Shown here in pieces: positions 1 to 64,000 of a stretch of 64,000 bases of DNA. A program made the translations under genes and the position numbers. A model generated the notes under the pieces. The model worked only from the letters and a program-made list of their open reading frames with translations. It did not search any database and was not told the DNA's origin. The stretch is taken from positions 496,001-560,000 of the forward strand of contig BLSF01000007.1 of assembly GCA_012862575.1 (NCBI GenBank), given 5' to 3'. How positions within the stretch are numbered: position 1 is the first letter of the stretch; each line of letters opens with the position of its first letter. The DNA comes from Parietichytrium sp. I65-24A (lineage: Eukaryota; Sar; Bigyra; Thraustochytrida; Thraustochytriidae).

Positions 1-944
1 CACGATACTTGTACATTGGCCAGCCAGCTTTTGAAGTGCAGTTGATAGTACACAAAAGAGTCCAAGAGAAAGACATGGGCGTAGAGATTGAGGCTCGCCG
101 GTACCCTATGAGCATGCGCTTCGCTTTGGAATACGGGTACGAGGAAGAGATGCAATGCCTCAGGCGTGCAGACACAGACCTTTCCACGCAGAGCATGAGT
201 TCTGGCAGTCCCAGCGCGACGAGTGACGACGAAGGCGCAGAGCCGGCACTGCACGAGGAGGACGGCGAGCTCGCGGAGTGGCTCGAAGTCCTCAATGCCG
301 ATGGGGGCTTTTTCTTTGAGGATTATCAGCACATCAAGAGAGAGATGGTGTTTCCTCATCCAAGCCCAGTTTTCGGCGGGGCCGCTTCTCCAAAGCCTCA
401 GCTCGGGTCACCCCGCGCGAACTCAAACAGGAGCCCTCCGTTCTCGCCACAGAGCAACAGAAGTCGATGCGGGAGCATCATTGTGCCAGAGATGACCTCG
501 CTTGAGGTTCTCATGAGTTTTGTGCGCGGCTACAATGACGGGTTGGAGCACTTGGGGCTCGACTGCTCCGGGATCTTATCCCGTGCTTGCTACGAGCGGT
601 GGATGGAGACCAGGCAAATCACTCCGTCTCACCCGGAGGAGTGCTTCCGCAAGAGCATAATCTCCAAGCTCACACGGTCCGACGGGGGTTCCGCGCCGTT
701 CCCCAGAGAAGTAGAAAGAGAGCTTCTTAAAATCCTCCGAAAAAGGGAGGTCTGGGAGTGCTTTCGCGGCCGCAACGATTCCGTGTCTGGCAAACCCGTC
801 ATGATTGGGTCCAAGGGCTTGCGAAGTCTTGGGTACCATGAGCGCCAGGAGATGAAAGATTCTTCTTGCGCAGGTGCCAAACGCAAGCTCAACAAAGTGT
901 ACCACGACTCCGCAGTCCCTGTGTCTAGTCCGAAGCGCCGTTAG
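1..944 (+). CDS. Unrecognised protein, 3' part of gene (5' end outside window)
   Basis: The frame is open from the window edge (first full codon at 3) to a TAG at 942-944, so the gene probably begins upstream; the first in-window ATG in frame is at 75. I do not recognise the family. Past the first ~50 residues there is a long Ser/Pro/acid-rich, probably disordered stretch (several SP dipeptides). A more ordered C-terminal part of ~130 residues follows, with helical text such as ERELLKILRKREVWECF. The protein ends with two basic clusters, KRKL and a terminal PKRR, which look like nuclear-localisation signals. A nuclear regulator is possible but is only inference. It is convergent with the next gene on the minus strand. 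Confidence 0.75.
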   Translation, partial: RYLYIGQPAFEVQLIVHKRVQEKDMGVEIEARRYPMSMRFALEYGYEEEMQCLRRADTDLSTQSMSSGSPSATSDDEGAEPALHEEDGELAEWLEVLNADGGFFFEDYQHIKREMVFPHPSPVFGGAASPKPQLGSPRANSNRSPPFSPQSNRSRCGSIIVPEMTSLEVLMSFVRGYNDGLEHLGLDCSGILSRACYERWMETRQITPSHPEECFRKSIISKLTRSDGGSAPFPREVERELLKILRKREVWECFRGRNDSVSGKPVMIGSKGLRSLGYHERQEMKDSSCAGAKRKLNKVYHDSAVPVSSPKRR

Positions 945-2247
945 GTGGCGTATGTCTGTATGCGTGTCTTGTTCTTATTTGCCTCCCCCTCCTTTTTCTG
1001 CATTTTGCCTTCTGCCTTCTCATCTTGTTCATTTCCCTTTCTGTAATGTGTGCCGATACTTTTTCTTGCGTCTTCCGTGCCCTTTAGTAAAACTACTACA
1101 ATAATTCGATTGCAAAACCAATTCGACGTTTCCCTGATTTCACCTAACTTTTTCACAACGGCTGGCTGCCCAGCCCAGCCCAGCCCATTCATCATCGTTT
1201 TGGTCGCCTCTCCGGGACGAGCTAGCCAATCTTTAGTGCATCAAAACAGACCAGACCATTCATTGGATCCCTCTCTTGCAAGCCGCCAGAGAGCCATAAA
1301 GAAGCAAAAACCTTGCAACATAAGATTGCACATGCCGACATAAACCTACATAAACCGAGTCGTTAGAGCCGGTACCGCAGCCACCGCCGCCACCACATTC
1401 ATTCATTCATTCATTCTTCAAACTCTAAGCCAGACATCGCCCAGCCTCATCGCCTCAACTGGCTCTGCAAAACATTCTGCGCGCCTTCCTACTAACCTAC
1501 TGACCGTGAGGTAAAAGACCGCGCGCAATCTCGCGTAATGCGGTCCCATTGTAACTGTGCTCTTAGTCATCAACTTAAGGTGGCATGTGTAAACTTGATC
1601 TTTTCACGCTATCTACAATATGTTTGCTATCCATCTGCTCGAGGCAAAGGTGAGCACTGTGCTCAGGGATTGACACTAAGTGAAAAACTATGACTTGGTG
1701 ACTCGAAAGTCGCACGACAGAATCAGGATCAGGATCAGGATCAGGATCAGGATCAGGATTAGATTCAGAACGATAACCAGAAGTGCCGGGGTTTGAGACA
1801 GCACTCAAGTAATCGGGCGATCAAGTTTCTCATTGGTCATGCCGCGATGCGTCGATTGGCTCAACTTGCAACTTGCTGGCCTATCTCGAGGTTGTGGCTC
1901 CCAAGCGGCCTGCTCCACACCACCTCTATAACCCGTGCCCAGCAGTTCTCAAATTTCGTGGCAGCAAGAGACTCGGGAGGATACAATACTGTTCGTCGAA
2001 TATGGCGGAAAAAATTGCTATATAATCTATTCACATATTATATTTCAAGAGGTGCCAAGATCAGAGAAGACGCACGGTCACCAAAATTTGCAAGCGGGAC
2101 GCTGAAGCAGTGTAAGTGCAATGGGTATCGTAAAAGCGGCCCGCCCGAATGAAATGCTGGTCTAATAACTACGGCGGTGACGACACTAGATTCGTCAGAC
2201 ATGACATGGCGGTATCACACCGTGTGCAAGAAGGCATTTGAGGAGAT
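945..2247. other. Convergent intergenic region, 1.3 kb
   Basis: This lies between two convergent 3' ends. It holds an (ATTC)n run near 1397-1417 and six perfect ATCAGG units at 1722-1757. A TATATAAT word lies near 2020-2030. A frame through 1793-2152 opens on a TTG and resembles no family. I see no defensible gene or tRNA. Confidence 0.6.
1722..1757. repeat. (ATCAGG)6 microsatellite
   Basis: Six perfect tandem hexamers, read directly. They create an artificial Pro-Asp run in a short minus-strand frame, which should not be taken as a protein. Confidence 0.95.
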
Positions 2248-3891
2248 CTACAAGACGAAAGCTTCGTCGTCAAAGATCCTGACAATCTCTGCAGTGTGAT
2301 CCACGACTGTTTTACAGAGGCCACGAAGCCGCAACACGTGAGGATTCGTGTCGGACCCTGCGGCGGCTGCCTCACCAAGAACGATGTCGATAATATCCAA
2401 GTTGAGCTGAACAGTTGAAATGGTGCTCGAAAGCTCCAAGTTGGTTTTCGAAGGTTCGGAGCGTGGTTGGCGTGCTAGGAGACGGTTTCCTGCAGAAGGC
2501 TGATTCTCGGCTTCAGTCAAACCTTCGGCTGCGGAAAAGTCTCGCACACGCAGAGCTCCCAAAACCCTGGCCGTGTCTGCAACAGGGCCACTATAAATCG
2601 TCGAAACCTTCTCGAGCTCGAGAGTGTTCCCATCGTCCAATAGCTGCAAAAGTCTTGCAGCAAATTTTCCCGTGAGACGGAGGAAATGGTAGACCAACTC
2701 CAAGAACAGTGCAAAACGAAAGTCTTGCTGTTTGAGGGTCTTGCGGAGCTTTGGAGAGCAAGCACGCAGAGGCATATTTGACGGGCCAGCTTGGTACGCT
2801 CGCAGAGTTCGCGTGATGAGCCGAAACACCTGAGCGGTGGACGCACGAGTTGAAGTTGGTGTGCAGCTGCTGCCGTATAATTCGTTGCCTTGTTCTGCCA
2901 GCTTAATCAGCTCCTCGCACAAGGTGCTGTATTTGGAGACGGTCGGAGAGAACGGTTCCCAGGACGGGTTCACCACAAAGTTGCGCACGCGCGGGCTTCC
3001 ATTGGAGTGGTTGCGCTTGGGGGCTAGCGGTTCTCGAGGCGCACGCGGCCCAGCACCTGAAGGACTGCTGGTCGGGGAGACCCTGGAGGCAACAGGAAGG
3101 GAAGCGACAGCCGGTTTTCTATTTTTGCTCGCGTCCTCGTCAGACGTCTTGAACGTGCGGAGAATACGGCGGCGATTGAACCCGGTTGCTCGAGGAAAGG
3201 CGGTAGGAGACGACTCAGTGACGGCGCGGCGGTCATCATCCACGAGAAGCGAACGAATCCGTGCGGCTAGTGGTTTACGACCCAAACCTCGCACAACGTA
3301 ATGAGGCGACTGGGAAGGGTCGGAGCTGTCACACTCGTGTTGTGGCTGCTCATGAAATGGCTCTACTTGGGACGCAGGATTCTCGTTCCGAGCGATGCGG
3401 GTCCTGCCTTCATAGGTACCGTTTTCGACGGCGTTGCAATACTCCTTTGCCATCTTATATAGTTCAGCATTGTCAAGTATCTGGGACTCTGCGCGTGTCG
3501 CCCATTGAAGAGGCAAGGTTGGCAACGCCGTGGCAGAAGCGGAAATTGGTCTCCTGCGGCGTGGCGAGAGAACATGGCTACGCAATCTTCGAGAGTCCTT
3601 GTGACGAACTTCTTCCTCTTCCTCACCTGAGCTGCAAATCTCTCTGCCGTTGGCGTCGTCCGAATCGCACCTGAGTAGCGACTGGATCTCTTTGTCGCGA
3701 AGGAAACCCTGAATTGTGTCGTCGATGATTCCAGTCGGTGAGTCTGGAGGAGGCCAGCTCGAGAGCATGGCGTTCGGGGAAGGTAACGCTCGGTCGACCG
3801 AGCGACTTAGTCTCCGGTAATTGCGCTCCCTGTGCACGGGCCTCTGCAGGCGCACCGCGTTGGGCTTGCAAGGCGGCGATGGGCTGCTCAT
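2248..3891 (-). CDS. Unrecognised 547-residue protein, disordered N-half, helical C-half
   Basis: Single exon. The frame runs on upstream to a TTG at 3978, but the first ATG, MSSPSPPCKP, is at 3891 and is the natural start. Residues 1 to ~300 are rich in Ser, Pro and Arg, with an acidic SSGEEEEE patch, and look disordered. Residues ~320-547 are predicted helical, with amphipathic stretches such as YSTLCEELIKLAEQGNELY and FALFLELVYHFLRLTGKFAA. No catalytic motif, zinc ligand or membrane segment is visible. This could be a scaffold or cytoskeleton-associated protein, but I assign no function. It is convergent with the gene ending at 944, and its 5' side faces the long gene-poor block. Confidence 0.8.
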   Translation of the reverse strand: MSSPSPPCKPNAVRLQRPVHRERNYRRLSRSVDRALPSPNAMLSSWPPPDSPTGIIDDTIQGFLRDKEIQSLLRCDSDDANGREICSSGEEEEEVRHKDSRRLRSHVLSPRRRRPISASATALPTLPLQWATRAESQILDNAELYKMAKEYCNAVENGTYEGRTRIARNENPASQVEPFHEQPQHECDSSDPSQSPHYVVRGLGRKPLAARIRSLLVDDDRRAVTESSPTAFPRATGFNRRRILRTFKTSDEDASKNRKPAVASLPVASRVSPTSSPSGAGPRAPREPLAPKRNHSNGSPRVRNFVVNPSWEPFSPTVSKYSTLCEELIKLAEQGNELYGSSCTPTSTRASTAQVFRLITRTLRAYQAGPSNMPLRACSPKLRKTLKQQDFRFALFLELVYHFLRLTGKFAARLLQLLDDGNTLELEKVSTIYSGPVADTARVLGALRVRDFSAAEGLTEAENQPSAGNRLLARQPRSEPSKTNLELSSTISTVQLNLDIIDIVLGEAAAAGSDTNPHVLRLRGLCKTVVDHTAEIVRIFDDEAFVL

Positions 3892-4761
3892 ATCGCTAAA
3901 GAACCTGTGAGCAAAGCTGTTTGCACATATACAGAAGTGTGTGAAAAAGTTAGTTTGAAGCCAGGACAACCAATCCAATCCCCTGGGCTTGGTTGGCGTG
4001 GTGATCTGTGTTCTCTCTCTGATGACAAGTTGTGGTCAAGGCAAACGATCTATGACATGTGCGTTGTTTGTTGCAGCGACTTATGTTGACACCCGCAACA
4101 GCGCTCCACAAGAACACTTGCTCGAGCGTCCGCTGAGTGCAAAGAGGCTGCGCGCTCGGCTCTTGGCCCGTTCACACAGGCGCCGCGGCCAGCTGGTCGC
4201 GTTGGAGAAATGCGTATGCCTCGCTGAGGCGCACTCCTCGGCTTGAGGTACAATTCCTCTGTCGGGGGAAAGGGGAGGGAGGGGGAATTGATAATGATAA
4301 TCTCCTTCTCTCTCGAAAGCACACTGCAGCGCGGAACGAAGGCCAATCAGTACTCTCACCAGTCAGTTACAGCGAAGACACGCGACAACAATTGTGTCTG
4401 TGCAACAACAGTTACTTTGCAGGCTTGCCAATCAATCTGCCAAACTTTAGACTGCGCGTTTCAGTGCAGCAGCGATCCCTGACTACCCCTGTCCAACGCT
4501 CCACCCACCCGGCTATTACTCTTTCTTCTTTTCTTGCAAGTGCGCTCTGCAAAAGAGAAACGCAAGCGAAGCAGCTGCTGCAACGGTCGTCAGGTGTGCA
4601 AGTTTTGTTGGTTGGTTGGTCGGCTTGCTTGGTTGTTTGTTCGCTTTTTCCTCTCCTCCTCTCCTTGGTTGCAAGAAGGAGAAGAGAGAAAAAGTAAACG
4701 AGCACGCGTCTCCAAGCCTTGAGAGAACTGGGAGACAGAAGGAAATAAGAAAGGGAGAGCA

Positions 4762-4804
4762 AGAGGCTCTCTCTCTCTCTCCCTTCTCTCTCTCTCTCTC
4801 TCTC
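4762..4804. repeat. Interrupted (CT)n tract
   Basis: A pyrimidine dinucleotide run of about 40 bases broken by one CCTT. It is the strongest of several CT tracts in this block. Confidence 0.9.
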
Positions 4805-6500
4805 TACTAACTGCGAGTGAGTGAGCAAGTACGTACCACACAACTCGCAAAGTCTCAGTCGGTCTCTACGCGAATGGTACGTGCTCGTACCACGGGAGGA
4901 GGCAAGCAGAGGGGCGAATAGGAATGCGTCCTTTGCCAAACTTTGCTGCTTAGTACTCAGGAGTATTCTGTAACCTCCCTGAGGTACTGTGAGTATCTCT
5001 CTCTGACTCTCTGTCTCTCTCCTCTGACGACTGCCGACAAACAGCACGCAAGAAGCAATTCAAATGCCAATCCAAAACCTGTCGCGAATTTACAATTCCT
5101 CGCGCCACGCGAACAAGCACCAGTCCGGCCAGACAATCATCAACGCTCTGATTTGTGCCTAGCTAGAAAGAGACTTGCAAAGAAGCAAAAGAGAGAGCAT
5201 AAGAGGATGAGAGAAAGAGCGAAGTCGCCTCTTCTTATGAGCGACAATGGGGCCTGCCACTCTCTCTCAATCTCTCTCTCTCAATCTAAGATACATGGCG
5301 TCGGCCCACTTGGCATCTCAACTTGTCCAATCTCAGAATCTCTCTCGGAAACTCTCGCGATGGAAGAGAGGGGGAGGGATTAGGGTGAGAAAGAAATTCC
5401 TTTCTTCCTTCCTTCCAGTGTGAGGGCTCTGTGGAGACCAAAGCTATCCATACCACTTGCCCATGTGTAAGTGTCTGAGTGTGTGTGTGAGAGAGAGAGA
5501 GTGGGCGTGGTATTGCAATGCCAACTCAAATTCCATGCACAGGTTTTATAGGCCTTGTGCTAGCAGTGCAGTCCCAATCTGGGATTCATTCATCCCATAC
5601 TGTCAGTGAGAGGGTAGTGGTAGTAGTAGCAATAGTAAACTTTCTACTAGTTTTGGAAACCGACAGACTCTCTCTTTCGATCTCCCTCTGTCTGTGACGA
5701 TCCGCCCCTTCCTTTTCCTCCGCCTCGCTAGCTTCCATTCTTGGCGTGGAAGGGGGGCACTAGTACACGGCTTTGATAACCCTCACATAATCCCGCCTCA
5801 CTACAAGACGGAGTCGCCTACCCCTTCCACTTTCCGGTCCCAACCCTCATTGTCCTTGACTTCTCCCGCAAATTTGGCCCCAGCAGGAAGAGGGTGGGCG
5901 GGGCACCTGCAGTAGCGAAGATTACGGCGATGGCTATACACAGTCCCATTGGCCGAGGGAGAGATATTGCTGGTAGCTAGCTCTATTAGAAAAATAGATG
6001 CGCGGAGGAGACGCGAGAAACGGCGAAGAGAAAGAAAGACGAAGAGCGAAAACCCGAGGGCGAATCTCCAAATCGAAAAGATCGAAAAGCGAGCGGTCTC
6101 CTTTCTTTTCTTTCTTTCAAACCGTGAATCTCTCTCGAGAGAAGCAAGATATCCTGAGTCTCTTCCCCGCCCGCCATGGAAATAATGGAAATCGAGTTTC
6201 TTTCCCCTCTCAATCACAGGTACCGAGTACTCACACAGCAATCCCACTCAACCCGCAGCAGCAGTGGCCAGCCCTGGCTACTGACAGTTACTCGCAAGTT
6301 GGGATGGGTCCAGCCCAACCAGGGAGGGAAGCAACTTCTGAAATTATGAAATTCGTTCAGATCTTTGTCTCCCTTGTGCGCTCATCCTTGGACAAAAGCT
6401 TTCTTTCTCGATCCTTTGCACTAGCACGCACTATGCACCTGTGACCAAAAGCCAGCAAAAGAACTCCGATCAAATCCTTCTTTGACGGCGGACGAACAGG

Positions 6501-6522
6501 AGATAGATAGATAGATAGATAG
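6501..6522. repeat. (GATA)n microsatellite
   Basis: Five tandem AGAT units, read directly. Confidence 0.9.
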
Positions 6523-7700
6523 CCAAGTCCAACACCGGCATTGGTGCTATACTGTGATGTGAACTGGCATCGGCAGAGACGTGCAAAGATGTTGGTGACC
6601 AAGCCGAGGAAAGCGAGATCTCCAGCGAAGAGACTGATGCATGTCAAAAAACGTCGGGGGCCAACAGATTCACACGGACAGATCACCATCGTGCTGCTCC
6701 TGCCATTCACCCATTCTATCCATTCGTTCATTTGCACTTGCACTTGTCCATTTGCGTGGTTGGTTGGTGGGTTGAGTGGGTGGGTTGGTCAAAAAATTCG
6801 CGCACTTTCCCTCGCGCATTTTGCGTCGTTTGAAGCGAAATGGATCCTTTTTTCCGTGCAATCTTCGCACTACTCTTGCAGAATAGCAAACGCTCTAAGT
6901 TTACGTGGACGGAAGAAAGAAAGGGAAAGGAAATGAGAGCTCCATCGACCTGCCATTTTCTTCAGCCACATCGAAATATATCCTCCGCCTTCTAGTCCCC
7001 ACCAGCCGAATCCTTAGGACCTTGCCTCTCTTCTCTCCTCCCGCCCAAACTGGGCCACTCCCTCTTTCGCGCACGACTCGTATCCGGTCTTACGCAGAGC
7101 GTTAGACAGGGACGTCTGGGCCAGTCTGGTTTGTGACCATAATGCAGTCCACCGTTTACGCTATCGCACACCTGTTCTACTGGAGAACAGCTCGAGCTTC
7201 TATAGTCAGGAGGAGAAGGTATGAGAAGGGCCAGGAAAAGGCACAAAAGGCTGGCATCGTGACTGCGAGATCCTATCGTAAATAGTAGCAGAGGGGTGAG
7301 CGAAAAAGGAGTGGGACGCCAAGTCTGTAGCTTACCGAATCGCGTAGACTCGACATAGGGACAGAAGTCTCGAAACGTTGGAAGGAGGCTGGCGCTGGTA
7401 GTGTGAGAGGAAGAGGATGACATACTCAGAAGCGGGGTCTGTTTGGAAATGATTGGCGAAATCAGTGTCGTGTGAAGGCCAAGAGAGAGAGAGTGAATGA
7501 ATGCGCACTGGCGTGGAACGTTTATGTTGCGCGCTCACAGTCAAAGTACTAAATTACTAAATTTAGTACCGACCACTCAGAAGCAAAGAGTTCGCGGTTC
7601 GGTTTTTGCTCTCATTTCTGCCAAGTCGAGACAGGGTCGACAGAGCAAGTAGCACACAGCGCGCGCCACTTTTTTGATTTCGGGAGGAATCGACCCACCC

Positions 7701-9000
7701 AGTTTTCTCCAATGGCATCAAATTTCGCTACAAATACACCTCCTTGCTTAGCACTGTACTACTCCTCGTCGATACTCGCTCGGACGGTTTTACCGGCCGT
7801 GAATGCATCTTCCCATCAACTAAACGCCAAGCTTTCCAACTTGAGTTGGGCAACCTCAAGAACTCCCAAGTACCAAGTTACGCGCAGCAGCGCACCTTTT
7901 TCTTTTGCTGCGACTCGAGAGCAAATACGCCAAGATTGCCCAAGTCACAAATTTATTTGGGCAGAGATGACCGGCGATCGATTGATCGCACCGCTCACCA
8001 AATTTTACACTTTTGCAGAGACACAGATCACCCGCCAGCCGGGTTCACAAATAGCCCATCCGTCCAACAAACCAAATGATCTGAAATCTGAATCAAACTT
8101 ACCTTTTCTTTGTCAACTGAATCAACTGGATTGGCGGCGAGTGAGTACTGACTGGAACGAGGCACGAAATCACTCAACTGTGAACCTGTGATATCTGCGA
8201 TATCTGTGGCAGTCTGCGGTAGCGGAGCGGTGATGTGTTTGCTGTCTTTGCGTTCCGCACCAAGTTGATCTTGTCCTTGAGCTCAAGGACGCAACTGCAG
8301 CAGCTTCGGAACCAACCGAAAATTGGAAACCAATCGAACACGGCCGCGAAGAGATGATAGATAGGGTTTTGCCGTCCGCTCTGCGTTTCTTCTGCCTGTT
8401 GATCAAGACTCTTTTCTGTCCTGTCTCGTTTTCGTGCTTTGTGTAGTGGTGTGGACACGGATGGTGAAGCAAGCCCCCTTCAGACTCACTTACAACGCGG
8501 CAAAGCCTTGAGTCAATGTAAACTTGCTCAAGATTCGCCGTCGTGAGAACAAAAAGTATGCGGAATTTGCACCTGGCTACCCCGCTGGCCACGACTTGGC
8601 TGACTTGGCGCAGTCCGACAACTCACGAACTCACTCGCAGTCAGGACTCTCAGCGCCAGCACTGTGCACCGCGCGTACGGCTCTCCTTGGACGTCGTCCT
8701 TGGTCCGGATTTATTATTCCAAACCTACTCTTGCTCTTCACGTACTGACAGTGAGTGAGTGAATTATAGTATGCAAGACTGAGTTGAGCTCTGAGTCCGG
8801 ATAGGGAAGGAAAAAGAAAAAGTCAGAATTCTGCTGAGCGTTTCTATATCCAGTACTGACAATTTGAGTTCTGATTACCAGCACTGTTACCACTGACTCA
8901 CCACAAGGAGTGCAACTTACTCGCGTTCTCGCCTAGCTTACTTGAGTTTCAACTCGATTGAATCCGGGATTCCACCAGCAGTACAGCGAGCTAAGCAGAA
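7701..9000. other. Gene-poor block, part 2, with splice-donor-like sites
   Basis: An ATG-initiated 159-codon frame (7712-8191, plus) exists but has low-complexity, unfamiliar sequence. On the minus strand, perfect GTAAGT donors sit at about 8485-8490 and 8097-8102. The second is preceded by a clean ~60-codon open stretch up to 8103. I cannot build a complete minus-strand gene with an ATG and a stop, so none is called. The word ACTCGCAGTCAGGACT (8633-8648) recurs exactly at 12661. Confidence 0.45.
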
Positions 9001-9962
9001 ATTGCTGTTGTCTATTTCAAACCAAATCAAACTCCAGTAGTCCTCTTGAGCTTTGTTGCTGCTGTATGCTTTGTTCACATTCATTCACCAATATTCGTGG
9101 AAAGTTTCACACACACGGTACGGTATGTTAGAGCGCTTGCTTCAAGCGGATTAAGAAAATCACAGCCTGACCATTCTCTTCCTTCCTTCCTTCCTTCCTT
9201 CCTTCTTTCCTTGCCGGGACGAATTGGGCTCTCAACTCGTTGCTCCCTCTTTGCAACTTTCGCAACTTTCGCAAGAAATATTCTCCTGGTCTCTTCACAA
9301 CTGTTGGAGCTATCATTTACTCTTATGGCGACTCCCTCCCGCAGTGCCTTAGGACCCTCTTTCTCCTCCTCCGAATAAAACTTATGTTCTTTTTAAAAAG
9401 AGCATTGAGGATTCTTAAGGGACGGGCGGAAAGAGGAAGGAATGGGGCCACAGCCGTTCTCAGAGAGAAAGAGAACCGGGACGACTCCCTCCTCACACGA
9501 AAAGGCCATTCGTGTCGCGGGACCTGGGGGGGCACCGGAATTGTTGTGAAGGGCACCATGCATTCAGCTCGAGAAAGTTGCAAGGATACCCGACGCGATA
9601 CGCGAGTTGTGCGTGAGCGCAGATGCAAGAACGAGAGCGACAGAGACATGTAACCGATGTCACTCTGCAGATTCTGAAGACCTTTGCAATTTGGCTGGCA
9701 GCTCTTCACCCTGCAGTTTCTTGCGACAACTACAGCTAGTCCGCGTGGTAGCGTCCGACATGAGATGTGGAATGGTGTGGATGGCATTTGGCATTGCAGC
9801 GCTCTCATTATGTCCAACCATAGTAGTCCTGGGTCCCAGCGCCAGCGGGAAGGAGGAAGGAGAGAGGAGGAAGGTGGAGAGAGATCTGTAGCAGGCTACA
9901 GCTGTGGTGTGAAGAGCAGAGATTCTTGACTCGCCCTCACACATCATCGCCATCCGTCGCAC

Positions 9963-9987
9963 CTCTCTCTCTCTCTCTCTCTCTCTC
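9963..9987. repeat. (CT)n microsatellite
   Basis: About twelve perfect CT units. Confidence 0.95.
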
Positions 9988-10728
9988 GCGACAGGCGTCG
10001 CCAGCACACCAACTTGACCTTCACAACGGAGGATCACATGATGATGAAGAGGGCGGGAAATGACGTCCACATTTTGAAAAACCACGAAAGGAAAGTGAAG
10101 CGCGTCTTTCTTCTGCGTGGATTTCTGTCGAAATTCAAACTTTTACATCTCAATTTCGGATTTCCAAACTCTATTGCCAATTCCATTTCGAATATCATGA
10201 TGCTGCGTAGGTTGGAAGCGAACATCAGCGATGGCCCTGAACTTGGTCCACCTTTTAATTGATACTCTACTGCAACCGCCAGGTACAGTTGCTCTTAAAA
10301 TAGTGGATCCTACTCGGAAGACTCGGAAGCCACCTACCTTTTGTGGCACATCATGTTCATTTCAATTGAATGATGTTGAGCGCTTCATTGGAAGTGAAAT
10401 GAAATAATTCATGAGATGTGTGCATCCAACGCCCGACACTTTTCGCGGCGGAGGCAGTTCTAAGCGCTCCTCCTCTCGCACCTACCTGCTTTCCGCGCTG
10501 GAAAGAACAGCTGCAAATCAGCCGCAGTTGATCGATGATAGATGATCGAAGATCGACGATCGAAGACAAGCGTCACTGCCAAAGTGCACACCACCGGAGT
10601 GGGGGAATACTCCGTACTCCAGCCGCCTCTCCGCCTTTGTTGGCTTGCTTCGTCACTCTCCACGATGTAAAACGAGGACGCTACTACTAGTACGAGTTTG
10701 CTGCTTTTGAAAGAAGGGCGGAAGAGGC

Positions 10729-10758
10729 GGAAGGAAGGAAGGAAGGAAAGAAGGAAGG
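10729..10758. repeat. (GGAA)n microsatellite
   Basis: Imperfect tandem GGAA units with one AAGAA interruption. Confidence 0.9.
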
Positions 10759-12300
10759 AGGTAGTGGCTGTACCAGTGCCGCCTCAGTCAGCCATCGTAC
10801 AAGAAAGCAAGGCCGTGTCATCATCCCGAATTCGAGATGCTGCAAACGCGCGTTGTTCATCTCTTTCGAAACGCCGGGAGAGGCGTGTCCTTGCAAGTCT
10901 TGCAAGGTTTGGTTTGCAAATACGGGCAAGTGGTCCAATCCGTCCCCGTACCTCTTCAAGCAATGTTTGCGGAAAATCAGTTCAGAACAAAAACGAGTCT
11001 TTGCGGGAGGATGGATGATAGGAACGAAACGCACGGGAAGTTGCTCACGGCCACACGATTCACGATTCTCACAATTCCCTTATCCCCAGCCAGGGAGGTG
11101 GCGTAGCTGCTTAATCACAGTCAGCACAAGTCCTCGAAGAGATGGATGGAATGAGCTACGTCTTCTCGTTCAGAATTCATAATTCAGAAATGAGAATTCA
11201 GAATTTTCTGCCAGAACGTCAGAACGAATTCGGAAGGTAGGGCGAAGAGTCATCTGCTGGATACAGGGTAGCCCTCACCTCGCAAAATGCAGGCTTCGAC
11301 ATCTGAGTTTTTGGAAGTATGCAAACGAATTGGAAAGTGCGCGGTCCGCGCTCCCGTCCGACGGTGGTTTTGTGCCTAGCTTGCCAGAGCCTCCGTGTCA
11401 TGCAGTCCCCAAGCTTCCCGAGCTTGCTTGCGACTTGGCCCAATGCAAACGCGAAAGGCCAAGGGTTCGATCTCAGCAAAGAGAACACGAGAGCTCTCCT
11501 CCTCCGAGAATCACTGATTTTGGTCACGAATCGATTTACGCCCCCTCCCTCCCTGTGGTCCAGCATTTTGCGCCACCCTCCAACCTCACACGCGAACACT
11601 TACCTTGTTTCCTGTGTTTCGTGAATGGCTTCACGCAGGTAATCTTGGTCTGCAATGCAGTTGCTCCTCGATATTTCCGATGGCAGACTCGAACGAACTG
11701 GGCGAACTGGGCGATTACTTCGCCAGTAATACCCTCGTGCTTTGTCAGTCCTGAAAAAATGCGCTGAGGATATCCCTTCCAGAGACGCTCGCGAAAGACA
11801 CTCATTCGCTGGCTAGTTGGCTTTTGACAAATGTCAGAGATCTCGTCGCTATCTTCGAGCTTTCACAGCGAGTAGATGAATTTGCGATTGCCTTCTATTC
11901 TCTTCAAGACCTTTCCCTTCTTTTTCCTTTTTTCAAATTGAAATAGCTACTTTCGTTGAGCAAAAGCGCAGAGGAGGCCACGCCAGTCCGTCTGGACGCA
12001 AAGGCTACAAGTTTGGTGGCCACTTGTCGCTTCGCTTCGAATTGGCCTTCGGACAGGGAAAGGGCTCGGACTACGAAGTCCTAAATTCTGAAATCTGAAT
12101 ATCGGACGAGTGCTTGGAGAATCACAACAAAAGAAAATTAAACCAAACCCCAAACCACACGCAGTTTAGTTGCAAAACTGTCCTGTGAAAACTGCGCTCT
12201 CACCACAACGTTTGAAAAAAAGAATGAAAATGAAAATGTGAAAATGAAAATTGAAAATTGAAAATACTTTGCGCTGAGGATTACATTCCACCTTCTTCTG

Positions 12301-15144
12301 ACACTGATTGTTTCTTTCTCTGGACGTGTTGGACCGCAAACAGAACGAGTCTCTGCAAGACCCTAGCGCTCAGTGACTCAGTCACAAAGCTGTGACTTAT
12401 GGGGGTCATCTGAGCTGTGTAACGCCGCACTTTCTCAGCGCTCGAAAAAATTCCAAATTCAAGCACCCGAAGGGCTCGAGAAAAGCCCTATGGTGTCGTT
12501 AACTACTAGTAGCCTGGTCTCGCTGAATTCGTGTTGTGAATGGAATGTGTTTGGAATTAGGTTGTTAGCTTGTTTGTTTCTATCACGTTGCAGCGGAAAA
12601 GGAAACGTTCCCGTTGCATGTCGTCCCATGGAAAAGAAAAACGACGAAATCACAGTCAGTACTCGCAGTCAGGACTTCCAGTCTAGTCGCCGCTGTTTTC
12701 TTTTTCTTGCTTCAAACTCTCTCTTCGAGCGTTTCGCTACTAGTAGTTACCAGGTACTTAGTACCTGTGGGGTTTGGCTGGAGGCTTTAGAATGCGCGTG
12801 CCGGCGAGGCTTAGTTTCTGAATTCACGATCCATTTATTTCACGAGATGGCACGGTAAAATTCAAACCACATTGGTGGCGGCTCTGAGGATCGACCAGAC
12901 CAGATCAGGCCAGATTGGAAGAGCTCAAAGGGATGCAAGTGCTTCCGAAGTGGGATGACGACATGAGGTTTTGCACCCGCTTTACGAGCTGAACCCTGCC
13001 GGAATTCAGAATTCAGATCTTCAGGGTCCCATGGTAAAAATTGGACCAGAACTAAAAAAGAGAAGCAAGGTGGGCAGACCGGCTCGCCTTTTTTTTTGGC
13101 AGTGTGGACAGCGAGGGGGCAGGTCGCGCCCTCCCGAGGATAAGTTATCAGTAATTGTTGGATCGGAATGCTGAGAAATTTCTTGGCCTTACGTGCTTGC
13201 TTACTTACAGTATGGCGCGCACTTGGTCTGTCCTGAAAATTGTCTTTTAATTGATGGAATGTCAGGCCTGGCTCGGAGCAGGAAAGGACAGCGGCATCCA
13301 CGTCACATACTCGAGATTCCGAAGAGACTTCTAAACTACACAAACACAAAGCACAAGGAGTCCCAAATTGAAAATCATAATTCCCCGCTCTGCTCTTAGG
13401 GCGAGTACTTATTCGTGGAATAGGGACCGGATCGTTCGAGGGTGGTTACACATAACTTCTCTAAGGTTACTCACAGTCAGATCAGATCTCACTCCACACC
13501 TTTTTCCGCGGCAACGGTGGTGCTCAATCAAGGAGTGGGATTTGTGGAAATCAAGAAGATGAGGGTGAGTTCGATTCTGCTCTGCTCTGTTCTGCCGCGC
13601 GGGTGCAAGATTTGGTGACACTTTCCGACAAAACCTTTTCCAGAACAGCAAAACAGAGAAAGAACAGCAAAACAGAGAAAGATGAAAATATTCTGTACAG
13701 AGCTGGGCCATACGATTCTCAACACAATACTTCCGCAACACAGGAACGCGAGTAGCCCGCACAACAAGGCAGAATGGGACTCGGCCATTGGAAAGCAGCT
13801 GTTGTCTGGAGATCGAGGTCAGGTGGCCCTGAATTCAACACTGGCGGTGTCACGAAGGATTAAACAAAGTTGGGACCTTTGCTTGGTAGTCATTTACATG
13901 AGCAAACTTGCGTGGATTATTAAAGAAGAGGAAAATGTGGAACTGCAAGTGGGGATATTCAACGTAGCTTGCATCTGAATTCTGCAAAACCCAGGATTCA
14001 GATCTTTGAGCCGGAACGAAAACGAAGCAGGTCAGACAGAGAACAAGAGCGTTCGTTTTCTCGCGGAGGAGCAAAGGCTTTCGCTTTGTGCTGAGCATCT
14101 ACGCAAGGCGCAAAAGTCGATAAAGAATAGGATAGGAAAGCTTCGAGCTACGAAGTATCGAAGAACGAGCCGCAGATTTTCCTACCTCTGGACACAATAT
14201 TTCTGCATTTGCCTTCGTTCACTTCGGCTGGATGCGTAATCAGTACCACTACTAAGCATGCCTAGGCGAAACGGTCATTTCTTCACTCATCGATGAACGC
14301 GTTGACTGTGATGGTTCAAATTGGTTGTTGACGCTTGATCAATCGATGACGGCCATGCAAACAAGCTCTTTCAATCAAAGCAAAGTATCCGTCCGAATGG
14401 ATTCGTTCGTCCGCAGATTTACGTAGACCCCAAACTCGACTTGGCAAAGGTCGAGTCGAGCCTCTGGGGCCTCTCGAACTTCTGGAGCCTCTGCTGCGAG
14501 ACTCGACAACGAAGAGTGAATACCAAGTATCGCCTTATGGAGAATTCGCAACGTCACACAGAAACAGCAGTTGCCTGTTTGAGCCACAACCAGGGGTGGG
14601 CCTGAAACACCGGCGAGAGTTGCACAAAGGGGGCTCGATTGCAGCCCACGCCGTTCACGTCCTTGCGCAGGAAGAAGTCGGCGGTGGGAAAAGCTGATTG
14701 ATTTCAACTTTGCTTTTGGCACTGATCTGCGCTCTGCGCATTTTCTGCTCACAACACGTCACACGCCAGTCAATTCCAGGTTGTTACGAATTACACTTTT
14801 TACTGTTTTGGCTGTTTCCGAATGTTTCCGATAGATTTCGTTGATTCATTGACTCCATTGATTCCAATCACTCATTGACTCCATTGATTTCATTGAGATT
14901 GAACCTTTTGACTCGAAGTGACTGACTGATTCATTGAGATTGAGCATTGACTCGCAGTCAATGAACAATCAAAATGAATTGATGAACCAATGAATCAATC
15001 AATGGAGTCAATGTTCAATCAACATGATGAGAGGATGAGAGGATAAGAGGAGGTGAAAAGGAGGTGGTGGACGAGAGAGAAACTTTTTTCGCAGTGCAGT
15101 GCACCAACCCACCTCCTACCACTTCATACGCCAACGGTAGCACC
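12301..15144. other. Gene-poor block, part 4
   Basis: Palindromic words (ACTAGT with flanks near 12500 and 12740), repeated TTGATTGA/TCAATCAA text at 14840-15030 and several 60-100 codon frames. The ATG frame at 13682-13978 has no recognisable domain. I see no gene I would defend. Confidence 0.5.
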
Positions 15145-15345
15145 TAAACATTCCCAGCCCTTCTCCGGCAGTTAGCCCTATACCTACGCAATACCTTAGC
15201 AGACCTGACTTTTCTCCCACCAAGAGGCAGCACTATTGGTGCCCTATGCGACCCAAACTACACACCATCTAGCGGGACTAGTGTATCTATTAGGATCTCT
15301 TACTGCAGAGAAGTATTAGTAGCTCCATTCTCCACCACCGCATAG
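15145..15345 (+). other. Relic-like open stretch of unknown origin
   Basis: An open stretch of 65 codons without an ATG that reads like protein but uses TTA, CTA, ATA and GTA codons far more than the host genes nearby. The text that follows (to ~15470) has the same flavour. It is probably a fragment of an old mobile or foreign element. I cannot name the family and treat it as a fossil. Confidence 0.35.
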
Positions 15346-16482
15346 GGTATACAACGTTAAATTGAGAACGCTAGAAGTACTACCATAAATAGGTACCCCT
15401 TCGGTATAAGTGCCTTATGGTATATGGTAGTGAGACTACCGTTCTCTTAGTGACTCACCCGGGTCATCTAACTTACGTTTCTTCCCTTCTCTCTCACACT
15501 CACTCACACTCCCTCTGTCTCTTCTCCCTCCCACTCACTCACTACACTCACTCAGTCTTCCTCTTGCAGCGTAGCGTACTTTACTAGTCTCCGCTATCAT
15601 ATTACATCAGTACTACTGTTTCGTATGATGAAAGCAGTCGAAATACTACAAGTGCTACGCTGCAGGTGCTAGCGACAAGTGTAGCATACTGCCACTCTCG
15701 CCTCTCTCCTCACAATACAAACAAGCTCTTCCAAACTCTCCCTCTCACACTCGTTCCCTCTCATCTTTCTCCCTCTCATTCGCTCACATTTATTTGCCCC
15801 CTCTCTCTCTCACTCATCTCTCTCTCTCTCTCTCACACACACTAAAAGAACTAAAAGTACCGGTACCTTCCGCGTACACCTTCCCGCGCACCCCCCCAGC
15901 CACCGTAATCAACCCTCTAGATAGCACTAGCCGCACGCGTACTTTTGCGACGTTTCACTCCGCTCGGGAGCGTAGAGTGCGAGTGGCGTTGAGCAGAGCA
16001 GTGCGTTTGGTGCGTGGATCGTTGGCGTGACCTATAGTTGGTGTGGGTGTGTGTGTTTTGTGTGTTTGTGTGAGAGTGTCCGCGCGAGAAGAGGTCTGCG
16101 AGAGAGGCGGAAGTGAGCAGTAAGCAAGGGAACAAAGGAACAACGAAAAAAAAAGGGCTTTCCTTGACGCGCGCATCGAGGTGCTTGGTGCTTGGAGCTC
16201 GGAAGAGGTTTAGGTGATTTGGCGAATTGGTGATTTGGTGAATAGGTGGCTGGTTATCTATCTATTCATCTATCTATCCGGTCAACGCGTGGTGTTGTGA
16301 TAGGGAAAAGGAGCACGAGCACACGTGGATTGCATATATATATACATATATATACATTGACGGGGAGGAAGATCTGCGTCTTAATAGATTAATATCGTCT
16401 CTCGTCGGCCGGAAAGGCTGGTGTGGCGATCAGTGTGGCTTATATCGGGTTTTGGAGCGTGAGCTAGCAGAGGTGGCGTGAA
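15346..16482. other. Spacer and long leader upstream of the ankyrin gene
   Basis: CT-rich tracts (15480-15840), TG-rich text near 16040-16075 and an AT-rich TATATATA run at 16335-16356, about 130 bases before the next ATG. No gene seen. Confidence 0.55.
16335..16356 (+). promoter_or_regulatory. TATA-like AT run, possible core promoter
   Basis: Alternating TATATATA sequence in otherwise mixed DNA, ~130 bases before the ankyrin start codon. It could equally be an AT microsatellite. Confidence 0.3.
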
Positions 16483-16998
16483 ATGCCGCGCGATACGGAT
16501 TTGCATAAGGCGGCCTACAAAGGCAACGTGCAGGCGGTCAAGTCGTGCATTGAGGATGAAGAAATCGATGTGAACGCGTTCGGAGCGGCGAATAGGACGG
16601 CTCTGCACAGGGCTGTGGCTGCCAACAGCGCAGAAGTCGTGGCGCTCCTGCTGGAGAAAGGTGCCACCGTGGATATCAAAGACAAGTCGGGGAGGACGCC
16701 GCTGCACTGGGCTGCTGTGGTGGGTTCCGCATCGTGTGCCGATCTTCTAGTAAAGAATGGCGCCGATATAAACAACACATCCAACACGGGATCCACACCG
16801 CTCCACATGGCGTCCGACCTTGGGAAGGCCGACTTTGTGATGTTTGCGTTGCAGAATGGCGCGGATATCACGAAAACGGACAATGGCGGAATGACTGCGT
16901 ATGACCTGGCCAAACTTGCAGGCCACAAAGACGTGGCCAAGCTTGTGCGCCCTTCGGGCGCGGGAGGCGGCACATGTTCTTGCTTCAGCTTCTTCTAG
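16483..16998 (+). CDS. Small ankyrin-repeat protein
   Basis: 171 residues, single exon, ATG start. It is almost entirely ankyrin repeats: about five units between residues ~4 and 155, with classic signatures TALHRAV, TPLHWAA and TPLHMAS and the NGADI loop ends. Ankyrin repeats mediate protein-protein binding. Proteins of this size are often regulatory subunits (compare the proteasome chaperone gankyrin), but nothing here fixes the partner. The C-terminus is short and cysteine/phenylalanine-rich (CSCFSFF), which could be acylated or buried. The gene is convergent with NLE1/Rsa4. Confidence 0.9.
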   Translation: MPRDTDLHKAAYKGNVQAVKSCIEDEEIDVNAFGAANRTALHRAVAANSAEVVALLLEKGATVDIKDKSGRTPLHWAAVVGSASCADLLVKNGADINNTSNTGSTPLHMASDLGKADFVMFALQNGADITKTDNGGMTAYDLAKLAGHKDVAKLVRPSGAGGGTCSCFSFF

Positions 16999-17841
16999 AA
17001 ACCTCTCAAGTTCGAGTTGACTATGTTGCGTTGGTGTTTGTGATACCCCTCTCTTCGGTTGCCTGGCTTGCAGGCATGTCTAGAATTGCCATTTGTTTCG
17101 TTTTCTATGTTCGAGCTTGCCTCGATTCCCAGCAGTAGGACCTTCTTTGCGTTCTGTTTGGGATTTGAAAATATGAGAGACATAGAAGGCGAATGCTTGG
17201 CTTCATGTTGCGATGGGAGGGAAAGGGAAGGGGAAACATGCCGTGAAGGCAGCTTGAAGCAATACCGCAGGCAAGGAACAGGTTTGTTTGATTCTGGACT
17301 GAACGGCCTTGTCTTGTGTTCATAGAATCTGGAGCCTAAAGCTGCGGTGTCCGTCAGACAAACTTGGCGGCGATGCGACTTGTTGGGCTCCTCAGAAATT
17401 GACAAGTGTGTTTTTCTCGTTTCGTCCGTCCTTTTTTTGCCAAAGGGAGGGAGGTTGGTGGAAGCTGCTTTTGTGCAGGTTTTCTTTTCTCGTTTTCTGT
17501 TTGTAATCGTTTTCTTTTCTTGTCCCTTCTCTCTCTTCCAACAACTTGACTTTTTTTTTCTCAAGTATCACGAGATTGGCCGAAAAAAATTATGACTCGT
17601 TCAAGCAATCAGCAAAGGTCGGCCATGAAACGAGTCGCCGCAGACGACGCAGTCACTCATGGTGGAAAAGTTGGCAGTATATTTTCTCCATTTATCAACA
17701 TCAACACCAACAGTAAAAGAGTGAGGCCATGGAAAGAGTTCAGGGGCCAAAGTCCGTGACATCCGAAAGAGACACAATCACACGTGCTGAAAATTTTCAC
17801 AAAATTTTTATCTCCCTTCAAGATTAACAACAGTGGCACAT
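16999..17841. other. Convergent 3' region, 0.84 kb
   Basis: T-rich tracts typical of 3' untranslated DNA between convergent genes. No gene seen. Confidence 0.6.
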
Positions 17842-19467
17842 TTATTGTACCCAGATTTTAAGCACACGATCTTTTCCCCCGGAAGCCATCATTTCTCCGT
17901 TCGGGCTCCAGTCAAGGGCATAGATTTCGTCAAAATGGCCTGACAAGGTTTCCTTAGGCTTGCGAGGATTGCGCACCTCCCAGACTTTCAACGTGCTGTC
18001 CTTCGAAGCGCTGCACAATAGCCTACTATCTGTAGCCCAGCATACCTGATATACGTGCCCCACATGCCCAGACATTGTGGCGAGAAAACGCCCAGTCCGG
18101 CCGCACCACAATTTCACCTTCTTGTCAAATGATGCACTGGCAAGGTAGCGTCCGTCAGGGGAAAACGAGATGTGTGCAACCACTTGCTGATGCCCATGCA
18201 GCCGCTGAACTGGCTTTTTATCAATTGTGGGGTGCCAGAAGAACATGGTGAGATCGTCTGAGCAAGACACCAACCGCTCAAAAGGTACGTCGCCAGACAC
18301 AGAGCCTTCATGTTGGCGCTTTGCTGCGGAGTACCTCGCAACAGCTGCAGCGTGAGCTGCTTCCCTGTTGTACCTTTTCTTTTTCTCGCCAATCATAACT
18401 GTGCCGCCCTCCTTGAAGGTTTCGAGACTTGCAGGTTTAGATCCCTCTTCGGAGAAGAACTTTCCGGTATGATCGTATGCCCCGGTCCTGTTAATATAGT
18501 CGTTGGACAGTGCAAGAGAATTAATGCGGTGTGCATGCCCGTTCAAAATTCTCACGAGCTTGAACGGCGAATTTTGTTCTCTTGCGTCTGCCTCGCTGCG
18601 CTGAGCCCACACGTGGATAGTCTTGTCCCGAGATGCAGTGTACACAAGCCCCTCGCCGCCCCAACGCACGCTCTCCACGGAGTCGTTGTGCCCTGTCAAA
18701 GTCATTTCACACCTCCCTGTCCGAACATTCCAAACCCTGGCAGTCTTGTCTTTTGACCCGCTCAAGAGCCGCTCGCAAGCTGCGTTCATATGCTGCGGCT
18801 CCCAAGAGAGAGATGTGATCCACTGTTTGTGGCCCTGAAGTGGGCGATGGATCGTTTCGCCAGTGTCCGGGTCCCAGATGCGAAGTTCTCCGTTTTTGTC
18901 TCCTGAAGCAAAGCGAAGGCCGTCAGGTGCCCAGGCTGTGCATAGGACGTGGTTGCGGTGTCCTTTGCAAACAAAGCGAGGCATACGGGTGGACACATCC
19001 CAGAACCGAACCGTTGTGTCTCCTCCACCGCTGGCAAGCTGACTACCATCAGGACTAAAACTAACGTGCAATAAAGCTTCTGTGTGTCCGGGGAGACTAT
19101 CTGTACAGCGGGTCACAGGGTGAACGCGAAAGAGAGACAAGGCCTCAAACTTGATTTCCAGGGTCGCCTCGGTGGAGATCCCCTCCTGCACAATCATATC
19201 TTTCAAGGTTCCCACGATCTCCTTCTTTTCTTCCGTGACGTAGAATGCAAAAGGGACGCTTTCTTCGTTTTCCAAAACATCATTTACAAGCCGCTCAAGT
19301 TGCAACGTGTTGGTGTCTAAAGGCACATCAATCTGCGGAATACTCGCCAACTTCTTCTTCATCTCCTCGTTTGCCTGGCTAGCACCCACATTCACAAACT
19401 TGACCACCATCGTCTCGGGCACATCGCTCTGCTGCGTCTTGAGCTTCTTTTTACTCGGCTCCGACAT
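17842..19467 (-). CDS. NLE1: Notchless homologue, WD40 ribosome-assembly factor
   Basis: 541 residues, single exon. The frame continues upstream to a GTG at 19530, but the ATG MSEPSKKKLK at 19467 fits the family. The N-terminal NLE domain (about residues 15-90) has the family text VPLDTNTLQLERLVNDVLEN, containing the glutamate that in yeast Rsa4 contacts the MIDAS domain of the AAA ATPase Rea1/midasin. It is followed by eight WD40 blades with repeated GH...WD pairs (e.g. LPGHTEALLHVSFSPDGS) ending in LKIWVQ. In yeast, Rsa4 sits on the pre-60S particle and is released by Rea1 before nuclear export. The family and length agree, so I am confident. Confidence 0.96.
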   Translation of the reverse strand: MSEPSKKKLKTQQSDVPETMVVKFVNVGASQANEEMKKKLASIPQIDVPLDTNTLQLERLVNDVLENEESVPFAFYVTEEKKEIVGTLKDMIVQEGISTEATLEIKFEALSLFRVHPVTRCTDSLPGHTEALLHVSFSPDGSQLASGGGDTTVRFWDVSTRMPRFVCKGHRNHVLCTAWAPDGLRFASGDKNGELRIWDPDTGETIHRPLQGHKQWITSLSWEPQHMNAACERLLSGSKDKTARVWNVRTGRCEMTLTGHNDSVESVRWGGEGLVYTASRDKTIHVWAQRSEADAREQNSPFKLVRILNGHAHRINSLALSNDYINRTGAYDHTGKFFSEEGSKPASLETFKEGGTVMIGEKKKRYNREAAHAAAVARYSAAKRQHEGSVSGDVPFERLVSCSDDLTMFFWHPTIDKKPVQRLHGHQQVVAHISFSPDGRYLASASFDKKVKLWCGRTGRFLATMSGHVGHVYQVCWATDSRLLCSASKDSTLKVWEVRNPRKPKETLSGHFDEIYALDWSPNGEMMASGGKDRVLKIWVQ

Positions 19468-19665
19468 TTTCCCTGCTGATCTCCCTGTCCGCACTTGCCG
19501 CACGCCAGCTCCGCACTCCCGCCCTTTCACCCTCTAAAAGACTTCCACCCAAACTGCTTACAAGCGTATTCTCGTCCGTGTGTCACGTATGTGAACTGTG
19601 TCAAGTATGTGAAAGTGGGCTCTTAAGCTGACAGGCCCGCTATATCGCAGCCGGGTTGTTTTGCA

Positions 19666-19691
19666 AACAACAACAACAACAACAACAACAA
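19666..19691. repeat. (CAA)n microsatellite
   Basis: About eight CAA units, with a shorter second run ~90 bases downstream. Confidence 0.95.
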
Positions 19692-20984
19692 CCTTCAACT
19701 CCGCTCGCGCCTCCTTTTACCCTCGACCAACCTCTCTTCCGTCTCAAACACGAGAGCCAACGTCGATGTTCTTTCCAACAACAACAACAACAATCAGAAC
19801 TACTCACAAATACTCACGCTTTCACTGTGAGTCTGTGTCTCTTGGTCTCTTGGTCTCTTGGTGTCTCTTGCATCTCTCGCAACAGTTTGCACCAACCAAC
19901 CAATCTGCCTCTCCGCAACAGTACGACCAAGTTACCCAATTCCATGATTTGAGTAAGGCATCTTAGGATGAACATTAGCTTTTCGTCGGGTCTTGAAGTT
20001 CAATAGACTTGGGGACACTGGGTCTTGTGAGCGCGGTGCCATGGGGTTTTGTATTCAAAGTTTCCTTGGCATTGAACATCATTGAACAGCATTTTTGAGT
20101 TTTCGTTGAATTGGGAAGGTGCCATCTGTTTGGAGAATCTCAGCACCTAGGGCGGCAATGAGGGAAAATGAAGAGTGCAGTCTCTGGTTTCTAGCTTCCT
20201 GGTCGGTGAGGCCTTAGATTGGCTCGTGGAACGCAGTGAATTGGAAAGTAGCATCATCTTCTCCTCAACTCTCTCCGTCAATTAATTTAAAAAGAGCCGT
20301 TGGTCGAAACGTCGGCGCAGGCTCCGGACCTTGAGCAGGACGCGGCTTGGCCGAAACATTAGTAGTTATGTCTTGTGTCGTGAGGGGTGGTGTTGAGAAC
20401 ATGCCGCAAAGGTTCGGAATGGAATGATGCTTTTTCATACCAGCAAAGGGCTGGTCATACCTGCTCCATGGGCTTTGTCCAAATGCTAGGCAGCAGGTTT
20501 TTTCGTCCATTACAAGTGGGGATTCGTTGGGGGTTAGAAAGCCAGCAACTTCCTAGCACACGACTCCGGATCATCAAGTCCTGAGCACAGCGAGAACAGG
20601 TGTACTGACTGACACGTGAGTGCCGGTATCCGCTCCTCAACTATGTGCAAGGTTTGTTGATTTTGAGCCTTGAGAGAGTTTGGGAGAGGGGAAGCACAGG
20701 AGTACTCGGCCACGAAGGCGTTCAATATTCGAGATTGTAGAGTGCTTGGTATCCTAGTATCGGCATCTCACAGCAGTTCTTACGTTCTGCAAAGTCCAGA
20801 CGTCTCACAGCAGTTCTGACGTTCTCCAAGTTGACCTTCGGCTCACTAGCTGGGAAAGGTAAAACCTCGGTGATCAATTCTGCAGACATTCCAAGCGTGT
20901 TGTCACCGATCGACCGCTTCAGCCGACACGAACCAGCAAAGCATCCCTTGCAAAGCTGAACGCCGTGGGTCGAGCGCTTTGATC

Positions 20985-21038
20985 ATGGGCGAGGAAGCTG
21001 GGCGCTTTCAGGCACGAAGTCTTGGTCGGGGGTGCTAA
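20985..21038 (+). promoter_or_regulatory. Upstream ORF of 17 codons before the EGF-7TM gene
   Basis: ATG at 20985 in the context GATCATGGGC opens a 17-codon frame ending with TAA at 21036-21038, two bases before the ATG at 21041. Such spacing would force re-initiation or leaky scanning. Alternatively the mRNA starts downstream of it. Confidence 0.4.
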
Positions 21039-21040
21039 AT

Positions 21041-22234
21041 ATGAACGAGTCAACGTGTGGCGCAGGGTTGTGGCCAGTCACGGGCTGTGGCCACGGCGTC
21101 TGCAACGTGTCTATATTAGCCTGCGTGTGCGAAGAAAACTGGGAAGCTGGCCGGCTCATAATAGACGATGATGACTTTACTCCGCCTTGTGATAAGCACG
21201 TGCCCTTCTTGAAAGGGATTTGGGCCATGTACACAGCGTTGACAGCAATTCGCGGCGGACTCTATATCGCGCGAACTGTTCTCGGATTCAAATATGGTAC
21301 CAAAAGTACTGCCGCCAGTACAAATAAACTTATTGTCTCAATATTGGAGATTGTCTCCGCGATTGCTATGTGTGGGCTTCATTACAGCTCTGGATCAGAA
21401 ATTCTCGAACAGCTGGAACTCACGTTCTTGTCGTGGCTCACTGTGTCTTTAGCCATGATCACACTGGTGATGAATATGCAAAAATTCATTGCTTCCATTC
21501 AAGCGAATACGACACGCGTCACAAAACACCGGGTAAGGATTTCGACTTTGTTGTCCACGGAGTGGGGACAGCGCGCAATGTGCCTTTCGATTTTTGTTCT
21601 GCACATATATCCATTCTTGTATGCAGTGACTTCGTTAAGTGCAAATTTTACCATCCGGAGCTTTTATGTGGCTTCATCTATTGGGTTTGGGCTGTATGTG
21701 AGATTGTGCTTTCTTGCCCTACGCAGTGTCCAATCAGCATATAGAGAGTTTATCTCTGTCAACAAGCAACTTGCTAAAGGCGAGAGCCATCAGGCTCTTC
21801 ATCGACGAGCAATGCGTGGGCTATTGCGGGTGAACGGGTACATATCGTTGATTGCTCGTTACATGCCGTTCGTTTTAGTGTACAACCTTGTCCTTGTAAT
21901 TTGGCCATTTGCCCTGCGAGAACTCAAGTACAGCTATCTTTTGTTGCAAGTAGGGTTAGCAGGAATGCAGTGTGTGATGCTCGGCGCTGCAATCTCGAAG
22001 TTCATTGGTACGAAAAACTCTTCGGTACGAAGATCTTCCCGCGTTGAGCCAAGTATTGGGAAGGACTCGTCTCGTAATTCACGAAATTCGAAGGGACTAC
22101 GAGCCGATACGACTGTTGATACGTGCAAGGAAGACAGTAGGCTCTTTGAATCTGATATTTGTCGGGATAGCACGAAGGTGCTCAGTACACAAGTAGCGTC
22201 TAAAGGACCGGCATCGCATGCTTCTGAGACATAA
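21041..22234 (+). CDS. Putative seven-helix membrane protein with EGF-like N-terminus
   Basis: 397 residues, single exon. The ATG at 21041 is the first in frame; the frame is open upstream only from 20960. Residues ~6-50 carry an EGF-like cysteine pattern (CGHGVC, then CVCEENW, then a later PPC). About seven hydrophobic helices follow at roughly 52-72, 88-108, 116-136, 166-188, 195-217, 251-272 and 279-300. A ~95-residue Ser/Arg-rich tail follows, likely cytosolic and phosphorylatable. The layout (Cys-rich outside, seven helices, tail inside) is receptor-like, but I see no GPCR-family signature and no clear signal peptide. The next gene downstream is also a multi-pass membrane protein. Function unknown. 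Confidence 0.8.
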   Translation: MNESTCGAGLWPVTGCGHGVCNVSILACVCEENWEAGRLIIDDDDFTPPCDKHVPFLKGIWAMYTALTAIRGGLYIARTVLGFKYGTKSTAASTNKLIVSILEIVSAIAMCGLHYSSGSEILEQLELTFLSWLTVSLAMITLVMNMQKFIASIQANTTRVTKHRVRISTLLSTEWGQRAMCLSIFVLHIYPFLYAVTSLSANFTIRSFYVASSIGFGLYVRLCFLALRSVQSAYREFISVNKQLAKGESHQALHRRAMRGLLRVNGYISLIARYMPFVLVYNLVLVIWPFALRELKYSYLLLQVGLAGMQCVMLGAAISKFIGTKNSSVRRSSRVEPSIGKDSSRNSRNSKGLRADTTVDTCKEDSRLFESDICRDSTKVLSTQVASKGPASHASET

Positions 22235-23270
22235 AAAGTCGCAGCCCATGATTCATGCGAGCAGAAAGCTCTTTCCTGACGAACTTTTAAACCTTCGTCA
22301 CAGTATCACAACATGTCGCTTTCACAGGTACTCGAGGTAAACAAAAGTGTTCACCAGCAGGATTCTTCGATCACCGGGCCACGGCAAACGTTGTCTTGGG
22401 TTTGAGGCGTTTGTACACCCAAGTACCTGGCGCAGTCGGAGCCAAGGGGGGCTAATTGTACCTCTGACACACTCTCTCCTGCTCCTCGATCAAACATGCC
22501 CGGGGTGCATCACATAGCACATAGTAAATTACCAGATCAACCAGTTCCAGTTCCAGCAAAAGTGGTCAGCTGCGGAACCCTCCGCCATAGTGGGGTGGTC
22601 AACTGCTGACGAATTAAGCTATGCATTGCAACTTACAGTTCGGCACCTTCAAAACTCCTAACGACACTTGTGAATGTTTAAGAAGCCTGTGCGTAAGCTG
22701 AGACGTCAATCAAATGGACAGGTATTTTTAAATCAAGCATTTGTGAAGCAAATAATGTGAAACTATTTCTCTACGTGGTTTTGATATGTTTCAATGAAGT
22801 TTTGTTTCTCGCGGCAAAGCAGGAGGCGCGTACGAGTAGAGAACGATTGGAATGAGAGCTCGAGTCTTTACTGTTAGTTCGAAAGTTGGTGAGGTGTTTT
22901 TACCTGTAACCTTAGAATCCGTATCGGTGCGAGGCCCCAACATTATAGTCGTAACAGTTTTCCCACTGTCCAATTTCCAGTACATTCCAGTACTTCAAGT
23001 TCCGACTTATGTAGTGTGAGAACGGATACTTTTTCAATACACGACAACTCTAGTAAGGAGTTAGATGTTGCACGTCAGAAATAGCGTCCCAGAAAGTTTA
23101 CCACACACCACGTCAAGAGGAGCTGTGGCAAAGCGCAGACGAGCATAGGAAAAGGCCAAGTAAATTGTATGAGGACGCCATACGTACTCCATGGGCACGA
23201 TTGACGAGACTTGTTTGTTCGTTTCCAGCCGATCGAAGCCGCGAGTTGGCCGGGCACGACGCGGGACGCC
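22235..23270. other. Spacer between two membrane-protein genes, 1 kb
   Basis: No gene or RNA recognised; only short frames without ATG or family features. Confidence 0.6.
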
Positions 23271-25173
23271 ATGTCCGATCAGGGCGATACCTTCGACGTA
23301 GGCAACATGACGGCTTTGCCCGACAGCACTCAGCGCAACGCCGAGACAAGCCAACCTAATTTAGTTTCACTCGTTAGGAATGTTTCAAAGGACGCCGACA
23401 GCGTCCGCTCGCCAAAGCCGGCGTTGAGCAGCACCGTGACAGAGTCTGGAAAACGCAGGTATTCCCTCGAAAAGCTATCGTCCATGCAGAAGAATCAATC
23501 GCAAAGTTTGGAGCATACATTCAGTACTTTAGACAACGTGCGAACAGAGACGCGAAGGTACTCTTCATGCAACTATCAAATCGTTTCCGCAGTGAGCTTT
23601 GCGGAGAAGGCCACCACCACGAGCGACGAAGTGCCCCGGAGTACGGAGGGGCAATTTAGTGGTATGGTCATTCGCGAAATCCCACCAAATTTCGTCGACC
23701 AGCTCTACAAACAGCTGCGCATGATCTCGTACGCTCTTACTCTTGTATTCTTCAGCACGCTTGTGCTTGGAGCACTTTTGGTAGTCTCTCACGCGTACCA
23801 AGTTTTGCTTTCCAATAATAGTGCTTTCGAGCTTTTACGGAACCCACTTTTGCAAAACGAGACAAGCGATCAGTTTTGTGAACGGATGCAATGGAAAGAA
23901 GCGCTGGATTATGTTGACTACGAGGTCGTTCTTGTTTGTTCGTGGATCCTTGGAGAGCTTGCTGCGCTTTCTCTATCCTATCGCTTCAACAAGAGAGCTA
24001 CGAAAGCGTTCTTTTCAAATCTTATTCTTGGTGGACTCCTCTGGGCGGGGTTTAGCAGCATCGGTCGGGTCTACATTCCAAAGAGTGGTTTTCGAAACCC
24101 CACTTGGATGCCTCTGGTTGTGTTTGTGGTTCCGAGCATGATAAGGCTGTCGATAAAATACGTTGCTTGCAAAACCCCTGTGAAATGGTACGAAAAGATG
24201 ATTCTATCCTTGCAACGAGGAGGTCATATGTATTTTGCGGGGCTTACCGACGTATTGTACGTTAGAGCCTCGCAGCCGACAAAATTCAGCAGCGCGCTCG
24301 GCGAGGTCTTGTTAATTGGAGTCTTCTTCCCTTGCATACAGGTGTGGTAAGTTTTGCATTCTTGAATTATATTTTGCATTCACGGTATTTTGAGAGCGGC
24401 ATTGACGCCAAGTACCCCACAGAGTCAAAACCTTTACTAACGCATCCATCGCAGTGTGCGACTTTTGAGTCTGAGACTGTCAAGAAAGCTAATGTTGCGC
24501 AACCAGGAGGGCAAGTACCTTGACTTGAGCTCTGTCATATACCTTTTCGTGGAGATTGTTCTCAGCACTTCAGCATACTTCGTGCTGTTCTCTTTAAAGT
24601 CCGAAGTGTCATTTTACGCCTCTCTATGCCTCTCGTGTGTGCTCGAGTTCATTTCAACGGTTTTCCAAGTGCAGCTCTGCACAAACCAGAGTATTTTAAA
24701 GATTAGAACCAAAGTGTCCGTGGAGTACGCGAGAAAATTCCAGGCCGAGAAGAATGTTAAGGAGCTTTCGTTCGAAACTCAGGAACGTCAAATGCGCTTG
24801 AAGCATTTGCTGGCTGTTAAAGTGGCGTACGAAGAGCTTGGCGAGGTAAGTGTCAGATTTGCAAATTGGCACCGCAACGTCCCCGACTAACAGCATAGAA
24901 CGACAGAAAATCGGGCTTCTTCTCGGGGGATTCATTGTCCATGCAATGCTTCTCGGAACGATCTTCCCTCACTCAGTTCTTCGCTTGTGCGTGGCATTTC
25001 TCGTCGAGGCATTAGTGGACATTGCCAAGGACTACTTCTGCTTCCGCCATAAAATATATGTGGCGAGAATCTTCTTCACCACCAAGTCGAGCAACCTCGT
25101 CGAGACCGCCAACTTTATTTGTACCGCCGTATTTCTCACCTTCAGCGGCGTCTTCTCCAAGTGCTACTTCTGA
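23271..25173 (+). CDS. Multi-pass membrane protein, three exons
   Basis: I join 23271-24346, 24455-24845 and 24907-25173, giving 577 residues. Intron 1 (108 bp, GTAAGT...CGCAG) splits a codon after its second base. Intron 2 (61 bp, GTAAGT...GACAG) falls between codons. Both keep the frame, and each unspliced frame stops soon after its donor. The ATG MSDQGDTFDV is chosen over an upstream TTG. Residues 1 to ~150 are Ser/Thr-rich and probably cytosolic. About ten hydrophobic helices follow, e.g. ALTLVFFSTLVLGALLVVS, VVLVCSWILGELAALSL and IGLLLGGFIVHAMLLGTIF. No transporter or channel motif is recognised. The neighbour at 21041 is also multi-pass, but I see no clear sequence similarity between them. 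Confidence 0.85.
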
Positions 25174-25721
25174 GGCCTTACAGCGGTATGAACTGTTATG
25201 ATCCTATTTACTCACTCCTCAACATTTTCTTATTCTATTCTATTCTATTCCTCACATGTATTTCCATGTTCCTGGCACGTTCCAAGTACACACATGAAGA
25301 TTGGATGCGTTCCAGGATGTTTCATCAAGATCCATGACCACCCCACCTTCCGATAGGGTTGGCTTACGCTGCACTTCGTGGATCCATCACGTTATGCATG
25401 ATCATGAGTACTCCAACGTTTCGTCCTATTCATCGCGCCGGCGGAGTGCACCTTCAACTGACTTTGGTCTTGCAGACCGGCAACTAGCTGCATCATCTGC
25501 ACGGCAGCGGCTGTGTCGAGCCAGATCGAGCTTGAAGGACAGACAATTAGCGCATTCGCTTTTCCGTTTTTGGTTCTCGCAAACCTGCGTTTGTGATAGA
25601 GAGGTCGTGACATTTTGCGTTTGATTGCTTTTGCTTTCCGTGGCGCTGGCGCTGGAGCTGGATAGGTAAACTGAGACGCGCGACTTGGTTGCGAGAGGGG
25701 CGGCCTGTGCGGAGAGTGTTC
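25174..25721. other. Spacer, 0.55 kb
   Basis: Contains a (TATTC)4 run at 25229-25249. No gene seen. The RING gene frame begins at its right end. Confidence 0.6.
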
Positions 25722-26477
25722 ATGGCTCACAGGAGGAGAAAGGTCAGCGTACCGGCGGCATGGCTGGCGATCGACACTGTGCCGTTGGAAACTGTGGAAA
25801 TCTTAGACCGGGGATGCGACGACGACTGCAGCGACTACATGGATGGAAGGTATTGGAGGGACCTTGTCTTGGAAGACGCGGAGTTTATGAGCTCCCGCTC
25901 AGATCGGCTCTGGTATGAAAAGATGAGAAGGAGGCCGAACCAGGCTTCATCGAGACGGAAATCGGAAGGTTTGATTCACGGCAGGGTGAAGAGGAGGGCA
26001 GATGGGGATTGGAAAGCTATCAAAGAGATATTTAAAGCCGAGCTCGCGCATCGAAAAAGTACGTCCCGGCCTCGTTCCAAGGACCGCTTGGTAAAGGACG
26101 ACATTCCAAAGGCAATGAATGGTTTCGTGTTGCGATCACGCATGATAAAGAACGAATTAGATCGCTTCATGCAGGAATTGCAATATCGCGAGATCACACC
26201 AAACGATTATGACCGGCTTCTTGAGCTGGATGCTTTGCTTCAGCGAGCCACTGTCGCAGAGACAACTTTTGGAAAGTTTCCTGTGGCAAAAGTCGACTCG
26301 AATGGCAATTGTCGCTTTGGGAATGTTGGCACTGACTCCTGTTCGATATGCATCTCGGAATTGTCCAATTCGGAGATTATTCAGCTTCCGTGCAAGCATC
26401 TCTTTCATAGCTCCTGCCTTCGCACGTGGTTGATGGAGCACTCTAATGAGTGTCCTATTGACCGGGTGAAGTACTGA
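25722..26477 (+). CDS. RING-H2 finger protein, probable E3 ubiquitin ligase
   Basis: 251 residues, single exon; the ATG at 25722 is preferred to a TTG at 25689. The N-terminal ~200 residues are basic and charged with a helical stretch. Just before the finger is an ITPNDYDRLLELDALLQ segment of a kind often found upstream of RING domains in protist ligases (family knowledge, not proof). The C-terminal RING has ligands C207, C210, C224, H226, H229, C232 and C244, and in the eighth position D247 (CPID) instead of cysteine. An aspartate there is known as a zinc ligand in Rbx1-type RING-H2 fingers, so the domain may still fold and recruit an E2. The protein ends four residues after this ligand. Substrate unknown. 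Confidence 0.88.
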   Translation: MAHRRRKVSVPAAWLAIDTVPLETVEILDRGCDDDCSDYMDGRYWRDLVLEDAEFMSSRSDRLWYEKMRRRPNQASSRRKSEGLIHGRVKRRADGDWKAIKEIFKAELAHRKSTSRPRSKDRLVKDDIPKAMNGFVLRSRMIKNELDRFMQELQYREITPNDYDRLLELDALLQRATVAETTFGKFPVAKVDSNGNCRFGNVGTDSCSICISELSNSEIIQLPCKHLFHSSCLRTWLMEHSNECPIDRVKY

Positions 26478-26724
26478 TTGAAGATCCAAACGTTGTTTTC
26501 ATTGAACAAACGAGGAAATCCTTCCTTTGTTTAAAGTTATTGCAGTAATCTAGTAACACAGGATCGTGTACATACAAATCCAATCGCATCTCTTTCTTAC
26601 AATGTAGCTCAAGGCTGTCAATTTAACTCCAACCGCAGACTGCTCTTGTCGTGAGGTTTTGGCAGTATAGCTGTTCCATGAACATTGAGACAGACTTGAA
26701 AAGTGAGACATTTACCCAGTGACA

Positions 26725-27717
26725 CTACTTTGTGACACCGGCTAGATCCGGGACCTCTTCGGATTTGGAGTCATCCTTCTTTGTAATGGACGGCGGCGAG
26801 GCGTGACTGCCGTAAACACTTTCTTTTGACTTGAGCTCTGCTGGAAGTTCAAAAGAAAATAGCTTCCTTGACAACACATGCGAACCCACAAAAATAAACA
26901 GAATTAAGAATTTGGCAGACAGCGAGATAGGAGTCTCCACGCCAAAATAATCCACTACGCTCCGGGTGCAGTAAAATCCTAGCGCGCAAGCTGCTGCCAC
27001 GTCCAAGACGTGGTGCGCATGGAGATAAACCCTTCCAAACGATGCAAGTGCGGCGACAGACCACACCCACCACCCGCCTCCAAATGTATGAAGTATACAT
27101 GAGAATACCATCGCCCCAGCTGCATCGCCACTCGGGAAAGACTCCAAAGCCGGCTCCCCTTTCGAGACCAACTCTTGCACCTTGGGGAACAGTCGCTTCG
27201 TCTTCCTCAGTCTGCTCGCATAAGCAACTGTCGGACGCATCCTTCGCGCCGACATTTTAATGAACTGACTGACAGTCTGAGTTACAAACCAGGCCACAGT
27301 CACCAGCGCGGTTGCGACTCCAGCCCTCTCCCCGAGCGCCTGTGACGCCATCCAGCTGGGCATCACGAGCATTGGCACGAGGATGTATTTGACATTTCTG
27401 TAGTAAGTCATAATATCTCCCGACCCGAGGGTCATTAGCAAGTGCACCGTCACCACCACCAGCAGCGGCGTACAAAGTCCCAGCAGCCACGTCAACTGCA
27501 CCCCCTCGCTCGCCTCGCTCGCAAACGCCCCTACAAACAGCGGCAGCACGCCCATCACGATGTGCGGGACACCAAAGAACGTCCCCGGAAGCACGATCAG
27601 ATACTCCAGTCTGCCCATATCCAGCCTCATCACGGGCAAGCTCACCATGCCGTCCAGCGCATCTAGCTTCCTGCTCGGCGGCCACCAGCCCAAAGTGTAG
27701 CTTCTCTCCAGCCCCAT
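26725..27717 (-). CDS. PAP2-family membrane phosphatase
   Basis: 330 residues, single exon, ATG at 27717. About seven to eight hydrophobic helices. The three PAP2 motifs are present. Motif 1 is K154-x6-R161-P162. Motif 2 is FPSGD at 194-198, where the usual PSGH histidine is Asp. Motif 3 is R229-x5-H235-x3-D239, with Gly instead of Ser before the Arg. PAP2 enzymes dephosphorylate lipid phosphates (phosphatidate, sphingoid-base phosphates, polyisoprenyl pyrophosphates) through a His-nucleophile mechanism; H235 and D239 are kept. The Asp in motif 2 could alter activity or mark a subfamily. The C-terminus is a charged tail. Substrate not predictable from sequence. Confidence 0.9.
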   Translation of the reverse strand: MGLERSYTLGWWPPSRKLDALDGMVSLPVMRLDMGRLEYLIVLPGTFFGVPHIVMGVLPLFVGAFASEASEGVQLTWLLGLCTPLLVVVTVHLLMTLGSGDIMTYYRNVKYILVPMLVMPSWMASQALGERAGVATALVTVAWFVTQTVSQFIKMSARRMRPTVAYASRLRKTKRLFPKVQELVSKGEPALESFPSGDAAGAMVFSCILHTFGGGWWVWSVAALASFGRVYLHAHHVLDVAAACALGFYCTRSVVDYFGVETPISLSAKFLILFIFVGSHVLSRKLFSFELPAELKSKESVYGSHASPPSITKKDDSKSEEVPDLAGVTK

Positions 27718-28849
27718 CCTCCAGACACCCAGACACCCAGTGTTAAGTGAGTGTGTGCGTGCGTCTGCCTCAACCGACCAACCTTCTCAGACGCCTCAAA
27801 CCCTCCACGCTTTGCGCTCCTCTCTGCACCCGTGGCGTCCCGCTCGGACCTGGGGGCTCGCACTCGTAGCCACGCTCGTCCTATCCCGCTGTCTTCTCCA
27901 AGATACTATATGATACTGCACAGACTGACAGTGAGTGCTCGAGCACCAGTGACATCCATGGACAAAATAAAGCAAGTACGTAATAAGTACTCACAGTCAG
28001 TACGTGTATCTTTTCCTCCTCTTTCATCTCTTCCATCTCTTTTAGCTGTTTTAGGTGTTTTAGGTGTTTTCGGACCTGGAAGGTGTGCGAAGATGTGTGA
28101 TTACTACAGTAATGCAGATCAAGATGGGACTGGTCTCACCTTCGCGAATGTGGGTGGCTGACTGTTGGGTCTGAAGTTTGAAGGAGTTTGGGATGAATGC
28201 TTGAACGTCTTGTGCGGCCGAAGCCATTGTGGTGATAGTGCACTTGCGCGAGCTTGGGGAAGTGAGCTGCTGCGAGAGCCCCTCCTCGTCTCCCCGTCTC
28301 CCCGTCTCCTCGGAGTTGCGGAGAATGAGATGGTCAAAGTCTTGCGAGCAACAGGATGACTGTGAACGTGAATCAAAGTGCGAGGCTGATTGTGTGAGAC
28401 GCCAGCGAGCCAAGTCGAATGGCTCGGTCAATCGCGCGTTCCGGGCTCGTGAGCTTTGACTGAAACTCGACTGTAAAGGCGCTCCTGAACACGCGTATGT
28501 TGTTGTTTCCCCGACGTGAATGGGAACCAGAATTCAGAAGATTATACCAGCCGAGAGAGAAGAGCTCCCGCAAAGAGAGAGAGAGAAAGAGAGCGTACAA
28601 CAGGCTCTAAACGATGATTTGCGCAAGCGGCTTGGTTGTCAAAAAAAAAAGACTTTCTAGAGCCTGAGTCGGCTGGTCAAGGAGTTGGATTTGTCCACAG
28701 ATATTCTACGAGCAAGCTGATGCAAAACAAGTCGCCCACAGCGCATTTTCACAATAACGGCACAAAGCCGGAATTTGATTTTTCACGGCTTACTTTGCTT
28801 TTGGAGAAGGGATCAAAAATTGTTTACAAAAGATCAATATCAACCGAGC
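27718..28849. other. Spacer, 1.1 kb
   Basis: Holds the exact 14-mer ACTGACAGTGAGTG (27924-27937) also found at 8744, and AGTACTCACAGTCAGTAC at 27987-28004, whose GTACT/AGTAC arms are an inverted repeat. No gene called; the frames here open on TTG. Confidence 0.5.
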
Positions 28850-29140
28850 TTACTTGGGCTGGGAATCTGGCTGTCCCGAGACGGCCCGTTTCTGCGCTTC
28901 TGTGAGAGAATCCAAGGTAATTGGTCTCAGCATCCCCAAGCTCTTCGCGTATATGGTGAATCCCGCCTAGGTCGCCACGCCGCGGACGTTTAGTTAGTCT
29001 ACCCTCGTTTGAGCCCGCGCTGCTAGTTTCCAGAGAGGACGCCAGCGACCCCTTCAAACAACAATCAAACTTACAACGCCGATACTTGTGAAAGCAATCG
29101 TCGAGATCAGGATCCCGTGGAAGGCAGATGATCGACTCAT
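28850..29140 (-). CDS. Probable 60-residue single-pass membrane protein, two exons
   Basis: Not visible as one open frame. Exon 1 is 29075-29140, ATG to GGC GTT, then a GTAAGT donor. The intron is 28967-29074 (108 bp, with CTAAC branch-like words and a CCTAG acceptor). Exon 2 is 28850-28966, ending TAA. The phase is 0 at both sides. Exon 1 gives MSRSSAFHGILISTIAFTSI..., a hydrophobic N-terminal helix. Exon 2 continues it and ends in a polar tail (TLDSLTEAQKRAVSG). The size and shape resemble small mitochondrial or ER membrane subunits, but I cannot name a family. Support is the clean splice phase, an intron length matching another in this window, and the helix formed across the junction. It could still be chance. 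Confidence 0.55.
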
Positions 29141-30214
29141 CCTCCCTTTGCTCGCCGCCTGTGCCGGTGCCGCGGCCTTCGCCTCGTGTGCCTATCTGTG
29201 CACATCTGTGCCGCATTCATCATCTCAATGCTGACCATTTCGCGTCACAAGGGCGTTCTAATGACGCGTATCTCGTGTATTTTCATGAGCACCAAAATCT
29301 ATGAGTACGAGCTGTACGAGCAACACGGAGTTTAGTTTTGTCAGCTCTCGATCTCGTCGAAGAGACCTATAACCTCGAACACTACCACCACGCTGTAGCC
29401 CCGCGTCCCTTCATGTCCCTTCTCCTCTCGATTTCCGCCTCACGTTGCCATTCACGTTGCGTTTTCACCATGGCCAAAACTAAAATGGCGATGAAACCAC
29501 GATGAAACTATAAATTCTCAAGATCATCCAAAGCTCATACGAAGGGAACACCGTTACGCTCGCACTCCCAGTCCACTCGCTCGCTCGTGTATATGTGCGC
29601 TATGTGCGCTACGGCGTGTAGCATCTGTTCGAGCACCATTGGGGAAGCGAGTTCTCCGTCTATTGCCTCTGGCTCTGACGCTGACTCTGTTCAAAACAGA
29701 AAAGGAATTCTGGAGCTCTGAACTCTCAAATTCACGCTGTCTCATTGTTGGCTTTGAATGTTCATTTGCATTGACCATTCCGTTTCATTTTTATTTCATC
29801 TTCACTGTCAATGAACATTTTTATTAAGTATTCTAGTAAGGGCACTAGCTACTATCTTTGGTTCCCCAGTTCTGATCTGGCAATGATAGAAGAACCTATC
29901 CTAATTTAAGAACAGGCTTGATAGCTAGACACTACTGCCAATTGTACTATTGGGCACCATGCGCGATTAGCTAGTGAAATGTGTCGCAGCCGATCGACTA
30001 CCAGCTCTCTAAAGCACAGTAACCTAAGCCTCCCATCCTACCCACCCACATATCCTCTCCTACCACACCCCAACCCAATCTCTATCCAGTCCTACGGCCT
30101 AACATGACCTACGCTCGATGCCCCCCCTAACATCCGCTAACAGCGGCCGGGATGGAATGTCTACTCAACAGAGTAACACGAACCCTATGATGGCGAGTAC
30201 TGAGAATACTTACC

Positions 30215-30245
30215 GAGGGTACTGAGGGTACTGAGGGTACTGAGG
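30215..30245. repeat. GAGGGTACT tandem 9-mer, about 3 units
   Basis: Read directly; units are identical except at the edges. Confidence 0.9.
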
Positions 30246-30310
30246 GGCTGGCTAACTAGCAATGGCTTACCGGAGAGACTACTTGCCACCTGCTACTTGA
30301 GTTTCAATCA

Positions 30311-30339
30311 ATTGATTGATTGATTGATTGATTGATTGA
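30311..30339. repeat. (GATT)n microsatellite
   Basis: About seven GATT units upstream of ValRS. Confidence 0.9.
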
Positions 30340-30377
30340 ACTGATTGAACTGGTGGAAGGAGCAGAAGGATAGAAAC

Positions 30378-30379
<2 letters not shown>

Positions 30380-30425
<46 letters not shown>
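30380..30425. repeat. (AG)n tract in ValRS leader
   Basis: More than twenty AG units followed by AGAGAAG variants, ending ~110 bases before the ValRS ATG. Long GA tracts can be bound by GAGA-type factors or form triplex DNA; here that is only a possibility. Confidence 0.95.
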
Positions 30426-30429
<4 letters not shown>

Positions 30430-30538
30430 AGAAGAGAGAAGAGAGAAGCGAGAATCGGCAGTCACCGATCCCGACTCTTGTATCTCTGCACGCAGGAAAG
30501 AAGTTTGTGTTGAAAACATCAAACATCTCTAGGTGAAT

Positions 30539-33500
30539 ATGGGCGAGCCAGCTTCGGAGGAGACGCTGCAGCGTCTGCGCGAGGAGAATCGCGAGCTGTT
30601 GGAGGAGATTGAACGTCAGGGCGATGGTCTGCGTGCTCTGAAAGAAGGAGGCGGCGGCAAGCAGGAGGTGGATGAACTGGCGGCCAAGCTGAACGAGCTC
30701 AAGTTTCAGCTTCCTATAGAGCTCATGTCGGAGCGCGACGCGAAAAAGTTCCTCAAGCTGCAAGCGAAGAAGCAAAAGGAGGCGGAGAAGGCGGCGCGCT
30801 CGGAGAAGTGGGCTGCTGCTACGAACAAGAACAAGGACAAGAAGAAGAAGAGCGCTCCTCAGGCTGAGGAGGTGTTCGTGAACAAAACCCCTGTAGGCGA
30901 GAAGAAGGACCTCGCCGAGCCGATGGCCAAGGCGTACAATCCGCCTGCAGTTGAAGCGGCATGGGACGCCTGGTGGGAAAACCAGGGCTTTTACACCGCG
31001 GACGTTGACGCAGCGATTAACGCCCCTGCGGACGAGAAGTTTGTCATCGTCATTCCTCCTCCAAACGTTACCGGAAGTCTTCACATCGGGCACGCCCTTA
31101 CTTGCTCGATTGAGGACACCCTTTGTCGCTGGAACAGGATGGTTGGCAAGCACGTCATGTGGCTGCCAGGCACAGATCACGCTGGTATTGCAACACAGGC
31201 TGTTGTCGAGAAGAAGATCATGAAGGAGTCCGGAAAGCTTCGCCAAGACCTTGGCCGCGAGAAGTTTCTCGAGGAGGTTTGGGCATGGAAAAACCAGAAA
31301 GGAGCGCACATCCTGCAGCAGCTGCGCCGCCTCGGTGCTTCTGTCGACCACTCTAGGACGGTCTTCACCATGGACGAGAAGCGCTCCAAATGCGTTACAG
31401 AAGCATTCGTCCGCTTGTACGAGGACGGGCTCATCTACCGTGACACTCGCTTGGTGAACTGGAGCCACGCTCTGAACACTGCCTTGTCTGACGTTGAGGT
31501 TGATCACGAAGAAGTCAAGGGCATCACATTGCGTAGCGTGAAGAATCACGACAAGAACAAAAAGTACGAATTCGGTACGCTCACGTCTTTTGCTTACAAG
31601 GTCGTCGACGAAAGCGGGGCACCAACCGACGAGGAGATCATCGTGGCCACCACCCGTCTCGAGACGATGCTCGGTGATAGCGCCGTCGCAATTCACCCGG
31701 AAGATCCTCGGTATACCCATCTCCACGGTAAACGCGTGTACCATCCTTTCCGCAAGTGCTCAATTCCTATTGTCACCGACGCAGAGCTCGTGGACATGTC
31801 CTTTGGAACTGGTGCTGTGAAGATCACCCCTGCTCACGATCCAAATGATTTCAAGTGTGGCCGCAAGCACAACCTGGAAGAGATTTCTATTTTGAACGAC
31901 AACGGATCCATCAACGGTGTCTGCGGCGCTCCATTCGAAGGCATCATGCGCTTTGATGGGCGCTACCTCGTCGAGGAAGAGCTCAAAAAACTTGGTCTGT
32001 TCAGAGATAAGCAGCCACACACCATGCAGATCCCAATCTGCTCTCGCTCTGGGGATATAATCGAGCCTCGCTTGGTGCCGCAGTGGTGGGTCAAGTGCGA
32101 CACAATGGCGGCTGAAGGTGTCGAAAAGGTGCGCTCTGGCGAGCTCAAAATTGTTCCAGAGTTTCACAAGAACACGTGGTTTGGGTGGTTGGAGAACATC
32201 CAGGACTGGTGCATCTCTCGCCAGCTGTGGTGGGGTCATCGCATTCCTGCTTACAAGGTCGTTTCGCCGTCGTGCGGTGAGAAGTGGTTTGTCGGCAGGG
32301 ACGAGGCTGAGGCCAAGGCTAAGGCTTCCAAGGAGCTTGGAGTTGCTGAATCCGAAATCCAGCTTGAGCAGGACCCGGATGTCCTTGACACCTGGTTTTC
32401 CTCGGGGCTCTTTCCTTTCGCAACCTTTGACTGGGCGCAGGAGGGAGAGCAGGCCGAGAAGGAGCTCAAGGCGTTTTTCCCAGGAACCTTGCTCGAAACC
32501 GGTCACGACATCATCTTCTTTTGGGTTGCCCGCATGGTTATGCTGTCTCTGCAGCTTATGAAGTGTCTGCCGTTCTCAACGGTCTACCTACACGCCATGG
32601 TCCGCGATAAGTATGGCCGCAAAATGTCCAAGTCTCTTGGCAACGTGCTTGATCCAATTCAGGTTATGGAGGGCATCTCTTTGGAGGAGCTCCACAAGAG
32701 CTTGTACGCCGGAAATCTGCCAGAGAGTGAAATCGAAAAGGCAAAGGAGGGGCAGCGCCTGGATTACCCGGACGGTATTCCAGAGTGCGGAGCTGACGCC
32801 CTTCGATTCGGGCTTTTGGCTTACACGGTTCAGGGCCGTGATGTAAACCTCGACATCAACCGCGTTGCTGCATACCGCAGGTTCTGCAACAAGCTATGGC
32901 AGGTGACCAACTTTATGATGATCAACATCGGAGAAACGTTCTCGCCGTCCAAGACATTCTTGTCAGACGTCGTCAACCGCAAGGTGTCTGGGCTCTGCTT
33001 GCGCGATCGCTGGATTCTCAGCAAGCTTGGCTACCTCGCGGCAAGCTGCAACGATTCGTTCTCAAAGTACGAGTTTGCTGGAGTTACCTCGGCGCTCCAC
33101 CGGTTCTACCTAGAAGAGCTTTGTGATGTGTACGTTGAGGCAGTCAAACCGGTTATGCGCGCAGGAGGTGCCGAAGATGCTTCCCAGGAAGCCAAGGAGC
33201 AGATGAACGCTGCGCAAAACACGCTGTGGTACTGCCTTGACGTTAGCTTGCGTCTCATGCACCCAATTATGCCATTCGTAACTGAGGAGCTCTGGCAACG
33301 TCTCCCAGGGCGTCCACAACCTGCCCCACCTTCCATTATGGTCGCGCACTACCCAGGATCCACTCCTGTCGCAAACCATGCCAACGACCAGGCTGCGCAC
33401 GACGAGACCGACGCTCTCAATAAGATTCAGGACGCTGAGGCGGACGAGTACTTTGCCCTCGTCAACCTCGTTGCCGCAGGCATGCGCTCCCTCGCAGCAT

Positions 33501-33928
33501 CCTTTGGAGTCTCCCAGAACAAGAACCTAAACTACTATCTGAAGGTCACCGACAGCGATCGCAAGACTGAGCTGCTCAGCCTCGCGTCCTCGGACTTGTG
33601 CGTTCTCGGACGCGGCAAGGAGGTGTCTATGCTCAACTCTGACGAGATGCCACCAGAAGGGTGCTCGGCCACGCTCCCGGAACCCTCAATCCAGGTCTTT
33701 TTGCAGCTCAAGGGCGTCGTCGATCCAGAGAAGGAGATTGTCAAAATTCAAGCCAGCCTGGAGAAGGTCAACAAAACCATTGCGACCCTCGAGAAGCGCC
33801 GCGAGAACCTTGACAAGATGAATCCAGAGGGCCAGGAGAAGCTCATGACCGACCTGGAGGCAGAGGTCACCAAAGCCAAGGCTTACGAGTCGCAGATCGA
33901 GGCGTTCAAGACCTTGCTCAGCCAATAA
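30539..33928 (+). CDS. VARS: Valyl-tRNA synthetase
   Basis: 1129 residues, single exon, ATG at 30539. It charges tRNA-Val with valine. It has class I features: HIGH at 182-185 within PPPNVTGSLHIGHALTCS, and KMSKS at 695-699 (GRKMSKSLGNVLDP). The editing (CP1) domain lies between them, followed by an anticodon-binding domain and the C-terminal coiled-coil arm typical of ValRS (EKEIVKIQASLEKVNKTI). The N-terminal ~120 residues are a charged coiled-coil and Lys-rich extension found in eukaryotic cytosolic forms. No mitochondrial presequence is obvious at this start. Stop TAA lies inside an AATAAA word. The methyltransferase gene follows on the same strand 225 bases downstream. Confidence 0.98.
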   Translation: MGEPASEETLQRLREENRELLEEIERQGDGLRALKEGGGGKQEVDELAAKLNELKFQLPIELMSERDAKKFLKLQAKKQKEAEKAARSEKWAAATNKNKDKKKKSAPQAEEVFVNKTPVGEKKDLAEPMAKAYNPPAVEAAWDAWWENQGFYTADVDAAINAPADEKFVIVIPPPNVTGSLHIGHALTCSIEDTLCRWNRMVGKHVMWLPGTDHAGIATQAVVEKKIMKESGKLRQDLGREKFLEEVWAWKNQKGAHILQQLRRLGASVDHSRTVFTMDEKRSKCVTEAFVRLYEDGLIYRDTRLVNWSHALNTALSDVEVDHEEVKGITLRSVKNHDKNKKYEFGTLTSFAYKVVDESGAPTDEEIIVATTRLETMLGDSAVAIHPEDPRYTHLHGKRVYHPFRKCSIPIVTDAELVDMSFGTGAVKITPAHDPNDFKCGRKHNLEEISILNDNGSINGVCGAPFEGIMRFDGRYLVEEELKKLGLFRDKQPHTMQIPICSRSGDIIEPRLVPQWWVKCDTMAAEGVEKVRSGELKIVPEFHKNTWFGWLENIQDWCISRQLWWGHRIPAYKVVSPSCGEKWFVGRDEAEAKAKASKELGVAESEIQLEQDPDVLDTWFSSGLFPFATFDWAQEGEQAEKELKAFFPGTLLETGHDIIFFWVARMVMLSLQLMKCLPFSTVYLHAMVRDKYGRKMSKSLGNVLDPIQVMEGISLEELHKSLYAGNLPESEIEKAKEGQRLDYPDGIPECGADALRFGLLAYTVQGRDVNLDINRVAAYRRFCNKLWQVTNFMMINIGETFSPSKTFLSDVVNRKVSGLCLRDRWILSKLGYLAASCNDSFSKYEFAGVTSALHRFYLEELCDVYVEAVKPVMRAGGAEDASQEAKEQMNAAQNTLWYCLDVSLRLMHPIMPFVTEELWQRLPGRPQPAPPSIMVAHYPGSTPVANHANDQAAHDETDALNKIQDAEADEYFALVNLVAAGMRSLAASFGVSQNKNLNYYLKVTDSDRKTELLSLASSDLCVLGRGKEVSMLNSDEMPPEGCSATLPEPSIQVFLQLKGVVDPEKEIVKIQASLEKVNKTIATLEKRRENLDKMNPEGQEKLMTDLEAEVTKAKAYESQIEAFKTLLSQ

Positions 33929-34153
33929 AAACCTCCATCATCGAGACACATCCCCCCAGTAACCCAACTTTCTAATATCATCCGTTTGCCACTGTTTCTA
34001 ACCATCTCTTGGATCGCATGAATCGCATGTCGCCTTTCTTCTTCGACATATGCCTCATCGACAGACAGAAAGACAGACAAACACAAAGACAGAAAGACAG
34101 ACAAACAGCCTCCTAGTCTCAAACTCTCAAACCCTGGCGGCAAATCTGGCACC
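33929..34153. repeat. Short spacer with ACAGAAAGACAGACAAACA duplication
   Basis: Between ValRS and ETFBKMT. An imperfect duplication of an ACAGAAAGACAGACAAACA phrase lies at about 34061-34107. No gene. Confidence 0.7.
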
Positions 34154-35005
34154 ATGAGCGCGCTCCGCCGCGTACCCTCGCGCCTGCTCACCGCCTGCGC
34201 GCATCACCGCGCACCTTCATTACTCCCTCCCAGCCGCCCGCGCCAACTTTGCTCCTCGCGGGACATTGTTGACCCTGGGGACATTGCGGACCCCACAGCA
34301 GGCACAGCAGGCACAGCAGAGCCCGACGCGGACCCGGCGTGGCGCGAGGCGCTGGTGCGGGAACACGCGCGGCCCGCGGAGGTGAGCGGTAGCGGTGGGC
34401 TATTGGCGTGGCAGATCACGGAGGAATGCGCGCTGCATCGCGCGCGGGATGAGTCTGAGCTGCCGTTCCCAGCGCCGTGGTGGGCGTTCTGCTGGCCCGG
34501 AGGGTGGGCGGTGACGCGGTTCCTGGCGGAGAACCCGGACGCGGCGCGCGGGTTCTCGGTGCTGGAGGTGGGCTCCGGCTGCGGCAGCGCCAGCATGGCC
34601 GCAGCGAGGGCAGGCGCGCGAAGAGTGGTGGCCAACGACGTGTGCCCCTTCGCTGGCGCGGCGCTCAAGCTCAATCTACGGCTCAATGGAATGCGAGACG
34701 ACGCGGTGCTCTTCGACGGGTCGGACCGCATAGGCAATGACAGCGGTGAATGCGGAGGGAAAGGCAAGGAAGCGGGGCTGCGGTCACTTGCGAAGGAGTT
34801 TGACGTGGTGCTGGTTGGCGATATGCTTTACGATGAGGACTTTGCGGCGCCCCTGCTCGCCGCGCTGCAAGGCCACCCCAATGTGATCGTGGGCGACCCG
34901 GGCAGGGGGTTCTGCCCCGACGTGGCCGAGGAGCAACTCCTGGCATCGTACGAGTTTGGCAAAGACGGCTTTCGCGAGGTCAGGGTGTTCAAGCTCGCGG
35001 TGTGA
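34154..35005 (+). CDS. ETFBKMT: Electron-transfer flavoprotein beta lysine methyltransferase
   Basis: 283 residues, single exon, ATG at 34154. A seven-beta-strand SAM methyltransferase of family 16. The substrate-side motif is PWWAFCWPGG (108-117), SAM motif I is VLEVGSGCGS (136-145), ANDV is at 160-163, and the catalytic post-II motif is GDMLYDEDF (222-230). This set matches METTL20/ETFBKMT, which methylates lysines next to the recognition loop of ETF-beta and tunes electron transfer in the mitochondrial matrix. The first ~35 residues are rich in Arg, Ser and Leu without acids, as expected for a mitochondrial presequence. Codons are strongly G/C-ending compared with ValRS just upstream. Confidence 0.9.
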   Translation: MSALRRVPSRLLTACAHHRAPSLLPPSRPRQLCSSRDIVDPGDIADPTAGTAGTAEPDADPAWREALVREHARPAEVSGSGGLLAWQITEECALHRARDESELPFPAPWWAFCWPGGWAVTRFLAENPDAARGFSVLEVGSGCGSASMAAARAGARRVVANDVCPFAGAALKLNLRLNGMRDDAVLFDGSDRIGNDSGECGGKGKEAGLRSLAKEFDVVLVGDMLYDEDFAAPLLAALQGHPNVIVGDPGRGFCPDVAEEQLLASYEFGKDGFREVRVFKLAV

Positions 35006-35344
35006 CCTGCTGTGGCGAGGGTTGTATCTCGATGAGACGGGGATATTGACGGCTGGAGGACTTGACTTTTTGGCTCGCCCGAGGTGCTTTTCTCCACGCA
35101 TTTCCAGTCAAAACAACCTTGAGCTACTTGGATTCATAGTTTTGATTTTGTGCGCAACGTTGGAGAAAAAGCCATAGGAAGGATCTAACTCAGATTGATA
35201 AATTACAAGAGTCATATCTCCACATTAGACATAAGTGGGAACTGAAATTTGAAAATAATCAAGAGCACTTGTCAAAATAGTATGTACAGCAAGCATGACT
35301 GCCCTGCTCGGCTCGCGAAAGCACAGGCGTCTTTTTCAGTCTAT
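35006..35344. other. Convergent 3' region, 0.34 kb
   Basis: AT-richer text between convergent stops; no gene. Confidence 0.65.
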
Positions 35345-36919
35345 TCATTCGTCTAGCCTCTCCAAAAGCTTGGAAATGCTGTCGCTAAGGTTGTCCGTGT
35401 TCGTGAAGTCGATGTAGAGCTCCCCAGCGAGTTTTAGCTGGAGCGGCCCAATCCAGGAGTTGGGGTTAAGCATTTCAGGCTCCATCACGCAAGGAATCAT
35501 GTTTCTAACACCACGGACTCTGCAAGCCGCAAGGAACTCATCGCGGCAAAAGTCGTCCGCTTCGGATGTCAGTTTGTGCATGTAGCGTTCTGTCACAAAC
35601 ACAATCACTTTGCGGGACTGCTCGATACCCTCCGTGATCTGCATCACCATGTTGCCGGAGAGGCGTTCCTCGTCGAACCAGGTGACCATGCCCCGATCGA
35701 TCAAAGCAGCGTTCACGTGGCTTACAATCTGGTGATTGTCGCCATTGACGCCCCAGTCATGCGTCAGAAAAGCGTCATACGTGTATGCCCTGTCGTTGGT
35801 CTTCAAGTTGCGTCTAAAGAACCCACTCACACCACTCGAAATTCGCTTTGCCAGGGATCTGCGCCGCGGAGCCTCCCTTTCCGACCCACTGGACTCGTGG
35901 TCACTTTCCTCGTTCGCGAGGCCCTTGGAACTTGCAAATTTTTTGAGAAGCGCGCGGCGCTTCATCAGTGCAGCGACTCCAAGCGTTTGCAGGTCGTCGT
36001 CGCTGAGATCCTCGCACTGCTCGAGCTCGAGCACCTCGTTCTCGAAGAATGCAATAATCGTCTGACGATTGATGCTGAGTTGCTGCAAAACCTTCGAAAC
36101 CTCGTTTTTCTTGAGGTACATGATGAAGCTCGCGATGTCGTCGCGATCGCAGGCCCGGGCGATCGATAGGGCTTTAGCGCCTCGAGAGTTTTCCACGTTG
36201 ATGTCTGCTCCCCCCGCCCAAAGGGCCTTGACGATTGCCAAGGAGCGCTCGCGAATATGGTCGGCGTTCTCCTCAGTGCGGCATGCCAACATCAGCGCCG
36301 TGTCGCCGTTCTCGTTCCGTAGGTCTGGCTCTGCGCCCTTCTGAATGAGGGCATTCACGACCTCGCCTTGCCCCTTGCGACACGCATACATGAGTGCTGA
36401 CCATCCGCTGAGGTCTTGACTGTCTAGCACTGCGTCTTTCTGGATCAAAAGCTGCGCACACTCAACCGCATCGTTTTTGCAAGCCAGCATGAGGGCCGTA
36501 AGACCATCGCGATTGGTGAGGTTCAAGTCGCATCCTTCTTTGATGAGCAGCAGGGTCGTTTCCGCCTGGCCGTGCACGACGGAAAACATGAGCGCAGTCA
36601 TCATCTCGTTGTTTTGAATGTCCAGCTCGGCTCCGACCTGCGTCAGCATTTGAGTAATCTCTGGTTGGTCGTAGCGGGCTGCAATCATGAGAGCCGTCCA
36701 GCTGGCTTCGTTCTGGTGGTTCAGATGCGCGCCATTTTGAATCAGCCACTGGGCGATCCGCGGCTGAGGCCCGCTCGCAGGTGAGACGGCCCATGTCAGT
36801 GGCGAGTCACCGACGCTGTTGCAAATCTCATTCAACTTCTGTCGCTTCTTCGCCACTACCCTCTGGACTCCGTCCAGGTCGCCTGCCTTGATCAGCTCGA
36901 ATATACTTGTGCTCACCAT
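35345..36919 (-). CDS. Ankyrin-SAM-TIR protein, possible NADase
   Basis: 524 residues, single exon, ATG at 36919. Residues ~8-270 are about seven ankyrin repeats (TALMIAAR, TALMFSVV, TALMLACK, SALMYACR). Residues ~272-330 look like a SAM domain (CEDLSDDDLQTLGVAALMKRRALLKKF). Next comes an acidic/basic linker with RRRSLAKR. Residues ~379-505 are a TIR domain beginning YDAFLTHDW. WFDEERL (414-420) aligns with FIDVEKL of SARM1, which places E418 at the catalytic glutamate of TIR NADases. SARM1 has ARM-SAM-TIR order; here ankyrin repeats replace ARM. By analogy the SAM would oligomerise, the TIR would cut NAD+, and the ankyrin part would hold it off or sense a signal. Enzyme activity is inference. 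Confidence 0.9.
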   Translation of the reverse strand: MVSTSIFELIKAGDLDGVQRVVAKKRQKLNEICNSVGDSPLTWAVSPASGPQPRIAQWLIQNGAHLNHQNEASWTALMIAARYDQPEITQMLTQVGAELDIQNNEMMTALMFSVVHGQAETTLLLIKEGCDLNLTNRDGLTALMLACKNDAVECAQLLIQKDAVLDSQDLSGWSALMYACRKGQGEVVNALIQKGAEPDLRNENGDTALMLACRTEENADHIRERSLAIVKALWAGGADINVENSRGAKALSIARACDRDDIASFIMYLKKNEVSKVLQQLSINRQTIIAFFENEVLELEQCEDLSDDDLQTLGVAALMKRRALLKKFASSKGLANEESDHESSGSEREAPRRRSLAKRISSGVSGFFRRNLKTNDRAYTYDAFLTHDWGVNGDNHQIVSHVNAALIDRGMVTWFDEERLSGNMVMQITEGIEQSRKVIVFVTERYMHKLTSEADDFCRDEFLAACRVRGVRNMIPCVMEPEMLNPNSWIGPLQLKLAGELYIDFTNTDNLSDSISKLLERLDE

Positions 36920-38254
36920 CTTGCCCGATGCTTTGTTCGCCTGTGCTCTTCCAAACGCCTGTCTTTGGACGCGGAGTTTGGGTTTTGATTTTGATACATG
37001 AATTCATTCTCCATCATTCTCGGCTTCGGCTCCGGCTCCGGCTCTGTCTTTTCTCTAATGAGCATACACCCATGAAAAGCTTTCCTACTAGCTAGCGAGC
37101 TTCATTGCTCGTTATCAATACACTTTGACCCGCTTCAGCCTAGGTACTACCGGTACCGGTACAGACTTTTCACAGAAAAGAACTTTTTTACAGAATTTAG
37201 AACAGATCGATCTCCATTCTTTTACTGATCAACTTAGTTTAGAATGAAGATTGCTGACAGCGCTCGACAGTGTGAGTCAAGATTTGGGTTGCTCAAAGAC
37301 GCTAGCTAGGCTAGCTGACTTTGTAGTTAGTAGAGCTACAGAGGCGGTGTGCACCCATGCTAGGTCAAAAAATAGTCAGTGCTGCGACGAACACCCTACT
37401 GTCAAAGCGTGTTGATTTTGATAAAGAAAATTGTCTGTGAGCACACTCAACTCCCCGTCAATCATCATGGAGTAAGCAGAGAGAAATTGTCTTGCTTTTC
37501 GTACTTTTCGTCTATTATTTGCATAGGACGTTTTTGCTTTCAATGCTCTGTTCTCCGAAATTCAGAAGATGTCTCCAAATTTCCCATTTTTTTCCATACC
37601 GGGACCTCATATTACTCTTCGAGGGATAGAGGCCACAGCTAGCTAAAACCGGGACCTCATATTACTCTTCGAGGGATAGAGGCCACAGCTAGCTAAAATG
37701 CTCTCGATACTGCTATAGCTTGCGGTGAAAAGTACTACACGTAGTCAACATCACCTTCACTCGCTCAAGCGTGGTATCAAGGGGTCGTCGACAAGCGAGA
37801 CCATCACAACAAACAATCGCGACCCGCGCAAATACCCGCGCAACCGGGAAACAAAACACTTTACAGTCTCGACTGTTTTACATCGTTGCTAACAGCCTTT
37901 CCCTTCCTGTCTATGCTACCAGAGCAACTTTGAAATGCACCGCGAACAACGCAATTAACGCAATTGCGCACTTGCGCTGCAGAGACAACAGAGACGCAGT
38001 TGACAACTGTACCTACCCTTTCAAAGAGCCCAGCATTCTAGGTCTAGCGATTACAGAGCGACTACAGTCCTAAAGTGGCGTTCGTAATCTTGAATTTGAT
38101 TATTCAATTTTGAGCATCAAGTGTGAGGCATCAAAAAGAGTCTCACTGTGCTGTTGTAATCTCCTCTCACAGACAGCTATGTATGTTTTGAAAGATGTTT
38201 TGATTCGCAGAATCACACCGCTAGCGAAGTGTCATTTGCGGCTAGGGAGTAAAA
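36920..38254. other. Spacer, 1.3 kb
   Basis: Contains a TACCGGTACCGGTACAG palindromic stretch near 37148-37164 and a perfect 50-bp tandem duplication (separate entry). No gene recognised. Confidence 0.55.
37599..37698. repeat. Perfect 50-bp tandem duplication
   Basis: Two identical 50-base units, first at 37599-37648 and second at 37649-37698, each ending GCTAGCTAAAA. Perfect identity in a spacer implies a recent event (or an assembly artefact). Confidence 0.95.
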
Positions 38255-38651
38255 ATGAACCCGAAATTGTGGGAGGTGGTGGGAGTCACTTTCTTTGGAT
38301 CGATGGAGGCTGTTTCCTCTTGGTCTTTCCTCACAGTCGAGTCAATTGGAGAGGGAACTGCGCACCAACAGCTTCAATCGGTGCTCGCATTCAGGACTGA
38401 CGGTGAGCGCATGTGAGTACAGAGGTTGCAGAACAGATCTGCCATGATCTGCCTTCAATTTCAGATCAATCGAAACAGTTCACAATAACTATTTCCCCAA
38501 CCCTGACTTGATAGATTCTCCGCAGGACAGCCCTGAATCTCCCTCCCTTCCGCGACTTGCCGATGTAATGGGTGAAACTGGAATGACAAGTCAACGCGCA
38601 GCGCAGTTGCTCCCACATCATGGCACTGGCATGATATTTGATGAACGGTAA
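38255..38651 (+). CDS. Possible small two-exon gene, 114 residues
   Basis: Candidate built by eye. Exon 1 is 38255-38412 (ATG AAC CCG AAA), with a GTGAGT donor. The intron is 52 bp (38413-38464) with a TTTCAG acceptor. Exon 2 is 38465-38651, ending TAA. The codon is split after its second base and the frame holds. Exon 1 reads MNPKLWEVVGVTFFGSMEAV..., and exon 2 has a Pro/Asp/Ser-rich stretch then LADVMGETGMTSQRAAQLL. No family recognised. Both exons look like protein and the splice sites are good, but two ~55-codon open stretches can occur by chance here, so treat it as a hypothesis. Confidence 0.35.
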
Positions 38652-39295
38652 AGTCCTCCTCCATCAGCCAGCTTGCTCCCTCGTTTTTCGGGGAGTGCCA
38701 GAATCAAAATTAACTGTCAATAAAAAACTGCGCCTCGCTAAACATCCCTTTGTAGTGTATCAGCTAGCGAATGCGCTGGATGAATCCTGCAAAAGTGGCC
38801 GATTGAGATTTCACTACTACGTATGTATCTAGCTACTTGATAGTGGGACAGCGCCGGAAAGCCAGCTGCAGTTTTCGCAAAACTTCGCCTCTTGATTAAG
38901 AATAAATGAAGCTTCCCTTCAACTTTTCAGGGTTCAACTTGTTCAACTTGTCAAACTCCGACAACTCCGAGTCGGGCGACGATTCGAACACAACTCGGTC
39001 AGGGGATTATTTGGTCGCGCTTTATTCATTCATGAGTGAATAAAAGAAATGCACTCACTGGCAGTGCCACCTCCGAACAACGCGCAGGTGCTGCAAACAT
39101 GATTGTGAAGCGAACATTTCGAACACTTACGACGAAACTGCCACGCTGAAAACTCCCAAAGTCGTGTGGTTCTCTTGGTTTAAACAACTTTGCAGCGAAA
39201 GCCAAGCGGCACACGAAACGTTGTTAATTTCAGATTCAAGACATTCGAGGCCAGGTTGAGGGAAATTAGTCGTTAGGTAAAAGAAAAGATGCAAC
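38652..39295. other. Spacer, 0.64 kb
   Basis: A 60-codon ATG frame (38641-38832) reads like protein but ends at a GTATGT without a convincing continuation. Not called. Confidence 0.4.
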
Positions 39296-39624
39296 ATGGC
39301 CGTCGGTCCCAGCGTTTCAACCGCAAAAGAGAGTCGGTTCGCAGGACGATTCGCCCAGCTCTTGCCCCGTGTCAGTAGAGCCAAGGTAAGCGAGCAATTG
39401 AAATGGACGCTGGGCATTGATAACAGTTCAAGATTTTTTCTAAAAGTTCTGTGTTACAAGTCATGAGACGGAAGGAGGAACAAAATGTGCGGACGGAAAT
39501 TGACGAAGATCAGCTCCAATCGGCTGTGTGCTCTAGAGCAGCAGTGAGCCCCGCAGAAAAAGTTTGCAGGTTCGGGAATGGCAGGTACGATCTGTCCCAG
39601 TTGCTTATGGAGAACCAGCAATGA
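39296..39624 (+). CDS. Possible small two-exon gene, about 95 residues
   Basis: Candidate. Exon 1 is 39296-39385, ATG GCC GTC GGT, ending at a GTAAGC donor. The best in-frame acceptor gives exon 2 at 39427-39624 and a very short 41-bp intron; an acceptor six bases later is also in frame. Exon 2 reads like a charged soluble protein (MRRKEEQNVRTEIDEDQLQ) to a TGA. The stop lies 18 bases from the stop of the convergent SNARE gene. No family recognised. The intron length is shorter than any other here, which lowers confidence. Confidence 0.35.
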
Positions 39625-39642
39625 CTAGAGTAAACCGCGCGT

Positions 39643-40113
39643 TCATGTGTATATTATCATCAAGAAAAGGAAAAACGCGATACCAGAAAGAGTCAGCGTC
39701 AGGCAAAAGTAACCTGGTCCCCCAGCCTGCTTGACTAATTCTTGTGTTTTCCCCTCTATCATTTTCATGGCCAGCGTTGTGCGGTCCATGTCCTGTCCAA
39801 CCTCATCCAACAAACTAACCAACACCATCGCACATCAGTCAGACACGGCTGCAAATCAATCCTCGCAAGTCTCGGCCCAACAACATTTACACACATCCAC
39901 AGCCGAGCGACACACTTACTCATTCTGAGCTCTCAGCTCCGCACTAAAACCCTCCGCAAGCTGGCCGACCCTTTGTAGCGACTGGCTGAGCGCGTCCAAG
40001 TGCGCATCTTGCGCCGCCTCTTCGCGCCGCTTGCTCAGAAACAAGTCTCCCTCTGAGGCCTCCAAGTCATCTTCTCCGAACAACTCTTTGCGCTCCCTTC
40101 GCTGCGCCGCCAT
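39643..40113 (-). CDS. Qc-SNARE of Bet1/Sft1 or syntaxin-8 type, two exons
   Basis: Join of 39920-40113 and 39643-39814 on the minus strand, giving 121 residues. The intron is 105 bp with a GTAAGT donor and TTAG acceptor; the split codon forms Asp and restores the core RAQNDLLDEVGQDMDRT. The SNARE motif spans about residues 32-95. Its zero-layer Gln lies in LRAQN, which marks it as a Q-SNARE. A short linker and a C-terminal membrane anchor follow (LTLTLSGIAFFLFLMIIYT). It is a tail-anchored protein that forms one helix of the four-helix fusion bundle. The short N-terminus without a separate folded domain favours Bet1/Sft1 (ER-Golgi), but text such as QDAHLDALSQSLQ also recalls syntaxin 8, so the compartment is unsure. 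Confidence 0.92.
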
Positions 40114-40909
40114 CTCGCACTTCGTCTCTCAGTTTCTCCAAGCCAAGACCGAAATTTTGGCTCTTCCCAAAGACCGCTGGCAACGGTTGCTGGCGCGGAC
40201 GACTTGGTTATAACGAAAAGAGCCGCTTCCTAACAGTCGCATACGCAGGTGCCGAGGACACTTTACTGTGTTTCGCACAGAGAGATCACAGACAAGTGAG
40301 ATACGCAAATCTGTTCTGATGACGTCATGAGAATAGCCGCATGTAATGTGTCACTACCTCATTGCTTAGTCATGGGAAGGTGAGGTGGCAAACCTTCTAA
40401 ATTCTACTCTACTACGAGAGCGATAGTGGGAGCCGGTGCTACTCGAGACGGGTATCGTAACCCCTAGGCTTGGCCTAGCCATGCCCGTACACTTCTTGCG
40501 GAACGCATTTATGAGGAACGCTTTCACCTCTAATCCCGTATACACCTTACTTACAGTCTCTGAATGCCTCTGTAGTTCTAAGCTTCTAATGAAAAGCTGT
40601 GCTAGCAAGTAGCTATCCCTTAAATAGTACCTAGCCTAGACACCTAACAGAGGTCTTAAGATAACGTTAGCTTTCAGTGTATGATCGAAAATTGATGCCT
40701 GTAGCAGAAATGGTAGAGAGATGCTAACGGATACTCTGAAGGGTGGAGGGCGAGGCTTATTTTCGACTGTTGATAGTTGATTGTTGTTTTGATTGATTGA
40801 TTTGATTGACAGTGTATGACATTGTGAAGAATGAAATGGAATTTGGAAGCATTGGAAGGAAGGAGGTGTGGCTCGCAGAGGACAGCGCGAGAGACTGTGG
40901 AGCAAGAAG
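40114..40909. other. Divergent spacer with a relic-like stretch
   Basis: Holds the minus-strand relic-like frame (separate entry) and TGATTGATT text at 40785-40810. No other gene. Confidence 0.5.
40366..40642 (-). other. Relic-like open stretch of unknown origin
   Basis: About 90 open codons without a proper start, reading like protein but with TTA, CTA, ATA and AGA codons unlike the flanking host genes. Probably an old element fragment. The family is not recognised and it is treated as a fossil. Confidence 0.35.
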
Positions 40910-41656
40910 ATGGGCCGGCACATTTTCTGGGACCGAAAGAAGGTGTTTGTGAGCTTGGAGGTGGAAAAGGAGCATGTACGGAGCACATATGGGGAGCACA
41001 GCTGGCAAATGAAGGTGATTAACACGGTGCACTCAAGGCTTGTGCAGTCGTGCCTGGCCGCACTTTTGGTGCTCGATGTGGCGTGCCTGATAACAGAGCT
41101 GCTCTTGGCGTCGTACTTTCCGCAATGTGTGCATGTGCTGCAGTTCTGCGCGGCGACAGCGGGGAATGCCAGCGGGGATGAAACAGCCACGGAACACAGG
41201 ATGCTCGCCGAGGAAGAGACGTGCAGTGCGATATGCTTGGAACATCCGCACTGGCTTCACGGGTTCCACACGGCGCTTTTTGCCATCAGCATGTCCATTC
41301 TCGTCGTCTTCGAGGTAGAGCTCTTGGCGCTGTTCATGGCAGTCCGGCGCATGTTTTTTCGTGTTTTCTTCTATGTCTTCGACTTTGTCGTGGTCACGGT
41401 CGCCCTCGCGCTGGAGGCATATTACTTCACTCTGGATAGCAAGACTGCGGAAGAGGCGTTCGGGCTCCTTATCCTTCTTCGAATATGGCGCTTTGTGCGG
41501 CTCGGCCATGCCATCGGAACCGATGTGCATGAATACGAGCACCAAAAGATTGAACATCTGCAGGAGCAAATAAAAGAGCTCGAGCTTCAGCTAGCGGCAA
41601 CGCGGCATTCTCCTCCGCAATCTGACCCCGGCTCTTCTTCGATAGCGAGAATTTGA
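40910..41656 (+). CDS. HVCN1: Voltage-gated proton channel (Hv1 family)
   Basis: 248 residues, single exon; the ATG at 40910 is used (the frame opens earlier on a GTG). It is a four-helix voltage-sensor protein with no pore domain. S1 has D56 (LVLDVACLITE), aligned with the human selectivity residue D112, and E63 aligned with E119. S2 has F134 and E137 (charge-transfer centre, human F150/E153). S3 has D158 and E169 (human D174/D185). S4 is R191-x2-R194-x2-R197-x2-H200, with His where human has N214. A C-terminal coiled coil (about 205-232) would dimerise it. The S1-S2 loop is long, with four Cys and several His. Such channels let protons out of cells and open with depolarisation and an outward pH gradient. 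Confidence 0.93.
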   Translation: MGRHIFWDRKKVFVSLEVEKEHVRSTYGEHSWQMKVINTVHSRLVQSCLAALLVLDVACLITELLLASYFPQCVHVLQFCAATAGNASGDETATEHRMLAEEETCSAICLEHPHWLHGFHTALFAISMSILVVFEVELLALFMAVRRMFFRVFFYVFDFVVVTVALALEAYYFTLDSKTAEEAFGLLILLRIWRFVRLGHAIGTDVHEYEHQKIEHLQEQIKELELQLAATRHSPPQSDPGSSSIARI

Positions 41657-44600
41657 GGGGATCATCCTCGCTGTGTGCCTTCCTGGCACGATCTTGAAGC
41701 TCGAGAAATGGTTGCACGGCTGCATGAGGTTCAATTGCGATGTCCTGACTTGATTCAGCTAACGAATTGCCTTTGGTCCCGTACTGCGCCGCACCACGAT
41801 TTTTTGTTTTTGTTGTGCAAGGGGGAGACAGGATATCCTGCTCCGTTTCGGCGAACGTCATCGCAAGAGAGGAGTCGAAGGAAGCATTGAGACATCACAA
41901 GGGATGTTGAACAGAAAAGACGCTTCTCCGACGTTTATATGAATCTGTGAAAACGTGTGCCATTCTCTTCGCCGTAATCTCATGTATTCTGTAATAGGGC
42001 AATCTCGAAGCTTTTTTGATGATCTCTTGCATCGGAAAAACTACACTTGGGGCAGCAAAAACTTTCGGAATTGTCACGAATTTTAGAGGCTTGCTAGTAC
42101 TGATTTGTCCACCCACCAAAATTTCCTCGCGAGCACTTCAAGCGTCTGGAACCATCCTGAGTTGACCTTGCTCTGCTATTTGAAAAATAATAAATCGGCT
42201 CATGAAGAAAATCTACGGCAACAAAACACAGAGTATATTGCTCGTTCAGGTCCCTTTGACACTTTGTAAGGATTCGGATTCGTCGTTTGCGTCGCCACAG
42301 CGTAGGTGGAGAACAAATTTACGTTTTGGACATGTCGTTACAACTTGCACAAAGAATCTCTGTGAACCTATGCTTTGGCATCGCTCTGGTTCGTCGATGG
42401 GCCCAAAAGTACTTGGGATGTGATCCGTGATGGACACACTGCACCGTCTTACGTTAGTGCATGATGCCGGGACAGGCTTTGCTTTGTCGCAAGTACATAT
42501 CAGCCAGCAATGAACTCAAAAAGTTGGTATTTACAGGCAGTACATTTCTTGTTCGAAACGAAACGAAATGCCGCAAGATCAACATTCAGCGCGATTAGAC
42601 AATCTTTAAGAATTGCACAGAGAGTTCACTTTCATCTGGTTACAGGACAGGCCCAGAAGTTCTCCGTCCCCGTGGAATCTCGGCAAGAGGTTCGCTTTTC
42701 CGACGCCACATTTGAAGGCAACCACGGTCGGAGAGTCGTAGACGTCGGTCATTTTCCAAGAATACCTTCCTATTACTTTAGACACTAAAAATCACTCACT
42801 ACGTTAGCGAAGTGCACTTTGCAAATGAATCGCTCTCTCGATACTCTTTCTCTCCTGCCGACAACTACTCGAGAGTGCACATTGCGTTGCCTCGTTTATC
42901 TTCATCTTCTCATGTCTGCCCGTGAGTGTAAGCAGTGTTCAATGATGTTCAATGAATGCCATGCGAAATAATTTGACTTCGGAACAGCGTTCGTATTTCG
43001 TGATTGACCTACCCGGCCTTAGACCCCACCGACGCACAACTACTAGGTCACGCCCCTGGTTTGTCTCACCCAGACGTCCATCCCAAGACCGCCTTTTTCC
43101 ATTCACTATCCTATTGAAAAATTTGAAGTCATCCTACTGCCGTTTCAGACTGAGCCAGAGAAAAATCTTTTCCATTTCAGGAATGATTTCTTCTCTGTTT
43201 TTCACTCTCCTATCTATCTTGTAGTCAGGTAGGCTTGCGCCCCCTCTTTTCGCTCACTTGTTCCCCGTCAATTGAACCTGCGAAAAATCGCGAAACCACT
43301 GAGTGAAGATACCTTCTCGACTAAAGCCACTGTGGTGGCTGGCTTCCGCGTTGTTTGCCGCTCTTTATTTTAAACCCAACATTCCCATCCCTGTTCCCTG
43401 ACGAGGCTTCCGAAACTCTGAAAACGTGTTGATTGCATCAATCCGCGACTGTGTGTGAATTGAAATGATTCATTCATTCACACGCTACGAGCACCATCCA
43501 TACATCCACCGCTTCACTGCGCTGCGCTGGCCTGTCACATCGCGCAATGCTCACAATGCCACAAACACTGGTCCGCGCTCGAAAATTAATGCAAGCGGAT
43601 TCTTGTTTGCCTCATTTCCAACCTTGTGTCAAATCTCTGAAATCTGAAATCTACAGCCAAGTCTCCTTCGATTTCTCTATGCGCTTCTTACTGTCCGCGC
43701 AAGATGTTTGGGGACGAGGGGTGGCTCGCTTGCAGAAAGAGAGAAAGAAAGAGAAAGAGAGTCCGAGTACTAGCCGAATGATACCGGGACTGTGGCTATC
43801 TGACTGTGAAAGAAGACACCAGTGCGAGGGAAGAAAAGGAGTTTTCTTGATTGACAGCTAGCTAGTTAGAGCCTCACAGTCTTAAATCTTTCCGGGTGAG
43901 GCGATGTGAAGCGATCAATTTTCATTCAGCTCAGACTGAGGAGTCGTTCAGAATTGAGTGATCATGATTGATTGATCTATCGATCGATCTTTCATGAATT
44001 GATTTTGATTGAAATTAATTAATTGATTGCTCAGCACCCATCAACAGCGCCTTTCTTTCTTCTTTCTTTCTTTCTTTATCTTACTTGTCTATCTCTGCAC
44101 GATTGCGGTTTCACGTGTCAGTCAGTTTTCTGTCGTTCAGAACATCGAGTGAGAGAGAGAGAGAGAGATCGAGGGGAGAGCGAAAGAGCGAGCCAACTTT
44201 CGTCCTAGGAGTTCTCCCCAAATGAATCTATGCATCATTAGTCCGATTGCCTGCAAGCAAACGAGCACACCAATCCATAGATTCCATAGTTAGCCAGTCT
44301 CTCTGCTCATTACTCATTACTCATTACGCAGTGCGGCTGCTGCCATACCGGCTAGTGGTGCATCTAATCTGAGGTGACCGGTACCGGCACTCACATGTCA
44401 ATACAAGAGCATAGCAGAGGGAGACAGGGAGCAGAGAGGGAGCAGGGAAGGAAGAAGGGAAGGAAAGGAGCTGGCGCTGCAAAACTCATTCAGGTGGGTG
44501 GGCGGAGAGAGTTTGTGAAAGAGATTGAGAGATTGAGAGATTGAGAGATTGAGAGATTGGAGGAATTGAGACTCCGAGGGCAGAGAGTGCAGACGACTCG

Positions 44601-44943
44601 ACTTGGTGAGGGGAGAAAGAGAGAGAGAGCGTTGATTGTGGATAGAGAGAGGGTACCGTGAGTACAAGCACGTTTAGCGGCTTCAGGCTCTTCAGGCAGG
44701 ATCCAGAAGAGGAAGGAGAATTCGTGCGAGTCATTCATTCGTTTCCGAGGCGGCACCAGATTCAGAATTCTTGATCTACCGAGGCTGTAACGCACCTCCC
44801 AGAGAAGGTAGCCTCGCTTCTGTGTTCAGACAGCGTCGCGAGTCAGAGCCAGCCAAAGAGCGAGCTCGAAGCCCAGACTTGTCCGAAAGCGAGAAAGAAG
44901 GAAGGAAGGAGAGCAAGCCAGCTCGCGTTGCTGAGCGCCCGCA
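41657..44943. other. Long spacer, 3.3 kb, with possible unresolved minus-strand exons
   Basis: The minus-strand stretches 42246-42500, 42610-42754 (opening ATG ACC GAC GTC) and 41895-42119 are open and read like protein, but I could not find one convincing splice plan. From 42800 on there is low-complexity DNA: (TTTC)n near 44056-44078, GA runs near 44150, and the 44521-44560 repeat. A second copy of CTGAAATCTGAA is at 43637-43648. Confidence 0.4.
44521..44560. repeat. GAGATTGA tandem 8-mer, five units
   Basis: Five nearly perfect 8-base units, read directly, about 380 bases upstream of the Tubby-like gene. Confidence 0.95.
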
Positions 44944-47304
44944 ATGTATGCCAATCAGGGTTCGTTTTCGCAGCCGCACCAGTGGTCCGGCCAGCCCCAA
45001 CAGTATGGGTACCAACAGCAGCAGCAGCAGCCAAATGGCTATCAGCAGCAGCAATACGGATACCAGCAGCAGCAGAGCCCGCAGCAGAGCCCGCAGCAGT
45101 TCGGGTTCCAGCAAGGCCAATTCGCAACTGAAAACTCGGAGAACGGACACCGTGCACGGACGTCAAGCAATCCTATCGACAATGCGTTTGCGGACCTCAC
45201 CTCGACCGTGGTGAATCGCCAGGGGCACGATACGTCGTTCGGAATCAAGCCAAGTTTCAAAACTGCTGTGCCAAACGCATCTTCCTCTTTTAGCCGCCCT
45301 CCAACTCACCAAGGCTCCTTTTCTCAGCACAAGTCTGCGAACAATCCAGCACAAGAGCAGTCTTCTTGGGCATACTCCAACAACAATTACAAGCAGCAGC
45401 AGCAACCTCAACAACAGTTTGGGCAGCCAAGCACCTCTCCACTGCAAAGCCCGCAGCAGTTCCCTGCCCCAGCTCACCAACAATCGGGCTTCAAGTCGGA
45501 CGAAAACTCCACCTACTCAGCGCCTCCCCCAGGAGTCTCTCAGAAACGACCGGTATCCACAACCGCTCCGTTCGGTGCCCCAACAGATCCATTTAGCTCC
45601 TACAGCAACGGTGAACGCTCACTTTCACCTTCAGGCTCGTACGGAAATCTCCCGTCTCCTGATTTTGCTCGACATGAAAGCTACTCGTCCATGTCCTCAC
45701 AGCTTTCGTACGCAAGTGATCAACAGCAGCAGCAACGTGCGCCATCCCCAGTGCCTCAACCTAGCGAGTACCTGAACGGCAGCTCGGGGTCGTATCGCCA
45801 ACCACAGCCGTTTCAGTCGCCGATGCCGCCAACCTACGGTGGCCCGAGCAGCTATAATCCCTCCCCTTCGAGCGGATTTAATGCTGCACCAAACGCCCCA
45901 CCACTTTATCAAAGCAACCCATCACGGCAAAACTCCAGCGGCAGCTTTCACGCGCCAGCTCCGCAGACCATGTACTCGAGCGGTTCAATGCACAATATCT
46001 ACTCCTCTGGATCAGCCCATAACCTGTACAACTCTGGGAACGTAAATATGCACCAGAGCTTTTCCTCAACCTCGTCAGGCAATTACGTCGATCTTGAGGG
46101 TGGGAGCCAGAGTACATTGCAGCCAGCTGGGCGGGCTATCCTGAACCCTGCGACACAGGCAGCAGTTGCTCACGTCAATGCAAGCTTTGACCCGTTCTTC
46201 GGACCCGAAGACACAAAGTCTTCTTCTCCGGTGGCCGACCTCGCCGATTCAACCTCCAAGCTTTCGCTGCACGCCTCCGGTAAGATGCAGCGCGAGCGCA
46301 AAGAAAGTGAGGACTCGAGTGTCCAGTCCTTTAGTCCCGCGCGAAATACCTCGGTCAAAGGTAGCGGAAAGATGGGCAGTGCCGTCAGCAAAAGCACCAG
46401 CAGGAAGGACGACGATTCGGACGACTCCGACATGGACAGTGATCTTGATGATGAGGAGGGCGGCGAGATCACCCAGTTCGACGATGGCGCACTGTGCCAC
46501 GTCATTCCAACAACATTTTCGTCTGAAAATGTCCTTCGAGACTTTTTGCTTTCTCCGATGGAGTCGCCTGGTTTGGTGAAGTGCCTCATCATGTTTGACC
46601 CTTCCGAGAAGTTGTGGACCTTCACTAATCAGTCGAATGGAGTTCGGCTGATGACTGCATTTAAGCGCAAGGACGGTCTCAAGAGGCTCTCCACACAGGT
46701 GCAATTCTCCATCAACTTATCCCAGCGTGCCGTTGAAGACAAGCTAAAGTCGAAGAACTCCTCCTGGAAGGCCTCCAAAAACGAAAAGGAAACTTATATT
46801 GCAAAGATCAAGTCTAACGTCAATGGCTCAAACTTTGAGATCTTTGACTCGGGACTCAATCCGAGCCGCGCTGCTGGTGCCATGCATGCCCGCCGGGAGC
46901 TCGGCGTTGTTAAATTCGAAAAGGTTCCTCATGACAACTTCCGCCGCAAGGTTAGGGCCTGCGTTCCAGCGCTGGGCCACAACTACAGGCCGATGAGTAA
47001 GAAGGAGCAAATGTTCGAGCGCCTTGCTCAAGGCGATAACACCGTGCTGCCGCTGGCAAATCACGTGCCTGGAAAGCCTTTGTACCTTCCTAGGCTCTCT
47101 GACTTCAAGGGGATGGCGCAGAGCAGCAGCATCAAGAACGTCATCTTGCACAACCCTCTGGACCATTCCGGCGAACCGCTTTATGTGTTCGGAAAGACCG
47201 GCAAAAACATGTACAATTGCTACTTTCGTGAGCCGCTTTCTCCGGCAATGGCGTTCGCCATCGGCCTTTCCAGCATTGCATCATATGTGAGCCCAAAAAA
47301 TTAA
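44944..47304 (+). CDS. Tubby-like protein with Gln-rich N-terminus
   Basis: 786 residues, single exon, ATG at 44944. Residues 1 to ~480 are low complexity: Gln-rich at the start (YGYQQQQ repeats, coded mainly by CAG), then Ser/Pro/Asn-rich, then an acidic run (SDDSDMDSDLDDEEGGE). The last ~270 residues are a Tubby barrel: TYIAKIKSNVNGSNFEIFD matches the signature strand with the Lys that binds PI(4,5)P2 in mouse Tubby, then DSGLNPSRA, and the terminal helix AMAFAIGLSSIASYV. Tubby-like proteins bind phosphoinositides and shuttle between membrane and nucleus or carry membrane cargo. No F-box, as in plant TLPs, is seen. The Q-rich arm could drive condensate formation (inference). Confidence 0.93.
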   Translation: MYANQGSFSQPHQWSGQPQQYGYQQQQQQPNGYQQQQYGYQQQQSPQQSPQQFGFQQGQFATENSENGHRARTSSNPIDNAFADLTSTVVNRQGHDTSFGIKPSFKTAVPNASSSFSRPPTHQGSFSQHKSANNPAQEQSSWAYSNNNYKQQQQPQQQFGQPSTSPLQSPQQFPAPAHQQSGFKSDENSTYSAPPPGVSQKRPVSTTAPFGAPTDPFSSYSNGERSLSPSGSYGNLPSPDFARHESYSSMSSQLSYASDQQQQQRAPSPVPQPSEYLNGSSGSYRQPQPFQSPMPPTYGGPSSYNPSPSSGFNAAPNAPPLYQSNPSRQNSSGSFHAPAPQTMYSSGSMHNIYSSGSAHNLYNSGNVNMHQSFSSTSSGNYVDLEGGSQSTLQPAGRAILNPATQAAVAHVNASFDPFFGPEDTKSSSPVADLADSTSKLSLHASGKMQRERKESEDSSVQSFSPARNTSVKGSGKMGSAVSKSTSRKDDDSDDSDMDSDLDDEEGGEITQFDDGALCHVIPTTFSSENVLRDFLLSPMESPGLVKCLIMFDPSEKLWTFTNQSNGVRLMTAFKRKDGLKRLSTQVQFSINLSQRAVEDKLKSKNSSWKASKNEKETYIAKIKSNVNGSNFEIFDSGLNPSRAAGAMHARRELGVVKFEKVPHDNFRRKVRACVPALGHNYRPMSKKEQMFERLAQGDNTVLPLANHVPGKPLYLPRLSDFKGMAQSSSIKNVILHNPLDHSGEPLYVFGKTGKNMYNCYFREPLSPAMAFAIGLSSIASYVSPKN

Positions 47305-47767
47305 TCGCTGCCCGTTCATTTACTTTGGCAGCTACAAACTTGCCCACTCAACACATCATCAAACTTCACGTCTTCCCCCACCAAATACTCTTGTTAGCCT
47401 ACCGTTAGCTATTTATTAGTGCTGTATCCTACCTACTTGCTTACTACGAGAGCACTTGAATCCCTACTACGAGAGCACTTGGATCCCTACTGCGATGATC
47501 TGCGATGAACGATTATCTGTAGAATCTGTAGTCTTCTGAGTCATGGGAGTCCTGGGGTTGTTTTGAGCTTGTCAAATCTTGCCAACGCAAAAGCAAAGAC
47601 GAAAAAGCAGAAGAGAAGGAAGAGCAGAGGAGCAGAGAAGATCGGAGTGCGGATTCAAACAATTTAAAAATTTGGGATTTGGGATTTGCGATTCAAGACT
47701 TTGTTAAATTGCGGGGAGCGCGCAAGGTCTTGCTTAGCTCTCGGCGGTGGAGCGGCGTTGAAACTGG
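47305..47767. other. Spacer with a 23-bp tandem repeat
   Basis: TACTACGAGAGCACTTGAATCCC occurs at 47442 and again, with one change, at 47465. No gene. Confidence 0.7.
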
Positions 47768-48790
47768 ATGGGCATGGAGCGTTGTGCGAATGGTGCCTTT
47801 CTGGCGTTGATCGTGTTCGCAGCGGTATTGGCTGTGTGTAGTGGGGGGTGCTCGGACGGAGGGGATGGAATGTCATGCGCCGCGCAAGAGCGGGGAAATG
47901 ACCGCGTTGAAAAGCTGCTCGTGACGGCTGTGAACAGACTTGTGGGAGTCCAGGCGCAGCTCTTTAGCACCTCCAAGGCTCTGGATGCGGAGATGGGTGA
48001 GCTGATCCTTGCGAATCACGTGCTTGCCGGGCACAAGCAGGAGGAGGTGCTCGAAGTGGCTCGGAATTTCTTGAAGAGTACAGGCAATCTCGTGAAGGAA
48101 AGTGTGGTTTTGATACAAGCTTTGGAGCAAGGTGTTCGAACCAGCGAACTAGCCAGTCTTGTACGGACCGCCAAATTTAGCGGGGTGTACGATCACATGG
48201 TGTGGCAAGATGGAAACATCGAGAACATGCGCTCGGGGTCCGGATCTCAAATTTCCGAAGGCACGCGCAATATAGCGTCGTACATCATGTCCGCAAACGT
48301 GGGATCAGTTCTTGACATTGGTTGTGGCGATTTCGAGTGGCTGAACGCAACCACCCAAATGTGTTCGAACGAGCGGATGCCAAGGTACATAGGAATTGAC
48401 ATTGTTCCTTCTCTCATAGAGCACCACAAGGAGAACAACGATGGCGAAAGATGTTCCTTTCGAGTCATCGACGCTGTGCACCAGGTGGTTCCGGAAGCTG
48501 ACTTGGTGCTTGTGAAAGATGTCTTCTTCCATCTGAGCCTAAATGATTCCATGGCGCTCATTCAGAATGTTCTGAACAACTCACGATGTAAACAGGCTTT
48601 ATTCACAACTTCAAAGGATCGCACGGTCGAAAACTCCGAACTCATGGATCCTTATTTCGCTCACGCGGTGAACCTTCGCTCAGCCCCGTTCTCGTTAGGC
48701 GAGCCAAAACATTTGATTCCACACACCTCGACTGACGATGTGGCGGTGTTCGACTGTGAGGAGCTCAGGAAAGCCATGGGCAACAAGTAG
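47768..48790 (+). CDS. Class I SAM methyltransferase with secretory signal
   Basis: 340 residues, single exon, ATG at 47768. Residues 1-27 form a signal peptide or signal anchor (hydrophobic FLALIVFAAVLAVCS). Residues ~40-135 are helical. A Rossmann methyltransferase follows: motif I VLDIGCGDFEW (181-191), acidic loop IGIDIVPSL (208-216) with D211 likely to hold the SAM ribose, and DLVLVKDVFFHLS (245-257) as motif IV/V. The product would act in the ER, Golgi or outside, where small-molecule or glycan methylation is plausible. Red-algal wall polysaccharides carry methyl groups, but linking this gene to them is only a guess. No substrate motif is recognised. Confidence 0.85.
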   Translation: MGMERCANGAFLALIVFAAVLAVCSGGCSDGGDGMSCAAQERGNDRVEKLLVTAVNRLVGVQAQLFSTSKALDAEMGELILANHVLAGHKQEEVLEVARNFLKSTGNLVKESVVLIQALEQGVRTSELASLVRTAKFSGVYDHMVWQDGNIENMRSGSGSQISEGTRNIASYIMSANVGSVLDIGCGDFEWLNATTQMCSNERMPRYIGIDIVPSLIEHHKENNDGERCSFRVIDAVHQVVPEADLVLVKDVFFHLSLNDSMALIQNVLNNSRCKQALFTTSKDRTVENSELMDPYFAHAVNLRSAPFSLGEPKHLIPHTSTDDVAVFDCEELRKAMGNK

Positions 48791-48964
48791 ACGTGCGCTA
48801 CTTTCCATGTTTATGTCTGTCTGTCTGTGTGTTTGCGTAAAATAGGTATCGTATGGCTCTGTACATGCAATAATTGTTTAACGAGCACTTGACACCTTCC
48901 TTGCCTGTGGCAGACACATAGGATACGCCAAATATGAAAATGTTGTCGAATTAAATTGTTCGTG

Positions 48965-51900
48965 TTAGACTTTCTTCTTGGACTTGTTTTTTCCAAGCTT
49001 CCTTTTCTCGGATTGCTTATCTTCGACCTTCTTTTGCGGCTTTTCAGCTACAACGTTTCCCTTGTCATCAAGCAATAACCCAATCGAATTGACATATTTG
49101 ACTCCTGAGCGCTCCGGCCGAATTCCTTCCTTCACCTGCAGGTCCTTTACAGCCCGCTGCATACGCTTTGAGCGGATTGCCGCGAAGCGGGACTCGTCTT
49201 TGTACGACACTATGAAAGAATCTAAAGTCGACTGATACTCTCGCTTCTCGAATTCGTCAAGGGGGTTCTTGATAGTTCTCTCAATCTCCTCTGGTGACCA
49301 GCCGAGTTTGCTCGAAAGATATGATTTGATAGCAAACCTGTCAGGCTGTTTCCACTCGACTTCCACCGTCGGGACAACGACTGGCTTCTCATACGCGAGA
49401 ATAACCTGTCTCGATGGAAATTCGTTCCCAACGACCCACTTCTTCTTTACGTTCCGGTGAGAAGCCTTGAACGATCGAAGTGAGGGAGTATCTTTGCTCA
49501 TGTCGTCGTCGGAGACGTCGTTGACGTCAACATTGCTCGAAGAGCTTTGGGATCGACTCTTACGTTTTCCTTTTCCCTTCGCACCGACACCGATGCCATC
49601 GGAAGGGTCATTCACCCATTTTCGAAACTCGCTGAGGTCTTTGAAACAGGAAACGATCTCAGAGGCATTGACAACTCCTATACCTTTCACACCGATTGTA
49701 TAATCGCTTCCTAGTAGTAGCGCAAGATTGATCATTTTGTCTCTATCTAACCCAAGCTCGCTGCGAATATCGTCCGTCTTGTAAGCTTCGACGTATTTTC
49801 TGTCTTCGAAAATATTCTTGTAGACGTTCTTCGCGCCGAAGAGAAAGGCGTCGCAGTCATCTGTAACGACACCGTCGACTACCCCGTTGAGTTCTAGTTC
49901 TGCGCACTGCGCCTCAGCCTCCATCGGAGCTTCTATGTACGGGAGTCCGAAAGCATCTAGTAGCTCTTTCACTTCCATGAGCATTACAGGGGTAACTGTC
50001 TCAGCATCACGCTGCGCCATGTTGCGCTCTCGAGCAAGGGCAGCATTTTGTCTCAGGAGCTCACGCTCTGCTTCTTCTATTCTTGCAGTCCTCTCGGCGT
50101 CAGTTTCACGTGACATGCTTTCCTGCTCTCTCTCTGCCGCAAGTTCATCGGCTCGCTTCTCTAAAAGGAGAACGTCGTCGTCCAGGTCTTCTCCTTCTTC
50201 CCCGTCCCTCTCCAGATCTTGCGTGTCTTCCTCCCCAACGAGGTCTTCAAAGTCAAGAAAACTCGAGCCCTGCACAGGCTTTGCAAGACTCGAGTCGGAG
50301 ACGGAATTCTGGCCATTTACAACTTTCGCCTCCTCTTTCCTAGACTCGTTCTGATCAAGTGTCAAGGGAATGTTCTCAACGCTGGAAACGCTAGATGTCT
50401 CCATTTTTTCTTCAAGACCGCGTCGCTCGAGGGCCATTCGATTCTCGAGGTCGCTGGAAGCTGGATGCTCTTCCGAGTCCCCGGATTTGCCACTTGCACG
50501 TGCAGGGTGAGGCATCTCTTTGCTTGGGAACTCTTGTTTGCTATCTGAGCTTTCCTGCAAGTTCTTCGGGGATAACAAGCCATCAACAGTATCACCTTCC
50601 TCGACCAGCATCAAGGGGGGAGTGGTGACATCTATCGTCTCATTATTATTCTCCACCTGCCTTGAGCATTTTAGAGTTTGCGAATCATCTGCCACCGAAC
50701 TTTTGTTACTCGCCAAAGGGATATCCCTTTTCGTTTCTGCGAGTGAAGGAGGTAAGGATGTATTCATTCCTGGGCTAGAAGAAGAAGAGATTGTCATTGC
50801 TGGAGGACCTACGTCAAGTTTCAAGTCTTTGTCTTGAGGTTGGGTCGTCTCCACGGTACGTGTATGAGAGGAGGATCGAGTTCGCTCCGGCATTCCTTTC
50901 GGCGGGCTATCATCCAACACAATTGCAGTGTTCGAACTTGCTCGCCTCGCCCGCGTTACAATTTCCGAAGTGCTCTCCTTCCGTTGGCGCTTCTGGACGG
51001 CATGTCGAACTGCTAATGCAGCCCAGGATGTTAATTTCGCAGCAGTGCTCATTGCCATTTCCAGTGCCCTGTCAGTCTCTTTTGCACCTCGTGAGGTCTC
51101 TATGGGGTCGCTATCCGATTGTCCAATAGAGCTCTCTGTCCTCGGTCGCTTCATACCTGATGTTGTAGGTTTCCCGAGCTGTAGAAGCGAAGCCTCTTCT
51201 TCTGTGAAGGTAATGACGAGCTTGTCTGAGGGAGCCTCCTCTTGCTTGCCAGTAAAACGGTGTTTAAAACTATCCCTGGAGCTCTGCTCCTCATCCGATG
51301 CTACGAGGGTAGGTTTTGGCTTGTTGAAGAGCGACATGAAGTCTGTCGAACGCTTGGCTGCCGAACTATACTGCATGTGGTTGTTTTTCTTCTCTGGGGT
51401 TACTACGATGGGCTGCTTTGCTGCGGCTGTCCCTTCACGATCGTGTTTTTTCTCAACTTTTTCGCTAGTGTCGATCAGCACATACTGTCGTTTTGCGTCT
51501 GATGCAATGCGCTTGCCGTCTCCAGCTTGGTCGGCCAAGCCTTTCTCCATATTATCGAGTTGTTTCTTCATGACAACGTCTCGAATGAAGTGATTCAACT
51601 GGAGCGCGGAGTATTTTGATGGATCTCCAGCAAGCGGAATAAACTCATTTCTCTTGGACTCGCGCTGTCTACGTTTATCTTTCAACCGAGCGATGACTTC
51701 GTACTGAACGCGCTGTGGGAGTGCGTGAATACCAGATAGGTCAAGATCGCCATTTCGCTTAATGGGAAGCTGCTCCACGATCTCATCTGCAAGCTCAGCA
51801 GCATCTAGATCATCCTCGAGCTCAACCTGGAAAGCATCCGCTTTCGACGAGCTGCTCGTTCTATCCGCTATTTGAAGCTCCCTAGACACTGTCTCGGCTT

Positions 51901-52633
51901 CCAAGGGTGCTGGCTTGCTCACTTGCTGTACGCTTTCCCACTCTACGCCAGGTGGGAGGTCGTCGTCCTCGTCGCTGCTTGAGTCAAGTCTCAGGTCGAT
52001 CGGTTTTGAAGGGCTTGCAACGCTGCTGGTAGAGCTGGGAAGAATTTGGTGCGATTGGATGCTTCCATTCGTGCTGGACGACGCAGGGCTCTTTCTCGCG
52101 CGCTGCACGGCATGTTTCGCGGGAGGCGCAATAGTTGCAGGCTGCGACGGGGCATCTGCCTTAGAAGAGCTTCTACTTTTCCCCCTGGGAGCCTCGGGAA
52201 TAACAAAGCTCGCGGCTTGCGCCCCGCTCCTGACAAGCTCCTTCCCCGGTCCTTCCCCTGCGGCCTGGTTTCGAAGCTGAACCGCAAGCATTTGATTCAG
52301 CAAGAGCTTCTCCGCGGCCCTCCTAAGAATTCTGGCGCTGTGGTCCGCACGTTGCCGACGTGCTTCCGCGATACGCTTCTTCAGCACTGGAACTCCTCCG
52401 TCGAAAACAAACAGCGGCCGTACCCGGCTGTGCAGCAGCTTCAGGACCCTACGTAGCGATCCCACCAAGTGTGCGTTCGGCAACATCCTTCCAGTCTCAC
52501 GATTCCGCATGGCTTTGACAAACTGCGTCAGCCAGATGCTCGCGTCCACCGCCAGAACCTTCCCGCGCAGCGTGGAAACGTCTATGCGCCGCCCACACGG
52601 CGCCAGCACCTTCCATAGCCCGTTCACGCCCAT
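48965..52633 (-). CDS. ERCC5: Rad2/XPG structure-specific endonuclease
   Basis: 1222 residues, single exon, ATG at 52633. The N domain starts MGVNGLWKVLAPCGRRIDVS, with metal ligands D30 and D78 (LFVFDG). The I domain starts at about residue 880 and has the catalytic set EAEAQCAELE, VTDDCDAFLFG and GSDYTIGVKGIG, with the helix-hairpin-helix after it. The two halves are separated by a ~780-residue acidic, Ser-rich spacer, which is the mark of XPG/Rad2 against FEN1 and EXO1. It makes the 3' cut in nucleotide excision repair with TFIIH. The C-terminus is a Lys-rich nuclear signal (KNKSKKKV). In the spacer, TDFMSLF resembles a short hydrophobic docking motif. The methyltransferase gene upstream on the plus strand ends 170 bases away. 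Confidence 0.96.
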   Translation of the reverse strand: MGVNGLWKVLAPCGRRIDVSTLRGKVLAVDASIWLTQFVKAMRNRETGRMLPNAHLVGSLRRVLKLLHSRVRPLFVFDGGVPVLKKRIAEARRQRADHSARILRRAAEKLLLNQMLAVQLRNQAAGEGPGKELVRSGAQAASFVIPEAPRGKSRSSSKADAPSQPATIAPPAKHAVQRARKSPASSSTNGSIQSHQILPSSTSSVASPSKPIDLRLDSSSDEDDDLPPGVEWESVQQVSKPAPLEAETVSRELQIADRTSSSSKADAFQVELEDDLDAAELADEIVEQLPIKRNGDLDLSGIHALPQRVQYEVIARLKDKRRQRESKRNEFIPLAGDPSKYSALQLNHFIRDVVMKKQLDNMEKGLADQAGDGKRIASDAKRQYVLIDTSEKVEKKHDREGTAAAKQPIVVTPEKKNNHMQYSSAAKRSTDFMSLFNKPKPTLVASDEEQSSRDSFKHRFTGKQEEAPSDKLVITFTEEEASLLQLGKPTTSGMKRPRTESSIGQSDSDPIETSRGAKETDRALEMAMSTAAKLTSWAALAVRHAVQKRQRKESTSEIVTRARRASSNTAIVLDDSPPKGMPERTRSSSHTRTVETTQPQDKDLKLDVGPPAMTISSSSSPGMNTSLPPSLAETKRDIPLASNKSSVADDSQTLKCSRQVENNNETIDVTTPPLMLVEEGDTVDGLLSPKNLQESSDSKQEFPSKEMPHPARASGKSGDSEEHPASSDLENRMALERRGLEEKMETSSVSSVENIPLTLDQNESRKEEAKVVNGQNSVSDSSLAKPVQGSSFLDFEDLVGEEDTQDLERDGEEGEDLDDDVLLLEKRADELAAEREQESMSRETDAERTARIEEAERELLRQNAALARERNMAQRDAETVTPVMLMEVKELLDAFGLPYIEAPMEAEAQCAELELNGVVDGVVTDDCDAFLFGAKNVYKNIFEDRKYVEAYKTDDIRSELGLDRDKMINLALLLGSDYTIGVKGIGVVNASEIVSCFKDLSEFRKWVNDPSDGIGVGAKGKGKRKSRSQSSSSNVDVNDVSDDDMSKDTPSLRSFKASHRNVKKKWVVGNEFPSRQVILAYEKPVVVPTVEVEWKQPDRFAIKSYLSSKLGWSPEEIERTIKNPLDEFEKREYQSTLDSFIVSYKDESRFAAIRSKRMQRAVKDLQVKEGIRPERSGVKYVNSIGLLLDDKGNVVAEKPQKKVEDKQSEKRKLGKNKSKKKV

Positions 52634-53847
52634 CTCTCGCTCGCAGCCTCCGTCCCCGCCGACTCGCCACTGTATCTGTATCTGTGTCTATATCTGCGTC
52701 TGTCTCTGTGTCTGTGTCTGACAGCAAACTTTCAACTCTTTCAACTCTTTCAACTCTTTCAACGCTTTCTGCTTGTCGTATGCACTGCAGCACTGTCCGC
52801 ACTCGCGAGAACCCCGCACGAGGCACTGAGGAACCCACAATCTGCAACGGCCTTCACAACACCAGCCAAGTGTGGCCCACTCGTGGGTACCTTGCTTCCG
52901 TTCGAGGACACTTTGCTGAGCCACTGAGTACTCGAGTACCCGGAACTCACAACCAACTTGAGTTACTACTTGGTGAAGCTAACCCGGACGCTTAGCGAGC
53001 ATTTAGCGATTCTAGTATCTTTCGGAGCGGTTCTTGAGTTCTTTCGGTTCTTTAGGTGGGTTCTGCATGGTTCTGCAGAATTTGAAGCGGGAGGGAGTGT
53101 GAGTGTGGGCTACCTTTGACAGATTTTCGTTGCTCTGGTTCCTAGGGATAGGTGGGCACGTCCGCCAACGCTTCGGGAAGTGGTTGTTGTTGACATGACG
53201 GGATATGACGGGTCCCAACGCCTCCTATTCCAAGGCGACAGGTGAAGACAGAATGGTTACCAACAAACAAGCTTTTCTGGCACGGCCAGGTGTCTTGTTT
53301 GGGAGAACTTCGTCAGTAAGTTTTCCTGTTTCCTGTTTCCTAACAGCAGTCTTCATTGAAAGAAAAGCTCTTACTCTACTCGCCGTGACCAATCTGGAGA
53401 GACTCTGTGAACGAACATTGATTCTCAGTCAACCCTACTCCTTACGAAGTAACTTACTCTCTACCTTCCCTGCCTCCTCATTCCAGCGCTCGCCAGCTAG
53501 GCACCCTGATAGTACCTCTTATACCGCCAGAGATATTTCACCGCTTTCCATGCCCCTCTCAGAGGCTCGCAAGACGCTTCCCGCAGCTAGCCAGCTAGCT
53601 AGCGCTCCCCTCAAGAACCCTCCCACGGCTCCCACAGCTCCCTCCTTCCTTCTCCCCCTCCCCACCAGCGTCACTCCGTCCCTCCGTCCCTCCGTCCTCG
53701 GTCCTTGCAAAGCCGAAAGCCTTTCAGGCGCGAAAGGCTGTCCAGTCTTGTCCTGTCCTGTCCGGTGACGCAAGCCAGCAGAAGCTAACAAGCAAGCAAA
53801 GAAAAGCTAGCAAGGAAGCAAGGAGGCAAGGAGGCAAGGAGGCAAGC
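52634..53847. other. Divergent spacer, 1.2 kb
   Basis: Between the XPG start and TMEM65-GAF. It has a TCTGTGTC-type repeat at 52671-52722 and a TTTCAACTC 9-mer in four tandem units at 52730-52765. An ATG frame (53205-53768) is repeat-biased and resembles nothing known. An AGGAGGCA repeat at ~53810-53846 abuts the next start codon. Confidence 0.5.
52730..52765. repeat. TTTCAACTC tandem 9-mer, four units
   Basis: Three identical units and a fourth with one change, read directly. Confidence 0.95.
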
Positions 53848-55415
53848 ATGCTCGCGTGGCGGCGCGCGGCGGGCGGCATAGGGCGGCGCGCGGGGTGCGC
53901 AGGTGCAGGTGTGGGGCCGCGGGGCGTGCGGGGCTCGAGGGGGATGTGCGAGCTGGAGCGGGTGTGCGCGCTTGGAGCGGCGGATGCGGGCGCGCTGGAC
54001 CGCGTGAGACGGTCGCTGAGCGCGCGGACTCTGGAGAAGGTGCGCGCGGCAGTGACGGCGGAGGAGGGCGCGGTGGGGCAGGAGGTGCTGCAGCCCACAA
54101 GAAGACAACTGGGGCTGGTGATGCTGGCGCCAATGCCACTGTTCGTGTGCTTTGGCATCATCGACAACGCAGGTGAGTTGGCCGGGAGTGTCTAGATGAG
54201 GATGGGTGCGGAAATCGTGCGTGCGTGCGTGGGAAGTGTAGGAATGGCGGATTGTTGGGCCGCGCGTGGGTGGGTCGGTGTATATGGGGTGAAGATGGGC
54301 GAGTTTCGCGAGAGGCTCGAACAGTGTTTCGAATGACTGACAAAGCGGTATGTGTGTTTGGTGTGTTTTTGGTCTTGTGTGCGCCGGACGCCGCAGTGAT
54401 GATTGTGGCGGGCGAGTATTTCGATTATACGCTGGGTGTGGCCTTTAACATCTCCACTATGGCTGCCGCGAGCTTGGGGAATCTGGTTAGCGACGTGATG
54501 GGACTCGCGGCTGGAGGCGCGGTGGAGAGCTGGTTCGACCGCATGGGCATTGGCAGGGACCCGGGGCTAACTCGGGCGCAGGAGGGCATGGCGATCGTCA
54601 GAAAGGTCAGGTTTCTCGGCAATGCTATTGGTGTTTCAATTGGCTGTCTCATTGGGATGTTCCCGCTGCTTTTCATGGATTTTGACAAAATCGCTCGGCT
54701 CAAAAGACAGTCTCAGATGGTAAGTGTCATTTTTCTTTTCACTGAAAAGACTGGTTTATGGCGAATGGCGAATGGCGCGTGCTGAATGTTTGTTTATTCT
54801 GTTCGCATTTAACGTTTGATGCCTATGCAGGATGAGCTCTTTGAAACTGTGACCGAGTACGTCGGGCAGGTGATGCATGCAGAAAACGCAACACTGTACA
54901 TTGTAGACGGGGAGAAGCAAGAGATGTGGACGAAGGCGTCCAGCGGGCGGAGCAAAATGGAGCGGGTCAAGTTTCCACTTAGCCGAGGTGTCGCTGGCCA
55001 CTGTGCCAGGGATGCACATGTAATCAACACCAGCGATGCAGATGATTTGCAGAGATACGGGTCAAAGTCAAATCTGCTTACGGGCAAACCCAACCAGAGC
55101 GTACTCTGCACGCCAGTCTTTGGCCGGAATGGTGACGTGATCGGTGTTTTGCAAGTCTCCAACCGGAATAACGGGAAACCGTTTAGAGTTCGCGATGAAG
55201 TGGCGCTCACTGCTATGGCTTCGCACATAAGCTGTGCGATGGAGCGCGCGTTTGAAGAAGAGGAAGGGGATCCCAACTCGACTGACAAAAACTCGGTTCT
55301 ACGCGCCCTTCGAGCTAGCTTTGAGCACCATCATCACCACCTGAAATTCGCCACCTCAAGGGCGAAGAGCTCAGGTGGAACCGTGGATCTGGTGGAGAAG
55401 CCCCGGCAAGCGTAG
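53848..55415 (+). CDS. TMEM65-GAF fusion protein, mitochondrial, three exons
   Basis: Join of 53848-54172, 54397-54719 and 54831-55415, giving 410 residues. Introns are 224 bp (GTGAGT...CGCAG) and 111 bp (GTAAGT...TGCAG); both phases fit, and the first junction restores the TMEM65 core DNAVMIVAGEYFD. Residues 1-30 are Arg/Ala/Gly-rich with no acids, a likely mitochondrial presequence. Residues ~88-205 are the TMEM65 domain: helix LVMLAPMPLFVCFGIIDNA, then STMAAASLGNLVSDVMGLAAG, then a third helix AIGVSIGCLIGMFPLLF. Human TMEM65 is an inner-membrane protein linked to mitochondrial Na+/Ca2+ exchange. Residues ~217-360 are a GAF domain (SRGVAGHCARD...VSNRNNGKPFRVRDE) with an NKFDE-like motif. 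The pairing suggests ligand-controlled ion transport (inference). Confidence 0.92.
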
Positions 55416-55716
55416 AAGTGGGTGCACTCTGTTTTGTGTGTCTCTGTGCCTGTCTCAGCGTTTTTATTTTTATTGTCTCCTATGTGCTAAATTATTCTTA
55501 CCAACAGAAGCGTCTCGGATGTAGAGATTGAAATATCCATCATTTATGACGATGCAAGATTAATTAATTAAAAGAAAACAAAACGTAAAATGTAGTTACA
55601 TTCCCGAGTCCATATTTGCAGATCTGAACAAATCGTTTTATCAAAATTTCCTAAGCAAATTCAACCCTTGGAAGCTCTCCGTTCAATCAGAGAAGAAAAA
55701 GACCGTTGAAATCTTT
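55416..55716. other. Convergent 3' region, 0.3 kb
   Basis: AT-rich text with TTAATTAATTAA near 55560. No gene. Confidence 0.7.
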
Positions 55717-58700
55717 TCATGTCTTAATTGAGCTCATGCTGAACTTGCGCACGAGGACACCGTTGCGCTGGCGCTTCTGGAGCTTGAATTTACCGTCGGA
55801 TGAGTCCATCCACTGCAACATTGCAGATACTTGAGTGTCTGCCGTCGATGTCGCTGAGGAACCAGGAAATTTAGCAAGTGCGATTTTCTCAAGTAGACAG
55901 AGCCAAGACTCAAAGTTCAAGCTCCCGGTCTGCGTACGTGACTCCGCAGATACTTCGTGAAACAACCTGCGAAGCTCTGCTCGCCCATACAACGAAGGGA
56001 CAATGTCAAAGTCCGCGCACATAAGCTGCATTGCCTTTATATGCATCCCTGACTCTTGCGACTTTTGCTTCGTGTCTTGCCTTTCTTTTGTGTATTGGTC
56101 GAAGATGCCTCGCAAAGGCTTCTCTTCTCGAGACCAGAGTCTGGAAAGACTGCTCCTTCCATCGGCCACCCCGGCTGGCCGATGCGATACTTCTGCTCCT
56201 GACGAAGATTTTAGAAGACCGCCACTGGTGTGAGGACTTGAGGATCGTCTCGGAGAGGATCCTGGTCTTCGAAATTCATGACCATTAGGCAAGGTCGATA
56301 GTGTGGAAACCGGAGCAGGGTTCGGATTTAGGTCATACGATCCATCCCACTCTTCTACAGAGTCATTGCTAGCAAAGCTAGACGCACTCTTTTTCCTCAC
56401 CAAAGTTTGGACTTGCACGTCTTTGCCAGCTAAGAAAGATTGCACTTCATCGCAGCTTAGCACAGAGTTTAAAGGGGTCCAAGCGGGATCCTTGGCCCCG
56501 GAGACACTTTTCTGTGCAATGCAACCTTTTTTTATCAATGCTTTCCCAATAAAGTTCAACACGAATGCGAATCCAGACAGATCTAGTTTTCCCTTCCGCT
56601 TTGTCTTCTCCTCCAGCCTCGTGAATACAACGTCCATCTTCCCGCGGGTAAACTTTGGTGGCAGTATGCTTGCGTCTCGGAAGAAGCGAAACGCAGTTGA
56701 AAATGTTATACTCGGAGTCGGCTCTCCATCGGGCTCCAAACTCATGAATAGAGCAGTCAGGACTTGTGTTTGTGGGATAGAGTCCCAATCTTTACCAAGG
56801 TTCCTCCAGTCTTTTACCGAAATGGCACTTGCGCTCCGGCTCAGATGCATCCCGGTCTCGACTTTGCTTTCTAAAACTCCATCAGAAGTCGTTCCGGCGA
56901 ATGATGCGGTGTGCCCTTCAGCGTCAATATTGTCGTATTCACAGTCTTTCAAAGGTACAATCTCGGTGAAACCAGTCAACTCTCTTTGCGACGAAGACGT
57001 CCGACTGGCCGCTGATTTAGGCCGCTCAAAGATACCGTCTTCGCTCCCTCCTGTTACCCGAAAACGCTCTCGAAGCGCGATGAGTTCGCTGTACAGCTTC
57101 GTGCGCTCTGCTTCCGATACTTCTAAACGCTCCTCCAATCGGGCTCGTGACGCTGTCATAGCTTTCATGACCATGCGATACTCTGTCTCCAGTTGGCTTT
57201 TTACCATTTCTATCTTCTTGGTAACATCTTTGGCACTTGATGCGTGTTGGTCCTGGATTTGCTTCTGCAGGTCGTCGATCGTATCTTTGAGTGCATCTGT
57301 CGAAGTTTTGTGTCTCGACCTTTCAGAAACATCTTTCTCACTCTGCTCATGCTTCAGTTGGGTGATTTGTTCGCGGAGCTCCACGACTTGGGAGCGCAAC
57401 TCATCATTCTCTTGATCTAAAAGCTTTCGCTCTTGGGCTTGAGAACGGGCTTCAACGTCTTGCCTGTGCGTTCTCTCCTCCAAAGAAATAAATTCTTCTC
57501 TCAGAGTCCGGTTCTCCTCGCTAGTTGCATCCAGGGTTTGCTTGGAATCTTGGAGTTCTATCTCCAATTGCTTGACCTTCTCCATGGCTGCTTCAAAATC
57601 GCAAAATGCATCCTCTGAGTGAGCCTTGTCCATTCTCAGTGATGCAAGTTCCCCTTCGATAGCTGCCCGTGCAGTCCTCTCTTTGCTGAGCAGTTTTTGC
57701 AGCTCTTCAACTCGCTTCTGGTTGCCAGCCAAATCTTCGACTTCGCGCTCGAGTAGACTTTTCAGCCCTTGCTCTTGCAAGCAGCGGGATTCAATTGTTT
57801 TCAGGGTTCTGTTTCGCGCCAATAGTCTCCACTTTTGTCCTATCGACTTTGCACTGCTCTGCCGCTTGTGCCGCCGCATAATTTTTACTAGGCACTCGCT
57901 GATCCTCTCTTCATTGAGCTGAAAAGCTGCCAGCTGTTCATTTTTGAAAAGGATTTCATCCCTTAATTCTTGTAGTTGGCGAGCTTCGTTTGATTCGAGC
58001 TCAGCTGCTCCGCAGCTTAGCGCTGAGATTTCGTTTCTCGCTGCTGAGATCTCCACCTTGAGGGAGTTGATTTCCATATCTCGGGAGCGCACCAGCTCAT
58101 CTTTTGTAAGGCATGACTTTTTCAGTTCAGAGCACTGCAAACGAAGCTCTTGTTCTAAATGCTTGGACGACTGATGTATTGCAGCAGACTCCAGCTCTTT
58201 GGCCGCTGAAACTTCTTTGACCTGTCGCTCTAAGTTTTCGATGTCTCGCTGATGGATAGCAAGGAGATCAGACTTTGTAGCCTCATGCTCCTCGTTTACT
58301 TTTCTCAACGTCACAATCTCCTGCTGCAGGGTCGCAATCTGAGTCTTCTGGGACTCACAATTTTGCTTCTGATCGAACAACCGGTTGTTTCCTGCCTCCA
58401 CCTCACTTTTTAAGTCCAGTATTGTAGTTTCCTTCCTCTGACATATGCTCCGTAACTCAGAAAGCTGTTCTACGAGTTTCTTTTGAGTTAGCTGCTCCTC
58501 CGTCTCCTTTGTAGAGAACAAGACAGACTTTGGGACGTCATCTTCATCAATGCGCAAATGGTGCAAAGGTTGGGTTATGGGAGGTGGCTGAGGTAGTTCT
58601 TCGCGCTCCAACTTTAACAAGAGATCAGAGCCTTTGGAACTCCATTTGGAGTTAAGCAGGTCTTCGGCGGAAACCTCATGCCTATCTTCCTCGTCGTCGT

Positions 58701-60564
58701 CCAATACGGAATTTTGCTCCGGGTGGGCGCTCTCATCATCGGAGTATTCCAGCTCTGCGCCAATCTCGTCCTCGTCCTCGTCTTCGTCCTCGTTCTCGTC
58801 ATCGGACACTTCCAGCCGAAAGCCTCCATCAATACTCTTACTCTGCAAGCTGTTGCACTCAGTCCCAGCCTCGTGGGCGTGATTTGCCCACTCGCGGTCA
58901 AATTGATCCTCGATTGACTCTTGGTCGTCTTGGTCGACCTCCTGAGACATCCCATGAGTATCCAACGTGTCGGTTCCATGCAATTGACGCTGGAGCCCAG
59001 CTTCCGGGTTAGCTTTGGAAGCACTAATTTTGATGTCATCCTCCGCGTTGTGAGAGAATCCCTCCATTTCAGATGGTTTGTTGGGCGGGACAGGCGAACT
59101 CAGTAGCTCATGCAATACATGTGAGAGGGTCGTCATCATCTGCTCACCAATGTCCTGAACTGGTACCTGCGAGCAATCCTCGGAAACGGACTTTAGATCA
59201 GCGCTCATCGCCATGACAACTGCATTCAAAATTGCTTTCATTCCGTCGGCTCCGTTCTTTGCGATGATGGCTTCTTTTGTCCACACATTCACCTGAATCA
59301 TAGAATGGAGCACAGAAAGACCTTCTGAGAGTGCTGCGAAATCGTTGGGGAGCTGAGACATGATATCGGCCACAATCATGGCAACGTCTTGACTCACGCA
59401 ATAGTCCAAAAAAGGATTTATCTCTGAGTCTGACTGCGAGACTGCCGTCAGCGGCGAGAGGATGCTGTTTAATATAGTCAGACAATGTATCCTGGATGAT
59501 TTTGAGCACTCTACGTCTTGTAAGATAGACAGCAGCAAAGTGACAAGCCGGAGGTACACGGTCTTATCTTCCTTCAAGCCCGTTCCCTGGACCGCGTCTA
59601 AGATTGCAGGTGTGAGATGGTCCATTATTGCGCACCCATTCTCCAGAATGTCCTCCGAAAAGGTGTGGAATCGATCGAGCGCTTTTATCAGTGTCTGTAG
59701 ATTGCAAGGCTTTGCCAAGGCGTTTGAGACTCCGGGCTCCACTGCCAGCAATCTTAAAAGACGTAACCCGCATGACTGCACCTGCTCGTGGCTTGAGTTA
59801 TCGCGAAGACTCATAAGAATGGTTTCAATATGGCTAGTGCTTGAGAGTTTTTCTTTGGCTGCCTTTGCCTCCGCAAGGGCGCAGAGAGTCTCCATGCAAA
59901 GGCAAAGAAGTTGGTGATTTGACTTGAACTGTGGGTCACTCATAAACCCCAAAAGAGCTTTGCAGCCACCGTTCTCCGCTATGCTGGCGGAATTGGTGTC
60001 ACAGAAGGCTAAGGTGCCAATGAGAGCACAGAATAGGCGACCAACTTCAGCGTTCTGAATGACGCGGATGAGAGGCAATAAAACATTCATGGCTTTCCGC
60101 GGGTTCACAGCCACGACATTGGTCTCCGCATCGGTGAGTGCCTCGAGAATCTTGACAATGTGGCTTGGAACAGCCTGCCCCGGGTCTATTTTCTCTGCGA
60201 ACTCGAGCAACGCTGTGGCCCCTCTGGTGCTCGCAATTTTTTTCGCGTCCGGCGTGCTTTGCCCAGTCTTCTCTGCCAGCCCAGTGCCTTGATTCTCGCG
60301 AGGGCTCTTTGACGCAGTGGCAGCGCTTTTATCTTGCGCGAGGTGTTTGAAAGTAAAATCATCGCTGCCACTGTCAAGAGATACCCCCACGTCGCTAAAG
60401 TCGCTCAGCTCGTCCAGAAACGCGCCATCTTCGTCCTCGTCATCCGAGTAGGACTGCATCGTGCTGCGATTGGTGTTCCAAACCCCGCGCTTTGCACCCT
60501 CACTCTCCTCCTCTCGCACGCCGGTGCGTTTATCATACGTGCAAGGACGATACTCTCCCGACAT
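55717..60564 (-). CDS. Giant ARM-like, coiled-coil scaffold with duplicated C-terminal module
   Basis: 1615 residues, single exon, ATG at 60564. From the N-terminus there is an acidic Ser-rich lead, then a helical ARM/HEAT-like region (about 95-500; e.g. LLALRLLAVEP-type helices, LCLCMETLCALAEAKAAKEKL). An acidic stretch follows (EDEDEDEDEIGAELEYSDDE, ~590). A long coiled coil spans about 690-1190, interrupted by a basic helix near KIMRRHKRQ. The C-terminal ~300 residues hold two similar ~65-residue helical modules, each ending in L(D/N)(L/F)(S/E)xF/W-type helices (LDLSGFAFVLNFIGKAL; LNFESWLCLLEKIALAKF). They look like degenerate EF-hand or p25-alpha pairs without calcium loops. The likely role is cytoskeletal or organelle scaffolding. 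No named family. Confidence 0.85.
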   Translation of the reverse strand: MSGEYRPCTYDKRTGVREEESEGAKRGVWNTNRSTMQSYSDDEDEDGAFLDELSDFSDVGVSLDSGSDDFTFKHLAQDKSAATASKSPRENQGTGLAEKTGQSTPDAKKIASTRGATALLEFAEKIDPGQAVPSHIVKILEALTDAETNVVAVNPRKAMNVLLPLIRVIQNAEVGRLFCALIGTLAFCDTNSASIAENGGCKALLGFMSDPQFKSNHQLLCLCMETLCALAEAKAAKEKLSSTSHIETILMSLRDNSSHEQVQSCGLRLLRLLAVEPGVSNALAKPCNLQTLIKALDRFHTFSEDILENGCAIMDHLTPAILDAVQGTGLKEDKTVYLRLVTLLLSILQDVECSKSSRIHCLTILNSILSPLTAVSQSDSEINPFLDYCVSQDVAMIVADIMSQLPNDFAALSEGLSVLHSMIQVNVWTKEAIIAKNGADGMKAILNAVVMAMSADLKSVSEDCSQVPVQDIGEQMMTTLSHVLHELLSSPVPPNKPSEMEGFSHNAEDDIKISASKANPEAGLQRQLHGTDTLDTHGMSQEVDQDDQESIEDQFDREWANHAHEAGTECNSLQSKSIDGGFRLEVSDDENEDEDEDEDEIGAELEYSDDESAHPEQNSVLDDDEEDRHEVSAEDLLNSKWSSKGSDLLLKLEREELPQPPPITQPLHHLRIDEDDVPKSVLFSTKETEEQLTQKKLVEQLSELRSICQRKETTILDLKSEVEAGNNRLFDQKQNCESQKTQIATLQQEIVTLRKVNEEHEATKSDLLAIHQRDIENLERQVKEVSAAKELESAAIHQSSKHLEQELRLQCSELKKSCLTKDELVRSRDMEINSLKVEISAARNEISALSCGAAELESNEARQLQELRDEILFKNEQLAAFQLNEERISECLVKIMRRHKRQSSAKSIGQKWRLLARNRTLKTIESRCLQEQGLKSLLEREVEDLAGNQKRVEELQKLLSKERTARAAIEGELASLRMDKAHSEDAFCDFEAAMEKVKQLEIELQDSKQTLDATSEENRTLREEFISLEERTHRQDVEARSQAQERKLLDQENDELRSQVVELREQITQLKHEQSEKDVSERSRHKTSTDALKDTIDDLQKQIQDQHASSAKDVTKKIEMVKSQLETEYRMVMKAMTASRARLEERLEVSEAERTKLYSELIALRERFRVTGGSEDGIFERPKSAASRTSSSQRELTGFTEIVPLKDCEYDNIDAEGHTASFAGTTSDGVLESKVETGMHLSRSASAISVKDWRNLGKDWDSIPQTQVLTALFMSLEPDGEPTPSITFSTAFRFFRDASILPPKFTRGKMDVVFTRLEEKTKRKGKLDLSGFAFVLNFIGKALIKKGCIAQKSVSGAKDPAWTPLNSVLSCDEVQSFLAGKDVQVQTLVRKKSASSFASNDSVEEWDGSYDLNPNPAPVSTLSTLPNGHEFRRPGSSPRRSSSPHTSGGLLKSSSGAEVSHRPAGVADGRSSLSRLWSREEKPLRGIFDQYTKERQDTKQKSQESGMHIKAMQLMCADFDIVPSLYGRAELRRLFHEVSAESRTQTGSLNFESWLCLLEKIALAKFPGSSATSTADTQVSAMLQWMDSSDGKFKLQKRQRNGVLVRKFSMSSIKT

Positions 60565-61291
60565 CTCCCGCTGCTGTGATTACCGTTACAAGACAACTTG
60601 TACTAAGGAACAGCGTAGGGTAGCATAAGCAATTAGAGAAATGTCCCGTGCATTCCCGTGCTCTCTTTAGAGCTACTAGAGGACAGAGCTCACATGGCTC
60701 TCAGCAGAGAGAAGATTTGGAAGGTGGCGTGTGGCATGTCAACATATAAAATAATGATAATAATTTTAATGATGGAAAAACGACGCCAATCAATAACTAA
60801 AAACCTGAACAAGCATATACAATAGCTGACAGCACACGGTGACGGTGTGCACAATATTAAAAGAAAAGAAGAGACGGGACTGAGGCGTCAGGGGTTGGCC
60901 GCAAGAGGGTCGCTCGACCAAAACTCTTTACCTCTCCATTTTCGTGCAACGGCGCTCATGCGAGCACTGCACGACATGAAGGCCAGTGTGAGACTCATTC
61001 TCCGCCGTTTCAAGAGTTCTGCGCCCGGCGCGCAAATCAAGGGTGCTCCATATAGAGGAACACCTGAATTGGCAACGCTGTGGCTGGCTCATGTCACGAA
61101 ACGAAAACCAAACATATTAACTGTAAGGTCCGAATACGAGCCGAGTGTTACCCCGAAGATTCATAGCCGATATTTCCAAACAAACTCGCGCTCGGAGGAG
61201 GTTGCGCTCACTTGAACGAGCTAGAGGCTCTGGGGGCTCGAACAGAGCAAACGGACAGACATGCGAATCACGCTGCAACAAAGCAAACGGA
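60565..61291. other. Spacer, 0.73 kb
   Basis: No defensible gene. A 122-codon frame (60847-61215) is basic and unfamiliar. Confidence 0.5.
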
Positions 61292-61978
61292 TTAGTATCG
61301 TCCCGCAGTCGGTCGCTGAGCTTGCTTCTGCCGCGAGGCATTCATATGATACAAGGTGACATAGGAGAGATGGCACTCGCCAGAGCAGAAACTAAATCGG
61401 AGAGATTCTTGTTGAGTAGGCGACCCTGGGTTGCGAATGAAAGGAAAGACGCTTTGACAATGTTTACAATTCCGAAATTCGCCCGGCTCTGTACAGCTCA
61501 TATCCTCCAGTACAGAGCGGCTATGGCACCTTTTGAAGAGCTCTGGCGCAGACTTGGCAGTGCTTCTGCTCAACATGGGCGGACCGGAAGGAGTGTGAGC
61601 GTCTGGCTGCTGCTTTCCTTTGGCCAGTGCCATAAACAGGCAACTGCGGCTCGGCCTCCGTTCTGCGCGCTTGCCGAGACCTGCGGCGGACTGACCGCAC
61701 GAGGAGACGGTCGCCGACACGCTGTCAGAAGAGGATCTCAGCAACACTGGCGTCTCGCAGTGCAGGTACCTTCCGGCGGCCAGCGAGGATTCGTCTTTGT
61801 CCGCGTCGTAAAAACCGAAAAACTCCTCCACTTTACGCTCCTCATCGTTGCCCTCGCAATCGCTGTGTACAAATTCCGAGTCCTGTGGTTCACTATTCCG
61901 CCTCTCCTTCTTCTTTATCGGATCCCTCGCGTCACGCTCCCATCGGAGCACGGACGCTCCCAACGAACGCACGTGCAT
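61292..61978 (-). CDS. FCS-type zinc-finger protein (FLZ-like)
   Basis: 228 residues. The frame opens earlier on a GTG, but the first ATG is at 61978. The body is Ser/Arg-rich and probably disordered. Near the C-terminus lies C171-x2-C174 followed by RFSFCSGEC with C198 and C202. The FCSxEC signature after a CxxC pair is that of the plant FLZ (FCS-like zinc finger) and MYM/FCS families, here with a longer loop of 23 residues. Plant FLZ proteins bind SnRK1 kinase subunits. A TATATAG box and a CCAAT/ATTGG word lie 55-70 bases upstream on the minus strand. The overlapping 320-codon plus frame opens on TTG and shows no domain, so I take the minus strand as the gene. Confidence 0.7.
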   Translation of the reverse strand: MHVRSLGASVLRWERDARDPIKKKERRNSEPQDSEFVHSDCEGNDEERKVEEFFGFYDADKDESSLAAGRYLHCETPVLLRSSSDSVSATVSSCGQSAAGLGKRAERRPSRSCLFMALAKGKQQPDAHTPSGPPMLSRSTAKSAPELFKRCHSRSVLEDMSCTEPGEFRNCKHCQSVFPFIRNPGSPTQQESLRFSFCSGECHLSYVTLYHMNASRQKQAQRPTAGRY

Positions 61979-62031
61979 TCCCTTCCGCGCTCTACCTTGC
62001 GACTTCAACTCCAAGCAAACGTGTTCTCGCG

Positions 62032-62041
62032 AAACTATATA
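62032..62041 (-). promoter_or_regulatory. TATA box of the FCS zinc-finger gene
   Basis: GGATATATAGTTTCG on the minus strand, ~55 bases before the ATG, with ATTGG beside it. Confidence 0.4.
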
Positions 62042-62462
62042 TCCAATCAAAATAAACTCCGTCCTCACGACGGATCGGATCGGGATTGGGGCCGCCTGCG
62101 CAACTAATTCAATCCCACTCCCACGTGAATCCGCCTCTGCAATCTACAATCTACAATCTACAATCCACAATCTGCAATCCCTGTTGCGAGTGCCAACTCC
62201 TTCGTCCAACAAGATTTCTTCAACAATTCAACCTCGGCCACTCCGCGACAAACTCGAACGAGCGACTGACTGATTGATTGACAGATTCGATTGACTGTCT
62301 GTCTGAGTGACAGGACGCGTCAACAGCCACGGGAGAGAGAGAGAGAGAGAAGACGGCGCAAAGGACGAGCGACGTGGCGCGAGGACTCCTCTCAGTATGT
62401 ACATCTATGTACAAATACACAGCCCAGTCCGCGTGTCTGCTCCCGATGCGAGTCTGCCTTCC

Positions 62463-62490
62463 TTCTTTCTTTCTTTCTTTCTTTCTTTTC
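62463..62490. repeat. (TTTC)n microsatellite
   Basis: Six TTTC units, followed by CT and TTCC tracts. Confidence 0.95.
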
Positions 62491-62708
62491 CTTCTTTCCT
62501 TCCTTCCCCCTCTCTTCCTCTCTCTCTCTCTCTCTCCTCCCAAGGTATTTTTTTATGTTTTCCTTTCTTCCTTTCTTCCTTCCTTAGTCCTCTTCCTTTC
62601 TTCCCATGCGTTTAGCACTCCCTCCCCTCACAACCTCTTTCTCTCTCCCTCTGTTTTTCTCTCGTCTTCCAGCTGAAGTACGGGACTAGCTAGGGGAGCC
62701 TTAAATGA

Positions 62709-62987
62709 TTAGGGGTGGGCTACCGTATCAAGTAGAGAGCGCGGCTTTGTTGCTTCTGGCTGGGCCCCTTCCTCCTCCCAGCTCTTCGGGAGGGGATTAG
62801 AGGCTGATATGAGATAGTTAGGATGCGGGCATGCCACTGTCGCCATACTGTGAAGTTGAAGCAAAGCTGGAGTTAGGCGCCGTTTAGCAGACCGAATAAT
62901 TGGGCCACGAGCTATGGTGGGGTTATGTTCTTGAGGTAGAGAGCGGATAGTAGCGGATGTTAAGCGATCGCGGGGTATAGCGTGTCT
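62709..62987 (-). other. Relic-like open stretch of unknown origin
   Basis: 93 open codons reading like protein (e.g. RSAKRRLTPALLQLHSM), with an internal ATG and codon use unlike host genes. Unknown family; possibly part of an old mobile element. Treated as a fossil. Confidence 0.35.
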
Positions 62988-63162
62988 CTAGCGGATTTGC
63001 TGAGTCGGAGATGGGAGGAGGAAGAGGAAGAAAGGGAGGAGGGGGCAAGGGAGGATCGGGAGGAGGCAAGTTGGACTACTGAACTGCCTATACGCGCTTG
63101 GTACGCCTTGGTGATGATGATGAGCATCACATTCAGTGTGGAATAGGTAGCAGTAGCGAACT

Positions 63163-63345
63163 CTATTCAGTCCTTTTATGCGCTTCGAGATGAACAAAGT
63201 CCAAGGTTTCATTGGTCGATGAACAGAGCGAAAGCACATTCTGGACACCTTCAGGTTGAACTAAAAGCGGCCACTGAATCACGCCTCTCGTAAGCTTGTG
63301 AAGTTGCATACTAAGTTCCACTTGAACACCGAGAAGAGAAGTCAT
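63163..63345 (-). CDS. Short hypothetical frame, 60 residues
   Basis: ATG at 63345, stop at 63163-63165. The text MTSLLGVQVELSMQLHKLTR... ending LDFVHLEAHKRTE reads like the C-terminal exon of a soluble protein, and the frame is open upstream of the ATG. No family recognised. It might instead belong to the relic text around it. Confidence 0.3.
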   Translation of the reverse strand: MTSLLGVQVELSMQLHKLTRGVIQWPLLVQPEGVQNVLSLCSSTNETLDFVHLEAHKRTE

Positions 63346-63399
63346 TTTTGACAAAAACCGGATTGTTCGAAATACGACAACTTCCAAGTACAAAATCTA

Positions 63400-64000
63400 A
63401 ATCCTAAAACCTCCCGTTTAGTAATTCCCATAGCACCACCACCGGCACCTGATTCCCGGAGATATGTACACCGGTTACTAGACAATCACACTAGCTCGTC
63501 TTTAATCCGCCCTCTTGCGCCTCACAGCCTATTCGCCACTATCCAGATCCTTAACGAACCTGTCCTGGCTGGGACTCTGGAAGCGTTGGCATACACTCCA
63601 TTCTTAGACTTTGTTTTTAACTACAAAAATTATTTCCAGAGAAGAAAGAAGGAGCAAGCGCACACTACGTGTAACGCTGGGACGCTCAGTGTGCGCTTGG
63701 TGGGAGGAGGAAGTGAATTTGGGGAGGAGGTTTTCAGCTCTTATCAGCACTTAACACAAACCGTAGCCTTGCTGTGGGCAGATCTCCACTCCCGGCATCG
63801 CGGCCCTATTATTAACGCTGTCTAACCGATACGAGGGCTCGCACACTTTCCAACGGTGAGGTATTCTACCAAATGATTAAAGGAAAAGTCTCGGGCTCGT
63901 ACGATGGTCGCCATAAATCTTCCGTACTAAATACCGTTAAAGGGTCCTACCGACCACTGAATATCGTGGAGTGGGAGTTTTCTTCGCAAACAGCCCTACA
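63400..64000 (+). other. Unrecognised coding-like region running off the window
   Basis: Open frames on the plus strand read like protein and continue to the window edge (e.g. NGEVFYQMIKGKVSGSYDGR near 63860-63920). There is no credible start codon, and codon use (TTA, CTA, ATA) differs from the host genes. Its text vaguely resembles the relic at 15145. It may be a mobile or virus-like fossil or the edge of a gene beyond the window; I cannot say which. Confidence 0.35.

Follow-up and report, generated by a model that had tools for sequence, protein, structure and literature searches.

A predicted TMEM65-family membrane protein carrying a GAF domain with an altered ligand pocket

Organization of the predicted gene

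The window analysed here, a DNA stretch of 64,000 nucleotides, carries a predicted gene at positions 53848-55415 of the plus strand. In our splice model, this gene consists of three exons separated by two canonical introns, all on the plus strand, and encodes 410 residues. Exon 1 (53848..54172) begins at the first ATG of an open frame, which extends upstream to position 53599 without any further Met, and encodes a presequence-like N-terminus followed by the beginning of a TMEM65 domain. Intron 1 (54173..54396; 224 bp, GTGAGT..CCGCAG) interrupts this domain at codon 109, and the remainder of the domain is supplied by exon 2 (54397..54719). Intron 2 (54720..54830; 111 bp, GTAAGT..ATGCAG) is in phase 0 and marks the TMEM65/GAF boundary; its retention leaves two in-frame stops. 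Exon 3 (54831..55415) encodes 194 residues comprising a GAF domain and C-terminal helices, and ends with the stop codon. The original prediction had described one spliced protein of 410 residues, and its start, stop, strand and length were all reproduced by the splice model.

That prediction also held that a full TMEM65 domain is followed by a GAF domain. In a profile search of the 410-residue protein, the two domains exceeded their curated cut-offs, and the matches are not due to chance. The TMEM65 match (PF10507) covers residues 99-203 (54142..54680, plus strand, with intron 1 inside) and profile positions 6-109 of 109, at 128.1 bits as compared to a cut-off of 25 (1.7e-37). The GAF match spans residues 215-354 and starts about 11 residues past the TMEM65 domain (GAF_2, 3.2e-14; GAF, 1.2e-13; Pfam PF01590/PF13185).

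Elsewhere in the window, a 552-residue ORF on the minus strand (35348-37003) combines numerous ankyrin repeats with a TIR domain at its C-terminus (TIR_2, 2e-11). Scans of the 64,000 nucleotides against Rfam, at gathering scores, and for tRNAs gave no matches.

The TMEM65 part

The predicted protein has the glycine zipper and the three membrane stretches that are features of the TMEM65 family. Hydropathy peaks were observed near residues 87-105 and 121-139, the second one having a shoulder at 133-151, and near residues 186-204. The string GVSIGCLIG, read directly in the third hydrophobic stretch, corresponds to a glycine zipper, G187-x3-G191-x3-G195 (54630..54656, plus strand), and such a zipper is described for TMEM65 in the accessible part of PMC13254257. 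Residues 1-30 contain six Arg and no Asp or Glu, a pattern expected of a mitochondrial presequence; by composition, the N-terminus would thus fit the presequence-like character announced earlier.

According to the accessible part of PMC3994636, animal TMEM65 is an inner-membrane protein whose presequence is cleaved and whose C-terminus, as its authors infer, may face the intermembrane space; the human protein has 240 residues and three putative membrane regions. Liposomes containing purified TMEM65 reportedly take up Ca2+ in a Na+-dependent manner (cited in the accessible part of PMC13254257). The predicted protein resembles animal TMEM65 in its full PF10507 domain, its three hydrophobic stretches, its glycine-zipper string and its Arg-rich N-terminus, and differs from it by the extra exon of 194 residues that carries the GAF domain. 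Comparison of exon 2 with the PDB returned a single match (E 0.2), which was dismissed as chance.

The GAF domain and its relatives

The best PDB sequence match of the GAF domain was CyaB2 (1ykd, 1.4e-24). PDE or cyclase chains made up 17 of the 21 PDB sequence matches at E <= 0.01. The remaining four were the HD-GYP protein 4mcw, a histidine kinase, a phosphotransferase and, by chance, a lipoprotein. An AlphaFold2 model of exon 3, built on a 66-row alignment, had a mean pLDDT of 81.6 and a pTM of 0.74. Its top fold matches with Foldseek were 4mcw, CyaB2, PDE10A and PDE2A, and long helices at 120-145 and 153-180 (exon 3 numbering) form its C-terminal end. By sequence and model, the domain is a complete GAF of the PDE/CyaB class. 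It shares with PDE2A GAF-B and the CyaB2 GAF (1mc0, 1ykd) the fold, the NKFDE positions and some of the pocket. However, Asn replaces both the pocket Asp and the pocket Thr in the window protein, and its GAF is attached to a putative membrane transporter instead of a cyclase or PDE.

Relatives of the domain were collected by a scan of genome_contigs, in which 549 stretches matched and 223 proved to be relatives; among the best 80 of these 223, 60 bacterial sequences were aligned. Because the pattern used to choose these rows covers VIGVLQVSNR, conservation is inflated in that segment, which does not include the pocket Asp and Thr. From the same genome, five of the nine GAF places beyond that of the window were aligned, with L008 (the first GAF of L006), L009, L011 and L012 omitted. 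A GAF scan of viral_contigs matched 32 stretches and yielded 0 relatives.

The window GAF reached 106 bits with a Nitrospirae domain (L026) as compared to 62 bits at best with the five aligned GAFs of its own genome. In the tree, it sits on a long branch and its placement is without support; horizontal transfer is not claimed, since the bacterial scores are higher but the tree placement is unsupported. Five high-scoring bacterial ORFs were examined, four of them GAF-SpoIIE and one cNMP_binding-GAF-GAF-PAS-cyclase. Because partner domains vary in this way, the bacterial relatives indicate no single ligand.

The ligand pocket

The GAF domain contains VSNRNNGKPFRVRDE. In the alignment, N327, R328, F334, D338 and E339 (55161..55199, plus strand) occupy the NKFDE positions, with R replacing K as is also seen in 5 of the 60 bacterial rows. 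The NKFDE motif attributed to this GAF was therefore found with all five positions occupied. Ligand contacts were then considered one by one. Those of PDE2A, which we take to be S424, F438, D439, I458, A459, Y481, D485, T488, T492 and E512, all agree in letter with the 1mc0 sequence at a single constant offset. Those of CyaB2 (R291, T293, I308, D356 and N359, from the accessible part of PMC4411481) were mapped manually onto the alignment of the window GAF with the PDB sequences. Residues of the usual kind were observed at T237 (CyaB2 T293), A271, T300 (CyaB2 N359) and Q324, whose position holds Q in 58 of the 60 bacterial rows. By hand mapping, CyaB2 R291 is changed to N235 and I308 to A252. 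The set of ligand contacts is further broken between 55071 and 55094 (plus strand), where PDE2A D485/CyaB2 D356 aligns with N297 and PDE2A T492 with N304.

Position 297 is D in 55 of the 60 bacterial rows and position 304 is T in 57; all five own-genome rows have D and T, respectively. Overall, 58 of the 65 aligned relatives retain both the pocket Asp and the pocket Thr, and one has lost the two together. Among the four own-genome GAFs omitted from the alignment, three retain both residues as judged by eye. The fourth, L012 (G000:C55), is a GAF-PDE that also appears by eye to be without them, so that the window protein is not alone in its pocket drift. In the window GAF, the lid segment ranks second of 66 rows in divergence relative to the core, and it is the lowest-confidence part of the model ahead of the tail (pLDDT block means of 64 and 57).

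With the pocket Asp and Thr both changed to Asn, ordinary binding of cAMP or cGMP becomes doubtful, and the case for it is weak. The original prediction associated the NKFDE motif with cyclic-nucleotide binding. The motif is indeed present; however, according to the accessible part of PMC11977230, its residues make no ligand contact, although their mutation impairs binding, and in the window protein two contact positions are altered. A pocket lacking ligand-binding residues had been named as grounds for abandoning the prediction, and N297 and N304 half refute its cyclic-nucleotide part. In its full form, that reading has the GAF binding cAMP or cGMP in the ordinary manner and gating the exchanger directly, kinase-free. 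The occupied NKFDE positions would agree with it, as would the predominance of PDE and cyclase chains among the PDB matches with 1ykd first, the usual residues T237, T300 and Q324, and a genome rich in cyclase and PDE matches; an Asn at 297 could even bond in the stead of Asp. Still, the two residues that relatives so regularly keep together are both replaced here, contacts R291 and I308 of CyaB2 (accessible part of PMC4411481) face N235 and A252, and the lid is strongly diverged and poorly defined in the model. We therefore consider this reading unlikely.

The altered pocket could also mean that the GAF is ligand-free and merely dimerises or scaffolds the transporter. PDE2A GAF-A, which is not known to bind a ligand, would be a domain of this sort, and it likewise retains the NK..F..DE text though its lid aligns poorly. 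Lid divergence in the window protein and the two long terminal helices of the model point in the same direction. Yet T237, A271, T300 and Q324 keep the usual kind of pocket residue, for which a pure dimeriser would have no need, and this makes the ligand-free alternative quite unlikely. A GAF with an altered pocket that still serves as an input module is the reading that we prefer. Against it stand the long branch of the GAF and its unsupported place in the tree, which would also fit a decaying domain, and the loss of the same two residues in L012.

The junction between the TMEM65 and GAF parts

According to the original prediction, both introns restore conserved family text. This holds for intron 1, which splits the TMEM65 domain, but it fails for intron 2, across whose junction conserved text is absent. 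Intron 2 joins residue 216 to residue 217; the TMEM65 match has already stopped at 203, and the GAF match has by then run for two residues. Because the junction carries no family-conserved text, the fusion hangs on one splice, that of intron 2.

With intron 2 retained, the shared frame is closed twice, at 54783-54785 and again at 54810-54812 (the ORFs run over 54177-54785 and over 54813-55415). The GTAAGT..CAG pair at intron 2 unites the TMEM65 and GAF frames in phase. Codon scores, trained on five ORFs of the window, were -7.3 in intron 2 and peaked at 17.4 at the start of exon 3; this score is noisy, exon 1 not being separated from its upstream flank and one downstream non-coding window reaching 5.6. 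From the read-through stop to the first ATG of the GAF frame, the spacer measures 33 bases (54786-54818), which would be too small for the usual boundary between genes. Splicing of intron 2 is likely, and a fusion is the best model. The earlier conclusion that neighbouring genes were not misjoined can thus be kept, although the intron argument offered for it is valid for intron 1 only. Two adjacent genes, the first encoding a TMEM65 protein terminating in the intron-2 region and the second a separate GAF protein starting from an ATG within intron 2, are very improbable: the GAF frame does have in-frame ATGs 5′ of exon 3 (MPMQDELFET), almost the entire GAF match lies within exon 3 and no conserved text spans the junction, but the short spacer, the in-phase splice and the fall of the codon scores between the exons argue against them.

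A TMEM65 paralogue on another contig (C142) bears on the history of the fused gene. Its frame is open from TMEM65 to the tail, with no intron where the window gene has intron 2, and its chosen splice, one of nine possible joins, falls 1 nucleotide off the intron-1 place. Because the paralogue frame is uninterrupted at the intron-2 place, yet splits near the intron-1 place, the comparison suggests that a separate phase-0 exon brought in the GAF or set it off.

A sister TMEM65 gene with EF-hand-like loops

At least two TMEM65 matches were found in the genome (42.5 Mb, 172 contigs). The second one is the C142 paralogue (L001, minus strand); over the compared stretch, it shares 47% identity with the window TMEM65. 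EF-hand-like loops occur ahead of its TMEM65 domain (DTNADGQVSSEE) and behind it (DTDEDGKVKVQQ), the latter in the same open frame. The tail matched EF-hand_7 at 7.1e-5, below the curated cut-off, and calmodulin at 5.6e-5. The N-terminal loop gave matches to calcium-binding proteins at 1.6e-4 and weaker; a thyroid autoantigen fragment scores equally in the N-terminal region but covers a different part.

A 2026 paper reports, in its accessible part, an EF-hand in many non-metazoan TMEM65 orthologues (PMC13254257). Like these proteins, and like the C142 paralogue, the window protein bears a sensor-like module on the TMEM65 tail, at an equivalent chain position. The module is EF-hand-like and in one open frame with TMEM65 in the paralogue, whereas it is a GAF on its own phase-0 exon in the window gene. 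Sensor modules on TMEM65 are already known, and the GAF is the new element.

A candidate sensor slot on a putative mitochondrial exchanger

Overall, we favor, with a probability of about one half, a TMEM65-type exchanger that carries the altered-pocket GAF, as an input module, in a sensor slot on its tail. The gene product would be a TMEM65-family protein presumably located in the mitochondrial inner membrane. By homology, its TMEM65 part probably exports Ca2+ against Na+, like the animal protein. If the animal topology holds, the GAF would lie in the intermembrane space, where small cytosolic molecules could reach it. Placed about 11 residues behind the TMEM65 domain, at the tail position held in the paralogue by EF-hand-like text, it would act as the input module: ligand binding, or GAF-GAF dimerisation, may shift the third and last membrane helix and thereby set the exchange rate. 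Since the two most conserved contact positions are altered, a non-standard ligand, or a cyclic nucleotide bound at reduced affinity, would be more likely than canonical cAMP or cGMP.

The mitochondrial ion carrier set by a small ligand that was originally proposed fits the domain anatomy and the sister gene, but its cyclic-nucleotide step is weak. The combination of a carrier with a small-ligand module is strengthened by the sister gene, because the latter has EF-hand-like text at the equivalent tail position. We put forward more tentatively that the TMEM65 tail may be a general sensor slot, the two paralogous exporters possibly receiving different inputs: Ca2+ through EF-hand-like loops in one case, a diffusible small molecule through a re-tuned GAF in the other.

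If this tentative reading is true, a second messenger or a metabolite would set mitochondrial Ca2+ export directly, with no intermediate kinase. To our knowledge, the regulation of TMEM65 is not settled. The accessible part of PMC12874050 sets out a debate on which of TMEM65 and NCLX is the principal exporter. A natural GAF fusion beside an EF-hand-like sister would help to locate the part of TMEM65 that receives regulatory input, and the activity of the fusion protein might be ligand-switchable.

Genome setting and related genes

Exon-level matches in the genome, which are not gene counts, numbered 29 for cyclase families, 16 for PDE families, 3 for the MCU uptake channel and 33 for Na_Ca_ex. 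An intron-blind search of the 42.5 Mb with a single light-harvesting family, PF00504, gave 0 matches. From this one family, the host, a single-celled eukaryote, is probably non-photosynthetic, and the original prediction's mention of "other algae" finds no support.

The TMEM65-GAF fusion was observed in a single genome. With a TMEM65 pattern, 42 stretches were fitted in viral_contigs and 58 in genome_contigs, with 0 relatives in either; these collections are viral or bacterial/archaeal, and the null therefore says nothing on rarity among eukaryotes. A literature search over 5.39 million papers, few of them from subscription journals, found no paper pairing TMEM65 with a GAF domain, nor one pairing TMEM65 with a stramenopile; fusions recorded in databases alone may exist.

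Several other ORFs of this genome deserve mention. About 46 kb ahead of the window start, a 1344-residue ORF (L106:418-4449, G000:C7) contains WW, cNMP_binding, GAF, PI3K C2, PIK and PI3/PI4-kinase domains and resembles a PI3-kinase that takes two inputs of the cyclic-nucleotide type. The GAF of this ORF (row L004) retains the pocket Asp and Thr. A 421-residue ORF (L021:766-2028, G000:C37) shows an EF-hand-like loop, DKDGDGRITSAE, preceding an MCU domain. This loop matched EF-hand_5 at 1e-4, below the curated cut-off, and the ORF looks like a calcium uniporter that possibly has a calcium sensor of its own. Finally, on G000:C41, C31, C83 and C17, cyclase- and PDE-family matches are found a short way apart, in open frames of 1497-2603 residues. 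Because the matches neighbour each other in frames of equal stated length, they look like cyclase-PDE fusions in a single ORF.
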